Positions 1 through 64,000 of a stretch of 64,000 nucleotides of DNA are shown here, in pieces. The position numbers and the translations under genes are program-made. Under the pieces are notes generated by a model, which saw only the letters and a list, made by a program, of their open reading frames with translations, was not told where the DNA came from and ran no database searches. Origin of the DNA: Blattabacterium cuenoti (GTDB lineage Bacteria > Bacteroidota > Bacteroidia > Flavobacteriales > Blattabacteriaceae); contig NZ_CP059197.1 in the NCBI RefSeq assembly GCF_014251735.1, positions 124,001-188,000 on the forward strand. Direction: 5' to 3'. The first letter of the stretch is position 1. Each line of letters begins with the position of its first letter.

Positions 1-1317
1 ATAAGATCTATCTTCCGCATCTTTAATATAACTATATTGTCTTTCTTTATCTGAAGTATAGAGAATAATAATTTTTCCATCTTTGTTCTTTTGATAGTTT
101 TTTATTTTTTCTTTGAATTCTTCCAAAGTAAAAAATATTCCATTTATAGTAGAAAAAATAAAGAACTTTTTAGCTTTTTCAAAAAAATTTTTTGTACTAA
201 TCATTCCATATTCTACGATAATTTTGATATATTCCCACTTATTTTGGAAATCTTTTCTATCTTTTCTAAACATAGAATCTAGTTTATCCGATACTTTTCT
301 TGTAATATATTTTGATATATTTTTTACAGATGTATCTGATTGTAAATGAGAACGTGATACATTAAGAGGAATGTCTGGAGAATCAATCACGCCTTTTAAT
401 AAACTGAGAAAATCTGGGACTACTCCCTCTAAGTTATCCGTAATATAAACTTGATTTTGGTATAGATGTATTCTGTCTCTTTGAAAATCAATTTTATTTT
501 CTATTTTTGGAAAAAATAAAATTCCTGTTAAACGAAAAGGATGATCAATATTTAAATGAATCCAAAATAAAGCATTTTCTAATTGATTTGGATATAATTC
601 ATGATAGAAATCCAGATAATCTTTATCCCTTAAAACGGTAGGATTTTTTTTCCAAGCGGGAGTAGTATTATTAATGGGGGTTTCTTTCTCTTTTTCCGTT
701 GAATAAAGAGAAATAACTACAGGCATAAATTTACAATATTTATAAAGCAATTTTAAAATACGATCGTATTCTAAAAATTCTCTGCTTTCTTCATTAATAA
801 AAAGAACTATTTCCGTTCCTCTATCTCTTTTTTCTATTTCCTTCATACTAAATGTTGGAGTCCCTTCGCAAGACCAAAAGATAGAAGGAGTATCTTTTTT
901 ATAAGATTTCGTGTAAATAAACACCTTACTAGCTACCATAAAAGAAGAATAAAAACCTAATCCAAAATGTCCAATAATAGAAGATCTAGAATTTTTATCT
1001 TGATATTTTTGAATGAATTCTTCCGCACCAGAAAAAGCTATTTGATTGATATATTTTTCTACTTCTTCTTTTGTCATTCCAATTCCATTATCAATGATAT
1101 GAATAGTTTTATTTTTTTTATCAATTTTTACTTTTATTTTTAAATCATCAATAATTTCTTCTATTTTTCCCAATTTTGCTATAGTTTTTAATTTAAGAAT
1201 AGCATCCGTTGCATTGGATACTAATTCTCTTAAAAAAACTTCTTGATCTGAATAAAGAAATCTTTTAATAATAGGAAAAATATTATCTGAAGTAACACTA
1301 ATTTTATCTTTTTCCAT
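1..1317 (-). CDS. htpG: Chaperone HtpG (Hsp90), C-terminus cut by window edge
   Basis: Translation from the ATG at 1317 gives 439 residues with no stop before the window edge; the family is usually 600-630 residues, so the C-terminal dimerisation part lies outside. The GHKL ATPase domain is clear: the N-terminal ELVSNATDA helix (ATP-Mg binding), then DNGIGM, then GHFGLGFYSSFMVA forming the lid and ATP pocket, followed by the middle domain with its conserved NVSR segment. HtpG is a cytosolic ATP-dependent folding chaperone. It is transcribed towards the window start, tandem with ftsY but separated from it by about 94 bases, so it may have its own promoter. Start choice: first ATG giving the family N-terminus; no strong Shine-Dalgarno, as is usual in Bacteroidetes. 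Confidence 0.95.
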   Translation of the reverse strand, partial: MEKDKISVTSDNIFPIIKRFLYSDQEVFLRELVSNATDAILKLKTIAKLGKIEEIIDDLKIKVKIDKKNKTIHIIDNGIGMTKEEVEKYINQIAFSGAEEFIQKYQDKNSRSSIIGHFGLGFYSSFMVASKVFIYTKSYKKDTPSIFWSCEGTPTFSMKEIEKRDRGTEIVLFINEESREFLEYDRILKLLYKYCKFMPVVISLYSTEKEKETPINNTTPAWKKNPTVLRDKDYLDFYHELYPNQLENALFWIHLNIDHPFRLTGILFFPKIENKIDFQRDRIHLYQNQVYITDNLEGVVPDFLSLLKGVIDSPDIPLNVSRSHLQSDTSVKNISKYITRKVSDKLDSMFRKDRKDFQNKWEYIKIIVEYGMISTKNFFEKAKKFFIFSTINGIFFTLEEFKEKIKNYQKNKDGKIIILYTSDKERQYSYIKDAEDRSY

Positions 1318-1396
1318 AATAAAAATACGATGTGTTTGTATTATGATGCAAACACTAAAGAGGAATCACAAAGATTATACCATTTTCGATGTAAAC

Positions 1397-1407
1397 GACA
1401 TTATGTC
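1397..1407. other. Perfect 11-base inverted repeat between ftsY and htpG
   Basis: GACATTATGTC is a perfect inverted repeat with one central base, in the 94-base gap after the ftsY stop and upstream of htpG. It could be an operator or chance; short palindromes are common in AT-rich DNA. Confidence 0.2.
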
Positions 1408-1411
1408 AGTC

Positions 1412-2371
1412 CTACATTTGCATTTGTGGAATAAAAAAAGAATCAATAAACTTTTTTCCATCAAATTCTTTTAAATCTTGTATTTTTTCTCCTATTCCAA
1501 TATATTTAATAGGAACTCGAAACTGATCCATGATCCCTATAACCACCCCGCCTTTAGCTGTTCCTTCTAGTTTTGTTAAGATGATGGAAGAAACTTTTAC
1601 AAAAGTAAGAAATTGTTTTACTTGTTCAAAAGCATTTTGTCCTGTAGAAGCATCCAATACAAGCATAATTTCATGGGGAGCTTTAGGTATAACTTTTTTC
1701 ATCACTCGACTTATTTTAGCAAGTTCTTCCATAAGACCAACGCGATTTTGCAATCTTCCAGCTGTATCAATCAACACAACGTCTATTTTTCTAGATTTAG
1801 CAGATTGTAAAGTATCGTATGCAACAGACGCTGGATCCGCATACATATGTTGTTTGATTAGTGGAACATTAACTGTATTTGACCATATTTCAAGTTGATT
1901 TATAGCTGCTGCACGAAATGTATCCGCAGCACCTATAATTAAATTAAATCCTTTTTTTTTTAGAAAAAAAGCCAATTTACCAATTGTAGTAGTCTTTCCA
2001 ACTCCATTTACTCCGACCATCATAATTACGTATGGTTTTTTTTCTTCTTCTATTTTTTGTTCTAAACATTCATTTTTGATATCCTTAAATAGCGATTCAA
2101 TTTCCTCTTTAAGAAGTTTATATAATTCTTGTATATCTCCACTATACTTTTCCTTTTGAATTCTTTTTTCAAGATTATTAATAATTTTTATGGTAGTTTC
2201 TGTTCCTATATCTGAAGACAACAACACTTCTTCTATATGATCAATAAAATCTGTATCTAATTTTGATTTTCGAAAAAAAAGACTCTTTATTCTAGAAAAG
2301 AAGGATTCCCTAGTTTTTTTCAATTCACGATCAAATGTTTCTTTTGTTTCCTTTTTTTTTAGAAAAAACAT
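1412..2371 (-). CDS. ftsY: Signal recognition particle receptor FtsY
   Basis: A 319-residue SRP-type GTPase that docks SRP-ribosome complexes at the inner membrane. An N domain (helical, about 20-105) precedes the G domain: P-loop GVNGVGKT at 120-127, the ADTFRAAA insertion motif near 149, DTAGR at 202-206, and TKLEGTAKGG near 268 for guanine recognition. The acidic A domain of E. coli FtsY is missing; only a short Lys/Glu-rich N-terminus remains, typical of Bacteroidetes FtsY. It is the last gene of a run rpmB-rpmG-DUF4295-ftsY, an arrangement conserved across Bacteroidetes, so co-transcription is likely. Confidence 0.97.
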   Translation of the reverse strand: MFFLKKKETKETFDRELKKTRESFFSRIKSLFFRKSKLDTDFIDHIEEVLLSSDIGTETTIKIINNLEKRIQKEKYSGDIQELYKLLKEEIESLFKDIKNECLEQKIEEEKKPYVIMMVGVNGVGKTTTIGKLAFFLKKKGFNLIIGAADTFRAAAINQLEIWSNTVNVPLIKQHMYADPASVAYDTLQSAKSRKIDVVLIDTAGRLQNRVGLMEELAKISRVMKKVIPKAPHEIMLVLDASTGQNAFEQVKQFLTFVKVSSIILTKLEGTAKGGVVIGIMDQFRVPIKYIGIGEKIQDLKEFDGKKFIDSFFIPQMQM

Positions 2372-2395
2372 GATATCCGTATGAATTGAGTTATT

Positions 2396-2560
2396 TCAAA
2401 ATAAGTCATTTTTTTTAAAAAAAATCTTGACATCGTTATCAGTTAACATTTTATTTTCAAAAGTATAAGAACCAGATTTTTTTGATTTAATTATTCTAAT
2501 AGCTAAAATCATTTTTTTGGAAATCTTTTTCTTTTTATTTTCTGTAATTTTTTTAGACAT
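2396..2560 (-). CDS. DUF4295 small basic protein
   Basis: A 54-residue open frame (MSKKITENKK... ending KKNDLF) between rpmG and ftsY. It is strongly basic, with an internal SGSYTFENKM segment. DUF4295 proteins of this size occupy exactly this slot after rpmG in Bacteroidetes. The function is not established; size, charge and position with L28 and L33 suggest a ribosome-associated protein, which is inference. It starts two bases after the rpmG stop, so translational coupling is likely. Family assignment rests on gene order and on recalled sequence features, not on a search. Confidence 0.8.
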   Translation of the reverse strand: MSKKITENKKKKISKKMILAIRIIKSKKSGSYTFENKMLTDNDVKIFFKKNDLF

Positions 2561-2562
2561 AT

Positions 2563-2745
2563 TTATTTAATTTCTTTATGAATAGTATGTTTCCTCAGTA
2601 TCGAATTATATTTTTTTAATTCTATCCTGTTAGGAGTATTTCTTTTATTTTTAGTAGTCACATATCTAGAAGTCCCCCCCATCCCACTTTTTTTTTGTTC
2701 AGTACATTCCAAGATTATTTGAATTCTATTTCCTTTTTTTCCCAT
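2563..2745 (-). CDS. rpmG: 50S ribosomal protein L33
   Basis: A 60-residue protein of the large ribosomal subunit. The family pattern is visible: [11 protein letters not shown] near the start, then [21 protein letters not shown] and a basic C-terminus. It has one Cys and no second CxxC pair, so it is a zinc-independent form. Its ATG overlaps the rpmB stop by one base (TAATG), indicating translational coupling inside the rpmB-rpmG-DUF4295-ftsY run. Confidence 0.96.
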
Positions 2746-2972
2746 TAATATTTATATTTGAAACGTTTTAATGCTTTTTCGATTCCTATTTTGTTAATAA
2801 GTTTAATAGTAGAAGTACAAATTTTTAAGGTGATCCATTTTTTTTCTTTGGTTAAAAAAAAACGTTTTTTACATAGATTGATGTTGAAACGACGTTTGTT
2901 TTTATTATTAGCATGAGAAACTCTATTCCCGATCATTGCTCTCTTTCCTGTAAGTTCACAAACTTTTGACAT
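2745..2972 (-). CDS. rpmB: 50S ribosomal protein L28
   Basis: L28 begins at the ATG at 2972 ([20 protein letters not shown]...), giving 75 residues, close to the family norm of about 78. The frame stays open 25 codons further upstream to 3047, but that extension has no L28 similarity and would run into the divergent promoter region shared with yebC, so the inner start is preferred. The NKRRFNINL segment is the conserved core. It is the first gene of the operon leading to ftsY. Confidence 0.95.
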
Positions 2973-3063
2973 AATTATTTTTTTTACTAACTTTAATTTC
3001 CTAGTTGAGCTAAGATAGATAAAATCTTTTTTTTCAAAAACAATCACAATATAATTATTTTCT

Positions 3064-3795
3064 ATGTCAGGACACAGTAAATGGGCTAATATACAATATA
3101 GAAAATCTAATCAAGATTTTAGAAAATCTAAAAAGTTTTCTAAAATCATTAAAGAAATTTCTGTTGCAGTTAAAGAATCAGGTTCATATAAAACTTCGTT
3201 TCGTTTAAGAAATGCTCTACTAAATGCAAAATCCGTTAATATTCCTAAAAATACTATAGAAAGAGCTATGCAAAAAGCTTCACAAGCGAATACGAATAAT
3301 TTTAAGAATTTAAATTTAGAAGGAAAAATTTTCGGAATTAGCATGATTATAGAATGTCTGACAGATAATAACATCAGAACTACTTCTGATATAAGAGTTT
3401 TTTTTCATAAAAAAGGAGGAAGATTATATCATAACGGTGAATTGGTACATTTATTTAATCGCATAGGAGTTTTTTCAATAAGAAAAAAAAATGTACCTAA
3501 TTCTATGGAAGATTTTGAACTTATGGCTATAGATTTCGGAGCCAAGGATCTTATAAAAGATGGAAAAATGGTTTATATATACACAGATTTTGAATATTTT
3601 GGTTCTATGAAAAATCATTTAGAAAGATTGAATATTTCCCATCAATCAATAGTAAAGCGTATAGCGAAACACCCAAAATATATTTCAAAAAAAGAGGAAG
3701 AAAGAATATTAAGTTTCATGGAAAAAATTGAAAAACATGAAGATGTAAAAAATATTTACTCTGATTATGATCCCTATCATCAAAGAAATCAATAG
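3064..3795 (+). CDS. YebC/PmpR family protein
   Basis: A 243-residue protein with the diagnostic start [14 protein letters not shown] and a three-domain YebC fold: the [14 protein letters not shown] helix, a central [16 protein letters not shown] region and C-terminal [10 protein letters not shown]. YebC proteins have been described as DNA-binding regulators and, more recently, as translation factors relieving ribosome stalling; the role here cannot be decided from sequence. It is divergent from rpmB and directly upstream of the RNase P RNA gene. Family identification is secure. Confidence 0.95.
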
Positions 3796-3800
3796 TAATA

Positions 3801-4108
3801 ACATGAAAGTAAAATGTCCTATCGCATTCTTTTTTTTAAGAATGAGGAAAGTCCGGACACCATAGAGCAGTACAATGGGTAATTCCCATCCACCGAAAGG
3901 TGAGGAATAGTGCAACAGAAAGAAAGTACAGGAAAGCTGTAGTGAAATCATGTAAACTCTGTACGGTGAAATGCCATGTATACCGGATAATAAAATAACT
4001 TGCTCGGTTTATACCGGGGGGTAGGCAGATAGAGATAGTGGGTAACCACTATCCTAGATAAATGATAGGTATAAAAACAGAATCCGGCTTATAGTCTTAC
4101 TTTCATGT
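3801..4108 (+). ncRNA. rnpB: RNase P RNA (M1 RNA)
   Basis: The catalytic RNA of RNase P, which removes tRNA 5' leaders. Seen directly: the GAGGAAAGTCCGGAC core near 3841-3856, ACAGAA near 3915, and the 3' core CAGAATCCGGCTTAT near 4078-4092. The ends pair as a 12-bp P1 helix (3801-3812 with 4097-4108) and a run of ten T follows at 4111-4120, which could terminate transcription. The layout is that of type A bacterial RNase P RNA. It appears intact, in contrast with the frameshifted rnpA gene at about 15.7-16.1 kb. Confidence 0.95.
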
Positions 4109-4132
4109 TCTTTTTTTTTTATGTTATGTTAT

Positions 4133-4217
4133 GGAGAGATGGCCGAGAGGATTAAGGCGCACGTTTGGAAAGCGTGTTCACAAAAAAGTGTCAAGGGTTC
4201 GAATCCCTTTCTCTCCG
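4133..4217 (+). tRNA. tRNA-Ser (GGA)
   Basis: A class II tRNA with acceptor stem GGAGAGA/TCTCTCC, discriminator G and a long variable arm. The anticodon loop TTGGAAA gives anticodon GGA, reading TCC and TCT serine codons. The T arm holds GGTTCGAATCC. CCA is not encoded. It lies 24 bases after RNase P RNA. Confidence 0.95.
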
Positions 4218-4236
4218 CAGTATGAGTATTATCATA

Positions 4237-5370
4237 TCAAGAGTTCTCTATATCTCTTAATTTTTTTTCAATTAAATTTTTCCTTACTCCCATTACCATA
4301 TCTATATCTTTGGAAGCCGCTTGTAATTTATCTTGTGCTTGATGAAGTAAAAATCCAAATTTAGTAAACTCTTTTTTTACGGTTTCTAGAATATTCCACA
4401 CTTCAGAACTTCTTTTTTGAATAGCTAATGTTCGAAAACCTATTTGCAAACTATTTAACATTGCAGCCAATGTAGATGGTCCTGCAATTACTATTTTGTA
4501 CTTTCTTTGCAATTCTTCTAATAAACTTGAATTTCTTACAATCTCTGCATATATGCCTTCAAAAGGCAAAAAAAGAATAGCAAAATCAGTAGTATATGGA
4601 GGATCTATGTATTTTTCATTAATGTCTTTGGACATTTTTTTAAGAACAGATTCCATATTTTTTTTAGCTATTTCTAACTTTTTTTTATCTCCGAGACTAT
4701 AGGCAATTTGTACTTTTTCATAAGTTTCTTTTGGAAATTTGACATCAATTGGTAACCATATAATATTTCCATCTCCAAGTCCTGGAAGTTTAATAGCAAA
4801 TTCTACTACACAATTTGTACTAGATTTTGTAATGACATTACAGGCATATTGTTCTGGAGCAAGAATTTGTTGTAAAAGCATAGAAAGTTGCATTTCACTA
4901 AAACTACCACAAATTTTCACATGATTTAAAGTTCTTTTTAATGCATTCACATCTTGTGCTAAAATCTTCATATCTCCCAATCCACTCTGTAAGAATAACA
5001 ATTGATTTCCAATAAATTCAAAAGATTTACCCAAATGTAAGTTCAAGGATTTTTGAAGTTTTTCATTCACACTTTTTCTGATATCTTCTAGTTTTTTTTC
5101 TGTTATTCTAACTAATTTTTCTTGTTCTATATGAACAACATTTAATTTATGAGATTGGTTTTCAAAATAAAGATTCATTTTTGCCTCAATAGAATTTTGA
5201 AAATCTCTTATAGATTGTATCAGACTATCTTTGAAATCTTTCGAAGTATTTGTGAACTCACCTCGCTGATCTTTCAATTCATCCCTTAAAATGGTTTCCA
5301 GTTTTCTAAAAAAGTAAAGAAAAAAAACTACAGAACATAATAAAAACCCTAAAGGATAACTTATTCCCAT
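4237..5370 (-). CDS. rmuC: DNA recombination protein RmuC homologue
   Basis: A 377-residue RmuC-family protein. It has an N-terminal membrane anchor (about residues 4-21), a long coiled-coil region to about 150, then the conserved RmuC nuclease-like domain with IWLPIDVKFPKETY, TDFAILFLPFEGIYAEI and IAGPSTLAAMLNSLQIGFRTL. RmuC was linked to limiting DNA inversions between short repeats; the biochemistry is poorly known. Length is slightly short for the family (about 420-470), mostly in the coiled coil. It stands between two tRNA genes. Confidence 0.92.
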   Translation of the reverse strand: MGISYPLGFLLCSVVFFLYFFRKLETILRDELKDQRGEFTNTSKDFKDSLIQSIRDFQNSIEAKMNLYFENQSHKLNVVHIEQEKLVRITEKKLEDIRKSVNEKLQKSLNLHLGKSFEFIGNQLLFLQSGLGDMKILAQDVNALKRTLNHVKICGSFSEMQLSMLLQQILAPEQYACNVITKSSTNCVVEFAIKLPGLGDGNIIWLPIDVKFPKETYEKVQIAYSLGDKKKLEIAKKNMESVLKKMSKDINEKYIDPPYTTDFAILFLPFEGIYAEIVRNSSLLEELQRKYKIVIAGPSTLAAMLNSLQIGFRTLAIQKRSSEVWNILETVKKEFTKFGFLLHQAQDKLQAASKDIDMVMGVRKNLIEKKLRDIENS

Positions 5371-5409
5371 AAAAATAATCTCATAATTATTTTTTGAAGA
5401 AAAAAAAAA

Positions 5410-5482
<73 letters not shown>

Positions 5483-5536
5483 ATAATTACGATAATATAA
5501 AGTTTTTTATTTATAAAACCAAATAATCTATAAAAA

Positions 5537-7084
5537 TTATCCATTCATAGATATTAGGAATTCTTCATTATTTTGAGTTCTAGCCATACGTGATCTCAAA
5601 AATTCCATAGCTTCTACAGGATTCATATCGGAAAGATGTTTTCGTAAAATCCACATCCTTTGTAAGGTGTTGGTATCTAGCAACAAATCATCTTTTCTCG
5701 TACTAGAAGAAACCAGATCAATAGCCGGATAAATTCGTTTATTGGCAATTTTTCTATCTAATTGAAGTTCTTTATTTCCTGTTCCTTTAAATTCTTCAAA
5801 AATCACCTCATCCATCTTAGAACCTGTATCAATCATAGCAGTAGCAATAATAGATAAAGAACCTCCATTTTCTATATTTCTTGCTGCTCCAAAAAACCTT
5901 TTTGGTCTATGTAAAGCATTTGCGTCTACTCCTCCTGATAATACTTTACCAGATGCAGGAGCCACTGTGTTATAAGCTCTAGCTAAACGTGTTATAGAAT
6001 CTAATAAGATAACTACATCATGAGAACATTCTACCATTCTCTTAGCTTTTTGCAATACTATATTAGCTACTTTCACATGTCTTTCTGCAGGTTCATCAAA
6101 AGTGGACGCGATCACTTCTCCTTTAACATTTCGTTGCATATCCGTGACTTCTTCTGGACGTTCATCAATAAGTAATATAATCAAATAGACTTCTGGATGA
6201 TTGGCCGCAATAGCATTAGCGATTTCTTTTAATAAAGTAGTTTTTCCTGTTTTTGGAGGAGCGACGATCATCCCTCTTTGTCCTTTTCCTATAGGAGTAA
6301 AAAGATCGACTATTCTTGTAGAAAGAGTAGCATTTTTTTCAGCTAATTTAAATTTTTCATTTGGAAAAAGTGGAGTCAAATGTTCAAAAGAATCTCTTTC
6401 TCTTACAAAAGAAGGAGGTCTTCCATTTATTTCAAGAATTTTAATCAAAGGAAAATATTTTTCTCCATCTTTGGGTGGACGAACTTCTCCTCTTATCGTA
6501 TCTCCCGTTTTCATTCCAAAAAGTCTAATTTGAGATTGAGAAACGTAAATATCATCAGGAGATGATAAGTAATTAAAATCAGAAGATCTTAAAAATCCAT
6601 AATTCTCTGGCATTATTTCTAATACCCCCTCACTAATTATAATGCCCTCAAATTCATATTCAGGAGTACGATATTTATTAGTAACCTTCTGTGAAAATAC
6701 ACTTTCTGATCCCGAATAAGATTCTGATCTATCATTTTTTTTCCAATAATATTTTTTTTGGTATTTTCCAGTTTCTTCTGAAAGTTTTGAATAATTTTTT
6801 AGATTTTCTTGATTCGTCAATTTTTTTTTTCCATTGACACTTTCTAAAAATGTAGTCTTTGATTCCGTATTTTTTCGACCTTTAAATCCTTTTTTTAATA
6901 AAGAATTTTCTATCTTTGGATTTGTTGTAGATGTCGTATTTTTATTATTGCTATTGAAAATGGAAATAATTTTTTCTAGGAGTTCGTTTTTTCGTAATTG
7001 TGTACATTTTTTTAATCCTGAAGAACGAGCAATCTCCTGTAATTCAAAAAGTTTTTTACTTTTTAATTCAGTAATATCAAACAT
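5537..7084 (-). CDS. rho: Transcription termination factor Rho
   Basis: A 515-residue RNA-dependent hexameric helicase that terminates transcription. It has an N-terminal SAP-like helical segment (1-45), a low-complexity Asn/Lys/Ser-rich insertion (about 45-145) common in Bacteroidetes Rho, an RNA-binding cold-shock fold (about 146-225), and the ATPase domain with Walker [10 protein letters not shown] at about 275-283, followed by [30 protein letters not shown] and the [17 protein letters not shown] region. All motor motifs are present. It is divergent from the DUF4293 gene. Confidence 0.97.
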
Positions 7085-7216
7085 AAAGTAATTGGGTTAT
7101 ATTTTATATATGCCATTCTTGGCTTATAAGACAGTATATAATACTATAAACACAATACAATTATACAAATTAATTTGAACTTCTAGAGAAGAAATTAGAA
7201 AATATTTTTTTTGCCT

Positions 7217-7624
7217 ATGTTCTATCGGATACAAACTTTTTATTTATTTATATCAATATTAGTTTCTTCTATTTCTTTACATTTTTATCCATATTCCAAA
7301 AAATATATCAAGCATTCCTTCTTTTTATTAGATAGATTTATTTTAATTGTTATAATAACATGTTTAATTTTATCTATTTTAAGTTTTCTTTTTTTTCAAA
7401 AAAAAAAACTACAAATATTTTTCAATAGTCTAAATATACTTTTCAGTAGTACTACTTTTATATTGATTCTTATTTTTTCATGTTTTCAATCGAATAAATA
7501 TTTCTTTCTTTCAAGAAAAACGAACCTTTTTCTTACGTTTTTATCTATATGTTTCTTATATCTTTCTAGTAAAGCAATCAAAAATGATATAAAATTAATC
7601 CATTCCATGGATAGAATACGATGA
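7217..7624 (+). CDS. DUF4293 four-helix membrane protein
   Basis: A 135-residue very hydrophobic protein with four predicted membrane segments. Its N-terminus (MFYRIQTFYLF) and C-terminal KLIHSMDRIR resemble the Bacteroidetes family DUF4293, whose members start M-I-Q-R-I-Q-T and end in a similar S-x-D-R-x-R. The function is unknown. A TTG six bases upstream is in frame, but the ATG at 7217 matches the family start. In Bacteroidetes it often neighbours rho, as here, where the two are divergent. Confidence 0.75.
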   Translation: MFYRIQTFYLFISILVSSISLHFYPYSKKYIKHSFFLLDRFILIVIITCLILSILSFLFFQKKKLQIFFNSLNILFSSTTFILILIFSCFQSNKYFFLSRKTNLFLTFLSICFLYLSSKAIKNDIKLIHSMDRIR

Positions 7625-7676
7625 CAGATGAAATAAGTATTTAAATTCTTTTTGCTAAAAAAACATTGAAAAAAAA

Positions 7677-8762
7677 ATGAAAAAAACTTCATTAATTAAG
7701 AAATTTGAAGTACTTGAAAAAGAATTTCATGAAATTTCCAATTCGATTATACAACCTCATATTGTATCCAATCAAAAAAAATATAAAATATTATTAAAGA
7801 AGTATCGAAAGTTGGAGAAAGTAGTAAATATTTATGATAAATACAAAAAAAAGTTAACAGCACTTCAAGAAGCTAACTATATTTTAAAAAACGATTCAGA
7901 TCCAGAAATGAAAGAAATAGCTTATTTGGAAAAAAATCAAATTTTAGAAGATTTGTCTGATTTTGAAAAACAATCAGATGATCTACTATTTGATACTTCT
8001 ACTACAGGAATAGAAAATATAGAAGACGATCATAGAAATGCTATCGTAGAATTACGTTCTGGAACAGGAGGAGATGAGGCTTGTCTTTTTGTAGAAGATA
8101 TATTACGAATGTATATAATGTATTTTAAACAAGTAGATTGGAAATATAAAATCATCCATGCTCAAAAAGGAGGAATTCAAGGTTACAAAGAAATAATTTT
8201 AGATGTAAGTGGAAAAGAAGGAGTTTATGGAAATTTGAAATTTGAATCTGGAGTCCACCGAGTTCAAAGAATCCCAAAAACAGAATCTCAAGGTAGAGTA
8301 CACACATCTGCTATCACCGTAGCAGTTCTACCTGAAATAAAAGACATAGAAATGAAGATCAATTTATCGGATATAAAGAAAGACACATTTAGATCCAGTG
8401 GATCTGGAGGACAACATGTAAATAAAACAGAATCAGCTGTACGATTAACACATATTCCAACTAAAATAACAGTAGAATGTCAAGAAGAACGTTCGCAACA
8501 CAAAAATTTTGAAAAAGCGATGAACGTTTTACGATCACGTATTTATCAAAATGAAAAGGAAAAAAGATTTAAAGAACGATCTATAAAGAGAAAATCTTTA
8601 GTTTCTACAGGAGATAGATCCGTAAAAATACGGACCTACAATTATCCTAAAGGAAGAATTACGGATCATAGAATTCATAAATCTATTTATGATCTTGTAG
8701 GATTCATGAATGGAAATATTCAAGAAATGATTAATCTATTAAAATTATCTGAAAAGAAATAG
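7677..8762 (+). CDS. prfA: Peptide chain release factor 1
   Basis: A 361-residue class I release factor for UAA and UAG. The GGQ peptidyl-hydrolysis motif lies at about 244-246 (SGSGGQHVNKTES). The anticodon-like tripeptide is PKT at about 199-201 in RVQRIPKTESQGRVHTSA, matching the RF1 P-x-T pattern rather than the RF2 SPF motif. Length is normal. It converges on accC with a gap of seven bases. Confidence 0.96.
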   Translation: MKKTSLIKKFEVLEKEFHEISNSIIQPHIVSNQKKYKILLKKYRKLEKVVNIYDKYKKKLTALQEANYILKNDSDPEMKEIAYLEKNQILEDLSDFEKQSDDLLFDTSTTGIENIEDDHRNAIVELRSGTGGDEACLFVEDILRMYIMYFKQVDWKYKIIHAQKGGIQGYKEIILDVSGKEGVYGNLKFESGVHRVQRIPKTESQGRVHTSAITVAVLPEIKDIEMKINLSDIKKDTFRSSGSGGQHVNKTESAVRLTHIPTKITVECQEERSQHKNFEKAMNVLRSRIYQNEKEKRFKERSIKRKSLVSTGDRSVKIRTYNYPKGRITDHRIHKSIYDLVGFMNGNIQEMINLLKLSEKK

Positions 8763-8769
8763 AAAAAAA

Positions 8770-10146
8770 TCAATAATTATGATTTGATCCATTATCATCA
8801 AAATTGGAATCTAAGTGAAGTGTATCTAAAAAATTTGTATTATAGTCTCCTTTCAAAAAGTCATTATTTTGCATAAGCTGTTTATGAAATGGGACAGTCG
8901 TACGAATCCCTTCTATTATAAATTCATCTAATGAACGACGCATTTTTTCAATAGTTTCTTTTCTACTTTTTGCGGTAGTGATGATTTTAGCAATCATAGA
9001 ATCATAATAATGTGGGACTCTATATCCTGCATAAACATGGGTATCTACACGAACCCCTTTTCCTCCTGGTAAATGCATTTGAGTGATTTTTCCAGGCACA
9101 GGACGAAAATCTTGATAAGGTTCTTCTGCATTAATTCTGCATTCCATAGAATACATTTTTGGATAATAATTTTTTCCAGAAAGTTTTTTCCCATCAGCTA
9201 AAAAAATTTGTTCTTGTATAAGATCTAAACCTGTTATTTCTTCGGTAATAGGATGTTCCACTTGAATTCTCGTATTCATTTCCATAAAATAAAAATTACG
9301 ATTTTGATCTACTAAAAATTCTATAGTTCCTACTCCTTCATAACGAATAAATTCAGCAGCTTTTATAGCTTCTTCTCCCATTTTCTTTCTCAAAAAATGA
9401 GTTAAAAAAGGAGAAGGAGCCTCTTCCACCAGTTTTTGATTTCTTCGTTGAATAGAACAATCTCTTTCGGATAGATGACAAGCTTTTCCATATTGATCAC
9501 TAATAATTTGTATTTCTATATGTCTTGGATTAATAATTAATTTCTCTATATACATATCTTTTTTTCCAAAAAATGCTAAAGATTCTTTTTTTGCTTCTTC
9601 CCAAGAACGTTTTAATCCTTCTTTATCTAAAACAGATCGTATTCCTTTTCCACCACCTCCAGAAACTGCTTTGATAATGATAGGATACCCTATTTTTTCT
9701 GCAATTTTTTCTATTTCCTTATAAGAAGATTCCAAAAAACAATCCGATCCAGGAAGACACGAAATTCCAGCTTTTTTCATAGTTTTTTTAGCTGAAATTT
9801 TATTTCCCATCTGAATGATATGATTTGGAAGTGGACCTATAAACTTAATTCCATGTTTTTTGCACATAGATGAAAAATAGGCATTTTCAGATAAAAAACC
9901 ATACCCAGGATGAATGGCGTCTGCATTTGTAATTTCGGCCGCAGATATTAAATTTGGAACATTTAAATACGATTTATATGGAGAAGGAGGACCAATACAA
10001 ACGGCTTCATCTGCAAAATAAACATGGAGACTATGTCTATCTGCTGTAGAATAAACAGCTACCGTTTTTATCCCCATTTCTTTAGCAGTACGTATGACTC
10101 GTAAGGCAATTTCCCCGCGATTAGCAATTAATATTTTTTTAAACAT
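8770..10146 (-). CDS. accC: Biotin carboxylase subunit of acetyl-CoA carboxylase
   Basis: A 458-residue ATP-grasp enzyme that carboxylates biotin on AccB in the first step of fatty acid synthesis. Seen: N-terminal MFKKILIANRGEIALRVIRT, glycine-rich ATP loop SGGGGKGIRSV near 163, metal-binding FMEMNTRIQVEHP near 290 and the C-terminal domain with DSMIAKI. The C-terminus carries a short Asp/Asn-rich tail. It lies last in rpmF-accB-accC; accD is far away at 54.2 kb and accA is not in the window. Confidence 0.97.
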   Translation of the reverse strand: MFKKILIANRGEIALRVIRTAKEMGIKTVAVYSTADRHSLHVYFADEAVCIGPPSPYKSYLNVPNLISAAEITNADAIHPGYGFLSENAYFSSMCKKHGIKFIGPLPNHIIQMGNKISAKKTMKKAGISCLPGSDCFLESSYKEIEKIAEKIGYPIIIKAVSGGGGKGIRSVLDKEGLKRSWEEAKKESLAFFGKKDMYIEKLIINPRHIEIQIISDQYGKACHLSERDCSIQRRNQKLVEEAPSPFLTHFLRKKMGEEAIKAAEFIRYEGVGTIEFLVDQNRNFYFMEMNTRIQVEHPITEEITGLDLIQEQIFLADGKKLSGKNYYPKMYSMECRINAEEPYQDFRPVPGKITQMHLPGGKGVRVDTHVYAGYRVPHYYDSMIAKIITTAKSRKETIEKMRRSLDEFIIEGIRTTVPFHKQLMQNNDFLKGDYNTNFLDTLHLDSNFDDNGSNHNY

Positions 10147-10169
10147 AAATTGTAATGTATCCGATTCTT

Positions 10170-10652
10170 TTAATAATTAGGATCTAAAACAAATAAAGGT
10201 TGATCATAATCAACTGGAGTAGAATCTTCTACAAGAATTTTCACAATTTTTCCATCTACTTCAGATTCTATATCATTAAATAGCTTCATTGCTTCTATTA
10301 CACAAATTTTTGTTCCTATTTTTATCTTATCTCCTACTTTCACAAAGGGGTCTTTATCTGGATGAGGTCTACGATAAAAAGTTCCAATCATAGGAGATTT
10401 AATAGTGATGTACTGATTCTTATCAGGTTTTTTTTCCATTTCTAATTTAGAAAACCTATCGGAAAAATCCGAAACAGGAGAATAAATTCTTCTGTTTTTT
10501 TTGTATAAAATTGGATTCAATGACTTGTTTCTTTTTTTTCTAAAAATGTTATTCTTAATATGAATTTGAGCTTCTCCTATTTTCACCCTTACTTCACGAA
10601 TATTAAATTTCGAAATCAATTGAATCAGTGATTTAATATTTTTAAAATCCAT
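10170..10652 (-). CDS. accB: Biotin carboxyl carrier protein of acetyl-CoA carboxylase
   Basis: A 160-residue carrier. The biotinylation motif EAMKL places the modified lysine at 123, inside a C-terminal lipoyl/biotinyl domain (about 80-160) that begins IKSPMIGTFYRRPHPDKDPFV. The N-terminal part (1-78) is a basic linker and dimerisation region. It is 23 bases upstream of accC and 20 bases after rpmF, so a three-gene operon is likely. Confidence 0.96.
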   Translation of the reverse strand: MDFKNIKSLIQLISKFNIREVRVKIGEAQIHIKNNIFRKKRNKSLNPILYKKNRRIYSPVSDFSDRFSKLEMEKKPDKNQYITIKSPMIGTFYRRPHPDKDPFVKVGDKIKIGTKICVIEAMKLFNDIESEVDGKIVKILVEDSTPVDYDQPLFVLDPNY

Positions 10653-10672
10653 AAATTTTACCGATAATCTAC

Positions 10673-10864
10673 TTAAGATGGATTATCTTTTTGCAATACC
10701 ATTTTCCCTCTATAATATAGTTTGCCTTCATGCCAATAAGCATGGTGATACAAATGTTTTTGGTGAGTTAAAGGACATTTAACTAATAAAGGTTCCTGTA
10801 TTTTTATATGAGCTCTTCTTTTATTTCTCCTAGATTTAGATTGTCTTCTTTTAGGATGTGCCAT
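10673..10864 (-). CDS. rpmF: 50S ribosomal protein L32
   Basis: A 63-residue ribosomal protein with the diagnostic MAHPKRRQSKSRRNKRRAH start. The zinc Cys pairs of some L32 proteins are reduced (one Cys, KCPLTHQKH), fitting a zinc-free type. It leads accB-accC; coupling of rpmF with fatty acid synthesis genes is an old bacterial arrangement. Confidence 0.96.
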   Translation of the reverse strand: MAHPKRRQSKSRRNKRRAHIKIQEPLLVKCPLTHQKHLYHHAYWHEGKLYYRGKMVLQKDNPS

Positions 10865-10987
10865 AATAAATAATATACTCTTTTAATAAATCACTAATTT
10901 AGAAATAAAATTAAATGCTCTATAATAAAAATAATTTTTTTATATTTAATAATCATATTCCTAATAAGTTTTTCTTGATTTTTTTTT

Positions 10988-12463
10988 ATGCATCAATTAA
11001 CTAAACGTAGTGTGGATTATTCCAAATGGTATAATGAAATTATCATTAGATCTGGCTTAGCAGAATTTTCCGGCATTCGTGGTTTTATGATTATCAAGCC
11101 ATATGGTTTTTCTATATGGGAAATCATAAAAAACACATTAGACAAAATGTTTAAAGAAACGGGACATGAAAATGTTTATTTCCCCATGCTTATTCCTAAA
11201 TCATCTTTCTCGAAAGAAAAAAAACATATTGCAAGTTTTTCTAAAGGATGCGCTATAGTCACGCATTGTAAGTTGAAAAAAAATATAGATCAAGAGGAAT
11301 TAACTGTAGATCCACAATCTAAACTACAAGAAGAATTAGTTATTCGACCTACTTCTGAAAGTATCATATGGAAAACTTATCGACAATGGATTCATTCTTA
11401 TAGAGATCTTCCTATTCTTTTGAATCAATGGGGAAATGCTATTAGATGGGAAATGCGAACCCGTTTATTTTTAAGAACTTCTGAATTTTTATGGCAAGAA
11501 GGTCATACGGCTCATTCTACTGAACAAGAGGCCCTCGAAGAAACTAAAAAAATATTAAATATTTATACGGATTTTTCTGAAAACATTATGGCAATTCCTG
11601 TAGTACAAGGAGTGAAACCATATATGGATAAATTTTCTGGATCTGAAACCACATTCAGTCTAGAAGCCATGATGCAAGATGGAAGAGCTTTACAAATTGG
11701 AACTTCACATTTTCTTGGACAAAATTTTTCAAAAGCTTTCGATGTGAAATTCACTAATAAAAATGGGAAACAAGAATATGTATGGTCTACATCTTGGGGA
11801 GTTTCTACTAGATTAATAGGTGGAATCGTCATGTTACACTCAGATGATTATGGATTAATTTTACCTCCTAAAATAGCTCCTATACAAATAGTTATTATTC
11901 CTATATACAAAAACCAGCAAGAATTAAGTAAAATAAATGAAATAGCTGTAAGGATACAAAAGATTATAAAAGAAAAAGGATTTAGTGTGAAATATGATAA
12001 CAGAGAGTTTTTTACCCCTGGATGGAAATTTCATGAATACGAAATGAAGGGGATCCCCATACGAATTCACATTGGTTTGGATGAAATCATAAAAGAAAAA
12101 GCCGAAGTGTTTAGAAGAGACACTTACGAAAAAGTAGATGTTTCTTGGAATCATCTCATCACTTTTATTCCAAAACTTCTTGATAAAATACAAAAAAATC
12201 TATATCAAAGAGCTTTAAATCGAACAAAAAAATTGACCATGATTTCAGATCATTATGAAGATTTTAAAAAAAAAATAAACAATGTAGGAGGTTTTATTTT
12301 GGCTCATTGGGATGGAACGCAAAATACAGGAAAAAAAATTCAAGAAGAAACGGAAGCTACTATACGTTGTATTCCAATTGATACTAAAAAAAAAGAAGTC
12401 GGAAAATGTATTTATTCTGGAAATCATTCTTCTCAAAGAGTTGTTTTTGCAAAATCTTATTAA
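10988..12463 (+). CDS. proS: Prolyl-tRNA synthetase (archaeal/eukaryotic-type)
   Basis: A 491-residue class II aminoacyl-tRNA synthetase lacking the large editing insertion of E. coli ProS. Class II motif 2 is seen at QWGNAIRWEMRTRLFLRTSEFLWQEGHTAH, and motif 3 in the STRLIGGIVMLHSDDYGLILP segment. The C-terminal extension ends VVFAKSY, the terminal Tyr being typical of the archaeal/eukaryal short form that Bacteroidetes also use. The 123-base gap before it is divergent with rpmF and contains no obvious gene. Confidence 0.96.
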   Translation: MHQLTKRSVDYSKWYNEIIIRSGLAEFSGIRGFMIIKPYGFSIWEIIKNTLDKMFKETGHENVYFPMLIPKSSFSKEKKHIASFSKGCAIVTHCKLKKNIDQEELTVDPQSKLQEELVIRPTSESIIWKTYRQWIHSYRDLPILLNQWGNAIRWEMRTRLFLRTSEFLWQEGHTAHSTEQEALEETKKILNIYTDFSENIMAIPVVQGVKPYMDKFSGSETTFSLEAMMQDGRALQIGTSHFLGQNFSKAFDVKFTNKNGKQEYVWSTSWGVSTRLIGGIVMLHSDDYGLILPPKIAPIQIVIIPIYKNQQELSKINEIAVRIQKIIKEKGFSVKYDNREFFTPGWKFHEYEMKGIPIRIHIGLDEIIKEKAEVFRRDTYEKVDVSWNHLITFIPKLLDKIQKNLYQRALNRTKKLTMISDHYEDFKKKINNVGGFILAHWDGTQNTGKKIQEETEATIRCIPIDTKKKEVGKCIYSGNHSSQRVVFAKSY

Positions 12464-12484
12464 TTCAATTAAGAATAAGTGAGA

Positions 12485-13432
12485 TTAAAAAACGTTTAAT
12501 TTTCCTATAAATCTATTTATAGATGTGTATTTCTTTTTTTGTAAAAGATGAACTAACTCTTTTCTCAATCTATCAAAAATAGAGACCCCTTCTTTTATAA
12601 ATTGTGTTCCTATTTGAACCGCTGATGCCCCACATAATATATGTTCAAAAATATCTTCTCCGGAACAAATACCTCCACATCCTATTATAGGAATTTCTTT
12701 GCGTAGGTAAGTATAAAATTGACGAATATTGGCTAATGCAAATGGTTTAATAGTTTTTCCTCCTATCCCTCCAAAACCCATTTTTGGTTGAATCACCACA
12801 GTTTCTTTATTGATATCAATGAAAAGACCATTAGGCAAACTATTAATACAAGTAACAAAGGAAATAGGATATTTATTTAATATAAAAGCCATTTTTTGAA
12901 TATGCTTATTTTCAAAATAAGGAGGTAACTTAATCCCTAAAGGTTTTTTATAAAATTTAAATATATTTTCGAGAATTTTCGAAATATTATTAAAATCATA
13001 ACCTAATACTTGATCTTTTCCAATAATATTTGGACAAGACAAATTTAATTCTACTGCACTGATATGGGAAGAAAGATTTGCTTTATGAAGAAGAATATAA
13101 TTTTCCTCTATAGTAAGTCCTGATATCGATAAAAAAAAAGGTTTTTGATGATTTTTTTTTTCTAAGAAATCTAAATAAAAATCTATTCCGAGATTGGGGA
13201 GTCCCATAGAATTAATACTTCCCATATTCCATTCGAAATATCTAGGCTCTAGATTTCCTTTTCTTGGTTTCAATGTGCAACTTTTTGTTACAACAGCTCC
13301 AGAAGAGCTGACTATTAATTTATTAAGATCTACTTCTGTAGTACAGAGGACTCCTGATGCATTCATAATACAAGAAGCAAGTTTGATCCCATTTATATTA
13401 GCGGATATATCTATTTTTTTTTTCATGATCAT
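12485..13432 (-). CDS. pyrD: Dihydroorotate dehydrogenase, class 1A type
   Basis: Oxidises dihydroorotate to orotate, the fourth step of UMP synthesis. The protein looks like the soluble homodimeric class 1A enzymes of Lactococcus and yeast: MNASGV near the start, WNMGSINSMGLPNLG, the catalytic Cys in VELNLSCPN, the SLPNGLFID loop and the FMN-binding GFGGIGG and GCGGI segments. Class 1A enzymes use fumarate; there is no PyrK-type partner nearby and no membrane anchor typical of class 2. The frame is open to 13495, but the upstream part is hydrophobic junk overlapping the promoter region, so starts at 13432 or 13426 are preferred. It is divergent from the UMP synthase gene. Confidence 0.93.
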   Translation of the reverse strand: MIMKKKIDISANINGIKLASCIMNASGVLCTTEVDLNKLIVSSSGAVVTKSCTLKPRKGNLEPRYFEWNMGSINSMGLPNLGIDFYLDFLEKKNHQKPFFLSISGLTIEENYILLHKANLSSHISAVELNLSCPNIIGKDQVLGYDFNNISKILENIFKFYKKPLGIKLPPYFENKHIQKMAFILNKYPISFVTCINSLPNGLFIDINKETVVIQPKMGFGGIGGKTIKPFALANIRQFYTYLRKEIPIIGCGGICSGEDIFEHILCGASAVQIGTQFIKEGVSIFDRLRKELVHLLQKKKYTSINRFIGKLNVF

Positions 13433-13482
13433 ATAATAAATTATGTAAATAATATAACACAAAACCCACAAGGATAAAATTT

Positions 13483-13497
13483 TTAACTTTACCAAAA
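13483..13497 (+). promoter_or_regulatory. Candidate promoter element upstream of pyrEF
   Basis: TTAACTTTACCAAAA sits 26 bases before the UMP synthase ATG. It matches 14 of 15 bases of the element at 38982-38996 upstream of purA. The TAACTTTA core is one base from the Bacteroidetes -7 consensus TAnnTTTG. Confidence 0.3.
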
Positions 13498-13508
13498 AGA
13501 GGTTTTTT

Positions 13509-14876
13509 ATGGAAGAAAAAGAACAGTTTTTTTTAAAAATTTATAATTTAGGTATCATCAAATTTGGTGATTTCACCTTGAAAAGTGGAATGACTTCTCC
13601 TATATATATAGACTTTCGTCCAATAGCTTCTAGACCAGATTTATTAATCAAACTTTCTGATTTGCTTCTTAGTGAAGTTCCATATCATACGTTTGAACTT
13701 ATTTGTGGAGTTCCATATGCGGCTTTACCTATAGCTACTACTTTATCCTTAAGGTCAAACATCCCTTTGATTATTAAGAGAAAAGAAAATAAAGGCTATG
13801 GAACTAAGCGAATGATAGAAGGGATTTACAAAAGAGGACAAAATTGTCTTCTTATAGAAGATGTAATAACAAGTGGAGATAGTTTATTACAAACCGTGAG
13901 AGATCTTGAAAAAGAAGGATTGATTATTAAAAACATTCTATCTATTCTTGATCGTGAACAAGGAGGAATAGATAATATCAAAAAAAGAGGATTTAATATA
14001 CGGACTTTATTTCGTATAGGAGAAGTTTTAAAAATATTAGAAAAAAAAGATCTTTTAAAGGAAAAAGAGATACATATCATTCAACTTTTTTTCAAAAAAA
14101 AGAATAAAAAAAATTTTCAGGAAAAACGTATTTCCTATGAAGAAAAAAAAGAAAAAATTTCTCATCCCATTGGAAAAAAACTTCTTGACATAACGTTGAA
14201 AAAAAAAACCAATTTGATTGTTTCAGCAGACTTAATATACTCTGAAAAAATTTTAGAACTAGTTAATTTGACAGGAGATTCCATTTGTGGATTGAAACTG
14301 CATGCAGATATTATTAGTGATTTTTCATCTTCATTCATTGCCTCTCTTAAAAAAATTTCTGTAGAAAAGAAATTTTTATTATTTGAAGATAGAAAATTAT
14401 GTGATGTAGGACCTACTAATTATCTGCAATTACATCATGGAATACATAAAATTTCTTCTTGGGCAGATATTTTAACTGTACATGTACTTGCGGGAAGTAT
14501 CAGTATACAAAACTTGAATATTCCTCCAAATATGGGATTGATTACTGTATCTGAAATGTCTTCTTCTGGAAGATTATCTGATGATAATTATATAAGAAAA
14601 GCTTTAAACATTTCTTTGAAAAATCCAAAAGTAATTGGAACCGTTGCACAAAGAAAAGTAGACGATAGATTATTATTATTTACTCCTGGAATTCATTTTT
14701 CTCAATCAAAAGAAAATTCTATGGGAAATACGTACATTCATCCTAATCAAGCATTTCAAGAAAGCAGAAGTGATTTTATCATAGTTGGAAAAGCTATTTA
14801 TCAATCTAAAAATCCAAAAATAGTGGCAGAAAAATATAGAGAGGTAGGATGGACCGCTTATAAAAATGGACTTTAG
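13509..14876 (+). CDS. pyrEF: Fused orotate phosphoribosyltransferase / OMP decarboxylase (UMP synthase)
   Basis: A 455-residue bifunctional protein for the last two steps of UMP synthesis. Residues 1 to about 205 are OPRT: KSGMTSPIYIDFRPI, GVPYAALPIAT, YGTKRMIEG and the PRPP loop LLIEDVITSGDS. After a Lys-rich linker (about 195-220) comes OMP decarboxylase: SADLIYSEKIL, the catalytic D-x-K-x-x-D element in FEDRKLCDVG, SEMSSSGRLS and the phosphate-binding FIIVGKAIY. Order and segment spacing resemble animal UMP synthase rather than separate bacterial PyrE and PyrF. No frameshift is seen in the linker despite many A runs. It is transcribed divergently from pyrD, so the two probably share a control region. 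Confidence 0.95.
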   Translation: MEEKEQFFLKIYNLGIIKFGDFTLKSGMTSPIYIDFRPIASRPDLLIKLSDLLLSEVPYHTFELICGVPYAALPIATTLSLRSNIPLIIKRKENKGYGTKRMIEGIYKRGQNCLLIEDVITSGDSLLQTVRDLEKEGLIIKNILSILDREQGGIDNIKKRGFNIRTLFRIGEVLKILEKKDLLKEKEIHIIQLFFKKKNKKNFQEKRISYEEKKEKISHPIGKKLLDITLKKKTNLIVSADLIYSEKILELVNLTGDSICGLKLHADIISDFSSSFIASLKKISVEKKFLLFEDRKLCDVGPTNYLQLHHGIHKISSWADILTVHVLAGSISIQNLNIPPNMGLITVSEMSSSGRLSDDNYIRKALNISLKNPKVIGTVAQRKVDDRLLLFTPGIHFSQSKENSMGNTYIHPNQAFQESRSDFIIVGKAIYQSKNPKIVAEKYREVGWTAYKNGL

Positions 14877-14997
14877 AAATTATACTTAATATTATAACAA
14901 GACTTCAAATTAAAACATGAATAGATTAAGTTTTTTTTCAAAAAAATTAATGATACTGATTATATTTTTGTTTAATTTGTGCATAGATAGATAAGAG

Positions 14998-15071
14998 GAG
15001 GATGATAGAATTAAATATTTTTTTCTCGAAAGAGACATTATTAATTATGTTTTATCATCTTTATTATCCTC
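14998..15071 (+). other. Intergenic inverted repeat, possible structured RNA
   Basis: Inside the 243-base gap between pyrEF and marC, GAGGATGATA (14998-15007) pairs with TATTATCCTC (15062-15071) over 10 bp with one G-U. Nested inside are AATTAA/TTAATT (15009-15014 with 15041-15046) and a TCTC-GAAA-GAGA tetraloop hairpin (15024-15035). No open frame fits here. It could be a small RNA, a leader structure for marC, or chance. The rest of the gap shows nothing recognisable. Confidence 0.3.
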
Positions 15072-15119
15072 AAAAAACTCTAATTCGAAACTTAAAATTT
15101 TTTTGAATAAATTTTGAAT

Positions 15120-15692
15120 ATGGAATGGATAAATTCATTAATCAGTTGTTTCATGATCCTTTTTAGCATTATCGATATACTAGGAAATGCTCCCATAATT
15201 ATGGGTTTTAAATCCAAAGGAAATATTATAGAGACAAAAAAAGTGATAGTGACTTCTCTTATTATCTTTTTATCTTTTTTGTTTTTAGGACAACCGATGC
15301 TAAAGATTATTGGTGTAGATGTCCACTCTTTTTCTGTTGCAGGATCTATCGTTTTGTTTCTAATTGGATTAGAAATGATTTTAGGCATAGATCTTCATAA
15401 AGTCACAGAAAATGCCCAAACTTCTATCGTTCCAATTGCTTTTCCACTTATAGCGGGACCTGGATCATTGACTACTCTAATTTCGCTAAGAACTACATAT
15501 GATGTAAATGTTATTCTTATCTCATTGATACTAAATATGATAGTCGTTTACTTTGTCATAGATAGATGTGATTTTATAGCTGAAAAAATAGGAAATAATG
15601 GTTTAGATATACTAAAAAAGATATTCGGGATCGTTTTATTAGCTTTTGCAGTAAAAATTTTTGGAGCTAACGCAGGTCAATTATTTCAATAA
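15120..15692 (+). CDS. MarC family integral membrane protein
   Basis: A 190-residue protein with six predicted membrane helices and the MarC/UPF0056 pattern: D-I-L-G-N-A-P near residue 20, SFSVAGSIVLFLIGLEMILG, and PIAFPLIAGPGSLTTLI. The substrate and role are unknown for this family; the old link to multiple antibiotic resistance was not upheld. The ATG at 15120 is preferred over the in-frame TTG at 15114. Its 3' end overlaps the rnpA end by seven bases, tail to tail. Confidence 0.9.
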   Translation: MEWINSLISCFMILFSIIDILGNAPIIMGFKSKGNIIETKKVIVTSLIIFLSFLFLGQPMLKIIGVDVHSFSVAGSIVLFLIGLEMILGIDLHKVTENAQTSIVPIAFPLIAGPGSLTTLISLRTTYDVNVILISLILNMIVVYFVIDRCDFIAEKIGNNGLDILKKIFGIVLLAFAVKIFGANAGQLFQ

Positions 15693-16094
15693 ATATGTTC
15701 AGTATTTATAATTATATTAAATATTTTTTTAATAGAGTAATTAATATCCTGGAATTTTGGTAAAAATTTTCCTACATAAATAAATACAATATGATAACTA
15801 CAACTAGTTCGCTTTATTTTTTCTTCTAAAATAGATTTATTCAATAAAAAAGAGGCCCGCAATAAACGTTTTATTCTATTTCTATGTACGGATTTTTTGA
15901 ACTTTTTTTTTTACCAAAGTCCCAATTAGCTTTGTCCATCTCGTTTTATTTTCCTTATTCGGATACAATAAAAAAAAACTATAAACAGGGAATACGGGTA
16001 ATAATTTTCCGTATTTGATTGTATTATAAATAATATTTTTTTTTCTTTTTACTTCAAAGCCCATACATACATACATTTCAAGTTTTCTCATCAT
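15686..16094 (-). pseudogene. rnpA: RNase P protein component, split by a +1 frameshift in a run of ten A
   Basis: Reading the minus strand, the first frame (to the TAG near 15887) gives EVKRKKNIIYNTIKYGKLL and YSFFLLYP, the start of RnpA. It then hits ten A (15903-15912). Removing one A joins it to a frame that gives VKKKFKKSVHRNRIKRLLRA, the signature RNR motif, and runs to a TGA at 15686-15688. Both halves are well preserved and the join reproduces the family alignment exactly, so the decay is recent or the message is corrected by polymerase slippage, as described for A-tracts in insect endosymbionts. A sequencing error is the alternative. The start is uncertain: ATGs at 16094, 16091, 16076 and 16064 are in frame, and the first ones overlap the fbp end. 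RnpB is intact at 3.8 kb. Confidence 0.88.
16062..16076. repeat. Tetranucleotide repeat CATA in the rnpA start region
   Basis: CATACATACATACAT holds three full CATA units plus CAT. On the minus strand it supplies four ATGs, four bases apart, at 16076, 16072, 16068 and 16064; the first and last are in the rnpA frame. Slippage of one unit would change the frame. Confidence 0.8.
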
Positions 16095-17079
16095 TCATAA
16101 ATTCCTCCAACTTTGAAACCATCCCTACAGGTCCACAAATGAATGGAGTCCTTTGATGTAATTTGAAAGGTTCTATATCTAGAATTCTTTTTTTTCCATC
16201 AGAAGCTTTTCCACCCGCTTGTTCTGTTAAAAATGCCATAGGATTGCATTCATAAAGTAACCTCAATTTTCCATTTGGAGAAAGCGCTGTTTTAGGATAT
16301 ATATATATACCTCCTTGTATCATATTTCTATGAAAATCTCCCACTAACGATCCAATATATCGTGCCGTATAAGGACGATTATCTTTTTCTTCTTGACAAT
16401 ATCTTATAAATTTTTTTATTCCATTAGGAAATCTAATATAATTTCCCTCGTTGATAGAATAAATTTTTTCTACTTCAGGAAAATGAAGTTTAGGATGAGA
16501 TAAATAAAAAGTTCCTACAGAAGGATCTAAAGTAAATCCATGTACTCCATTTCCTGTAGTATAGACTAAGATAGTGGAAGATCCATAAATAATATATCCT
16601 GCAATAATTTGTTGATTTCCTTTTTGTAAAAAATCTTCTATTCTTAAATCCATTTGAATAGGAGTATTTTTGATATACACTGAAAATATAGTACCAATAG
16701 ACACATTGACATCTATATTGGAAGAACCATCCAGTGGATCTATTAAAACAATGTATTTATTTTGAAGAGGATTTTCTTTTTCTCCATTTATAACTATAAA
16801 ATCTTTGCTTTCTTCCGAAGCTATGCCACAAACTACATTTCTGCTTTTAAATGATTCAATAAAAATTCTATGTGCAAAATCATCTAGTTTTTGTTGATTT
16901 TCTCCTTGTATATTAGTTATTCCGGAACTCCCAATTTTTTCGGTTAAACCGGCTTTATTCACCTCCTTATTAATAGCTTTAGCTGCTAATTTAATAGAAC
17001 TGAATAAACGTAATAAATCTTCTGTGGAATATAAAAAACGATCCCTATTTTCTATGATAAATTCTCCTAATGTATACAT
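16078..17079 (-). CDS. fbp: Fructose-1,6-bisphosphatase class I
   Basis: A 333-residue gluconeogenic phosphatase converting fructose 1,6-bisphosphate to fructose 6-phosphate. Seen: [17 protein letters not shown] near residue 51, ASEES metal site, the [22 protein letters not shown] metal and phosphate loop near 113, [12 protein letters not shown] and the C-terminal [10 protein letters not shown]. Together with fba at 55.1 kb it suggests gluconeogenic carbon flow. It overlaps the longest possible rnpA start. A candidate promoter lies about 130 bases upstream. Confidence 0.96.
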
Positions 17080-17211
17080 GATGTATTGGAAAATATATAA
17101 ATATCAGATTTTTTTTCTTTTCTGAAAGCATTGAATCTTTATGAAAAAGACAAAGATTTTTAAATAAAATAAAAATCATCTATTTATGTACTTAATATTC
17201 TATTTTTTGTA

Positions 17212-17219
17212 CAAATTTA
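17212..17219 (-). promoter_or_regulatory. Candidate -7 element for fbp
   Basis: On the minus strand TAAATTTG matches the Bacteroidetes -7 consensus TAnnTTTG, 133 bases upstream of the fbp ATG. No convincing -33 TTTG at the expected spacing. The remaining 17080-17365 gap holds no gene that I can see. Confidence 0.3.
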
Positions 17220-17365
17220 GAGTTAATTTCATTTGAAAACATGATAGAATACAAACTGTAAAAATTCAAATTTTAATCTTTAAAAAAAAAGTTATAAATT
17301 TTTAACCACAAAAAAAAGAAGGAATAAATACATTCATTCGTTTTTTTGAGTAATTTTATTAGTTC

Positions 17366-18133
17366 ATGAAAATTCTTCAAATTTCATTTATATTATTATG
17401 GCGTGCCTGGTTTTTTCTAATCAATATCTTTTTAGTGCCATTATGGGCAGGAGCATCTATTCCATTTCTTTTTAAAGATAAATATTATCATATTGCATAT
17501 TGGTTTCACCAAATGTGGGCAAGGAGCAATCTTTTTCTCATGGGGTTTTGGTATGTACTAGAAAAAGATAAAGAAACATTAGATAAGAATAAACAATATG
17601 TGATTATCAGTAATCATAGTTCTATTATGGACATTATGTTGATTTACTCTTTAATGAGAAACCATCCCTTAGTTTTTGTAGGAAAAGCAGAGTTAGCCAA
17701 ACTTCCTTTTTTCGGTTTTGTTTATAGAAGAAGCAATATATTAATAGACAGGAAAAATTTGTCTAGTTGCATACAAGTATTTAAACAAATACAGGAAAAA
17801 GTCGATTCTGGAAAAAGTGTTTGTATTTTTCCAGAAGGAGGAGTTCCTAATCCTTCTATTTTTTTAGATCATTTTAAAAGTGGTGCCTTTTCTATCGCTA
17901 TAATAAAAAAGATACCTATTGTTCCAATTACCATAGCTGATATAAAAACAAAATTTCCCAGTTTTCCTATTATAAAGGGTGGACCTGGAAAAATACGAAT
18001 AAAACAACATCATTCCATTTCAACAAAAAACTTATCCTTAAAAGACAAAAATTTTTTAAAAGAAAAATGTTTTAATTTAATTAAATATCAATTAGAAAAA
18101 TTTGAACGTGAAAAAATAAAAAATGATAATTAA
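17366..18133 (+). CDS. plsC: 1-acyl-sn-glycerol-3-phosphate acyltransferase
   Basis: A 255-residue membrane acyltransferase that makes phosphatidic acid from lysophosphatidic acid. Two N-terminal hydrophobic segments (about 5-35) are followed by the catalytic HX4D motif in SNHSSIMD near residue 88, GKAELAKLPFFGFVYRR, and the glycerol-phosphate-binding FPEGG near 154. Length is normal for the family. It lies four bases before rnhA. Confidence 0.93.
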   Translation: MKILQISFILLWRAWFFLINIFLVPLWAGASIPFLFKDKYYHIAYWFHQMWARSNLFLMGFWYVLEKDKETLDKNKQYVIISNHSSIMDIMLIYSLMRNHPLVFVGKAELAKLPFFGFVYRRSNILIDRKNLSSCIQVFKQIQEKVDSGKSVCIFPEGGVPNPSIFLDHFKSGAFSIAIIKKIPIVPITIADIKTKFPSFPIIKGGPGKIRIKQHHSISTKNLSLKDKNFLKEKCFNLIKYQLEKFEREKIKNDN

Positions 18134-18136
18134 CTC

Positions 18137-18622
18137 GTGAACAAAAAGATTCATATTTACACAGATGGTTCTTCTAAAGGAAATCCTGGACCTGGTGGAT
18201 ATGCGATTTTTATAGAAGTAGTAGGAACTTCTTATAGAAAAGTACTTTCCGAAGGTTTTCGTTATACCACTAATAATCGAATGGAACTATTAGCCATCAT
18301 AGTTGGATTAGAAAAAATTACAAAAACGAAACAGAATATTGTTGTGTTTACCGATTCTAAATATGTGGTAAATACTATTCAAAACAATTGGATATATAAA
18401 TGGAAAAAAAATAATTTTTATAAAAAAAAAAACGTAGATCTATGGATCCGATTTTTAGATATATTTAATCAACATTTTATTGTGTTTCAATGGATAAAAG
18501 GACATGATTTTCATTATATTAATGATTATTGTGATCGACTATCCGTAGAAGCTTCCAAAAGAAAAAATCTAAAAATAGATCATGTTTATGAGAAATATGA
18601 AAAGAAAAAAAATATTCATTAA
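18137..18622 (+). CDS. rnhA: Ribonuclease HI
   Basis: A 161-residue enzyme that cuts RNA in RNA-DNA hybrids. The four catalytic acids are visible: D in IYTDGSSKGNPGPGGYA, E in TNNRMELLAI, D in FTDSKYV and D in NDYCDRLS; the flap His is in KGHDFHYIND. The start is GTG at 18137, giving the family N-terminus directly. It is probably co-transcribed with plsC. Its stop overlaps the end of the convergent methyltransferase gene by four bases. Confidence 0.95.
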   Translation: MNKKIHIYTDGSSKGNPGPGGYAIFIEVVGTSYRKVLSEGFRYTTNNRMELLAIIVGLEKITKTKQNIVVFTDSKYVVNTIQNNWIYKWKKNNFYKKKNVDLWIRFLDIFNQHFIVFQWIKGHDFHYINDYCDRLSVEASKRKNLKIDHVYEKYEKKKNIH

Positions 18623-19398
18623 TTATAATTTCTTTGTCTAAGAACTTCATATATGATTATAGACATAGCATTACTTACATTTAGAGAATCTATATCTCCA
18701 AACATCGGGATAGTTATTATTTTGTGAGCGATATTTAACCAAATAGGCGATACTCCCTTACTTTCTGAACCTAAAACAATAGCTAAACGTGAATAAAATT
18801 GAGTTCTATATAATTGTATAGACTTTTCATGAAACCCTGTTACTACAATTTCTATTTTTTTCTTTTGTAACCATGAAATAATAGAATTTGTTTCCTCAAT
18901 GATAATTTTGTTTGTAAAAACACTTCCTAGACTACATCTGATTATATTAGGATTGTAGATATAAGTTTTTATATTACATAATATAATGAAATGAACCCCG
19001 ACCGCATCAGCTATTCTTAGCATAGCTCCTAAATTTCCAGGTTTTTCTATCCCATCTAATATAAGAATAAAAGGATTTTTAGGGATTTTTATATTTTCTA
19101 ATCTTTCAAGATTTTTTCTTTTAAATAATGCTATGATTCCACCGGAATTTTCTCTATAGGCTAATTTTTTGAAGGCTTTTATACTAATAAAAAAAACAAT
19201 GTGATTAAACGATTTGATAAGATTATATTTATAAAATATTTTTTTACATATGAAAATTTCCATGGGGAAATAATTACCTTTTATAGCCATTTCAAATTCT
19301 TTAATTCCTTCTACGAAAAAGATTTTACTGTAACTTTTTTTATAAATTTTTATTAAATTCCTAATTTTATGACTACGTGTCCCATATATATTTTCCAT
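18619..19398 (-). CDS. TrmH/SpoU family RNA 2'-O-methyltransferase
   Basis: A 259-residue SPOUT methyltransferase. The C-terminal catalytic domain holds the three SpoU motifs: LDGIEKPGNLGAMLRIADA (motif 1, conserved N and R), IVLGSESKGVS (motif 2) and IPMFGDIDSLNVSNAMSIIIYEVLRQR (motif 3, knot). The N-terminal part (1-105) is a substrate-binding L30e-like domain, as in RlmB. Whether it acts on 23S rRNA or tRNA cannot be told. Its ATG lies beside the 68-bp duplication at 19400. Confidence 0.92.
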   Translation of the reverse strand: MENIYGTRSHKIRNLIKIYKKSYSKIFFVEGIKEFEMAIKGNYFPMEIFICKKIFYKYNLIKSFNHIVFFISIKAFKKLAYRENSGGIIALFKRKNLERLENIKIPKNPFILILDGIEKPGNLGAMLRIADAVGVHFIILCNIKTYIYNPNIIRCSLGSVFTNKIIIEETNSIISWLQKKKIEIVVTGFHEKSIQLYRTQFYSRLAIVLGSESKGVSPIWLNIAHKIITIPMFGDIDSLNVSNAMSIIIYEVLRQRNYN

Positions 19399-19399
19399 G

Positions 19400-19467
19400 A
19401 TTATGAAATTTCTAAAAAATATGATAGAACTTACATGAATCTAGCTATAGAATGGTCAAAATTATCT
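19400..19467 (+). repeat. 68-bp direct repeat, copy 1 (decayed start of dCMP deaminase)
   Basis: Identical over 68 bases to 19476-19543, with a period of 76. In the deaminase frame it encodes the same residues 2-23 region (YEISKKYDR...) but lacks the ATG and reaches a TGA after a few further codons. It fills almost the whole gap between the methyltransferase and the intact deaminase gene. Confidence 0.97.
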
Positions 19468-19471
19468 TATA

Positions 19472-19903
19472 ATGAATTATGAAATTTCTAAAAAATATGA
19501 TAGAACTTACATGAATCTAGCTATAGAATGGTCAAAATTATCTCATTGTAAAAAAAAAAAAGTAGGAGCTATTATCGTAAAAAATAACCGAATCATATCC
19601 GATGGATACAACGGAACTCCAAGTGAATTTGATAATATATGTGAAGATCAAAATGGAGATACTAAATGGTATGTTCTGCATGCAGAAGCAAATGCTATTT
19701 TAAAAATGTCCACCTATTCGTATTCTTGTAAAGGTGCTTTTTTATACATTACACATTTTCCATGCAAAGAATGTAGCAAATTAATTTATCAGTCTAAAAT
19801 TAAAAGAGTCGTATATTTATATGATCATAAATATACCATAAAAAATGATGGATTAAACTTTTTAAAAAAATCTAAAATCATAGTAGATCCTATTTTTGAA
19901 TAA
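19472..19903 (+). CDS. dCMP deaminase family protein
   Basis: A 143-residue zinc-dependent cytidine/deoxycytidylate deaminase. Zinc and catalytic motifs: HAEANAI (His and Glu) and PCKECSKLI (two Cys), with substrate-loop GYNGTPSEFDN typical of the dCMP deaminase/ComEB group. Likely role: dCMP to dUMP, feeding ThyA. Bases 19476-19543 of this gene are the second copy of the 68-bp repeat. The spacer just before the ATG holds TATAAT (19468-19473), which may or may not act as a promoter. Confidence 0.9.
   Translation: MNYEISKKYDRTYMNLAIEWSKLSHCKKKKVGAIIVKNNRIISDGYNGTPSEFDNICEDQNGDTKWYVLHAEANAILKMSTYSYSCKGAFLYITHFPCKECSKLIYQSKIKRVVYLYDHKYTIKNDGLNFLKKSKIIVDPIFE
19476..19543 (+). repeat. 68-bp direct repeat, copy 2 (within dCMP deaminase)
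   Basis: Second copy of the perfect repeat, covering codons 2 to 24 of the functional gene. Identity of all 68 bases indicates a recent duplication, since nothing would preserve the non-coding upstream copy. Confidence 0.97.
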
Positions 19904-19910
19904 TTACAAA

Positions 19911-19993
19911 ACCCAGATGGCGGAATAGGTATACGCGTTGGACTCAAAATCCAATGATTTTACATCATGCGGGTTCGAATCCCGCTCTGGGTA
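19911..19993 (+). tRNA. tRNA-Leu (CAA)
   Basis: A class II tRNA with acceptor ACCCAGA/TCTGGGT and discriminator A, anticodon stem TTGGA/TCCAA with loop CTCAAAA (anticodon CAA, reading TTG), a long variable arm and T arm GGGTTCGAATCCC. CCA is not encoded. A TAC/ACT triplet run follows at 19991-20018 before the urease stop. Confidence 0.95.
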
Positions 19994-20021
19994 CTACTAC
20001 TACTAACTAGTACTACTATTT

Positions 20022-21728
20022 TTAGAACAAAAAATATCGTTGAGAAAGCGGTAAAAAATCCGATGGGTTGGATGTTATTTTTTTTCCTTCTATATAAACG
20101 CTATAGGTCTTTGGATCGACCTCCAAATCTGGTGTTTCTCCATTTAATATCATGTCTTTTTTGGATAAAGAACGACATCCTTTGACTATCTTTATCTTCT
20201 TTTTTATTTCATTTGTTTCTAGAAATCCATCATTAATAGCATGTGATGAAACAAAAATACTGCTCAATTTTGGTTCAAAATAACCAAACATTTTACGATA
20301 CATAAATGGTTGTGGGGTAGGAATAGTTGCATTAGGATCTCCCATACTAGCGTATGCCACCATGCCGCTTTTTATAACTAATTCAGGTTTCACTCCAAAA
20401 AAAGATGGTTTCCATAATACCAAATCTGCCATTTTTCCAATAGAAATGGATCCAACATATTCTGAAATTCCATGAGTAATAGCAGGATTTATAGTATATT
20501 TAGAAATATATCTCTTTACTCTAAAATTATCATTTTGATAAGAATCTAAAGAACCTCGTTCTTTTTTCATTTTATCTGCCGTTTGCCAAGTACGTTTTAC
20601 GACCTCTCCAATCCTTCCCATAGCTTGAGAATCTGAACTGGTCATACTGATAGCTCCTATGTCATGTAATACTCCTTCTGCACTAATTGTTTCAGATCTA
20701 ATACGTGATTTAGCAAAAGCTATGTCTTCCGGAAGATTTGAATCTAAATGATGACATATCATTAACATATCTAAATGTTCATCAATAGTATTGCTCGTAT
20801 AAGGCATAGTAGGACTTGTAGATGACGGTAAAATATTTGTATGAGATATTACTTTTAATAAATCAGGAGAATGTCCTCCTCCTGCTCCTTCTGTATGATA
20901 TGTATGAATCGTTCTATTTTTAAATGTTTTTAAAGTATCTTCTACATAACCTGATTCATTTAATGAATCTGTATGGATGTTTACTTGTACATCCATTTGT
21001 TCCGAAACATTTAAACATTGATCTATCACATATGGAGTACTTCCCCAATCCTCATGAATCTTTAATCCACCAGCACCAGCCTTTATCTGTTCAATTAATG
21101 CTTCAGGATGAGAACTATTTCCACTCGCAAGAAAGATAAAATTTATCGGAATGTGATCTGTGCTTTTTAACATTCTTTGAATATTCCAAACTCCAGAAGT
21201 ACAATTAGTAGCTATAGTTCCTGTAGCAGGACCTGATCCACCACCAATAATGGTTGTCGTTCCATTTTCTAATGCAACTTCAAATAATTGAGGACAAATA
21301 TAATGAACATGACTATCTACACTACCAGTCGTTACAATCATGTTTTCTGAAGAAATAACCTCAGTTCCCGCACCAATATACATATTTGAAGTAACCCCAT
21401 CCATAAAATATGGATTTCCTGCTTTTCCTATCCCAACAATGATTCCATTTTTGATTCCAAGATCGGCTTTTATAATTCCCCAATGATCAATAATAATCGC
21501 GTTAGTTAATACTAGATCCAGAACTCCTTCGTTTCTAGTGGCAAATGGATGTTGGCCCATTCCATCTCGAATAACTTTGCCTCCTCCGAAAACACACTCA
21601 TCTCCATAAATAGTGTAATCTTTCTCAATCTCAATCCATAAAGAAGTGTCTCCCAAACGGACTTTATCACCTTTGGTAGGACCATACATACTTGCATAAG
21701 ATTCTCTATCTAACTTTTTCATATTCAT
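20022..21728 (-). CDS. ureC: Urease alpha subunit
   Basis: A 568-residue catalytic subunit that splits urea to ammonia and carbamate at a di-nickel centre. All key residues are visible: His140 and His142 (DSHVH), carbamylated Lys223 (GLKIHEDWG), His252, His278 ([14 protein letters not shown]), the catalytic flap His in MICHHLDS near 326, and Asp366. The ATG overlaps the ureAB stop (ATGA), so the two are coupled. No ureE, F, G or D is in the window, so maturation genes must be elsewhere. Urease fits the nitrogen-recycling role known for Blattabacterium. Confidence 0.98.
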
Positions 21729-22357
21729 ATTTTTGTATTTTCTTTTCCTGAAAATCCATAAATTTTTTGACTTCCACCTATTTTTACCAAAAAAACTTCT
21801 TTTGTCTCACCTGGTTCAAAACGAATCGATCTACCAGAAGGTATATCTAATCTATACCCTTTAGTTCCATTTCTATCAAAATGAAGAGCAGCATTTGTTT
21901 CATAAAAATGAAAATGAGAGCCTACTTGTATGGGACGATTTCCAACATTAGATACTACTCTTTCTATACGATGTCTACCAGGTAATAAAGCAATTTCTTC
22001 TTTGAGAAGATTATATTCCCCTGGAATCATGTTGGAGGAATCATTCTTAATGCTTTTTTTAATAGGATGATGAATGGTTACTAATTTTGTCCCATCAGGA
22101 AAAGTGGCTTCTATTTGAACATTATTAAGCATTTCATATACTCCATCCATCACTTGATTATCATGTAGGAGGTTTCCTGCTTCACACATAAGTTCTTTCA
22201 CGGTTTTTCCATCACGTGCACCTTCCATCACATAATGAGTAATTAAAGCAACAGATTCAGGATAATTTAATTTTAATCCTCTTTCTAAACGTTTTTTCGC
22301 CAATTCTCCAGCCATGTGAAGAAGAATTTTTTCCTTTTCATAAGAAGTTAAATGCAT
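21725..22357 (-). CDS. ureAB: Fused urease gamma-beta subunit
   Basis: A 210-residue fusion of the small urease subunits. Residues 1-100 are gamma ([43 protein letters not shown]); residues from about 108 are beta ([62 protein letters not shown]). The same gamma-beta fusion occurs in Helicobacter (there called UreA), but this fusion lies upstream of ureC as a two-gene urease set. Confidence 0.97.
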
Positions 22358-22399
22358 ATGCTTTCTTTGAGTTATTTTTCAATTCGCAAACAAACCAAA

Positions 22400-22417
22400 C
22401 CTATATCGCCTATATCG
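22400..22417. repeat. Tandem 9-bp repeat in the urease leader
   Basis: CCTATATCG occurs twice in direct succession, between the ureAB start (22357) and its candidate promoter. It could be a regulatory site or simple slippage. Confidence 0.6.
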
Positions 22418-22430
22418 TTGCAATCACATA

Positions 22431-22438
22431 CAAATTTA
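22431..22438 (-). promoter_or_regulatory. Candidate -7 element for ureAB-ureC
   Basis: The minus strand reads TAAATTTG, matching TAnnTTTG, 74 bases before the ureAB ATG. It is identical to the fbp and Nif3 elements. The -33 part is only a T-rich stretch. Confidence 0.35.
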
Positions 22439-22522
22439 AATATATTATTATCGAAAAAAAAATTAAACATTTATTGTTCATCACATTGATGTTTTTTATT
22501 AGCTATCTATCTTTTTTTTTAA

Positions 22523-22696
22523 AAAGTTATTTATTTTTTTCTTGAAAAAAAGCATCAATTCAAATGTTTCAATAACAATAGCTGTCTATTCCAACTGACT
22601 CAAACTTTTCAAATTCATTTTATACCAGTAAATAATTCAGGATATCTTGACGAAGATAATGATAGCATAAATAATTTTATGGAGAAATATTTTTAA
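22523..22696 (+). other. Unstarted 57-codon open frame in the ureAB-thrA gap, possible gene remnant
   Basis: The 436-base gap 22358-22793 has no recognisable gene. One forward frame stays open from just after a TAA at 22520 to a TAA at 22694, with its only ATG near the 3' end. The middle is less AT-rich than other spacers and reads PVNNSGYLDEDNDSINNF. I do not recognise it; it may be the decayed end of a lost gene or chance. Confidence 0.2.
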
Positions 22697-22729
22697 ACTT
22701 GAAAAAGACACTTCTCTGCAAATTATCAT

Positions 22730-22737
22730 TATTTTTG
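22730..22737 (+). promoter_or_regulatory. Candidate -7 element for thrABC
   Basis: TATTTTTG matches TAnnTTTG, 56 bases before the thrA ATG. No clear leader peptide with threonine or isoleucine codon runs, and no clear attenuator, is seen in the gap. Confidence 0.3.
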
Positions 22738-22793
22738 TCTTCAATCTTTTCTTTAACATGGGAAAATTGTTTTAATAAATAATTCATTAAAAA

Positions 22794-25241
22794 ATGCAAG
22801 TTTTAAAATTTGGGGGAAGTTCCGTGGCTCATTCTGATTCCATAAAACGTATTTGTTCTTTATTAGAAAAGAAACCAAAAGGAAGATATGCGATTGTGGT
22901 ATCTGCATTAGGAAATATTACCGATCAGTTAATTCAATGTGGTAAATTAGCTTCTGAGAGAAAAAATACTTATAAAAATATTCTAGAAGAAATAGAAATT
23001 CGTCATCTTAATATTATCAGAGAGTTATTTCCAATTACTTATCAAAGTCATTTAATTAGTTGGATCAAAAAGAATATTAATGATTTAGAAAGTTTATGCG
23101 ACGGAATTTTTCAGGTAGAAGAACTATCAAAACGTTCTTTAGACAAAATCATGAGTTTTGGAGAATTAAGTTCTTCTTTTCTCATTGCAGAAAAACTAAA
23201 ACAATCTGGTTTAGATGCTGTTTGCAAAGATAGCAGAGAATTGATCATCACTGATTCCCAATTTGGATGTGCACAAGTAGATTTTATAACAAGTAATCAC
23301 CATATTATTCAGTTTTTTAGGGAAAAAACATCCGAATATATTGTTTTACCAGGTTTTATAGGATCTACTTTAGAAAATGAAACTACAACTCTTGGCAGAG
23401 GAGGTTCTGATTATACGGCAGCTATTTTAGCCGCTGCGATATCTGCAAGTTTACTTGAAATATGGACGGATGTGAGTGGGATGATGACGGCAAATCCAAA
23501 AATAGTGAATCAAGCCTTTCCTATTAAAGAGATTTCTTATGAAGAGGCTATGGAATTATCGCATTTTGGAGCAAAAGTTATTTATCCTCCGACGATACAA
23601 CCAGCTATGAAAAAACATATTCCTATACAAATTAAAAATACTTTTTCTCCTATAGACCCAGGAACTTTGATTTATATTAGTAAAAGTACTAATATTAGTC
23701 AACCAGTTACCGGAATTTCTGGAATTCAAAATTTGGCTTTGCTAACTCTTGAAGGAAGTGGGATGGTAGGTATACCAGGTTATTCTAAACGTTTGTTTGA
23801 AGCTTTATCACGTGAAAAAATCAATGTTATTTTTATTACCCAAAGTTCTTCAGAACATTCGATAACTACCGGTATCCATGAAATGGATGTCATCAAAGCA
23901 AAGGCTGTAATAGATAGCGAATTCGCTCAAGAGATCCATCAAAGACGTATTGATCCATTAACGATAGAAAAAGACCTTTGTATCATTGCCGTAGTAGGAG
24001 ACAATATGAAAAATCTTCATGGAACTAGTGGAAAAATGTTTGCAGCCTTAGGGAGAAATAGTATTAATGTTAGAGCTATTGCACAAGGATCTACTGAAAA
24101 AAATATATCTGCAGTTATTCGAAAAGCTGATTTTAAAAAAGCTTTGAATACCTTGCATGAAGCTTTTTTTGAAAGTCCTCCAAAACAAATTAATCTCTTC
24201 ATTTGTGGAGTAGGAAAAGTTGGAAGTAAATTACTTGAACAAATTGATCAACAACAAAATTACTTGCTTGAAGAGTTAAAACTTCAAGTAAGGGTGATTG
24301 GATTAGCTAATAGCAAAAAAATGTATTTTGATGATAATGGAATAAATTTATTTCAATGGAAGAATGATCTGAATAAAAAAGGTCATAAGATGAATATCTA
24401 TTCTTTCATGGAAGAAGTATGGAAATTTAATCTAAGAAATAGTTTATTTGTCGATAATACAGCTAGTGAAGAAATGGCGATGACTTATGAAAAATTTTTG
24501 CAGAATGGAATTGGAGTAATCACTTGTAACAAAATAGCTTGTTCATCGGATTATGATCATTATAAAAGATTAAAAACTCTTTCTAGACATTTTAAAGCTC
24601 CATTTTTATTCGAAACGAATGTAGGAGCAAGTCTTCCAGTGATTAGCACACTTAACGATCTTATAAATAGTGGAGATAAAATAAAAAAAATAGAAGCTGT
24701 ATTATCTGGAAGTTTAAATTTCATTTTTAATCATTTCGTAGGAGAAAAAACCTTTTTAGAAGTGGTAAAAGAAGCTCAATTAAAAGGATACACGGAACCA
24801 GATCCTCGCATTGATCTTAGTGGATTAGATGTCATGCGAAAAATACTTATTTTAGCAAGAGAATGTGGGGCTCCATTGGAACTTAGTGATATTCACCAAA
24901 AATCTTTTCTTCCTGAAAGTTGTTCAAAGGTTATTTCTATTGAAAATTTTTATCAAGAATTACATCAATATAGTGATTACTTTTTTAAAATTAGAGAAGA
25001 AGCAGAAAAAGAAAAAAAACGTCTACGTTTTATTGCTCGTTATGAAAATGGCCTAGCTTCTGTAGGTTTAGAATCTGTAAAACAAAGCCATCCTTTTTAT
25101 CAACTAGAAGGAAAAGATAATATGGTTTTATATAATACATCTCGTTATGCTGAACAACCTCTGATTATAAGGGGAGCAGGAGCTGGAGCAGAAGTTACGG
25201 CTTCTGGGGTATTTTCGGATATTATTAAAGCTACTAAATAA
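22794..25241 (+). CDS. thrA: Bifunctional aspartokinase / homoserine dehydrogenase
   Basis: An 815-residue fusion catalysing the first and third steps of threonine synthesis. The aspartokinase part (1 to about 455) starts MQVLKFGGSSVAH and holds the TTLGRGGSDYTAA substrate segment, followed by two ACT regulatory domains (TLEGSGMVGIPGYSKR; IAVVGDNMKNLHGTSGKMF). Homoserine dehydrogenase (about 460-815) has the Rossmann GVGKVGSKLLEQI, NVGASLPVISTLNDL and GYTEPDPRIDLSGLDVMRK motifs. Retained ACT domains suggest feedback by threonine is still possible. thrB follows after five bases. Confidence 0.97.
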   Translation: MQVLKFGGSSVAHSDSIKRICSLLEKKPKGRYAIVVSALGNITDQLIQCGKLASERKNTYKNILEEIEIRHLNIIRELFPITYQSHLISWIKKNINDLESLCDGIFQVEELSKRSLDKIMSFGELSSSFLIAEKLKQSGLDAVCKDSRELIITDSQFGCAQVDFITSNHHIIQFFREKTSEYIVLPGFIGSTLENETTTLGRGGSDYTAAILAAAISASLLEIWTDVSGMMTANPKIVNQAFPIKEISYEEAMELSHFGAKVIYPPTIQPAMKKHIPIQIKNTFSPIDPGTLIYISKSTNISQPVTGISGIQNLALLTLEGSGMVGIPGYSKRLFEALSREKINVIFITQSSSEHSITTGIHEMDVIKAKAVIDSEFAQEIHQRRIDPLTIEKDLCIIAVVGDNMKNLHGTSGKMFAALGRNSINVRAIAQGSTEKNISAVIRKADFKKALNTLHEAFFESPPKQINLFICGVGKVGSKLLEQIDQQQNYLLEELKLQVRVIGLANSKKMYFDDNGINLFQWKNDLNKKGHKMNIYSFMEEVWKFNLRNSLFVDNTASEEMAMTYEKFLQNGIGVITCNKIACSSDYDHYKRLKTLSRHFKAPFLFETNVGASLPVISTLNDLINSGDKIKKIEAVLSGSLNFIFNHFVGEKTFLEVVKEAQLKGYTEPDPRIDLSGLDVMRKILILARECGAPLELSDIHQKSFLPESCSKVISIENFYQELHQYSDYFFKIREEAEKEKKRLRFIARYENGLASVGLESVKQSHPFYQLEGKDNMVLYNTSRYAEQPLIIRGAGAGAEVTASGVFSDIIKATK

Positions 25242-25246
25242 AAATC

Positions 25247-26200
25247 ATGAATAGGATTAAGATATTGGCACCAGCGACTGTGGCTAATTTAGCTTGCGGT
25301 TTTGATATTATTGGATTAGCTTTAGATATTCCAGTAGATGAAATTCTTTTATATAAGTCAAATAATCCTGGAATACGTATTAATCGAATAGATGGATCCA
25401 CATTACCTAATGATCCAAAAAAAAATGTAGCTTTTGTTGCTTTACAAGCTTTGTTAAAAAAATATCAGCAAAAACAAAGATTTGATAAAGAGAAACAAAT
25501 AGGTTTTGAAATAGAATTAATTAAAAATATACATCCAGGAAGTGGAATAGGCTCTAGTGCGGCTAGTGCTGCTGGTGTGGTATATGGAGCTAATATATTA
25601 CTAGGAAATCCGTTTAATAGAATGCAGCTGATCCGTTTTGCTATGGAAGGAGAACGTATAGCCAGTGGGACTGCTCATGCGGATAATGTAGCTCCTGCTA
25701 TTATGGGAGGAGTCACATTAGTAAGAAGTTATCAACCATTAGACATTACCAAATTACATTCTCCAAATGAATTATGGGTAAGCATAATTCATCCACAAAT
25801 TGAAATAAAGACCTCAGACGCTAGAGAAATACTAAAACAAAAAATATTAATGACAGATGCTATACGACAATGGGGAAATATAGGTGCATTAGTAGCAGGA
25901 TTATATCAAGAAGATTATGAACTCATTAGTAGATCTCTAGAAGATTTTATTGTTGAACCCATACGTGCAATGCTGATTCCTGCATTTTACGAATTAAAAA
26001 TAAGATGTAAAGAAATAGGAGCTTTAGGTGGAGGAATATCTGGATCAGGTCCTTCTGTATTTATGTTAAGTAAAGGAAATGATATCGCAAAAAAAGTTAC
26101 TGAAGTGATGAATCGTGTTTATTCTCCATTAAAAGTAGATTATAAAATTTATACTTCTCCTATTAATCAACAAGGAGTAAAGTTTTCTGAAATCCTTTAA
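25247..26200 (+). CDS. thrB: Homoserine kinase
   Basis: A 317-residue GHMP kinase that phosphorylates homoserine. Seen: N-terminal ILAPATVANLACGFDIIGLAL, the ATP-binding PGSGIGSSAASAAG near residue 97, and the C-terminal GGGISGSGPSVFML motif. Middle gene of thrA-thrB-thrC, five bases after thrA and 35 before thrC. Confidence 0.97.
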   Translation: MNRIKILAPATVANLACGFDIIGLALDIPVDEILLYKSNNPGIRINRIDGSTLPNDPKKNVAFVALQALLKKYQQKQRFDKEKQIGFEIELIKNIHPGSGIGSSAASAAGVVYGANILLGNPFNRMQLIRFAMEGERIASGTAHADNVAPAIMGGVTLVRSYQPLDITKLHSPNELWVSIIHPQIEIKTSDAREILKQKILMTDAIRQWGNIGALVAGLYQEDYELISRSLEDFIVEPIRAMLIPAFYELKIRCKEIGALGGGISGSGPSVFMLSKGNDIAKKVTEVMNRVYSPLKVDYKIYTSPINQQGVKFSEIL

Positions 26201-26235
26201 TAAGAATACAATACATTCAAAATAAAATTTTTCTT

Positions 26236-27546
26236 ATGTTATATTACAGTTTAGAAGATCATAAAAATATCGTTTCTTTTGAGAATGCCGTTTTAAGAGG
26301 TTTAGCAACAGATGGAGGGTTATATTTTCCGGAAAATATTCCTATTCTAAAACGTCAATTCCTAGATAATCTACAAAAATATGACATATATACTATTGCG
26401 ATGGAGATTATCAAACCATATATAGGAAAATCGATTTCTGAAGAATCTATATACCGTATAATTCAGACGACTTTGAATTTTCCTTTTCCATTACAACGAA
26501 TTCATGATAATATATACGTTTTAGAACTTTTTCATGGACCTACTTTAGCATTTAAAGACGTAGGAGCTAAATTTATGGCCGGATGTTTAAGTCATTTTCA
26601 CAAAAAAATAGGAAAATTAGTGACGGTTTTAGTAGCAACTTCTGGAGATACTGGGGGGGCTGTCGCCAAAGGATTTCATAATGTTTCTGGAATAGAAGTT
26701 ATTATATTATATCCTTATAAAGGGGTCAGCTTATTACAGGAGAAGCAAATGACCTGTTTAGGGGGGAATATATTAGCTATAGAAATAAAGGGTAATTTTG
26801 ATGATTGCCAATCCATGGTGAAGAAAGCATTTTTAGACAAAAAAATACGAGATAAATATTTACTAACTTCTGCTAATTCTATTAACATAGGAAGATTGCT
26901 TCCTCAAATGTTTTATTATTTTTTAGCTTATAGACAAATAATAGAAGAAAATAGAAAATTTATTTTTTCAGTTCCAAGTGGAAACTTTGGAAATATCTGT
27001 GCGGGAATGATGGCTGAGAAAATGGGATTACCTATTAAATATTTTATAGCATCCACAAATATTAATGACACCATTCCTAGATTTTTAAAAACAGAAAAAT
27101 ATCATCCTCTTCCAGTAAAAAAAACGATATCAAATGCCATGGACATATCCCATCCAAGTAATTTTTCTCGTATATGGCATTTATATGAAGAAAGTATGGT
27201 GCAATTACGAAAAAAAATGTCCTCTTATCAATTTACAGATGAAGAAACTTTAGCCATTATAGAAATGGTATGGCAAGAACATAAATATATGCTAGACCCC
27301 CATGGAGCTATTGGTTACTTAGGACTTAGACAATACTTACAAGAAGTGAAAGATCCTTTAGCCACAGCTGTTTTTTTAGAAACAGCTCATCCTATTAAAT
27401 TCTTAGATCACATGCCATATTCTTTGCGAGAAGAAATTATTGTCCCTAAAAAATTAGAAGTCCTTTTGAATTCAGAAAAAAGTGAAAAAAAAATATCTAT
27501 GTCCAACAATTACGATATGTTTCAAAATTGGTTAATTAATAGATAG
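26236..27546 (+). CDS. thrC: Threonine synthase
   Basis: A 436-residue PLP enzyme converting O-phosphohomoserine to threonine. The PLP lysine lies in GPTLAFKDVGAKFM (near residue 110), with TSGDTGGAVAKGF, the SANSINIGRLLPQ segment and PSGNFGNICAG phosphate-binding loop. This completes the homoserine-to-threonine branch, an essential amino acid for an insect host. Confidence 0.97.
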   Translation: MLYYSLEDHKNIVSFENAVLRGLATDGGLYFPENIPILKRQFLDNLQKYDIYTIAMEIIKPYIGKSISEESIYRIIQTTLNFPFPLQRIHDNIYVLELFHGPTLAFKDVGAKFMAGCLSHFHKKIGKLVTVLVATSGDTGGAVAKGFHNVSGIEVIILYPYKGVSLLQEKQMTCLGGNILAIEIKGNFDDCQSMVKKAFLDKKIRDKYLLTSANSINIGRLLPQMFYYFLAYRQIIEENRKFIFSVPSGNFGNICAGMMAEKMGLPIKYFIASTNINDTIPRFLKTEKYHPLPVKKTISNAMDISHPSNFSRIWHLYEESMVQLRKKMSSYQFTDEETLAIIEMVWQEHKYMLDPHGAIGYLGLRQYLQEVKDPLATAVFLETAHPIKFLDHMPYSLREEIIVPKKLEVLLNSEKSEKKISMSNNYDMFQNWLINR

Positions 27547-27567
27547 GACTAATTATAAAGTTCGAAA

Positions 27568-28365
27568 TTAAATAGCTACGTCTCCCTTTATATGTGGATG
27601 ATAATTGTAATTGATTAATTTAAAATCTTCGAAAGAAAAATCAAATATATTTTTTACAGAGGAATTTAAAATAATTTTTGGCAATGGTTTAGGTTTACGT
27701 TGTATTTGAAGTTTAACTTGTTCTATATGGTTATTATATATATGAGCATCTCCTATCGTGTGAATGAATTTTTTTGCTCTAAAATTGAGTGTTTGAGCTA
27801 TCATAGTAAGTAATAAAGCATAAGAAGCAATATTAAAAGGTAATCCAAGAAAAATATCAGCACTTCTTTGATATAATTGTAAAGACAATTGTTGGTTTTC
27901 TGAAACATAAAATTGAAAAAGTAAATGGCATGGAGCTAATCTCATTTCTCGAATCATTCCTACATTCCAAGAAGAAACGATCAAACGTCGTGAATGAGGA
28001 TTTGATTTTATTTCTTTTATAAGATTAGTAATTTGATCAATAGAATGACCATCATAAGCAGGCCATCTACGCCATTGGAATCCGTATATTGGACCTAAAT
28101 CTCCATTTTTATCAGCCCATTCATTCCATATAGATACTTTATTATCTTTTAGATACCGAATATTTGTATATCCTTTCAAAAACCATAATAACTCATAAAT
28201 AATAGAACGTATGTTTAATTTCTTGGTAGTTAAAATAGGAAATCCTTTTTCTAAATCAAATTTCATTTGATATCCAAATAAACTTTTTGTTCCTATTCCA
28301 GTCCGATCCATTTTTTTTATTCCATTTTTTAATACATTTTTTAATAGATCTAAATATTGTTCCAT
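27568..28365 (-). CDS. thyA: Thymidylate synthase
   Basis: A 265-residue folate-dependent enzyme methylating dUMP to dTMP. The catalytic Cys is in [12 protein letters not shown], preceded by a [16 protein letters not shown] segment and followed by [22 protein letters not shown] and the [16 protein letters not shown] dUMP site. Length matches E. coli ThyA. Functionally linked to dCMP deaminase at 19.5 kb. It is divergent from prs. Confidence 0.98.
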
Positions 28366-28392
28366 AACTAAAATTATTTCTTTTTTAAAGAG

Positions 28393-28400
28393 TATTTTTG
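28393..28400 (+). promoter_or_regulatory. Candidate -7 element for prs
   Basis: TATTTTTG matches TAnnTTTG, 18 bases before the preferred prs ATG at 28419. If it is used, the TTG at 28398 could not be the start codon, which supports the ATG. Confidence 0.35.
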
Positions 28401-28418
28401 CATAAAAAAAACATAATT

Positions 28419-29351
28419 ATGAATCAAAAGGTACTCTTCTTTTCTACAAGAAGTGGATTAAGACTATCAGAGAGTATAGCTTATCATTATGGAAATTTTT
28501 TAGGAAAAGTTCGTTTTTTGGAATTTAGTGATGGAGAATATTCCCCTTTTTTTGAACAGTCTGTTCGTGGATCACGAGTATTTTTGATTGGATCTACTTT
28601 TCCTCCAGTGGATAATTTGATGGAATTACTTTTAATGTGTGATGCAGCACGAAGGGCTTCGGCTCATAATATTACACTTGTAATTCCATACTTTGGATGG
28701 GGAAGACAAGATCATAAAGATAAACCAAGAACTCCTATTGCTGCAAAACTTATAGCTAATTTAATGGTTGCATCAGGAGCTAATAGAGTAATGACCATGG
28801 ATTTACATGCAGATCAAATTCAGGGTTTTTTTGATATTCCTGTAGATCATTTATATGCATCTAGAATATTTATCAATTATATCAAAAAATTGAACCTAGA
28901 TCAATTAACCATCGCCTCTCCAGATATGGGAGGAGCAAAAAGAGCTAGAAGTTATGCAGGATATTTAGGAACAGATGTGGTGATCTGCTATAAAGAAAGA
29001 AAGAAGGCAAACGAAATAGAATTTATGAATCTTATTGGAAATGTCAAAGAAAAAAATATCATCCTCATAGATGATATGGTAGATACAGCAGGAACTTTAA
29101 CAGAAGCAGCTAGTCTAATTAAAAAACAGGGAGCGAAAAGTGTACGTGCTATAGCTACTCATCCTGTTTTATCAGGAAATTCATATGAAAGAATAATCAA
29201 ATCATCTCTTGAGGAATTAGTCGTCACGGATACCATTCCTCTCAAGAAAAATCATGAAAAAATCAAAGTATTATCTTGCGCTCCTCTTTTTGCAGAAGTG
29301 ATGCAATCGATTCATAATGACGAATCCATTAGTAATAAATTTATAATTTGA
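28419..29351 (+). CDS. prs: Ribose-phosphate pyrophosphokinase
   Basis: Makes PRPP, used by PurF and the OPRT half of UMP synthase in this window. The ATG at 28419 gives 310 residues, the family norm; a TTG 21 bases upstream is in frame but overlaps a promoter-like element. Seen: FSDGEYSPFFEQSVRG, YFGWGRQDHKDKPRTPIAAKL catalytic flexible-loop region, MTMDLHADQIQGFFDIPVDHL, and the PRPP-binding IILIDDMVDTAGT. rplY follows after 12 bases. Confidence 0.96.
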   Translation: MNQKVLFFSTRSGLRLSESIAYHYGNFLGKVRFLEFSDGEYSPFFEQSVRGSRVFLIGSTFPPVDNLMELLLMCDAARRASAHNITLVIPYFGWGRQDHKDKPRTPIAAKLIANLMVASGANRVMTMDLHADQIQGFFDIPVDHLYASRIFINYIKKLNLDQLTIASPDMGGAKRARSYAGYLGTDVVICYKERKKANEIEFMNLIGNVKEKNIILIDDMVDTAGTLTEAASLIKKQGAKSVRAIATHPVLSGNSYERIIKSSLEELVVTDTIPLKKNHEKIKVLSCAPLFAEVMQSIHNDESISNKFII

Positions 29352-29363
29352 TTTTATTTTAAT

Positions 29364-29999
29364 ATGCAATATGTAAATATATACGGTAAAAAAAGAAATA
29401 TTGGGAAAAAGTTTATTGAAACCATTCGACTTTCCGGAGAAATTCCTTGCATTTTATATGGAAAAAATATAAATATTCCATTTTCTACTTCCTTAGAAAC
29501 TTTTAAAAAGTTAGTATATACACCGGAAGTGTATTGGGTTTCTATTCAAATAGAAGGAGAATATAAAAATATCAAAGCCGTTAAAAAAGAAATTCAATTT
29601 GATCCTATTAGCGAAAAAATCTTGCATGCTGATTTTTGCAAAATAGAAGATTCTAAACCAATGACATTGGAAATTCCTATAAAAACTTTTGGAAGACCTA
29701 TTGGAGTTTCCAAAGGGGGAGAATTTTATTCTCCGATTAGAAAATTAAAAGTAAAAGCAATTCCTTCTCATTTTCCAGAATATATCAAATTAGATGTTCA
29801 ATATTTAGACATAGGAGATCGAATAACGGTAAAAGATCTATTAAAAAAGGAATATAACATCTTACATCCTTTAAATACTCTGGTAGCTAGAGTAAAACCT
29901 TCTCGTATTGTTTCTACTACTACTGATCATGTTGTGAAAAGCTCTCAAGACGAAAAAAAAGACCTTAAAGCTAAAGAAGATAAAAAAATTAAAAAATAA
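29364..29999 (+). CDS. rplY: 50S ribosomal protein L25 / Ctc family
   Basis: A 211-residue two-domain form: an N-terminal 5S rRNA-binding L25 domain (about 1-90, with GEIPCILYGKN) and the C-terminal Ctc domain (about 95-180), followed by a Lys/Asp/Glu-rich tail. Bacteroidetes use this long form. It is co-directional with prs, an adjacency common in bacteria. Confidence 0.94.
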   Translation: MQYVNIYGKKRNIGKKFIETIRLSGEIPCILYGKNINIPFSTSLETFKKLVYTPEVYWVSIQIEGEYKNIKAVKKEIQFDPISEKILHADFCKIEDSKPMTLEIPIKTFGRPIGVSKGGEFYSPIRKLKVKAIPSHFPEYIKLDVQYLDIGDRITVKDLLKKEYNILHPLNTLVARVKPSRIVSTTTDHVVKSSQDEKKDLKAKEDKKIKK

Positions 30000-30003
30000 T
30001 CAA

Positions 30004-30453
30004 GTGAACGATCGTTATTTTATGAAAATTGCTTTAGAGGAGGCTTTAATAGCTTTTCACAAAGATGAAGTCCCCATAGGAGCTGCAATAACATATGAAA
30101 ATATAGTCATAGCTAGAGCACATAATTTAACTGAAACATTAAGTGATATTACTGCACATGCAGAAATGTTAGTCATCAACTTAGCTTCTGATTATTTAGG
30201 AAAGAAATATATACAAGAATGCACTTTATATGTGACTATGGAACCCTGTATTATGTGTGCTGGAGCTTTATTTTTTTCTCAAATAGGAAGAGTAGTATGT
30301 GGAACTCTCAATTATAAAAGAGGTTTTTTATATACGGGAATTAAATTGCATCCTAAAACAAAATTTTTATCTGGAATAATGAAAAATCAATGTAAGAATC
30401 TTTTACAGGAGTTCTTCTTCTTCAAAAGAAAAAGAATTTTTAAAATTAAATGA
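30004..30453 (+). CDS. tadA: tRNA-specific adenosine deaminase
   Basis: A 149-residue zinc deaminase converting A34 to inosine in tRNA-Arg(ACG). The GTG at 30004 gives the family start (NDRYFMKIALEEALIAF). Zinc motif: TAHAEMLVIN (His, catalytic Glu) and EPCIMCAGALFFSQIGRVVCG (two Cys), characteristic of TadA rather than the dCMP deaminase. It follows rplY after four bases and overlaps the end of the convergent dedA gene by eight bases. Confidence 0.95.
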   Translation: MNDRYFMKIALEEALIAFHKDEVPIGAAITYENIVIARAHNLTETLSDITAHAEMLVINLASDYLGKKYIQECTLYVTMEPCIMCAGALFFSQIGRVVCGTLNYKRGFLYTGIKLHPKTKFLSGIMKNQCKNLLQEFFFFKRKRIFKIK

Positions 30454-31105
30454 GAACTTTTTTCTTCTTGCTGATTCTAAGTTTTATAATGATAGGGAAT
30501 GTTGTCATTAAAACAATGAGTAATACGATCCATTCCAAGTGGTTTTTAAGCTCTGGAAACCTTTTGTCTAGATAGTGGCCAGCTAACATGATAGAAAAAG
30601 TCCAAGCGAGTGCTCCTATAATATTATAGATCATAAATTTTTTAAAATCAACACGAATTGCACCTGCTACAATGGGTGCAAAAGTTCGAAGCATTGGAAG
30701 AAAACGGCTCATAATAAGTGCTGTTGTTTTATATTTGTTATAAAACAATTTGGCTATAATAAGATGTTTTTTCTTAAAAAGAAAGGTATCTTTTTTTTTA
30801 TATAATAAATTTCCGGATTTATACCCTAACCAATACCCCAGCATATTTCCAAGAATAGCTACTCCTGCTACAATTAAAATTATTACAAAAAATGGGACAT
30901 TATAAAAATTTCTGCATAAATCTTTTCCAAAAATTCCGGCAGTAAATAATAAAGAATCTCCTGGTAAGAAAAAACCAATAAAAAAACCCGTCTCTGCAAA
31001 AACAATTGCCAAAAGAATAAACAAAGCGGTATTTCCAAAATAGAAAAAAATCCATCTAGGATTGAACAAATGCTGAAAAAAATCCCAAAAATCTGACATT
31101 TTCAA
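30446..31105 (-). CDS. DedA family membrane protein
   Basis: A 219-residue inner-membrane protein of the DedA/VTT superfamily. Several hydrophobic segments surround the conserved F-x-P-G-D-S-L-L element (FFLPGDSLLFTAG), GYWLGYKSG, and the SRFLPMLRTFAPIVAG re-entrant region with its conserved Arg and Pro. DedA proteins are implicated in lipid-carrier flipping and membrane homeostasis; the substrate here is unknown. Confidence 0.93.
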   Translation of the reverse strand: MKMSDFWDFFQHLFNPRWIFFYFGNTALFILLAIVFAETGFFIGFFLPGDSLLFTAGIFGKDLCRNFYNVPFFVIILIVAGVAILGNMLGYWLGYKSGNLLYKKKDTFLFKKKHLIIAKLFYNKYKTTALIMSRFLPMLRTFAPIVAGAIRVDFKKFMIYNIIGALAWTFSIMLAGHYLDKRFPELKNHLEWIVLLIVLMTTFPIIIKLRISKKKKVLI

Positions 31106-31227
31106 TAACGAATATGATTTTATTTCAAGAAAAGTAAAGTTAAATATTTCCGTTTTTTATTAGGAATATTCTCAAAATATAGGTTGAAAATATTTATTTT
31201 TACAGATATCAATGTGAATATTTATTT

Positions 31228-31347
31228 ATGGAGTACTTGTTCAAAGTTATTAATATTTTAGGATGGGGACCAAATATATTTTTCTTAATAGTTTTTTTAC
31301 TCTTTTTAATTTTTTGGTTATCCAAAATATTTTATTTTATTGATTAA
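31228..31347 (+). CDS. Small single-pass membrane protein (39 residues)
   Basis: The ATG at 31228 opens 39 codons (MEYLFKVINILGWGPN..., ending FYFID) with one strongly hydrophobic segment at about 16-36 flanked by two Trp. It lies 32 bases before aroB on the same strand, and the rest of the 274-base gap has no gene. Short proteins with a terminal W-x-x-N...W pattern occur in Flavobacteriia, but I cannot name this one with confidence. Chance open frames of this length do occur in such DNA, though the membrane pattern is coherent. Confidence 0.5.
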   Translation: MEYLFKVINILGWGPNIFFLIVFLLFLIFWLSKIFYFID

Positions 31348-31379
31348 TTTAATTAAGTTAAGGGTTAAAAAACACACGT

Positions 31380-32456
31380 ATGTTGTTGTATGATAAGAAA
31401 AAAATTTTTTATTTTAATGAAGAAGGCTATAAGATGTTGGAAAATTATCTACTTGATCAGGTGGATTCCACAATAAATACATTTATTTTAGTAGATCATT
31501 ATACCAATATTCATTGTCTTCCCCGCCTCATTTCTCATGTGAAAATTTTAGAAAAATCTAATATAATTCAAATTAAACCAGGAGAAGAGGAAAAAAATAT
31601 TTATACCTGCATTCAAATATGGAAAAATCTAGAGAAGTTTAAGGCTAATAGAAATAGTTTAATTATTAATTTAGGAGGAGGAGTAATTACAGATATAGGA
31701 GGATTTGTAGCATCTGTATTTAAAAGAGGAGTTCGTTTTATTAATATTCCTACCACATTGTTAGGAATGGTAGACGCATCTATAGGATATAAAACAGGAG
31801 TTAATTTAGAATCCATTAAAAATGAAATAGGCTCTTTTTATTCTCCAGAATTTTTAATTATTGATCCTTATTTTTTAAAAACTCTTCCTGAAAAGGAATT
31901 TATTTCAGGAAAAGCTGAAATGTTTAAACATGGATTGATTGCAGATGAAAAATTTTGGATAGAGATGAAAACATCGACCATGGATGATTATAGGAAATCT
32001 TATTATCAATGGGGCGATTTAATCCATAAATCCATATTAATAAAAAATAAAATCGTCGAGAAAGACCCTAAAGAAAAAGGGTTAAGAAAAATTCTGAATT
32101 TTGGACACACTATTGGTCATGCATTGGAAAGCTATTTTATGAATTATAAAAAAGGAAAACTTATACATGGTGTAGCTATAGCTATGGGGATGGTCTATGA
32201 ATCATGGTTATCATATAAAGTGAATGGATTGTCTATGAATAGTTATCAAGAAATAAAATCCATTCTTTCTGAATTATATCCTATACAACAAAACATATCA
32301 GATTTAGAAATGGATAAAATATTCTCTATCATGGAACATGATAAAAAAAACGATAGGAATAAAATTCAATTTTCCTTATTAAAAAAAATAGGGACTTGTT
32401 CGTACAATTGTCATGTCCCGAATTTATTAATCAAAGAAAGTTTTTTACAAATTTAA
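31380..32456 (+). CDS. aroB: 3-dehydroquinate synthase
   Basis: A 358-residue shikimate pathway enzyme (second step). NAD-binding and metal motifs are seen: LIINLGGGVITDIGGFVASVFKRG near residue 95, IPTTLLGMVDASIGYKTGVN, the zinc ligands in GKAEMFKHGLI (Glu) and NFGHTIGHALE (His), and HGVAIAMGM (His). It supports aromatic amino acid supply to the host. Confidence 0.97.
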   Translation: MLLYDKKKIFYFNEEGYKMLENYLLDQVDSTINTFILVDHYTNIHCLPRLISHVKILEKSNIIQIKPGEEEKNIYTCIQIWKNLEKFKANRNSLIINLGGGVITDIGGFVASVFKRGVRFINIPTTLLGMVDASIGYKTGVNLESIKNEIGSFYSPEFLIIDPYFLKTLPEKEFISGKAEMFKHGLIADEKFWIEMKTSTMDDYRKSYYQWGDLIHKSILIKNKIVEKDPKEKGLRKILNFGHTIGHALESYFMNYKKGKLIHGVAIAMGMVYESWLSYKVNGLSMNSYQEIKSILSELYPIQQNISDLEMDKIFSIMEHDKKNDRNKIQFSLLKKIGTCSYNCHVPNLLIKESFLQI

Positions 32457-32547
32457 TAAAGGATTCAATCTTTTATGAATTCATTCATATTCTTTTTTTT
32501 TAAAAAAATATGTACTTTATCCTAATAAATACCATAATGTTTATAAA

Positions 32548-35010
32548 ATGAATGAAGGAGAAAAATTAATTCCTATCAATATTGAAGATGAAATGAAATC
32601 ATCTTACATAGATTACTCTATGTCTGTTATCGTATCCAGAGCTCTTCCTGATGCTAGAGATGGTTTAAAACCTGTACATCGTAGAGTCCTGTATGGGATG
32701 TATCAATTAGGAATTTTTTCTAATAATCCTTATAAAAAATCGGCTCGTATTGTTGGAGAAGTATTAGGAAAGTATCATCCACATGGAGACATTTCTGTTT
32801 ATGATACCATGGTTCGTATGGCACAAAAATGGACTCTTCGTTATCCATTGATAGATGGACAAGGAAATTTTGGTTCATTAGATGCAGATCCACCTGCGGC
32901 AATGCGTTATACAGAAGTGCGAATGAAAAAAATGTCTGAAGAGATGTTATTGGACATCAAAAAAGAAACAGTAGATATGCAACTGAATTTTGATGATTCG
33001 ATAGAAGAACCTACAGTTTTACCTACAAGAATTCCGAATCTTTTGATTAATGGATCTTCTGGAATTGCTGTGGGGATGGCGACAAACATTCCTCCTCATA
33101 ATTTAAAAGAAACTATAAAGGCTATTTGCGCTTATATTGATAACAATCAAATATCTGTAGAACAGATAATGGAATATATTAAAGCCCCAGATTTTCCTAC
33201 GGGTGGAATTATTTATGGATATGATGGAGTCAAGAAAGCTTTTTCGACTGGAAGAGGACGTATTGTGTTACGTGCCAAAGTTCATTTGGAAGAAATTCAG
33301 GGAAGACAATGTATTATTGTAGATGAAATCCCCTATCAAGTAAATAAAGCAGAAATGATCACTAGAACTGTAGAATTAATGAAAGAAGGAAAAATGGAAG
33401 GAATTTATCAGATTCGCGATGAATCTGATAGAAATGGGTTACGGATCGTATATATGCTTAAACAGAACACGAATCCTCATATATTATTGAATAATTTATT
33501 CAAATATACATCTTTGCAAACTTATTTTAATGTAAATAACATTGCTTTAGTTAAAGGAAAGCCAGTTCAATTAAATATTAAAGATTTTATCCAACATTTT
33601 GTAGACCATCGACAGGATGTTATCATTCGTCGAACTCAATACGAATTGAAAAAATGTCAAGACCGTGTTCACATTTTAACAGGTTTTCTAACTATATTAG
33701 ATCATTTAGATAAAATGATTGAATTGATCAAAGAATCCAAAGATCAGCATGATGCTTCTAATCGATTAATCAAAAATTTTAAGCTATCTGAAAATCAATC
33801 TAAATCCATTTTAGATATGCGTTTACAAAATCTGACATCTTTGGAATTAAAAAAAATAAAAAAAGAATATGAAGAATTAGTAAAAAATATAGCATATTTA
33901 AAAAATGTGTTAATGCAACATTCTATACGAATGCAAATTATCAAAAAAGAACTTTTAGATATTCAAGATAAATATCAAGATAAACGAAGAACGCAAATAG
34001 ATTACTTGGGAAATGAAGTGCACATAGAAGATCTTATTGAAGATGAACAGGTTGTTCTTACTGTTTCTCATGCAGGATATATTAAAAGAACTTCTTTATC
34101 CGAATACAAACGTCAAGGAAGAGGAGGTATAGGAAATAGAGGAGCTTCTGCTAGAGAGTCGGATTTTTTCAAACATCTTCTCATCGCTACCAATCATCAA
34201 TATTTGCTTTTTTTTACAGAAAAAGGGAAATGTTTTTGGTTAAGAGTTTATGAAATTCCAGAGGGCTCCAAAATCTCTAAAGGAAGGGCTATCCAAAATA
34301 TGATTCATTTACAACCAGATGATAAAGTAAATGCATACATATTAACTGGAGATCTGACAAATAAGAAGTATGTACAAAATCATTACGTGATGATGGTTAC
34401 TCAAAAAGGAATTATTAAAAAAACTTCTTTAGAAAACTATTCACGTCCTAGAAAAGATGGAATTAATGCTATTGTGATTCGTAAAGGAGATTCTTTATTA
34501 GAAGCTATCTTAACTAAGGGAAATAGTCATGTTTTTCTTGCTGTAAGAAGTGGAAAAATAATTCGTTTTTCAGAAAAAAAAGTTCGTGTTACTGGAAGAA
34601 ATTCTTCTGGAGTAAGAGGAATTAATTTATCCATTTCAGAGGATGCTGTAATTGGAATGATATGTGTAGAAGAAGGACATGAAAATGAAAAAGGACATTT
34701 ATTAGTTGTTTCGGAAAAAGGATTTGGAAAAAGAACTAATCTAAAAGATTATCGTATCACAAATCGTGGAGGAAAAGGAATAAAAACAATAAATATCACT
34801 CATAAAACAGGTAGTTTAATTTCTATAAAACATGTCACGAATCAAGACGATCTAATGATCATTAAAAAATCCGGAATAATTATCCGTATTTCTGTATCGG
34901 ATATACGAGTGATGGGAAGGGATACACAAGGGGTAAGGTTAATTAACCTAAAAGAAAAAGACGAAATTGCAGATGTTGAAAAAGTTAGTCAGACAATGGA
35001 TTTTCATTAA
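32548..35010 (+). CDS. gyrA: DNA gyrase subunit A
   Basis: An 820-residue topoisomerase II subunit. The catalytic tyrosine lies near residue 122 in [10 protein letters not shown]; the quinolone-region helix [18 protein letters not shown] precedes it. The C-terminal half is the DNA-wrapping beta-pinwheel, with the GyrA-box-like [13 protein letters not shown] near 530 that marks gyrase rather than ParC. The last 26 bases overlap the end of the convergent protease gene. Confidence 0.97.
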
Positions 35011-37078
35011 AATCTCGTAAAATATTTACACATTCTGCTATATAAAAATCTTTCAACAGATTTTTTTTCCATTCTTTGTCCAGTTTTGAGATAATTTTGT
35101 AAGAATGAGGATGAGTATTTAACTCATACACATTCAAGTAATTTTTTAATGCTTGAAAATTTGCATTTATTTTTTGTATTTTGAAATTTTCATCCCAAAA
35201 ATCTTTCCAATTTAGAGGAATATATTTTTTATTCAAAAAATTTTTTTCTAATAATTGTATAGTTTGATATATGGTCATCATATCCTGATATTTTTTCAAA
35301 CGATTGATACTTTTCAACTTTATTTTTTCCAAATCTATTTTTTCTTTCCATGGTTGGTAAGAAATAGAATCAATACGATCCCATATCATAGAATTTGGTT
35401 GATCTTTTTCCATTCCTCTAACTAAGCAAGAAATATTAGTTGGGATAACTATGTCTGGATTGACGCCCTTTAATTGAGTAGAACTACCATTCACACGATA
35501 AAATTTATTCATAGTGAATTTTAAGGCTCCCAATTCTTTTTTAGAAAAAAGAAATCTATTTAATGGATAAAAGGTTTGAACTGTTCCTTTTCCATATGTT
35601 TGATAGCTACCAACAATAATTCCTCTTTTATAATCTGCTATAGACGCCGCAAGAATTTCTGAAGCGGATGCTGATAGTTCATTAACTAAAATAACAAGGG
35701 GACCTTTCCAAAGCAGCTCATTATTTTTATTTTTTAGTATTTTCTTTCTTCCAGAAGAAAGACCTACTTGTACTATAGGAACTTTACCCAAAAAGAAACC
35801 AGCAATTTCTATAACATTTTCTAATGAGCCTCCTCCATTATTTCTGATATCTATAATCAAACCTTTGATTTTTTCTTTTTTTAGCTCTTGAATAATTTTT
35901 TTCATATCTTTAGCCGCATTTCTTCCGTTTTTATTTTCCGGATTAAAATAAAATTCTGGTAATAATATCAAGCCATATTTATTATTATTATCCAATAATG
36001 TGACACTTTTTGCAAAAATTTCTTTTTTTTCAATAATATCCCGAATGAGGATGACTTCTTTTATCGAACCATCTTTTTTTTGAATTGTTAATTTTACTTT
36101 ACTTCCTTTTTTTCCTCTTATAAGACGAATGGAATTTTCTAATAACATTCCTATAATATTTTTTGATTCTGAATTTATATCTTTTGCAACTCTAATAATT
36201 TTATCTCCTACTTCTATTTTTTTACTCTTCCATGCTGGTCCACCAACAATGAGTTTTACAATGGTCGCATAACCATTTTTATCTTGCAATTCAACCCCTA
36301 TTCCTTCTGTTTTTCCAGATATATTTAAATCAAAATCCTCCTTTTCTTTAGGAGAAAAATAGTTAGTATGAGGATCATATTGCGAGGTAATAGTATTTAC
36401 GTACATGGAAAACCAGTCTGTTTTTCTTTTCATTTTTAATTTCCTAAAATATTCTTGCATATATTCCTCTACCTTTTTTCTTGCTTGTTTTTCCTGGTTC
36501 ATCCATCTAATATTTTTTTTTGGATATTTCCAAATACTTTCTTGTGTATTTTCTGGAGCAACTATTTCCATCAAAGTCAAATATTTTAGATATTTTCTCC
36601 ATTCTTCTATCCATTCATTTTTATTTCTAGGATAATAAATTTTCTGTTCTCCAGGAACATATACTTCTTTTTTATGAAAATTGAAAGGTGTTTTTAAAAT
36701 ATTAAAACAGATATTTTCTACTTCTTTTATTCTTTGATAAAAACGTTTCATTGTAATGTTAAAAAAAGTGGGATCTCCATGAATCCAAGATTCGTCTAGT
36801 TTTTCTCTATAAGAAGAAATATCTTCTAAATCTTTTTGCAGGAAAAAACGTTTTTGTAAATCTAAATTTGTAAAATATTGCTTATATACTTTTTGTGAAA
36901 ATTCATTATTAATTTTAATAGGGTTAGGATGTAAAAAATAGAGTGTTTTGTATATGGTTCTTAATATGAGACGATGTGTTTCTTCTTCTCCTTGTGGAGA
37001 ACAGAAACTTAATAAAAAAGTAAAAATAAAACCAATGATTATATACTTAAAATTTTTAGATTTTGAATCTACGATCAT
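34985..37078 (-). CDS. prc: C-terminal processing (tail-specific) protease, S41 family
   Basis: A 697-residue exported protease. It has an N-terminal membrane/signal segment (about 12-27), an N-terminal domain to about 235, a PDZ domain ([25 protein letters not shown] onwards, about 255-345) and the S41 core with substrate-binding [17 protein letters not shown], the nucleophile Ser in [14 protein letters not shown] and the general-base Lys in [11 protein letters not shown]-terminal DUF3340-like region follows, as in E. coli Prc. It likely degrades or trims periplasmic proteins. Confidence 0.94.
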
Positions 37079-37095
37079 ACTAATGCAATAAATAA

Positions 37096-37103
37096 CAAAA
37101 TTA
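37096..37103 (-). promoter_or_regulatory. Candidate -7 element for prc
   Basis: The minus strand reads TAATTTTG, matching TAnnTTTG, 18 bases before the protease ATG. Confidence 0.3.
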
Positions 37104-37129
37104 CAAATATCTAGATCCTTTATGAAAAA

Positions 37130-37939
37130 ATGAAAAACAAGCCAATTATTTTAGTAACAAATGATGATGGGATTATAGCTCCTGGAATTCGAGCTCTTGT
37201 TCATACGATGAATTCTTTAGGAGATGTATATGTGGTAGCTCCAAATAAACCTAAATCTGGAATAGGACATGCGATAACTATGGATACAGTTGTGTATTGT
37301 GATTCAGTGAAGATTGACAAAGGAATCCAAAAAGAATGGGAATGTTCAGGAACTCCTGTCGACTGTGTTAAATTAGCAATCAATCATATTCTTCCAAGGA
37401 AACCGGATATCTGTGTATCTGGAATTAATCATGGATCCAATTCTTCCATAAACATTATGTATTCCGGAACAATTTCTGCGGTGATAGAAGCTGGAATAGA
37501 AGGTATTCCATCTGTTGGTTTTTCTCTTTTAGATTTTGATTTGGATGCAGATTTTGAACCATCAAAAAAATATGTATGGAAAATTGTAAAAAAAATTCTT
37601 CATAATCCTATGGAAAAAGGAATCATTAGTCTCAATGTGAATATTCCAAAATTGAGAAAAGAAGAAATTAGAGGAATTAAAATATGCAGACAGGCAGAAG
37701 CTAAATGGAAAGAAAGTTTTGATCAACGTTATAATCCAAAAGGAAGAGCATATTATTGGTTAGTAGGAGATTTTGTGAATTTTGATAAAGAATCAGATAC
37801 GGATGAATGGGCTTTAAAAAATGGATACGTTTCTATCGTTCCTATTAAATTTGATTTAACAGATTATTCAACTTTAAATATTTTAAGATCTTGGAATTTC
37901 ATATTATTCATTTTTTTTTGGAAATATTGCTTATTTTGA
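37130..37939 (+). CDS. surE: 5'/3'-nucleotidase SurE
   Basis: A 269-residue metal-dependent nucleoside monophosphatase. The acidic metal site is VTNDDGIIAPGI at the start, with a YSGTISAVIEAGIEGIPSVGFSL core and the SGINHGSNSSINIMYSG segment. The family normally ends soon after the D-L-T-D-Y...W region; here a hydrophobic tail of about 12 residues (ILFIFFWKYCLF) follows, suggesting loss of the original stop. ruvB begins 19 bases later. Confidence 0.94.
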   Translation: MKNKPIILVTNDDGIIAPGIRALVHTMNSLGDVYVVAPNKPKSGIGHAITMDTVVYCDSVKIDKGIQKEWECSGTPVDCVKLAINHILPRKPDICVSGINHGSNSSINIMYSGTISAVIEAGIEGIPSVGFSLLDFDLDADFEPSKKYVWKIVKKILHNPMEKGIISLNVNIPKLRKEEIRGIKICRQAEAKWKESFDQRYNPKGRAYYWLVGDFVNFDKESDTDEWALKNGYVSIVPIKFDLTDYSTLNILRSWNFILFIFFWKYCLF

Positions 37940-37958
37940 AAAAAAAACTTTATAAATC

Positions 37959-38924
37959 GTGTCATCTATTGTAGAAGGAATTTTGAATCCAAAAAAATTT
38001 CAAGATTTTGTTGGGCAACAGGACATCTTAGACAATTTAAAAATTTTTATTCAAGCTGCAAAAAAAAGAAAAGAATCTTTGGATCATATTCTATTTCATG
38101 GACCTCCAGGATTAGGAAAAACAACATTAGCTCATATAGTAGCCAATGAGTTAGGTGTTAAAATTACTGTCACTTCAGGATCCGTTTTAGATAAACCAGG
38201 GGATTTAGCAGGTTTACTCATTCATTTAAATTCAAATGATGTTCTATTTATTGATGAAATTCATCGTCTATCACCTATAGTGGAAGAATATTTATATTCT
38301 GCCATGGAAAATTATAAAATCGATATTATAATTGATTCCGGATCCAATGCCAGATCACTTCAAATTGATTTATCTCCTTTTACTTTAATAGGAGCCACTA
38401 CAAGATCTGGATTATTAACAGCTCCTATGCGTTCTAGGTTTGGAATCAATGGGCGGTTAACCTATTATAGAAAAGAATTATTAAAAAACATTGTAACCAG
38501 GAGAGCAAAAACATTAAACATTCCAATAACCGAAGAAGCATCTTATGAAATTGCTAATCGAAGTAGAGGAACTCCACGCATAGCTAATGCTCTACTTCGT
38601 AGAGTTCGTGATTTCGCTCAAATAAAAGGAAACGGGACCATAGATATTCATATTTGTGATTTAGGATTACAAGCACTTAATGTGGATAAACATGGATTAG
38701 ACGAAATGGATAATAGAATCCTTATATCTATTATAGATCATTTTAAAGGAGGTCCTGTGGGAATAAATACAATAGCAACTGCTGTCAATGAAAATACTGA
38801 TACTATAGAAGAAGTTTATGAACCTTTTCTCATTCAAGAAGGATATTTAGTAAGAACACCTAGAGGAAGAAAAGCAACATTATTAGCTTATGAACATCTT
38901 AAACGAGATTATGAAAAAAGATAA
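37959..38924 (+). CDS. ruvB: Holliday junction branch migration ATPase RuvB
   Basis: A 321-residue AAA+ motor of the RuvABC resolvasome. Start is GTG at 37959. Walker A is [12 protein letters not shown] near residue 48, Walker B is [10 protein letters not shown], sensor 1 is GATTRSG, the arginine finger lies in APMRSRFG, and the winged helix ends in PRGRKAT. Retention of ruvB beside rmuC and a RecB-like helicase shows that some recombination capacity remains. Confidence 0.97.
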
Positions 38925-38981
38925 ATGGCATTAAATTGAATTGATAGATTTGTATTTTTATCTATTTATAATAAATAAAAA

Positions 38982-38996
38982 TTAACTTTGCCAAAA
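38982..38996 (+). promoter_or_regulatory. Candidate promoter element of the purine cluster
   Basis: TTAACTTTGCCAAAA begins 35 bases before the purA ATG and includes TAACTTTG (38983-38990), an exact TAnnTTTG match. It is shared, with one change, with the pyrEF upstream region at 13483. Confidence 0.4.
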
Positions 38997-39016
38997 GTAT
39001 CAAATTATCAAATATC

Positions 39017-40330
39017 ATGCCTTCAAATGTTCTTGTTGGTCTCCAATGGGGTGACGAGGGAAAAGGAAAAATCACAGATCTTCTTGCAAAAAATTCAAAT
39101 TATGTAATTCGTTATCAAGGAGGAAATAACTCAGGTCATTCTATTCACATTAATAATCGTTGTTTTATTCTTCATTTAATCCCTTCTGGAGTAGTTTATC
39201 CATCTGTTAAATGTATTATAGGTCCTGGAGTGGTTGTTGACCCTAAATCTTTAATTAAAGAAATACAAGATATAGAGTCAATAGGAATCAATACATCTCA
39301 AGTTTTTTTGGCGAAAAGAGCACATATCACTATGCCATATCATCGTCTATTAGATAAATACAAAGAAGAATCATTAGGAAATAGGTCTATTGGAACTACA
39401 CATCGTGGAATTGGTCCTACTTATGAAGATAAAATAGCCCGTATGGGTATACGCGTATTAGATTTTTTTAATCCAAAAATTTTTTATAAAAAATTAAAGG
39501 AAAATATTGATTATAAAAATCAAATTATAACAAAAATATATAAAAGACAACCTGTTTCTTTTAAAGAAATATATGAAGAATATATGGAGTATGCGAAACA
39601 ACTTTATCCACGTATTATCGACGCAGTACATGAAATTCATAGAGCTTTTCAAGAAGAAAAAAAAATTCTTTTTGAGGGAGCTCAAGCGATGCTACTAGAC
39701 ATAAATTATGGAACATATCCATATGTAACCACTTCTTCAACTTCTACAGGAGGAGTTTGTATAGGATCTGGGATTCCTCCTACTTTCTTAAAAAATTTTA
39801 TAGGAATAGCAAAAGCTTATTGTACACGTGTAGGATATGGACCTTTTCCTACAGAAATTAAGAATAAAGAAATGAGTCATTTCATACGAGAAAAAGGAAA
39901 AGAATATGGGGCAACTACAAAAAGACCAAGAAGATGTGGATGGTTAGATTTGTTCTCTCTCAAATATTCTTGTATGATAAACGGAATTAATTATTTAATC
40001 ATTACAAAATTAGATGTTTTAAGTCAATTAGAAACTATAAAAGTATGTATAGAATACCGTATTCATGGAGAAGTTATTCCAAATTTTCCAGCAAATATAG
40101 AATTGTTTGATGAAGAAAAAGTAGAAGCAATTTATGTGGATTTTCCTGGTTGGAAACAAAATATTTCTCAAATTCATGAGTATGAAGAATTACCAAAAAA
40201 TTGCAAAAAATATATTAATTTTATTGAAAGTTATCTAAATTTGGATATTCTATTAATTTCTATAGGATCTGAAAGAAGTCAAAATATTATCAAAGATAAA
40301 TCTTCCTTTTTTAAAATATTTTCCTATTAA
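39017..40330 (+). CDS. purA: Adenylosuccinate synthetase
   Basis: A 437-residue GTP-dependent enzyme, first step from IMP to AMP. The start NVLVGLQWGDEGKGKITD is the family signature, with GGNNSGH, GTTHRGIGPTYEDK and the C-terminal TTKRPRRCGW and ITKLDVL regions. First gene of an eleven-gene purine run on the plus strand; purB follows after 24 bases. Confidence 0.98.
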   Translation: MPSNVLVGLQWGDEGKGKITDLLAKNSNYVIRYQGGNNSGHSIHINNRCFILHLIPSGVVYPSVKCIIGPGVVVDPKSLIKEIQDIESIGINTSQVFLAKRAHITMPYHRLLDKYKEESLGNRSIGTTHRGIGPTYEDKIARMGIRVLDFFNPKIFYKKLKENIDYKNQIITKIYKRQPVSFKEIYEEYMEYAKQLYPRIIDAVHEIHRAFQEEKKILFEGAQAMLLDINYGTYPYVTTSSTSTGGVCIGSGIPPTFLKNFIGIAKAYCTRVGYGPFPTEIKNKEMSHFIREKGKEYGATTKRPRRCGWLDLFSLKYSCMINGINYLIITKLDVLSQLETIKVCIEYRIHGEVIPNFPANIELFDEEKVEAIYVDFPGWKQNISQIHEYEELPKNCKKYINFIESYLNLDILLISIGSERSQNIIKDKSSFFKIFSY

Positions 40331-40354
40331 TTTAATTTAAAAAAAAATCTTTTT

Positions 40355-41782
40355 GTGAAAGAATATAAAAATCCTTTGGGAGAACGATACAGTAGTCAAG
40401 AAATGTTATATAATTTTTCTCCAAAAAAAAAATTTCTCACATGGAGAAAACTTTGGTTATCTTTAGCAGAAAGCCAAAAAAAATTAGGTTTAAATATTAG
40501 TCAAGAACAAATAAATGACTTAAAAAATCATTTAGATGATATTGATTGGAATAGAGTTTCTTTTTATGAAAAAAAATTCCGTCATGATGTTATGGCTCAT
40601 TTATATGCTTTTGGAGAAAAAGCAATTATAGCTAAACCTATTATTCATTTAGGAGCTACAAGTGCTTTTTTAGGAGACAACACGGATCTTATTATTATCC
40701 GTGATGGATTAGAGATTATTCTTAAGAAATTAGTTAATGTGCTCTTTCGACTTAGAAATTTGACATTAGAATATCATAACACTCCTACTTTAGCTTTTAC
40801 TCATTATCAACCTGCTCAATTAACTACTGTAGGAAAACGTTCCTCTTTGTGGATGCAAAGTCTATTATTGGACGTAGAAGAATTAGAATTTAGATTACAA
40901 AATCTTAATTTTAGAGGAGTAAAAGGCACTGTGGGGACAGCAGCTAGTTTCAAAGAATTATTTGATGGAGATATCCAAAAAGTCAAAGATTTGGAAAAAG
41001 AAATCTCCAAGAAATTTGGATTTGAAAAAGTTTTTCCTGTTACAGGTCAAACTTATGATAGAAAAGTAGATGCACAAGTATTAAATTTATTATCTAATAT
41101 TTCTCAATCTTCTCATAAGTTTAGCAATGATTTACGTTTACTGCAAAACTTAAAAGAAATGGAAGAGCCATTTGAAAAAGAACAAATTGGATCTAGTGCT
41201 ATGGCATATAAACGAAATCCAGTGCGTAGTGAACGGATAGCATCTTTAGCAAAATATGTGATTTCTCTATCAACTAGTTCAGCTATGGTTGCAGCTACTC
41301 AGTGGTTGGAACGGACATTAGATGATTCAGCTAATAGAAGATTAGTCATAGCTCAATCATTCTTAGCGACAGATGCTATTTTAACAATTTGGAATAATAT
41401 ATTAGAAAATATAGTGGTCTATCCTAAAATGATTGAAAAACATATAGATCAAGAACTTCCATTTTTAATAACGGAATCTATTATTGTAGAGAGTGTAAAA
41501 AATGGGGCAGATAGACAAGAGATTCATGAAAGAATTAGAATTCATTCTATGAATACAAATTCTAAAATAAAGTTAGAAGGAAAAGGAAATGATTTTGTCC
41601 AACGTATTTTAGATGATAAAAAAATACCTATTAACGAAGAAAAAATAAATCAAATACTTAATCCTGATAATTTTATAGGATTTTCATCGGAACAATCTAT
41701 AGAATTTGTTGAGAAACAGGTAAATCCTCTCTTAGATCGATTTTATCATTTTATTGATTCCAATATGGATTTGAAAGTTTAG
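40355..41782 (+). CDS. purB: Adenylosuccinate lyase
   Basis: A 475-residue fumarase-superfamily lyase acting twice: on SAICAR in the IMP pathway and on adenylosuccinate to give AMP. Start is GTG at 40355. Seen: HLGATSAFLGDNTDL, THYQPAQLTTVGKR and the signature loop GSSAMAYKRNPVRSERI near residue 285, with a C-terminal helical bundle. Confidence 0.97.
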   Translation: MKEYKNPLGERYSSQEMLYNFSPKKKFLTWRKLWLSLAESQKKLGLNISQEQINDLKNHLDDIDWNRVSFYEKKFRHDVMAHLYAFGEKAIIAKPIIHLGATSAFLGDNTDLIIIRDGLEIILKKLVNVLFRLRNLTLEYHNTPTLAFTHYQPAQLTTVGKRSSLWMQSLLLDVEELEFRLQNLNFRGVKGTVGTAASFKELFDGDIQKVKDLEKEISKKFGFEKVFPVTGQTYDRKVDAQVLNLLSNISQSSHKFSNDLRLLQNLKEMEEPFEKEQIGSSAMAYKRNPVRSERIASLAKYVISLSTSSAMVAATQWLERTLDDSANRRLVIAQSFLATDAILTIWNNILENIVVYPKMIEKHIDQELPFLITESIIVESVKNGADRQEIHERIRIHSMNTNSKIKLEGKGNDFVQRILDDKKIPINEEKINQILNPDNFIGFSSEQSIEFVEKQVNPLLDRFYHFIDSNMDLKV

Positions 41783-41808
41783 AAAATTTCTTTTATCCAC
41801 AAATTCTA

Positions 41809-44800
41809 ATGAATTTCAGAATTTATATACAAAAAAAAGCTCCTTTTGATGTTGATTCTAGAAAATTATATCATGAATTGAAAAATATGGAGATTTCGTT
41901 ATCTCAAGTGATCATTTATCAGATATATGATATCTTTCGAATAAAGAAAGAAGTTTTTATAGATAGTCTATATAAAATTTTTGTGGATCCTGTAACGGAT
42001 ATTTTACATCAAGAAATACATTTAAAAAATCCCTATTTTTCTATAGAATATTTACCAGGAAAATATGATCCATGTGCAGACGCTGCTATGCAATGTATAA
42101 AAATTATAGATCCTATATCTACAGTTTTTATAAAAACGGGGCAATTAATTGAATTGATAGGAATGAATAATAAAAAAGAGGATATTCATAAAATTAAAAA
42201 ACATTGCATGAATCCACATATTTGGAAAGAAAAGAATCTTCATGAAATGAATTTTCCTTTTTTTGATGAATCCAAAAAAATGATAGACAAAGACCATTAT
42301 AGAAGGGTAAATGGATTTATTCATTTTAATCATGAAAAAATGCAAAATATTCATGAAATGTGGGGGTTTTCTATTACATTAAAGGATTTATTTTTTATAC
42401 AGCAATACTTTTCTAGAGAGAATCGTGATCCTACAGAAGCAGAACTGAAGATTTTAGATACCTATTGGTCGGATCATTGTCGTCATACTACTTTTTTAAC
42501 TACATTAGTGGACATCACATTTGATGGAATATTTAAAGACACATATCAGAATATTTTTAATGAGTATTTAATGGATAGAAAATCAATAGGAATATCTGAT
42601 CTTCCTATAAATTTGATGGATTTATCTAATCTTCCTTCTAAAGTTCTTTATAAGAAAGGAAAATTAAAAAACTATGTATTCTCTCACGAACATAATGCTT
42701 GTACAATCATGGTAGATGTAGATATTATCGGTAGGAAAAAAAAAGAAAAATGGTATCTTTTATTTAAAAATGAAACTCATAATCATCCTACAGAAATTGA
42801 TCCTTTTAGTGGAGCTTCTACTTGTATAGGAGGAGCGATTCGGGATTCTTTATCTGGAAGAGGATTTGTCTATCAATCAATGAGATTAAGCGGAGCTGCA
42901 AACCCTATTGATCCAAAAACATTGAATGGAAAAATTCCGCAATACAAAATATGCTATGAATCCGCTTATGGTTATAGTTCTTATGGAAATCAAGTAGGGA
43001 TCGCTACTTCTCACATTCAAGAAATATATCATGAAGGTTATAGAGCTAAAAGAATGGAGGTGGGGATGGTAATTGGAGCCGTTCCAGTTGATGCAGTGAA
43101 ACAAGAAAAGCCAAAAAAAGGAGACATTATTTTGTTGATTGGTGGGCTAACAGGAAAGGATGGGATGGGAGGAGCGACAGAATCTTCTAAAGAATATGAA
43201 TTAAAAAATTCATTTGAAAATATTCATGTACAAAAAGGAAACCCAATAATAGAAAGAAAAATTCAAAGATTGTTTCGAAAAAAAGAAGTTATATCTTTGA
43301 TTAAAAAGTGCAATGATTTTGGAGCAGGAGGAGCTTCCGTTGCTATTGGAGAATTAAGCAATAGTTTAGTTCTTCATTTAGATAAAATACCTACTATAAA
43401 ACATGCAGCTTTAGAAGCTATAGAAATTGCTCTTTCAGAATCTCAAGAACGGATGGCCGTTGTATTAGATCCATCAAATGTAAAAAAATTTATGAAATTA
43501 GCTCATGAAGAAAATATCCTTTCCGTTCCAATTGCTGTAGTGACTGATAATAAAAGGATAATATTCTATCATAAACGAAAAGAACTTTTGAACTTGAAAA
43601 GTTCTTTTATAAATACAGGAGGATCTAATAAAAAACAAATGGTTCATGTTAATTCTCCAACTAATATTTCTCCTTTTCAAAAATCAAAAGATATCCCTTT
43701 CAACAAAAGAACGTTCTTAAAAACTCTTTCTCAATTAAATATTGCATCTCAAAAAAGTTTAGTAGAAATGTTCGATAGTACTGTAGGAGGGACTACTATA
43801 TTGATGCCTTTTGGAGGAAAGTATCAGATGACTCCATCTGAAGGAAGTGTACATAAAATACCTGTTTTACAAGGAGATACAAAAACTGTTAGTTTAGCAT
43901 CTTGGGGTTTTCATCCTGAAATTTCTACTTGGAGTCCTCTTCATGGAGGAGCTTATGCTGTAGTAGAATGTGTTTCTAAAATTGTTTCTATGGGAGGCTC
44001 TTACAGAAATATCTATTTCAGTTTTCAAGAATATTACAAAAAATTAGGAAATAATCCAGAAAATTGGGGACAACCATTTGCTTCTTTATTAGGAGCTTAT
44101 CATGCTCAAATGTCATTTAATTTAGCATCTATTGGAGGAAAAGATAGCATGTCTGGAACATATAAAAATATACACGTTCCGCCAACATTAATAGCTTTTG
44201 GAGTGACAACCGGTGACTTATCAAATATTGTATCTCCAGAATTGAAAAATATAGGAAATAAAATATATTTGTATAATCACAAATCATTGAAAAACGAAAT
44301 GCCAGATTTTGATTCTTTAAAAAAGGTATATGATAAAGTTTATAAAGGCATTTGTTCCGGAATCATTGTATCAGTAAAAACGGTGAAAGACGGAGGAATT
44401 TCTATATCTATAGCTAAAATGGCTTTTGGAAATCGTTTAGGAGTTGTTATCCGTTCTGTAAATCCTTTATTTGAGATTAGCATAGGTTCATTAATTATCG
44501 AATCTACTTCTTCTCTTTCAGAAGATTTCATTTTAATAGGAGAAGTCGTGTCTTCTAACAGCTTAAATTTTAATGGAATATCTATTGATATTCATGATGC
44601 TATCCAAAGTTGGGAAAAAACTTTGACTCCTATTTTTTCTAATAATAAGGTAATTCATAGACAAAAACATCATAAAATCAATCTGCATGAAAATAGAAAA
44701 GAAGATATTTTTCCATTAATATGGAAATCCAAAAAGAAAGTACTTCCACGTGTATTTATTCCAATATTTCCTGGAACCAATTGTGAATGGGAATCTATTC

Positions 44801-45534
44801 ACGCTTTTGAAAAAGAAGGTGCCATTATTAAAACATTTGTATTTCAGAACTTAATAGATAAAGATATTGGAGAATCCATAGATAAAATAGGAAAATATAT
44901 AAAAGATGTACAAATATTTGTGCTTTGTGGAGGATTTAGTGCTGGAGATGAACCTGATGGTTCTGCAAAGTTTATTACGTCTATTTTACATAATCCATAC
45001 GTAAAAGACGCTGTCCAATACTTTCTTGATCAAGATGGATTGATTTTAGGTATTTGTAACGGTTTTCAAGCTCTCGTAAAATCTGGATTGTTACCTTATG
45101 GAAAAATCTGCTTACGTCATTATCATTCTCCTACACTTACCTATAATGAAATAGGAAAACATATATCTCAATGTGTTCATATTAAGGTTATTAATGATCA
45201 TTCTCCATGGTTAAATGGAATGAAAAATAAAATATACACTATTCCAATATCTCATAGTGAAGGAAGATTTTATGCTAGTGAAAAAATAACTAAAATTTTA
45301 TTCAAAAAAAATCAAATTGCAACGCAATATGTAGATTTACAAGGTGTTCCTACCTTAGAAAGGTTTTATAACCCTAATGGATCCGTTGGATCCGTAGAAG
45401 GCATATTAAGTGAAGATGGAAAAATTTATGGAAGAATGACTCATCCAGAACGTTATAATCATGGATTGTTAAAAAATATACCGGATATTCATGAACATTC
45501 CATTTTTAAAAATGCAGTACAATATTTTCTATAA
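41809..45534 (+). CDS. purL: Phosphoribosylformylglycinamidine synthase (large single-chain form)
   Basis: A 1241-residue enzyme making FGAM from FGAR, glutamine and ATP. The N-terminal PurS-like and linker region is followed by two AIRS-like halves (SDHCRHTTF near residue 223, ETHNHPTEIDPFSGASTCIGG, and ASIGGKDSMSGTY). The C-terminal glutaminase domain (about 980-1241) has PGTNCEWES, GGFSAGDEP and the nucleophile Cys in GICNGFQAL. This is the proteobacterial/eukaryotic single-chain form, so no separate purS or purQ is needed. No frameshift despite its length. Confidence 0.97.
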   Translation: MNFRIYIQKKAPFDVDSRKLYHELKNMEISLSQVIIYQIYDIFRIKKEVFIDSLYKIFVDPVTDILHQEIHLKNPYFSIEYLPGKYDPCADAAMQCIKIIDPISTVFIKTGQLIELIGMNNKKEDIHKIKKHCMNPHIWKEKNLHEMNFPFFDESKKMIDKDHYRRVNGFIHFNHEKMQNIHEMWGFSITLKDLFFIQQYFSRENRDPTEAELKILDTYWSDHCRHTTFLTTLVDITFDGIFKDTYQNIFNEYLMDRKSIGISDLPINLMDLSNLPSKVLYKKGKLKNYVFSHEHNACTIMVDVDIIGRKKKEKWYLLFKNETHNHPTEIDPFSGASTCIGGAIRDSLSGRGFVYQSMRLSGAANPIDPKTLNGKIPQYKICYESAYGYSSYGNQVGIATSHIQEIYHEGYRAKRMEVGMVIGAVPVDAVKQEKPKKGDIILLIGGLTGKDGMGGATESSKEYELKNSFENIHVQKGNPIIERKIQRLFRKKEVISLIKKCNDFGAGGASVAIGELSNSLVLHLDKIPTIKHAALEAIEIALSESQERMAVVLDPSNVKKFMKLAHEENILSVPIAVVTDNKRIIFYHKRKELLNLKSSFINTGGSNKKQMVHVNSPTNISPFQKSKDIPFNKRTFLKTLSQLNIASQKSLVEMFDSTVGGTTILMPFGGKYQMTPSEGSVHKIPVLQGDTKTVSLASWGFHPEISTWSPLHGGAYAVVECVSKIVSMGGSYRNIYFSFQEYYKKLGNNPENWGQPFASLLGAYHAQMSFNLASIGGKDSMSGTYKNIHVPPTLIAFGVTTGDLSNIVSPELKNIGNKIYLYNHKSLKNEMPDFDSLKKVYDKVYKGICSGIIVSVKTVKDGGISISIAKMAFGNRLGVVIRSVNPLFEISIGSLIIESTSSLSEDFILIGEVVSSNSLNFNGISIDIHDAIQSWEKTLTPIFSNNKVIHRQKHHKINLHENRKEDIFPLIWKSKKKVLPRVFIPIFPGTNCEWESIHAFEKEGAIIKTFVFQNLIDKDIGESIDKIGKYIKDVQIFVLCGGFSAGDEPDGSAKFITSILHNPYVKDAVQYFLDQDGLILGICNGFQALVKSGLLPYGKICLRHYHSPTLTYNEIGKHISQCVHIKVINDHSPWLNGMKNKIYTIPISHSEGRFYASEKITKILFKKNQIATQYVDLQGVPTLERFYNPNGSVGSVEGILSEDGKIYGRMTHPERYNHGLLKNIPDIHEHSIFKNAVQYFL

Positions 45535-45545
45535 AAATTACAAAT

Positions 45546-46040
45546 ATGACAGTGGCTATAGCTATATTTTGTGGAAGCGCATCCGACAAATCGACTATGC
45601 AAATAGCGGAAGAAATATTAAATAAATTCAATATAAATAATAAAACTTATGTTATATCTGCACATCGTTTGCCCGATATCCTATCAAATACAATAAAAAA
45701 AATTGAATCTACAAAGGGAATGGAATTAATTATTGCCGGAGCTGGTTTATCTGCTCATTTACCAGGAATAATTGCTTCAAAAACTATTTTACCTGTTATC
45801 GGAGTTCCAATCCATTCCCATAATGGTGGATTGTTAGGAGGGCTAGACGCTCTTTTTTCCATTGTGCAAATGCCTAAGGATGTTCCTGTTGCTACAGTTG
45901 GAATCAATAATGCCTATAATGCTGCTTTATTAGCTATTCACATATTATCTATAAAATATGACGAAATCAAAAAATTATTACTAAAATTCAGAATGGAAAG
46001 GAGAGAAAAATTAGTTACTGAAATAGAGCAATATTTATGA
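45546..46040 (+). CDS. purE: N5-carboxyaminoimidazole ribonucleotide mutase
   Basis: A 164-residue class I PurE, moving the carboxyl of N5-CAIR. Seen: IFCGSASDKSTM, VISAHRLPD and IIAGAGLSAHLPGIIASKT, followed by SIVQMPKDVPVATV as in class I enzymes. Class I PurE normally works with PurK, but no purK is in this cluster. Its stop overlaps the purC ATG (ATGA). Confidence 0.95.
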   Translation: MTVAIAIFCGSASDKSTMQIAEEILNKFNINNKTYVISAHRLPDILSNTIKKIESTKGMELIIAGAGLSAHLPGIIASKTILPVIGVPIHSHNGGLLGGLDALFSIVQMPKDVPVATVGINNAYNAALLAIHILSIKYDEIKKLLLKFRMERREKLVTEIEQYL

Positions 46041-46765
46041 TTATGAGCAGCATAATTAAAAGAAATCTTTTATTAGAAGGAAAAACAAAAAAAATATATT
46101 CTACAGAGAATCCGTATGAGGTCATTATTCATTATAAAGATAGCATAACTGCTTTGGATGGATTAAAGAAAGATTTCTTACAAGACAAAGGAATTTTGAA
46201 TAATGAAATCAGCACATTTATCTTTAAGTTTATTAATTCTTATGGAATACAAACTCATTTTATTCGTAGAATCAATAATAGGGAACAATTGTGCCATAAA
46301 GTAGATATTATTCCATTAGAATTTGTTGTTCGTAATATTATTGCTGGAAGTATCTCAAAACGTTTAGGAGTAAAAGAAGGTACCACTCCATCGAATACTA
46401 TTTTTGAAATTTTTTACAAAAATGATAAACTAAAAGATCCATTGATTAATGATCACCATGCAGTTTTTTTAGGTTTAATTTCTTATGAAGAATTAAATAT
46501 CATTTATTGCATAACTTCAAATATTAACAATATTCTTAAAAAATTTTTTTTAGATAAAAATATTATATTGGTAGATTTTAAAATAGAATTTGGAAAGGAT
46601 TCAAAAAATAAAATTTTGCTTTCTGATGAAATCAGTCCTGATACTTGTCGTTTTTGGGATCAAAAAACAAGTAAAAAACTTGATAAGGATATATTTAGAA
46701 GTGGATTATCTGAAAATGTCTTTAATACCTATCTAGAAATATTAAAAAGACTTAATGTAGGTTAA
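46037..46765 (+). CDS. purC: SAICAR synthetase
   Basis: A 242-residue ATP-dependent enzyme joining CAIR and aspartate. Seen: LLLEGKTKKIYST near the start, FVVRNIIAGSISKRLG, the LVDFKIEFGKD segment and LSDEISPDTCRFWD, all standard. A second ATG six bases in is an alternative start. Overlap with purE by four bases suggests coupling; purF follows after 42 bases. Confidence 0.97.
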   Translation: MIMSSIIKRNLLLEGKTKKIYSTENPYEVIIHYKDSITALDGLKKDFLQDKGILNNEISTFIFKFINSYGIQTHFIRRINNREQLCHKVDIIPLEFVVRNIIAGSISKRLGVKEGTTPSNTIFEIFYKNDKLKDPLINDHHAVFLGLISYEELNIIYCITSNINNILKKFFLDKNIILVDFKIEFGKDSKNKILLSDEISPDTCRFWDQKTSKKLDKDIFRSGLSENVFNTYLEILKRLNVG

Positions 46766-46807
46766 TCCATTCAATTCACGGGACAAAGATCTTCTTTAAA
46801 GAAAAAG

Positions 46808-48235
46808 ATGATATCTAAATTATTCCCTATTTTCAATAAAAAAAAATCTTCTGATAAGTTTCATGAGGAGTGCGGCATTTTTGGGATTTATTCTCCTAAA
46901 AAAGTTGATACATTTTCTTTAATTCAGTTTGGGTTATTTGCCTTGCAACATAGAGGTCAAGAAGCTTGTGGTTTTTCCGTTTTGCGAGATGGTTTTATTT
47001 TATCCCATAAAAGTGAAGGTCTTGTTTTAGATTCTTTTCGAAAAATTTCGAATTCTGAATATTATCATGGAAATGCGGCTATTGGACATACGCGTTATTC
47101 TACAGAAGGAGGACAGAGCAAAAAAAACATTCAACCATTTTTTGGAGAAGATTCCTATGGAAAAAGTACGATTTCCATAGTCCATAATGGAAATTTAATA
47201 AATGCTCAAAAAATTCGTAAACATCTAGAATCAGAAGGAGTTACTTTTATATCCGAACATTCGGATTCCGAAGTGATCTTACGTTTGATACAAAAATATT
47301 TGTCGGAACATAATAATAACCTAGAAATAGCTATTCAAAAAACGACTATAGATATTCAAGGAGCTTATTCTGTAATAGTACTTATGGATAATAAAATAGC
47401 GGCATTTAGAGATCCAAATGGAATCCGTCCTTTATGTTATGGAATGCTTAATGAAAAAACTTATATATTTAGTTCTGAAACTTGTGGAATAGATTCTGTA
47501 GGAGGATATTACATAAGAGATTTGTTTCCAGGAGAAATGGCAATTGTAGATCAAAAATCCATTCGATTCTCTCTTTTGAAGAAAAATACAAAACGTAGAA
47601 TTTGTTCCTTTGAGTATATTTATTTTTCACGTCCTGATTCTTTAATTGAAAATATAAATGTTTATGAAATACGGGAAAAAAGTGGAGAAAAACTTTATGA
47701 GCAACATCCAGTAGAAGCAGATGTGGTTATTGGAGTTCCAGATTCTGGAGTTCCAGCATCTATTGGATACTCTAAAGCATCTGGAATTCCTTTCAAACCA
47801 ATTTTAGTGAAAAATAAATATATTGGTAGATCTTTTATTATCCCCAAACAAGAGATGCGTGAAAAAATGGTAAATCTAAAACTGAATTCTATTTTAAATG
47901 AAATCAGAGGCAAACGTATTGTTATTATTGATGATTCCATTGTTCGTGGAACTACTAGTCGTAGATTGGTTTATATTTTAAGAAAAGCAGGAGCTAAAGA
48001 AATTCATTTTAGAAGTGCTTCTCCACCTATTATAGCTCCATGTTATTTAGGGGTAGATACTCCAAGTCGAAAGGATCTCATTTCATATAATATTGATAAA
48101 GAAAAAATTGCTAAAATTTTAGATGTAGATAGTTTAGAATTTTTAAGCATGACCAATTTAATTGACATTCTTGGAGGTAAAAATTACTGTTTCGGGTGCT
48201 TTACTGGAAACTATCCTATCCGTAAAAAAAAATGA
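46808..48235 (+). CDS. purF: Amidophosphoribosyltransferase
   Basis: A 475-residue enzyme for the first committed step of purine synthesis. It resembles the Bacillus type: a propeptide of about 21 residues precedes the N-terminal nucleophile Cys22 (EECGIFGIYSP), then the PRPP loop IVIIDDSIVRGTTS. Candidate 4Fe-4S ligands are present: Cys in RRICSFEYIYFSRPDS, Cys in APCYLGVD and the C-terminal CFGC. It ends in TGA at 48233-48235, and purM continues in the same frame at the next codon. Confidence 0.96.
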   Translation: MISKLFPIFNKKKSSDKFHEECGIFGIYSPKKVDTFSLIQFGLFALQHRGQEACGFSVLRDGFILSHKSEGLVLDSFRKISNSEYYHGNAAIGHTRYSTEGGQSKKNIQPFFGEDSYGKSTISIVHNGNLINAQKIRKHLESEGVTFISEHSDSEVILRLIQKYLSEHNNNLEIAIQKTTIDIQGAYSVIVLMDNKIAAFRDPNGIRPLCYGMLNEKTYIFSSETCGIDSVGGYYIRDLFPGEMAIVDQKSIRFSLLKKNTKRRICSFEYIYFSRPDSLIENINVYEIREKSGEKLYEQHPVEADVVIGVPDSGVPASIGYSKASGIPFKPILVKNKYIGRSFIIPKQEMREKMVNLKLNSILNEIRGKRIVIIDDSIVRGTTSRRLVYILRKAGAKEIHFRSASPPIIAPCYLGVDTPSRKDLISYNIDKEKIAKILDVDSLEFLSMTNLIDILGGKNYCFGCFTGNYPIRKKK

Positions 48236-49255
48236 TTGTATATTATAAATTCTTGTAATAAATTCACCATGAAAGAAAGTCATCGGACCATACGTAAAAT
48301 TGGTCCAATTTTAGAAAAAACTTATACAAAAAATGTTCTAAGCAACTTGGATTATTTTTCGGCACTGTATCAATTATCTTTATGCAGTTATAAAGAGCCT
48401 GTTCTAGTATCTGGAGCAGATGGAATAGGAACGAAATTACGTTTAGCTATTGATTACCAAAAATATGATCTCATTGGAACAGATTGTTTTGCCATGTGCG
48501 TTAATGATGTATTATGTCATGGAGCAAAACCTTTGTTTTTTTTAGATTATTTAGCTTGTGGTAAATTGGATTCTAATGTCGTAGAAAAAATAATACAGGG
48601 AATAGCTGTATCTTGTAAAAAAACTAATACATGTTTTATTGGGGGGGAAACGGCGGAAATGCCTGGATTTTATCAAGATAAAGACTATGATATAGCAGGA
48701 TTTTGTGTAGGAATCGTAGATAAGGGAAATATTATAGATGGAAAAAAAACTATACAGGAAGGAGATATTCTAATTGGACTTCCTTCTTCTGGAGTCCATA
48801 GCAATGGTTTTTCTTTAATTAGAAAGATTTTTTCTAAAGAAGATTTTTTAATGCATAGAATTAAAGACAAACCATTTTATGAAATTCTTTTAATTCCAAC
48901 TAGAATTTATCATGAACCTATTCATATTTTGCTAAAAGAGTTTTTAATACATGGATTAGCTCATGTTACAGGAGGAGGAATATCCGATAATTTATTTCGG
49001 ATACTTCCGGATAATTTGTCAGCTATAGTAGAAAAGAAAAAAATACCTGTTCAACCCGTGTTCAATTATATTCAGGAAAAAGGTTTTTTATATGATCATG
49101 AGATGTGGGAGACTTTTAATATGGGAGTAGGAATGATTGTAATAGTACCCGTTCAAGATAAATACTCTCTATTGCAGAGATTATGTGCGTTAGGAGAGAG
49201 ACCTTTTGTTTTTGGTCATATAGTTAAAGGAAATAAAAGAGTATTTTTGAAATAA
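48236..49255 (+). CDS. purM: Phosphoribosylformylglycinamidine cyclo-ligase (AIR synthetase)
   Basis: Closes the imidazole ring to AIR. Seen: VSGADGIGTKLRLAIDY, AMCVNDVLCHGAKPLFFLDY, IGGETAEMPGFY and HVTGGGISDNL, matching E. coli-type PurM. The start is unclear: the frame opens with TTG at 48236, directly after the purF TGA. The next ATG (48269, codon 12) would remove part of the N-terminal strand that aligns with other PurM proteins, so TTG is preferred. Start by re-initiation after purF is plausible. Confidence 0.93.
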   Translation: MYIINSCNKFTMKESHRTIRKIGPILEKTYTKNVLSNLDYFSALYQLSLCSYKEPVLVSGADGIGTKLRLAIDYQKYDLIGTDCFAMCVNDVLCHGAKPLFFLDYLACGKLDSNVVEKIIQGIAVSCKKTNTCFIGGETAEMPGFYQDKDYDIAGFCVGIVDKGNIIDGKKTIQEGDILIGLPSSGVHSNGFSLIRKIFSKEDFLMHRIKDKPFYEILLIPTRIYHEPIHILLKEFLIHGLAHVTGGGISDNLFRILPDNLSAIVEKKKIPVQPVFNYIQEKGFLYDHEMWETFNMGVGMIVIVPVQDKYSLLQRLCALGERPFVFGHIVKGNKRVFLK

Positions 49256-49272
49256 AAAATATTTTCATATAT

Positions 49273-49830
49273 ATGAAAAAACTAGCTGTTTTAGTTTCTG
49301 GAAAAGGAACTAATATGCTGCATATTATACAATCAATTTCTAATGGTGAACTTGACAATTTTAAAGTAAGTTTAGTAATTTCTGATAGAAATTGTCAAGC
49401 TATTCAATATGCATGCAAAGAAAATATTAAAACTTTTTCTTTAAGAAGAACTAATACTCTTTCTAAAGAAATCGACCATATTATGATGAAATATATTCCA
49501 GATTTTATAATTTGTTCTGGTTTTCTTTCTATTCTGGATGCAGAATTTTGTGAAAAATGGGCTGGAAAAATCATTAATATTCATCCTTCTCTTTTGCCTA
49601 AATATGGAGGAAAGGGAATGTACGGAATGATAGTACATCAAAAAGTACTCAATAATCAAGAAAAGATATCAGGAGCTACAGTTCATTATGTGACAAAAGA
49701 TATAGATTCAGGAAATATAATTTTAAAAAAATCATGTAAAATTTCTTCACAAGAGACTCCCATTTCTTTATCCAAAAAAATATCTATCATAGAAAAAGAG
49801 ATTCTTATTCAATCTTTAAAGAATCTTTAG
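49273..49830 (+). CDS. purN: Phosphoribosylglycinamide formyltransferase
   Basis: A 185-residue folate-dependent transformylase. Seen: LAVLVSGKGTNMLHII at the start, the catalytic Asn-His-Asp set in IINIHPSLLPKYGGKGMYG and the C-terminal SGATVHYVTKDIDSGNIILK motif with the Asp. Length is standard. Confidence 0.96.
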   Translation: MKKLAVLVSGKGTNMLHIIQSISNGELDNFKVSLVISDRNCQAIQYACKENIKTFSLRRTNTLSKEIDHIMMKYIPDFIICSGFLSILDAEFCEKWAGKIINIHPSLLPKYGGKGMYGMIVHQKVLNNQEKISGATVHYVTKDIDSGNIILKKSCKISSQETPISLSKKISIIEKEILIQSLKNL

Positions 49831-49876
49831 CCGATTGTTTATATACCAAATTGATTTATTTAGTTTTAGTAGTGTT

Positions 49877-51421
49877 ATGAAAAGAGCGTTGATTAGTGTT
49901 TATGAAAAAAATGAAGAATTATTTGATTTTGTCAGTTTTTTAGATAAAAAGGAATATCAAATTATTTCTACGGGAGGAACTTTTCAATATTTGAAAAAAC
50001 ATGGAATATCTAATCTATTAGAAATAGCGGATATAATCTCATGTCCGGAGATGTTAGATGGAAGAATAAAAACGATTCATCCTAATATTTATGCAGGAAT
50101 TTTGGCAAATCGTTCCATGGAAAAACATATGAAATATATCCGTTTTCAAAAAATTGATCCCATTGATATTGTCTTAGTTAATTTTTATCCATTTTTTGAA
50201 AAGTTATATCAAAAATCATTCAGAATAAATGGAAATAATAATAATTCATTGATAGAATTTATAGATATAGGAGGACCGTCTATGCTACGCGCAGCAGCCA
50301 AAAATTTTTTCCATGTCACACCTATTACAGATAAACATGATTACTTGGTAGTAAAAAATGAAATTGAAAACTATGGATTTCCTTCATTAAAGTTGAGAAA
50401 AAAATTGGCTGGAAAAGTTTTTAATCTCACTTCTGCTTATGATTCTGCTATTTCTCAATATCTTCTCACAGAAGAAAATTTCCCTACTTATTTACATTGT
50501 TCTTATGAAAAAAAAATGAATCTCCGTTATGGAGAGAATCCACATCAAAAAGCAGCTTATTATGTCAGTACTATTGATCGAGGATCAATGCGGGATTTTC
50601 ATCAATTACATGGGAAAGAGCTTTCTTTTAATAATTTAAGAGACATGGATATAGCTTGGAAAGTCGTATCTCAATTTTCTAAACCAGCTTGTTGTACCGT
50701 AAAGCATTCCACTCCTTGTGGAGTTGCATTAGGAAAAAACATTATGGAAGCTTTTCAAAAAACTTATTTTTCTGATCCTATTTCTTCTTTTGGAGGAATT
50801 ATGGCTGTGAATGTCCCCATCACGAAAGAATTAGCGGAAAAAATAAACAATCTTTTCTTAGAAGTAATTTTGTCTCCAAGCTATGAAACAGAGGGATTGA
50901 ATATTCTAAAGATGAAAAAGAATCTGAGAATAATTAATATACATGAACCCATTTCTGATAGATTAGAATATGTAAAAATAGATGGAGGTATCTTAGTGCA
51001 AGAAGTAGATAATTTTTTTTCTTACGATTATAAAATTGTTACTAAAAACAAATTTTCCGATCAAGAAATAAGATCATTATTTTTTGCTCAGAAAGTAGTA
51101 AAATATGTAAAATCAAATGCTATTGTTGTTGCTAAAGGAACACAAACTATAGGAATTTCTGGAGGTCAAACCAACAGAATTTGGGCTGCTTGTCAAGCTA
51201 TAGAAAGAGCTTTAGAAAAAAACAAAGAAAAAGAAAATTTAGTACTCGTTTCTGATGCTTTTTTTCCTTTTCGTGATATCGTAGATGAAGCAGCTCGTTC
51301 TGGGGTCATAAAAGCAATTATTCAACCAGGAGGTTCTATACGTGATGAAGAATCTATAAAAGCCTGTGATGAATATGGAATAGCTATGGCTTTTACGGGA
51401 AAAAGACATTTTAAACATTAA
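49877..51421 (+). CDS. purH: Bifunctional AICAR transformylase / IMP cyclohydrolase
   Basis: Catalyses the last two steps to IMP. The ATG at 49877 (MKRALISVYEK) gives 514 residues and the family start; the frame is open 14 codons further upstream without similarity. The N-terminal IMP cyclohydrolase has STGGTFQYLKKHG and MLDGRIKTIHPNIYAGIL; the C-terminal transformylase has LRYGENPHQKAAYY, TVKHSTPCGVALG (catalytic Lys-His) and the FPFRDIVDEAA region. purD follows after six bases. Confidence 0.96.
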   Translation: MKRALISVYEKNEELFDFVSFLDKKEYQIISTGGTFQYLKKHGISNLLEIADIISCPEMLDGRIKTIHPNIYAGILANRSMEKHMKYIRFQKIDPIDIVLVNFYPFFEKLYQKSFRINGNNNNSLIEFIDIGGPSMLRAAAKNFFHVTPITDKHDYLVVKNEIENYGFPSLKLRKKLAGKVFNLTSAYDSAISQYLLTEENFPTYLHCSYEKKMNLRYGENPHQKAAYYVSTIDRGSMRDFHQLHGKELSFNNLRDMDIAWKVVSQFSKPACCTVKHSTPCGVALGKNIMEAFQKTYFSDPISSFGGIMAVNVPITKELAEKINNLFLEVILSPSYETEGLNILKMKKNLRIINIHEPISDRLEYVKIDGGILVQEVDNFFSYDYKIVTKNKFSDQEIRSLFFAQKVVKYVKSNAIVVAKGTQTIGISGGQTNRIWAACQAIERALEKNKEKENLVLVSDAFFPFRDIVDEAARSGVIKAIIQPGGSIRDEESIKACDEYGIAMAFTGKRHFKH

Positions 51422-51427
51422 AAAATT

Positions 51428-52663
51428 ATGAAAACTTTGATTCTTGGAAGTGGTGGTCGTGAACATGCTATTGGTAAAAAAATATTAAAAGATTTTTCTC
51501 CCATGGAAATTTATTTTTATCCTGGAAATGGAGGGACCAGTCAAATAGGAAAAAATATCGAAAATATTCATTCTACATCAGAATTATGTTCTTTTGCTAA
51601 AAATAATGCTATCGATATAACTATTGTTGGTTCTGAAACTTTTCTATGGAATGGAATTGTAGACGTATTTCAAAGTGATGGATTGAAAATAATAGGACCG
51701 CATCATCTTGCTGCTAGACTAGAAGGAGACAGAATTTTTTCTAAATCATTTATGAAAAAATATGGAGTACGTACTCCTAAATACAAAGTTTTTTCTTCTT
51801 ATCAAAAAGCTATGGATTTTTTAGATAAAACTACTTATTCCGTGGCTATTAAAACTAGAGGATTAGCCGAAGGGAAAGGGGTATTATTAACACATAATAA
51901 GACAGAAGCGGAAAAAGCTTTGAATTCTATCCTGATAGAGAAAAAATTTGGAAAATCTGGAAATCAAGTGATCATAGAAGAACTTATGCAAGGAAAAGAA
52001 TCCTCTATATTGTCCATATTTAATGGAAAAGATATTATTCCTTTTTTATCCGCTAAAGATTACAAAAAAATTGGAGAAAAAGAAACAGGAAAGAATACAG
52101 GAGGAATGGGAAGTATAGCTCCTAATCCATATATGACAAGTGATATTTGGATAGATTTCCAAGAAAATATATTAAAACCAACTTTAGAAGGTTTATTTTT
52201 AGAAAAATTAATTTTTTTTGGATTTATTTATTTCGGATTAATGATCAATTCAAATAAGGTTTACTTATTGGAATACAATACTCGTATGGGTGATCCTGAA
52301 ACTCAAACTTTATTACCATTAATGAATAGTAATTTTATTCACATAATCCAATCCTCTATTCTTCAGAAAGACATATCCATTTCTTGGAAAAAATTATGTT
52401 CTTGTTGTGTCGTTTTATCTTCAAAAGGTTATCCGGACAAATTTCAATATGGAAAAGTGATAGAGGGTTTAAACTCTTTAAAAGAACCTTTTTATATCGC
52501 TGGAGCTAAAAAAGAAAAAGAAAAATGGATCACGTCAAAAGGACGTGTTTTAAATGTGGTAGGACTAGGCTTTTCCATGGATGAAGCTAGAAAAAATGCT
52601 TATAATAAAGTAAAAAAAGTTCATTTTGACAACTTGTATTTTAGAAACGACATCGGTTTATAG
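51428..52663 (+). CDS. purD: Phosphoribosylamine-glycine ligase
   Basis: A 411-residue ATP-grasp enzyme forming GAR, the second pathway step. Seen: MKTLILGSGGREHAIGKK, SKSFMKKYGVRTPKY, IKTRGLAEGKGVLLTH, NTGGMGSIAPNP and the metal-binding LLEYNTRMGDPETQ. Length is slightly short of E. coli (429) but all motifs are present. Confidence 0.97.
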   Translation: MKTLILGSGGREHAIGKKILKDFSPMEIYFYPGNGGTSQIGKNIENIHSTSELCSFAKNNAIDITIVGSETFLWNGIVDVFQSDGLKIIGPHHLAARLEGDRIFSKSFMKKYGVRTPKYKVFSSYQKAMDFLDKTTYSVAIKTRGLAEGKGVLLTHNKTEAEKALNSILIEKKFGKSGNQVIIEELMQGKESSILSIFNGKDIIPFLSAKDYKKIGEKETGKNTGGMGSIAPNPYMTSDIWIDFQENILKPTLEGLFLEKLIFFGFIYFGLMINSNKVYLLEYNTRMGDPETQTLLPLMNSNFIHIIQSSILQKDISISWKKLCSCCVVLSSKGYPDKFQYGKVIEGLNSLKEPFYIAGAKKEKEKWITSKGRVLNVVGLGFSMDEARKNAYNKVKKVHFDNLYFRNDIGL

Positions 52664-52699
52664 TTTATTTTCTTTCTTTGTCATAAGAAAAAAATTATA

Positions 52700-54235
52700 A
52701 TGAAAAAAGACTCTATTTTAATATTAGATTGTGGTTCACAATATAGCCATATGATGGCAAGGAGAATTCGAGAAATAGGGGTTTATTCTATTTTGTGTCC
52801 CTATGACATTCCTATTCAGAATATCGTCTCGAAAAAACCAAAAGGAATTCTTTTATCAGGAAGTCCTTTTTCTATTTATGATGAAAAACCTCCATTAATA
52901 TCTAGAAAATTATTTCAATTAAATATTCCTATACTTGGAATTTGTTATGGAATACAACTGATTTCTTTTCTTTTTGGAGGAAAAATAGAAAAATCAAAGT
53001 ATAAAGAGTATGGAAAAACAAATTTTATTATAGATTGTCCTAAAAATAAATTATTTCATGGAATTCCTAAAAAATCGGTTGTTTGGATGAGTCATTTTGA
53101 TGAAGTGAAAAATATTCCAAAAGAATTAAAAGTAATCGGACATACCCAATCTTGTGCTATTGCAGCTTTAATTCATAAGAATAAAGATATTTATGCTCTA
53201 CAATTTCATCCAGAAGTGAATCATACAGAATATGGGATCCATATATTGAAAAATTTTATTCTTCATATATGTAAATGTCATCCAAATTGGAAACTAAATA
53301 ATTTTGTCCAAAAAACTGTAGAAAAAATAAAAAAATGTGTGTCTAGTAAAAAAGTTATCCTAGGTTTTTCAGGAGGAGTAGATTCCTTTGTAACCGCTTA
53401 TATTATTCATCAAGCTATTGGAGATTCTTTACATTGTATTTTTGTGGATACCGGGTTTCTTCTGACAAAAGAAAAAGAAAAAATATCCCATATGTGTAAA
53501 AAAATGAATTTTTCTATTAAAATAATAGATGCAAGAGAACGTTTTTTATCTAGTTTAACTGGGATTATTGATCCTGAAATGAAAAGAAAAATTATAGGAA
53601 AAGAATTTATTTCTATATTTCAAAACGAGTCAGAAAAAATTAAAAATGTAGAATTTTTAGCACAAGGAACTATTTATTCAGATGTGATAGAGTCTTCGAC
53701 ATTTCACAAAAATTTTTCTATTAAATCTCATCACAATGTAGGAGGGTTACCTCATACCATGAAGTTAAAGCTACTTGAACCTTTAAAAGAATTATTTAAA
53801 GATGAAGTCAGAAAAATAGGAAAAGAATTAGGAATTCCAAAAGAAATTTTATACCGTCATCCGTTTCCTGGTCCTGGATTAAGTATTCGAATTCTTGGAG
53901 AAGTAAATAAGAGAAAAATCTCTATTCTTCAAAATGCAGAAAGTATTCTTTTACAAGAATTAAAAGATTCGGATCTTTATGAATCCGTAAGCCAAGCTTT
54001 TATGGTATTATTACCGGTAAAATCTGTAGGCGTTATGGGAGATAAAAGAACCTATGAATATGCAGCTGTTTTACGTGTGACAAAAACGGAAGATTTTATG
54101 ACCGCTACTTTTTCCCGTTTACCTTACGAATTTTTAGAAAAAATTTCTAATAGAATTACTAATGAAGTGGATGGAATTAACCGTTTAGTATATGACATTA
54201 CTTCTAAACCTCCAGCAACTATTGAATGGGAATAA
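52700..54235 (+). CDS. guaA: GMP synthase (glutamine-hydrolysing)
   Basis: A 511-residue enzyme converting XMP to GMP. The N-terminal class I glutaminase has the nucleophile Cys in GICYGIQL and the His-Glu pair in LQFHPEVNHTEYG. The ATP pyrophosphatase domain has the PP-loop LGFSGGVDS near residue 220, followed by the dimerisation domain ending DITSKPPATIEWE. It closes the purine run; guaB is not in the window. Confidence 0.97.
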   Translation: MKKDSILILDCGSQYSHMMARRIREIGVYSILCPYDIPIQNIVSKKPKGILLSGSPFSIYDEKPPLISRKLFQLNIPILGICYGIQLISFLFGGKIEKSKYKEYGKTNFIIDCPKNKLFHGIPKKSVVWMSHFDEVKNIPKELKVIGHTQSCAIAALIHKNKDIYALQFHPEVNHTEYGIHILKNFILHICKCHPNWKLNNFVQKTVEKIKKCVSSKKVILGFSGGVDSFVTAYIIHQAIGDSLHCIFVDTGFLLTKEKEKISHMCKKMNFSIKIIDARERFLSSLTGIIDPEMKRKIIGKEFISIFQNESEKIKNVEFLAQGTIYSDVIESSTFHKNFSIKSHHNVGGLPHTMKLKLLEPLKELFKDEVRKIGKELGIPKEILYRHPFPGPGLSIRILGEVNKRKISILQNAESILLQELKDSDLYESVSQAFMVLLPVKSVGVMGDKRTYEYAAVLRVTKTEDFMTATFSRLPYEFLEKISNRITNEVDGINRLVYDITSKPPATIEWE

Positions 54236-54245
54236 ACGATTTTTT

Positions 54246-55085
54246 TTATATCATCATAGAAACAAGATTACATATGTTTTTTTTTAATTCAGTTCTAGAA
54301 GAAATTAGATCTATAAAACCATGTTCCAAGAGAAATTCTGCAGTTTGAAATCCTTCTGGAAGATCTTTCCCTATAGTTTCCCTAATAACTCTAGGACCAG
54401 CGAATCCAATTAAAGCTCCTGGTTCCGCTATGTTTATATCTCCAAGCAATGCATAAGAAGCAGTTACACCACCTGTAGTGGGATCTGTAAGAACAGAAAT
54501 GTAAGGAATTTTTGAATCCCGCAATTGTGTTAATCTAGCTAATGTCTTAGCCATTTGCATTAATGAAAAGGAAGATTCCATAATTCTTGCTCCTCCAGAT
54601 TTGGATATCAATACATATGGAATTTTTTTTTCAATACAATATTTGATAGCTCTCGATATTTTTTCTCCTACAACGGACCCCATAGACCCTCCTATAAACG
54701 AAAAATCCATACAGGATATTACCATATCCAAACCTTCCATTTTCCCCACTCCGGTTCTAATAGAATCATACAAATTTGTTTTTTTTCTTGCTTCTTTAAC
54801 TCTATCTGTATATTTTTTGCAATCTATCCATTTTATAGGATCTTGACTTGTCATTTTAATATTCATTTCTGAAAAATGCCCATTATCAAAAAGAATTTCA
54901 AAATATTCTTTGCTGTGAATTCTTACATGATATCCATCTTCTGGACTCACATAGGCATTTTTTTTTAGTTCATCCGTATCTATGATTTTTCCGCTAGGAG
55001 TCCTATACCAAAGACCTTTCGGTAAATCTTTTCTATCCTTTATAGGAGTAATAATATTTTTTTTCTTTCTTAAAAACCAAGCCAT
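54246..55085 (-). CDS. accD: Acetyl-CoA carboxylase carboxyltransferase beta subunit
   Basis: A 279-residue carboxyltransferase subunit acting with AccA. The crotonase-like core is intact: [57 protein letters not shown] and [11 protein letters not shown]. The N-terminal zinc ribbon of E. coli AccD is present in outline ([11 protein letters not shown] ... [12 protein letters not shown]), but all four zinc Cys are replaced. I recall similar loss in other Flavobacteriia. It follows fba by four bases, so the two are probably co-transcribed. Confidence 0.96.
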
Positions 55086-55089
55086 GGTT

Positions 55090-56157
55090 TTATAAAGTGT
55101 TAATATTATTCATTAATTCAAAATATTTTTTTAGAGAAATTTTAAAAGATTTTTCTCCTTCTCTGAGCCAGACTCTAGGATCATAATATTTTTTATTTGG
55201 AATATTTTCTCCTTGTGGATTTCCTATTTGTTTCTCTAAATATTTTTTATTTTTATTCATATAATCCCGAACCCCACAAGTAAATGCATATTGTAAATCG
55301 GTGTCTACATTCATTTTTATCACTCCATAACTAATAGATTCTTGAATTTCTTTTATAGAAGATCCTGAACCTCCATGAAAAACCATAAAAACCGGTTTTT
55401 CTCTAGTATGAAATGTTTTTTGTATATACTCTTGAGTTTCTTTTAATATAACCGGACGTAGAACCACATTTCCAGGTTTATATACTCCATGAACATTTCC
55501 AAATGAAGCAGCTATAATGAATTTTTTACTGATTTTCATCAATCTTTCATAGGCATAAGCTACTTCTTTAGGGTGAGTATAAAGTTTATCATTTTCTATA
55601 TTAGAATGATCTACTCCATCTTCTTCTCCACCTGTGACTCCAAGCTCTATTTCAATAGTCATCTGAATTTTATTCATTCTTTCAAAGTATTTTTCACAAA
55701 TTCCGATGTTTTCTTCTAAAGATTCTTGAGAAAGATCTAACATATGTGAACTAAATAATGTTTTTCCGAAACGTTTATAATTTTCTTCATTAGCTTTTAA
55801 TAATCCATCTATCCATGGAAGGTATTTTTTAGAACAATGATCTGTGTGAAGAATCACCGTTGCTTTATAAACTTCGGCTAATTCATGAATATGTTTAGCG
55901 CTTGCTATAGCTCCTTTGATAGCGGCTTTTTGTCCTTCATTGCTTAATCCTTTTCCTGCATTAAAAATAGCGCCTCCATTAGATAATTGAATGATGACAG
56001 GAGAATTCACTTCTACGGCTGTTTCCATTACAGAATTCATGGTATTAGATCCAACTACATTTACAGCAGGTATAGCAAAAATGTTTTCTTTAGCATATTC
56101 GAATATTTCTTCGACAAGGCTACCAGTAGCTACCCCATAAGGAAATTTTTTAGACAT
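55090..56157 (-). CDS. fba: Fructose-bisphosphate aldolase class II
   Basis: A 355-residue zinc aldolase of glycolysis and gluconeogenesis. Zinc ligands and catalytic residues are visible: [13 protein letters not shown] (Asp, His), [18 protein letters not shown] (Glu), [14 protein letters not shown] (His) and [14 protein letters not shown] (His), then the [12 protein letters not shown] substrate segment. This is the long class IIA form, as in E. coli FbaA. It probably heads an fba-accD unit. Confidence 0.97.
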
Positions 56158-56187
56158 GTGTTTTTAATTAATTAATTTAAGGATGAA

Positions 56188-56195
56188 CAAATGTA
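56188..56195 (-). promoter_or_regulatory. Candidate -7 element for fba-accD
   Basis: The minus strand reads TACATTTG, matching TAnnTTTG, 30 bases before the fba ATG, in the short gap after tamL. Confidence 0.35.
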
Positions 56196-56211
56196 AAAAA
56201 AGAATTTTTTT

Positions 56212-58590
56212 CTAAAAGGGTAAAGGGCTATGAATTCCAAAATTCATCAATGGTTCTTGAATTTTTAGATGATGGATGATCCATTTTTTACCATTTTTTT
56301 GATATGGGTCATAAAATTTGTATGCAAAATCTATACGAAAGATAAAAAACTTAAGATCATATCGAAAACCTGTTCCTCCCCCTAATGTTAATTCTTTGTA
56401 AAAAGAATTCCATTTAAAATTTCCTATTTCTTTTGAATTTTTTTTGTCTAAAAACCATATATTTCCTAAATCTAAAAAAATAACTGCAATCAATTTAGAA
56501 AGTATTTCATATCTGTATTCGTGGACTAATAGGATTTTATTCTGAGAGAAAGATGTATTTTCAAAAATCTTTTCTGGTTGAATAATTTTCGTATAAAAAG
56601 AGTCCCATGTCCGAAATTCTTCAGATTCTCCAAGAAAATAACTTTTTTCAAATGGAAGTTTTTCATAAGTAAAAATTATCCCAAAAAATAACTTGGAAAC
56701 TAAAGTGTGATATTTTGCTAAATAATAAAATCTTTTAAAAGATAAATCATATTTAAAAAAAGAATAAGAAGGAATATTAATGAAAGATGTTTTCCGAAAC
56801 AAAGGGGATAAAATATTTCCAGAAATTTCTATATCTTCACGTAATACAAACGGATTCCTTTTTCTCTTATCAAGAGTTTGATTCATTTCATAATTATAAA
56901 TAATAGAATTTATGAAATAATCCTCCATTTTTTCGAATGTTTTTTTTATTTTTTTCGTTCGTATCGGATTTTTATCCTCTTTTTTGCAATGAATAATCTC
57001 TTTATCAGGAAAAAAAATATCCTCATTATGATTATTTGTTTCCTGTTTTATGTTTTTAACTAATTGAAAATTAGTGATTCTGATTTTATGTTTGCTATAG
57101 GAATGATCCTTCCATTCATAATTCAATACATTTGAGAAATGTATTCTTCTTATACCCATATTTTTTTGACTATTTATTTGAAAAATAATGGAAGTCGGAA
57201 GTCGATACAAGGTTTTTTTTTGTTCTATAAAAGAAGAAATATAGAATGGATAAATTAATTTCCCTTGTAGGGAAAATTGAGACATATTCAAAAATTCTTT
57301 TTTAGAAAAAGTAAAATTTCCTTTTATGGACAACATCAAATTAGCTCCATGTTTTTTAAGGATGTTTCTACTTAATAAAGTTACTCCTGGATGTATTCCA
57401 ATATCCATTTTGTTAGATATAGAATTTTCTATGTGAAATTTCAATTCATGATCTTTTAGAGTACTTAAAAAAATTTCTACATTTAAGAGATCATTTTTCT
57501 TATTATCTATTTTTTCTTCTATCTTAAATTGATCAATATTAAAATTATGCAAAGAATAAATATTCTGTTGAGTACTCAAAATATCCTTTTTTTTATACAA
57601 AGATCCAGGTGTAATCGTTAAAATATCCGTAATCATTTTTGGATTAAATTTTTTATTTTTTGGAATAAAAAATTTATATCCATTGTAAAAAATGGAATGA
57701 TTTTCTTCTTGATTAATTCTTATCACGATTTCATTGAAAAAATATTTTCTATGTTTATTAGGATTAGGGGGATGTTTGTTAGTAGAGCTATTCACCTTGT
57801 TTATTTCCATATATAAATTTATTTTTTTATTTCCTATAGAAGGATCTATACGAAATTTTACATCCGATATATCAAAATTATAATAACCATGATCCTCATA
57901 CATTTTTTTCATTCTTTCTATTTCCAATATTAAATGAGTTTCATTGTATTGTTTTCCTTCTTGAATCAAACTAGAATTAAGCTCATTTAGATATATATCT
58001 TTCAACTCTTTTTCTGGAAATTTATAAATAATAGAATTTATGAAATAAGGATTTCCAGTATAGATATTATAAATGATTTTTCCTTTCTTTTCATTTTCTA
58101 TCAACAAAGAAAAATCTGTATGGACATCCAAAAAACCTTTGGAATAAAAATAAGAATTCAAATTCTGTATAGAATCTTTTATTAGATTATAATCTATAAT
58201 TATGGGTTTTTCTCCGTTTTTAAAAAGAAACCAATTCCAATAAATTCTTTTTGTAGAATACTTATTTCTTGGAATACGTTTTAATAAATGATTTAGCACT
58301 TTTTTATTCCTATGTTCTTTTGGAATAGAAAAAAAGGAAGAAAAAACCTCTTCTAAATCAGGATGAGAAAAATTATACATCATCAATCTTACAGGAAAAA
58401 GGTTTAGTATTTTTTTATTCGGTTTTTGTTTCACATAGTTTTCCAAATTAGAAAAATGAACTTTTTTTTCATTTATTATGAAAATATTTTTTGTAAGTAA
58501 ATATTTTTCTTTTGGGACTTTTTTTGTCAAATGACAGGACATAAAAACCATTTCAAAAAGAATAATAAGTAAAAAAAAATATATTTTCAA
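56212..58590 (-). CDS. Outer membrane BamA/TamA-like lipoprotein (TamL type)
   Basis: A 792-residue outer-membrane protein. The signal peptide (1-18) ends in a lipobox with Cys19 (FMSCHL), then KVPKEKYLLTKN and a YVKQKPNKKIL segment as in Bacteroidetes TamL. Next come POTRA-like repeats (about 100-420) and a C-terminal 16-strand barrel domain (about 430-792) with a terminal Phe as in outer-membrane beta-signals. TamL pairs with TamB in outer-membrane biogenesis; no tamB is in the window. Retention suggests that the outer membrane is still assembled. Family assignment is from the lipobox plus barrel layout. Confidence 0.85.
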   Translation of the reverse strand: MKIYFFLLIILFEMVFMSCHLTKKVPKEKYLLTKNIFIINEKKVHFSNLENYVKQKPNKKILNLFPVRLMMYNFSHPDLEEVFSSFFSIPKEHRNKKVLNHLLKRIPRNKYSTKRIYWNWFLFKNGEKPIIIDYNLIKDSIQNLNSYFYSKGFLDVHTDFSLLIENEKKGKIIYNIYTGNPYFINSIIYKFPEKELKDIYLNELNSSLIQEGKQYNETHLILEIERMKKMYEDHGYYNFDISDVKFRIDPSIGNKKINLYMEINKVNSSTNKHPPNPNKHRKYFFNEIVIRINQEENHSIFYNGYKFFIPKNKKFNPKMITDILTITPGSLYKKKDILSTQQNIYSLHNFNIDQFKIEEKIDNKKNDLLNVEIFLSTLKDHELKFHIENSISNKMDIGIHPGVTLLSRNILKKHGANLMLSIKGNFTFSKKEFLNMSQFSLQGKLIYPFYISSFIEQKKTLYRLPTSIIFQINSQKNMGIRRIHFSNVLNYEWKDHSYSKHKIRITNFQLVKNIKQETNNHNEDIFFPDKEIIHCKKEDKNPIRTKKIKKTFEKMEDYFINSIIYNYEMNQTLDKRKRNPFVLREDIEISGNILSPLFRKTSFINIPSYSFFKYDLSFKRFYYLAKYHTLVSKLFFGIIFTYEKLPFEKSYFLGESEEFRTWDSFYTKIIQPEKIFENTSFSQNKILLVHEYRYEILSKLIAVIFLDLGNIWFLDKKNSKEIGNFKWNSFYKELTLGGGTGFRYDLKFFIFRIDFAYKFYDPYQKNGKKWIIHHLKIQEPLMNFGIHSPLPF

Positions 58591-58633
58591 AATTTATTAT
58601 TTGAATTTTTATCTTTAGATAAATCATTAATAA

Positions 58634-61222
58634 ATGAAATTTATTATGCTTGTTCCATCCACATTAAAAATATACAACGCTTCAGCAGGTTCTGGAAAAA
58701 CTTTTTTTTTGGTAAAAAATTACCTGTATATTATATTAAAAAGTACTCATCCTGAAGAATTTAAACGTATATTGGCGATAACTTTTACCAATAAAGCTTC
58801 TGAAGAAATAAAAAAAAGAATATTACAATGTATAAAAGAATTTTCTAATCAAAAAATTAGAAAGGAATATTATTTTTTATTCGATGATCTTATCAAAGAT
58901 TTGAAATTAACAAAATATCAACTATTTGAACGTGCTAAAAATATTTTATATGCAATTTTGGATGATTTTTCTTCTTTTTCTATAAGCACTATAGACAAAT
59001 TCACTTATCGTGCTATTCGATCTTTTCTTTACTACAAGAATAATATCCATTTAGAAATGGATACAAACAGATTTTTATGGGAGCTTGTAGAGAATCGGTT
59101 AACCAATTCAGAAATATGTTCGCCTCTTTTGGTACAATTTTCTTTGGAAAAATTAAAAGAAGGAAAAAATTGGGACATCAGCAAAGAAATATTTAAAATT
59201 GCTCTCCTTATAGTGGAAGAGAATAGTTTTTTTCCTATGAAAAAAATTAAAATGCATTCTTTGGATAATTATAATTGGATCACCTTAAAGAAGACTTTGT
59301 TAAATAGAACTCAAGAATTTGAAAAAAAGTGTAAAAAACAAGGCGATAAATTTTTTGAATTTTTAAAAAAAAATTCTATTCAAAAACATTCCTTCCTTTA
59401 TTTAGACTTCCCAAAATTTTTTCAAAAATTCTGTATGGGAGATATTTTTCTAAATCCTTTCATTAATAATCAACGTCTTGAAAAAAATATTTCAATAGGA
59501 GCATTCTATAAAAAAAACACAGATGTCGATCAAAAAAATATAATAGATAAAAATAAAGAAGAAATACTTTTTTTATATCAAGAAGCTAAATTATTATATA
59601 AAAAGAATATTTCATCCTATTTATTAGATAAATTTTTTTTAAAAAACTTAAGTATTTTATCCATAATACATGAAATAGAAAAAGAATATCAATCCTTAAA
59701 AGAAGAGAAAAAAATTCTTTTAAATGCTGAATTAAATCAAATTCTTTATGAAAGAATTCTTCAAGATCCCTTTCCACACATTTATGAAAAAAAGGGGATA
59801 CAATATAAACATTATTTAATAGATGAATTTCAAGATATTTCCATTCTACAATGGGAAAATATTCGAATTTTAGTTGAAAATGCTTTATCGGAAAATGGCT
59901 CAGCCATGATAGTAGGAGATCCGAAACAATCGATATATGGTTGGAGAGGTGGAGATGCAAAGACATTTCTTCATCTCATTCATTGTTCCTCTAAATATTA
60001 CCATAAAGAAGTAGCCTCCATAGAGACTAATTTTCGTAGCTTTGAAGAAATTGTCAAATTTAATAATTCCCTTTATCAATCAGCATCTAAATTTTTTCAT
60101 GATCCTATATACCAAGATATATATAAGAAATCTACACAAAAAATATTAAAAAAACCTGGAGGATATGTAGAATTGAATTTTTTTCGCATAGAAAAAAAAA
60201 ATTATCAACAATATGTTTATAATAAAATCAAAGAAAAAATTAAAAAATTAATTAGACAAAAGTATAAATTCTCGGATATAGCGATTTTGGTTAGAAGTAA
60301 TGAAGAAGGTAATTTTTTGTCTGAAAAACTTATGGAAGATGGATATCTTGTAAATACTTCCGTTTCTCTTCTTATAAAAAATCATTTAGAAATAGAAATC
60401 ATTATACAATTTTTTTATGTTCTTTTCAAACCGTATTCTTACGAAAAGAGAGCTACTTTAATTTTATGGCTATTGAAAAATAAATTAATTCGCACTCAAA
60501 AAAAAGATCATGATTTTATAATAGAGACTGTTTTTTTACCATTTGATCTTTTCCTAAAGAGAATTTCTTACAAATATTCATTAGATTTCAATAATCTATT
60601 AGATAATCCATCTCTATACAATAGAGCAGAAAATATAATTTCTGGATTTGGATTATTAAACCAATACAATGCTGCTTCTATCTGTTCTTTTTTAGATTTT
60701 GTTCATAGATCTATGAAAATTGTAGGAAATTCTATTGGAGATTTTTTAGAATATTGGGAATCCAAAAAAGAAAAAGAAAGTATCACTCTTTCTGAAAAGA
60801 TAGATGCCATTCGCATTATGACTATTCACAAGTCTAAAGGGTTGCAATTTCCTGTAGTTATTCTACCCTTCGCCGATTGGAATGCAATTTCAAAAAAAAA
60901 GGAAGGAACATGGATAGATATCAGTCCTCATTTATATCATGGATGGGAAACTCTATACTTAGATATAGAACCGTATTTTAAATATATAGAGGATAATTTT
61001 CTCATAAAAATTTATGAAGATAATCTATCCAAGAAAAGATTTGATAATCTGAATTTATTATATGTAGCTACGACACGTCCCATTGAACAACTTATTATTT
61101 TTTCTAGACATGGAAATGATAAATCTGTTTCATTTTACCTTAAAAAATTTCTTCATGAAAAGAAATTATGGAATGAAAACATATTTCAGTATTCTTTTGG
61201 AATAGAAAGAATTCTTCAATGA
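58634..61222 (+). CDS. UvrD/RecB-type helicase, shortened at the C-terminus
   Basis: An 862-residue superfamily 1 helicase of the RecB/AddA group. All motor motifs are seen: I NASAGSGKTFF (about 16-26), II YLIDEFQD, III GDPKQSIYGWRGGD, IV ETNFRS, V MTIHKSKGLQFPVVILPF and VI NLLYVATTRP. Bacteroidetes relatives run to about 1050 residues with a further C-terminal domain; here the protein stops about 50 residues after motif VI and the convergent lipA begins eight bases later. No nuclease partner (AddB-like) is nearby. It may act as a helicase only. The ATG at 58646 is an alternative start. Confidence 0.88.
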   Translation: MKFIMLVPSTLKIYNASAGSGKTFFLVKNYLYIILKSTHPEEFKRILAITFTNKASEEIKKRILQCIKEFSNQKIRKEYYFLFDDLIKDLKLTKYQLFERAKNILYAILDDFSSFSISTIDKFTYRAIRSFLYYKNNIHLEMDTNRFLWELVENRLTNSEICSPLLVQFSLEKLKEGKNWDISKEIFKIALLIVEENSFFPMKKIKMHSLDNYNWITLKKTLLNRTQEFEKKCKKQGDKFFEFLKKNSIQKHSFLYLDFPKFFQKFCMGDIFLNPFINNQRLEKNISIGAFYKKNTDVDQKNIIDKNKEEILFLYQEAKLLYKKNISSYLLDKFFLKNLSILSIIHEIEKEYQSLKEEKKILLNAELNQILYERILQDPFPHIYEKKGIQYKHYLIDEFQDISILQWENIRILVENALSENGSAMIVGDPKQSIYGWRGGDAKTFLHLIHCSSKYYHKEVASIETNFRSFEEIVKFNNSLYQSASKFFHDPIYQDIYKKSTQKILKKPGGYVELNFFRIEKKNYQQYVYNKIKEKIKKLIRQKYKFSDIAILVRSNEEGNFLSEKLMEDGYLVNTSVSLLIKNHLEIEIIIQFFYVLFKPYSYEKRATLILWLLKNKLIRTQKKDHDFIIETVFLPFDLFLKRISYKYSLDFNNLLDNPSLYNRAENIISGFGLLNQYNAASICSFLDFVHRSMKIVGNSIGDFLEYWESKKEKESITLSEKIDAIRIMTIHKSKGLQFPVVILPFADWNAISKKKEGTWIDISPHLYHGWETLYLDIEPYFKYIEDNFLIKIYEDNLSKKRFDNLNLLYVATTRPIEQLIIFSRHGNDKSVSFYLKKFLHEKKLWNENIFQYSFGIERILQ

Positions 61223-61229
61223 TATATTT

Positions 61230-62084
61230 TTATTTTACATGTTTTTCTGCATGATAAGAAGAACGAACTAATGGTCCACTTTCTACATATTTAAATCCCA
61301 TTTTTAATCCAATTTCTTTCAATTCTTGAAATTTATCCGGATCAACAAAAAAACGAACTGGAAAGTGTTTTAAAGAAGGTTGCAAATATTGTCCTATAGT
61401 TAGGATATCTACTTGAGAATTTTTAATATCTTTCATAGTTTCTAATATTTCTTCTTCTTTTTCTCCAAGACCCAACATGATTCCCGTTTTTGTACGAATA
61501 TTTTTATTTTTTTCCTTAATATATTGTAGAACTTCAAGACTTCGATCGTATTTAGCTTGAACACGAATTTGTTTTGTTAATCTAGGAACGGTTTCTAAGT
61601 TATGAGAAATAACTTCCGGATGGATATCTATAATTTGATTTATTATTTTTTTATTTCCTTTAAAATCAGGAATTAAAGTTTCTATAGTAATATCTGGATT
61701 CATATATCGGGTCATTTGTACAGTTTTTACCCATATAGAAGACCCCATATCTTTTAGATCATCTCTATTTACAGAAGTAATAACAGCATGTTTAATTTTC
61801 AATATTTTAATAGATCTAGCTACTTTTTCTGGTTCTTGCCAATCGACATTTTCAGGACGTCCTGTTTTTACTCCACAAAACTTACAAGATCTTGTACAAA
61901 TATTTCCCAATATCATGAAAGTAGCTACTCCTTTTCCCCAACATTCTCCTATATTAGGACAACTTCCACTTTGACATATCGTATTTAATTTATGTAATGA
62001 AACCAATTTTTGTAATTCCTTATAATTTTTTCCTATTGGAATTCTCACTCTTATCCAATTAGGTTTTTTTTGAATGAAGTTCAT
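61230..62084 (-). CDS. lipA: Lipoyl synthase
   Basis: A 284-residue radical SAM enzyme inserting sulfur into octanoyl groups on carrier proteins. Both iron-sulfur clusters are encoded: the auxiliary set CQSGSCPNIGECW and the radical SAM set CTRSCKFC, plus the C-terminal RSSYHA motif. Length is normal. It implies lipoylated dehydrogenase complexes in the cell. It is divergent from the Nif3 gene. Confidence 0.97.
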   Translation of the reverse strand: MNFIQKKPNWIRVRIPIGKNYKELQKLVSLHKLNTICQSGSCPNIGECWGKGVATFMILGNICTRSCKFCGVKTGRPENVDWQEPEKVARSIKILKIKHAVITSVNRDDLKDMGSSIWVKTVQMTRYMNPDITIETLIPDFKGNKKIINQIIDIHPEVISHNLETVPRLTKQIRVQAKYDRSLEVLQYIKEKNKNIRTKTGIMLGLGEKEEEILETMKDIKNSQVDILTIGQYLQPSLKHFPVRFFVDPDKFQELKEIGLKMGFKYVESGPLVRSSYHAEKHVK

Positions 62085-62192
62085 GATAATTTTTTTATGA
62101 AAAGGATTCTATTTGTTAAAAAACAAAAATGTAATTTTATGCACTTATTCTCCTAGTTATTTACTCAAAGATAATAAAATCAATTTTTTTTA

Positions 62193-62200
62193 TAAATTTG
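62193..62200 (+). promoter_or_regulatory. Candidate -7 element for the Nif3 gene
   Basis: TAAATTTG matches TAnnTTTG, 22 bases before the preferred ATG at 62222. Its presence argues against the in-frame TTG at 62198, which overlaps it. Confidence 0.35.
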
Positions 62201-62221
62201 TTTCTATTTGGTATTTTTTTT

Positions 62222-63325
62222 ATGGAAGTATTAGTAAGAGATATTGCTAAAAAGTTGGAAGATTTAGCTCCTATAGAATATGCAGAGTCCTATGACAATA
62301 TAGGATTAATGGTTGGTTCATATGATCAAAAAGTAAAAAAAATATTGATAACTTTGGATCTGACGGAAGAAGTTTTTGCAGAGTCTTTAAATAAAAAATG
62401 TAATCTTATAATATCCTTTCATCCTGTTATTTTTAAACCCATAAAAAGCTTAACTGGAGATTCTTTTTCAGAGAGAGTTTTAATTTCTGCATTAAAAAAT
62501 GATGTATCTATTTATGTTATTCACACTAATTTAGACTTGATATGGGAGGGTACTCATTCTTATATATCTAAACTTTTACAATTAACTAGAGAAAAAGTAC
62601 TTTTTCCTAAGATAGGATCTATAAAAAAATTAACTACTTATGTCCCAATTAATTACTCTGATAAAGTGAGAAGTTCTTTATTTGAGGCTGGAGCTGGAAA
62701 TATTTCCAATTATAGTCATTGTAGTTATAATTTTGATGGATTAGGAAGTTTTATGGGGAACGAAAAAACAAAACCTTTTTTCGGAAAAAAAGAATGTTTT
62801 CATATGGAAAAAGAAACTTGTATTAATGTCGTTTTTCCATCTCATAAATGGAATATAATTAAAGATGCACTTTTTAAAAGTCATCCTTATGAAGAAGTCG
62901 CTTACGAGATTTATAATATTGAAAATATCAATCCATATCTAGGAATAGGAATAATCGGATATTTCCTAGAGGATATGAATGAATATGATTTTCTTTCTTA
63001 TTTAAAAAATAAGATGAATTTATCCTGTATTAGACATTCTCCACTTACAGGAAAAAAAATTCGAAAAGTCACGATGATAGCAGGTTCGGGTCGCTTTGGA
63101 ATTGAAAAGGCGATAAAGGAAAAATCCGATGTTTTCATATCTTCAGATTTCAAATATCATGATTTTTTCAAATCGGAAAAAAAAATTTTGATTGTAGATG
63201 TAGGGCATTATGAATTAGAAAAGAGCACTAAAAATTTATTGAAATCTTTTTTGGATAAAAATTTTATTCATATTCCTGTTTATGAATCAGAAATTCAGAC
63301 AAATCCAGTTAAATATTTTTATTGA
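62222..63325 (+). CDS. Nif3-like dinuclear metal centre protein
   Basis: A 367-residue NIF3/YbgI-family protein, long form with a central inserted domain. Seen: LEDLAPIEYAESYDNIGLMVG, LIISFHPVIFKPIKSLTGD and VIHTNLDL (metal His and Asp), and C-terminal GSGRFGIEKAIKEKSDVFISSDFKYHDFF with IVDVGHYELEKS. The family forms hexamers with a di-metal site; a GTP-cyclohydrolase-like role was proposed, but the true reaction is uncertain. In Bacteroidetes it neighbours a zinc-ribbon coiled-coil gene, as here. Confidence 0.93.
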   Translation: MEVLVRDIAKKLEDLAPIEYAESYDNIGLMVGSYDQKVKKILITLDLTEEVFAESLNKKCNLIISFHPVIFKPIKSLTGDSFSERVLISALKNDVSIYVIHTNLDLIWEGTHSYISKLLQLTREKVLFPKIGSIKKLTTYVPINYSDKVRSSLFEAGAGNISNYSHCSYNFDGLGSFMGNEKTKPFFGKKECFHMEKETCINVVFPSHKWNIIKDALFKSHPYEEVAYEIYNIENINPYLGIGIIGYFLEDMNEYDFLSYLKNKMNLSCIRHSPLTGKKIRKVTMIAGSGRFGIEKAIKEKSDVFISSDFKYHDFFKSEKKILIVDVGHYELEKSTKNLLKSFLDKNFIHIPVYESEIQTNPVKYFY

Positions 63326-63333
63326 AAAATATT

Positions 63334-64000
63334 ATGGGAAATAAAATACAAGAAGTGGTTACCGTAGTAGATAAATTACGGGTGTTATATAATCTTCAAT
63401 TAATAGATTCTCGTATAGATGAAATACAAAATTTCCGTATAAATATACCTATAGAACTTAGTAGTTTGGAAGAAGAACTAGATCAAATGAAAAAAAAATT
63501 GGAACATCTTCAGGAAGACATTCTTTCTCTCAAACAGAATCTTGATAAAAGAAATAAAGAGGTTAAATCTTCAGAGATTTTGATAAAAAAATACGAAAAA
63601 CAAAAAGATAATGTAAGAAACAACAAAGAATTATATGCTCTTGATAAAGAAATTGATTATCAAAAATTAGAAATTCAATTATCTAAAAAAAGAATTCAAG
63701 AAATTAATCTGAACATTCAGAAAAATAAAGAAATATTAGAAAAAAAAGAAGAAGTTTTTAAAAATAAAAAAGAACATCTTTTTCATAAAAAAAAAGAATT
63801 AAATCAGATTCTTTTAGAGAATGAAAAAGAGGAAAAAATTTTACTAGAAAAATCTAATTTTTTTTCTAAAAAAGTAGATAATAATTTATTAAAAACTTAT
63901 CAAAAAATAAGAAATGGAGTGAAAAATGGAGTAGCTGTAGCTCCAGTACAAAGAGGGGCACCATTAGGTTCTTATCTTGCTATTACGCCTCAGAAATATT
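63334..64000 (+). CDS. Coiled-coil zinc-ribbon-family protein, C-terminus cut by window edge
   Basis: The ATG at 63334 opens a frame to the edge (222 codons). It starts VVDKLRVLYNLQLIDSRIDEI, then an almost unbroken, Lys/Glu-rich coiled coil (about 40-190), then the start of the C-terminal domain at VAVAPVQRGAPLGSYLAITPQ. Relatives in many bacteria carry CxxC pairs in this domain; the first pair position here reads APLGSYL without Cys. I recall the same in other Bacteroidetes, so the name zinc ribbon may not be literal. Function unknown; pairing with Nif3 is conserved. Confidence 0.85.
   Translation, partial: MGNKIQEVVTVVDKLRVLYNLQLIDSRIDEIQNFRINIPIELSSLEEELDQMKKKLEHLQEDILSLKQNLDKRNKEVKSSEILIKKYEKQKDNVRNNKELYALDKEIDYQKLEIQLSKKRIQEINLNIQKNKEILEKKEEVFKNKKEHLFHKKKELNQILLENEKEEKILLEKSNFFSKKVDNNLLKTYQKIRNGVKNGVAVAPVQRGAPLGSYLAITPQKY

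Follow-up and report, generated by a model that had tools for sequence, protein, structure and literature searches.

A recurrent reading-frame break in rnpA at one poly(A) tract across Blattabacterium is probably bridged by transcriptional slippage

The window analyzed here, a stretch of 64,000 nucleotides from the genome of Blattabacterium cuenoti (NZ_CP059197.1, positions 124,001 to 188,000), carries a split rnpA gene. RNase P is a tRNA-trimming enzyme, and rnpA encodes its protein part. According to the window sequence and its list of open reading frames, the gene is distributed over two frames of the minus strand that meet at a run of ten A (A10; 15903–15912). The N-terminal half (15882–16094, minus strand) is an open reading frame of 70 amino acids in the zero frame, which reads through the tract and ends at a TAG. 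The C-terminal half with the RNR motif (15686–15904, minus strand) lies in the other frame and has no ATG, GTG or TTG ahead of this motif. The gene for fructose-1,6-bisphosphatase (16078–17079, minus strand) is located directly upstream and overlaps the start of rnpA with its 3′ end, and a convergent MarC-family gene (15114–15692, plus strand) shares 7 nt with the end of rnpA. The RNase P RNA gene rnpB (class A; 3806–4107, plus strand) is intact, with a match to RF00010 over the full model length (200.1 bits). The preliminary description of this DNA, which had rnpA split at A10 next to an intact rnpB, is borne out on both counts. No match to PF08745 (HARP-type RNase P) is present in the genome of the window. 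Taken alone, the C-half matches PF00825 with an E-value of 3.6e-07 over profile positions 50–106 of 109, and the N-half of the window gives no Pfam match at E ≤ 10. Identity to the unbroken rnpA of L078, a close relative (129 aa), amounts to 85% for the N-half frame and 83% for the C-half, and the RnpA proteins of intact relatives (129, 129, 133, and 125 aa) all score above the PF00825 cut-off.

An A10 run as such is ordinary in the window, where 18 partly overlapping matches are found versus 15.9 expected from shuffles; it is the recurrence of the break at one site across the genus that is not chance. When the window is compared with two close relatives, nine frame changes are listed, and the one in rnpA is the only one with at least nine A in the printed junction. 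With one A removed from the tract, a linker of 27 nt separates the Val codon from the RNR motif, an open form that is present in the relatives L046 and L078. In 8 of 14 order-level relatives (the eight whose motif pattern matched) the linker has 10 codons, or 30 nt. Given both the 30- and the 27-nt form, one A fewer and two A more would each restore the frame of the window. The gene had initially been described as interrupted by one extra base, which holds insofar as taking one A out restores the frame; with the 30-nt linker of those relatives taken as the reference, the window is two bases short.

A match to rnpA was found in all 49 Blattabacterium genomes examined, including that of the window, and comparison of the tract among these sister genomes fits the early reading of the locus: rnpA is disrupted at the same tract in 39 of the 49 and is one open gene in 10. 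For each of the 49 loci, the register was obtained by measuring how far the RNR motif lies from the Val (or Ile) codon that precedes the tract; 11 genomes are in register 0, 18 in +1, and 20 in +2. L075 (Bge) is counted in register 0 but contains a stop flanked by two opposite shifts, hence there are 10 open genes and not 11. At least nine A are present at the tract in 46 of 49 genomes (lengths of 9, 10, 11, 12, and 13 in 3, 30, 9, 2, and 2 genomes) and at the join of all 39 disrupted copies. The tract is interrupted, with A6 as the longest run, in L036, L059, and L064, and all three are in frame (Fisher p 0.0065). In every one of the 49 genomes the N-half is open over 47–89 codons and the C-half over 56–75 codons past the RNR motif, and in 38 of the 39 disrupted genomes no ATG, GTG or TTG lies between the motif and the nearest stop ahead of it in the frame of the C-half. 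In the sister genera, the frame is unbroken over this stretch in 15 of 17 rnpA loci (the 15 in which the motif was read), eight of them with at least nine A; the other two were not matched by the motif pattern, one of them (G081) being a weak match with stops. Two further sister-genus genomes gave no rnpA match. Within this sampling, the split-frame state is therefore confined to the one genus.

The register of rnpA is without phylogenetic signal. On a tree of 13 neighbouring proteins, in which 35 of the 46 inner branches have good support, it changes 23 times, versus 22.5 times (sd 1.8) for shuffled labels, 3472 of 5000 shuffles giving 23 changes or fewer. Register differs in 10 of 15 sister pairs, and intact and disrupted genes are intermixed with at least nine changes between the two states. 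Frame 0 is not favoured and, if anything, rare: of the 46 genomes that bear the tract, 7 are open (binomial p 0.008 versus one third, relatedness ignored), and with Bge scored as frame 0 the frame counts are 8:18:20 (chi-square p 0.07, also ignoring relatedness).

Both halves of rnpA are under purifying selection in pairs of out-of-frame genomes, in agreement with the initial impression that they are well kept. The constraint was estimated by counting methods in 12 non-overlapping pairs of such genomes, with a pooled pN/pS of 0.44 for the N-half and 0.43 for the C-half (binomial p 6e-9 and 1e-12). Under a composition-aware null, in which the same kinds of changes are dropped at random on matching bases, the expected N/S is 3.38 (N-half) and 3.53 (C-half) versus 1.77 and 1.86 observed, and 0 of 2000 simulations were as low for either half. 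Taken one by one, the three pairs in which both genomes have a 28-nt linker and the two in which both have 29 nt show the same trend (no more than 49 of 2000 simulations reaching so low a value). Changes that make a stop, scored singly, number 5 of 243 in the N-half and 6 of 335 in the C-half versus 14.8 and 18.6 expected, a weak count since the halves are open by the way they were cut. A pN/pS near 0.4 is only a moderate constraint, and it is uneven, as two of the pairs reach 0.99 and 0.86 in the N-half.

As a control, other A tracts were surveyed in a frame-aware manner across 55 gene families (about 60 kb, some possibly shadow ORFs) in 23 genomes. Across all tracts of at least nine A, the frame is kept at 989, changed at 25, and unscored at 46. 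The 25 changes fall in rnpA (10), a deaminase gene (11), and all other families together (4). Outside rnpA and the deaminase, 965 of 969 scored tracts are in frame and 4 are changed, and 40 tracts have no frame on one side and are hence unscored. The survey detected 10 of the 16 disrupted rnpA copies known in its 23 genomes, so that the number of breaks elsewhere may be too low by a like factor, which still leaves about 1% or less. Slippage, accordingly, does not make the frame neutral in general. Family F10, with 12 apparent shifts, was set aside, given at most A9 at its junction and a likely artefact from a 5′ extension of its representative. An earlier tblastn frame check of 18 neighbour genes (641 tracts in frame, 4 broken) is superseded, as its matches to the deaminase stop at the tract and this gene was thereby missed; only two of its four broken tracts are scored as a different frame in the tract table. 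A check of gene lengths found the neighbour genes q0, q1, q3, q6, q14, q17, and q18 to be short in one to six genomes. The RNase HI gene (window copy at about 18137–18592, plus strand) is in frame in the window and changes frame at A10 in L068 and at A13 in L044, two of 49 genomes. In L064, at 511 kb the smallest genome of the genus examined, an 815-aa gene, which we take to be aspartokinase-like, has two frame changes without long A runs; by way of contrast, this is likely true decay.

The deaminase gene constitutes a second case. In the window, this dCMP/cytidine-deaminase-like gene (PF00383; 19472–19900, plus strand) is intact and, as it does elsewhere when in frame, encodes C-KKKK-V with an A12 tract (19550–19561, plus strand); across the genus it is mostly out of frame. 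It was scored in 48 genomes (20 kb loci L160–L208), leaving out L078 with its stop beside the tract and its duplicated start. Uninterrupted tracts are in frame in 9 of 41 genomes (A12) and out of frame in 32 (30 with A11, 2 with A10). Interrupted tracts, with longest runs of A5 to A9, are in frame in 7 of 7 (Fisher p 1.6e-4). When both genes are pooled, interrupted tracts are in frame in 10 of 10 cases versus 16 of 87 uninterrupted ones (p 4e-7, relatedness ignored). The deaminase register does have a phylogenetic signal, with 12 changes versus 16.2 for shuffled labels (22 of 2000 shuffles at 12 or fewer; L060 misread, L051 and L078 excluded). The start of the gene is present as a tandem copy in the window (19400–19470 and 19476–19546, plus strand; 71 nt, 99% alike, spacing 76), and a similar tandem copy occurs in L078, where, judging from the stop beside the tract, the deaminase may be decaying. 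Further along, a match to the 5′ ureB sRNA family RF02514 (21275–21569, plus strand; 56 bits, gathering threshold 40), antisense to the urease gene by its ORF reading, may merely reflect conserved coding sequence.

The explanation we consider likely is that rnpA is a live gene whose messages come in more than one frame, through slippage of the RNA polymerase. The polymerase would add or drop A's on the long tract, yielding messages of mixed length, part of which would be in frame regardless of the tract length in the DNA. As some messages would be in frame at any length, the DNA register would be nearly neutral and drift by homopolymer mutation, with the amino acids on both sides still selected. 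We infer the slippage itself, as well as the production of full-length RnpA and the sufficiency of a fraction of its normal output. The suggestion in the preliminary description that an essential gene is rescued by polymerase slippage thereby gains support from the 39 of 49 disrupted copies, the constrained halves, and the three of three interrupted tracts in frame. A process that needs an uninterrupted tract and repairs either register accounts for both rnpA and the deaminase, and polymerase slippage fits this description. Two of the hallmarks of a slippage-rescued gene, a homopolymer of about nine or more at the shift and a remainder that is intact and selected, are found in rnpA, L075 carrying a second shift in addition. 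It is our guess that a low demand for RnpA explains why rnpA tolerates the loss of frame and most genes do not. More speculatively, rnpA may have been free of a frame since early in the genus, in which case slippage would be productive enough to leave the DNA frame uninformative, selection would keep the tract slippery, the in-frame share would set the RnpA level, and a few other genes such as the deaminase would behave alike while most avoid this state; we regard this extension as possible but doubtful.

Ribosomes favour the −1 direction of shift, which is the one required in rnpA at register +2 (20 genes) and in the deaminase at A11 (30 genes). A reading in which ribosomes rather than the polymerase restore the frame, by sliding or shifting on the A tract, is nevertheless rather unlikely for rnpA, given that the 18 genes in register +1 are not repaired by a −1 shift. 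Ribosome sliding on consecutive AAA codons is known in E. coli extracts and is robust with A11, but the accessible part of that work describes little of it on A9 or A10 (PMC4363877), and 30 of the 46 rnpA tracts are A10. Programmed −1 frameshifting is characterized by a fixed direction and by a stimulatory structure or SD-like motif, neither of which marks rnpA: no downstream structure stands out (mean fold z −0.07 over 49 genomes, one below −2), and an SD-like motif lies upstream in 4 of 49 only. In the deaminase, where one direction dominates (30 A11 versus 2 A10), −1 ribosomal shifting is therefore a fair rival.

It is improbable that rnpA is a pseudogene in most members of the genus, with the RNase P RNA working alone or little protein being needed, even though the majority of copies is out of frame and the Bge gene was published as a pseudogene with the RNA suggested to act alone (PMC2768785, in the part available). 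A pseudogene evolves neutrally and gathers further stops and indels. In rnpA, both halves are constrained in out-of-frame pairs and open in all genomes, intact and disrupted copies alternate on the tree, and the frame breaks at uninterrupted tracts only; decay would not give such patterns. The separate conservation of each half would also suit two polypeptides that assemble into a working RnpA, a highly improbable arrangement considering the 38 disrupted genomes that have no start codon of the three types before the RNR motif and the single open gene in 10 of 49. Homopolymers are error-prone, and a short A run in Bge, discussed below, is a possible case of an error; as the cause of the rnpA break, however, an assembly or sequencing error is very unlikely and the least probable reading of all, with 39 breaks in 49 genomes at one site versus 4 in 969 tracts elsewhere, 23 of the assemblies being the same (Fisher p about 1e-58, relatedness ignored).

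The rnpA of Bge has been published as the only pseudogene of that genome, through a presumed Lys-to-stop point mutation (PMC2768785), and L075 (G059) carries a stop at this position of the gene. In comparison with the sisters L042, L049, and L058, the stop arises, unlike the published point mutation, from a shift at the tract combined with one in the opposite direction in the next A run: L075 has A10, CTTT, and then A5 where the sisters have A6, with a TAA between the two shifts. Slippage at the main tract alone cannot rescue this copy. The second shift may reflect a miscounted homopolymer in the sequence of 2009, and the report of that year on the Blattella symbiont rnpA as a point-mutation pseudogene probably needs revision. 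The available RNA-seq of the Blattella fat body (PRJEB67739; PMC11050582) relied on poly(A) capture and retained no more than a part of the symbiont transcripts. For the symbionts of Periplaneta fuliginosa and P. japonica, rnpA is absent from the pseudogene list in the portion of that paper available (PMC6039017).

Taken together, it appears that an entire genus produces a core tRNA-processing protein from a gene that has no fixed frame in the DNA. The 49 genomes can be treated as a natural experiment in which tract length and register predict the strains that need slippage and its direction, with the interrupted tracts as built-in controls. The rnpA case also offers a test of the minimum RNase P protein a cell requires, and automatic pseudogene calls at such A tracts can be wrong.

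The source studies of poly(A) slippage rescue in Buchnera and Blochmannia are said to be those of Tamas et al. in 2008 and Wernegreen et al. in 2010. In the parts of the later literature available, slippage is described as rescuing frameshifts at poly(A) tracts in both symbionts (PMC3017870, PMC4389277, PMC5009743), as occurring on runs of nine A or T, and as giving 12–50% corrected transcripts at poly(A) runs in aphid and ant symbionts (PMC5009743). Slippage rescue is hence a known kind of event; a genus-wide, frame-blind rnpA was not found in the portions of literature searched, no report of it in Blattabacterium being among the matches listed, and an earlier mention is possible. The dnaX-type sites share with rnpA an A run as slippery site and yield products in two frames, whereas rnpA has no evident two-product function, no downstream structure, and no conserved genomic frame. 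Similar to rnpA, the Buchnera and Blochmannia cases concern AT-rich insect symbionts, a break at a homopolymer, and an otherwise intact gene, and the available accounts describe some frameshifts as common to several species without decay, with 4–8 such genes per genome in ant symbionts. Mixed transcripts have been measured in those symbionts. Unlike Buchnera and Blochmannia, Blattabacterium has one gene broken in 39 of 49 genomes, the two wrong registers both occurring and showing no relation to phylogeny, and a second gene nearby that behaves alike, while 965 of 969 other scored tracts stay in frame.
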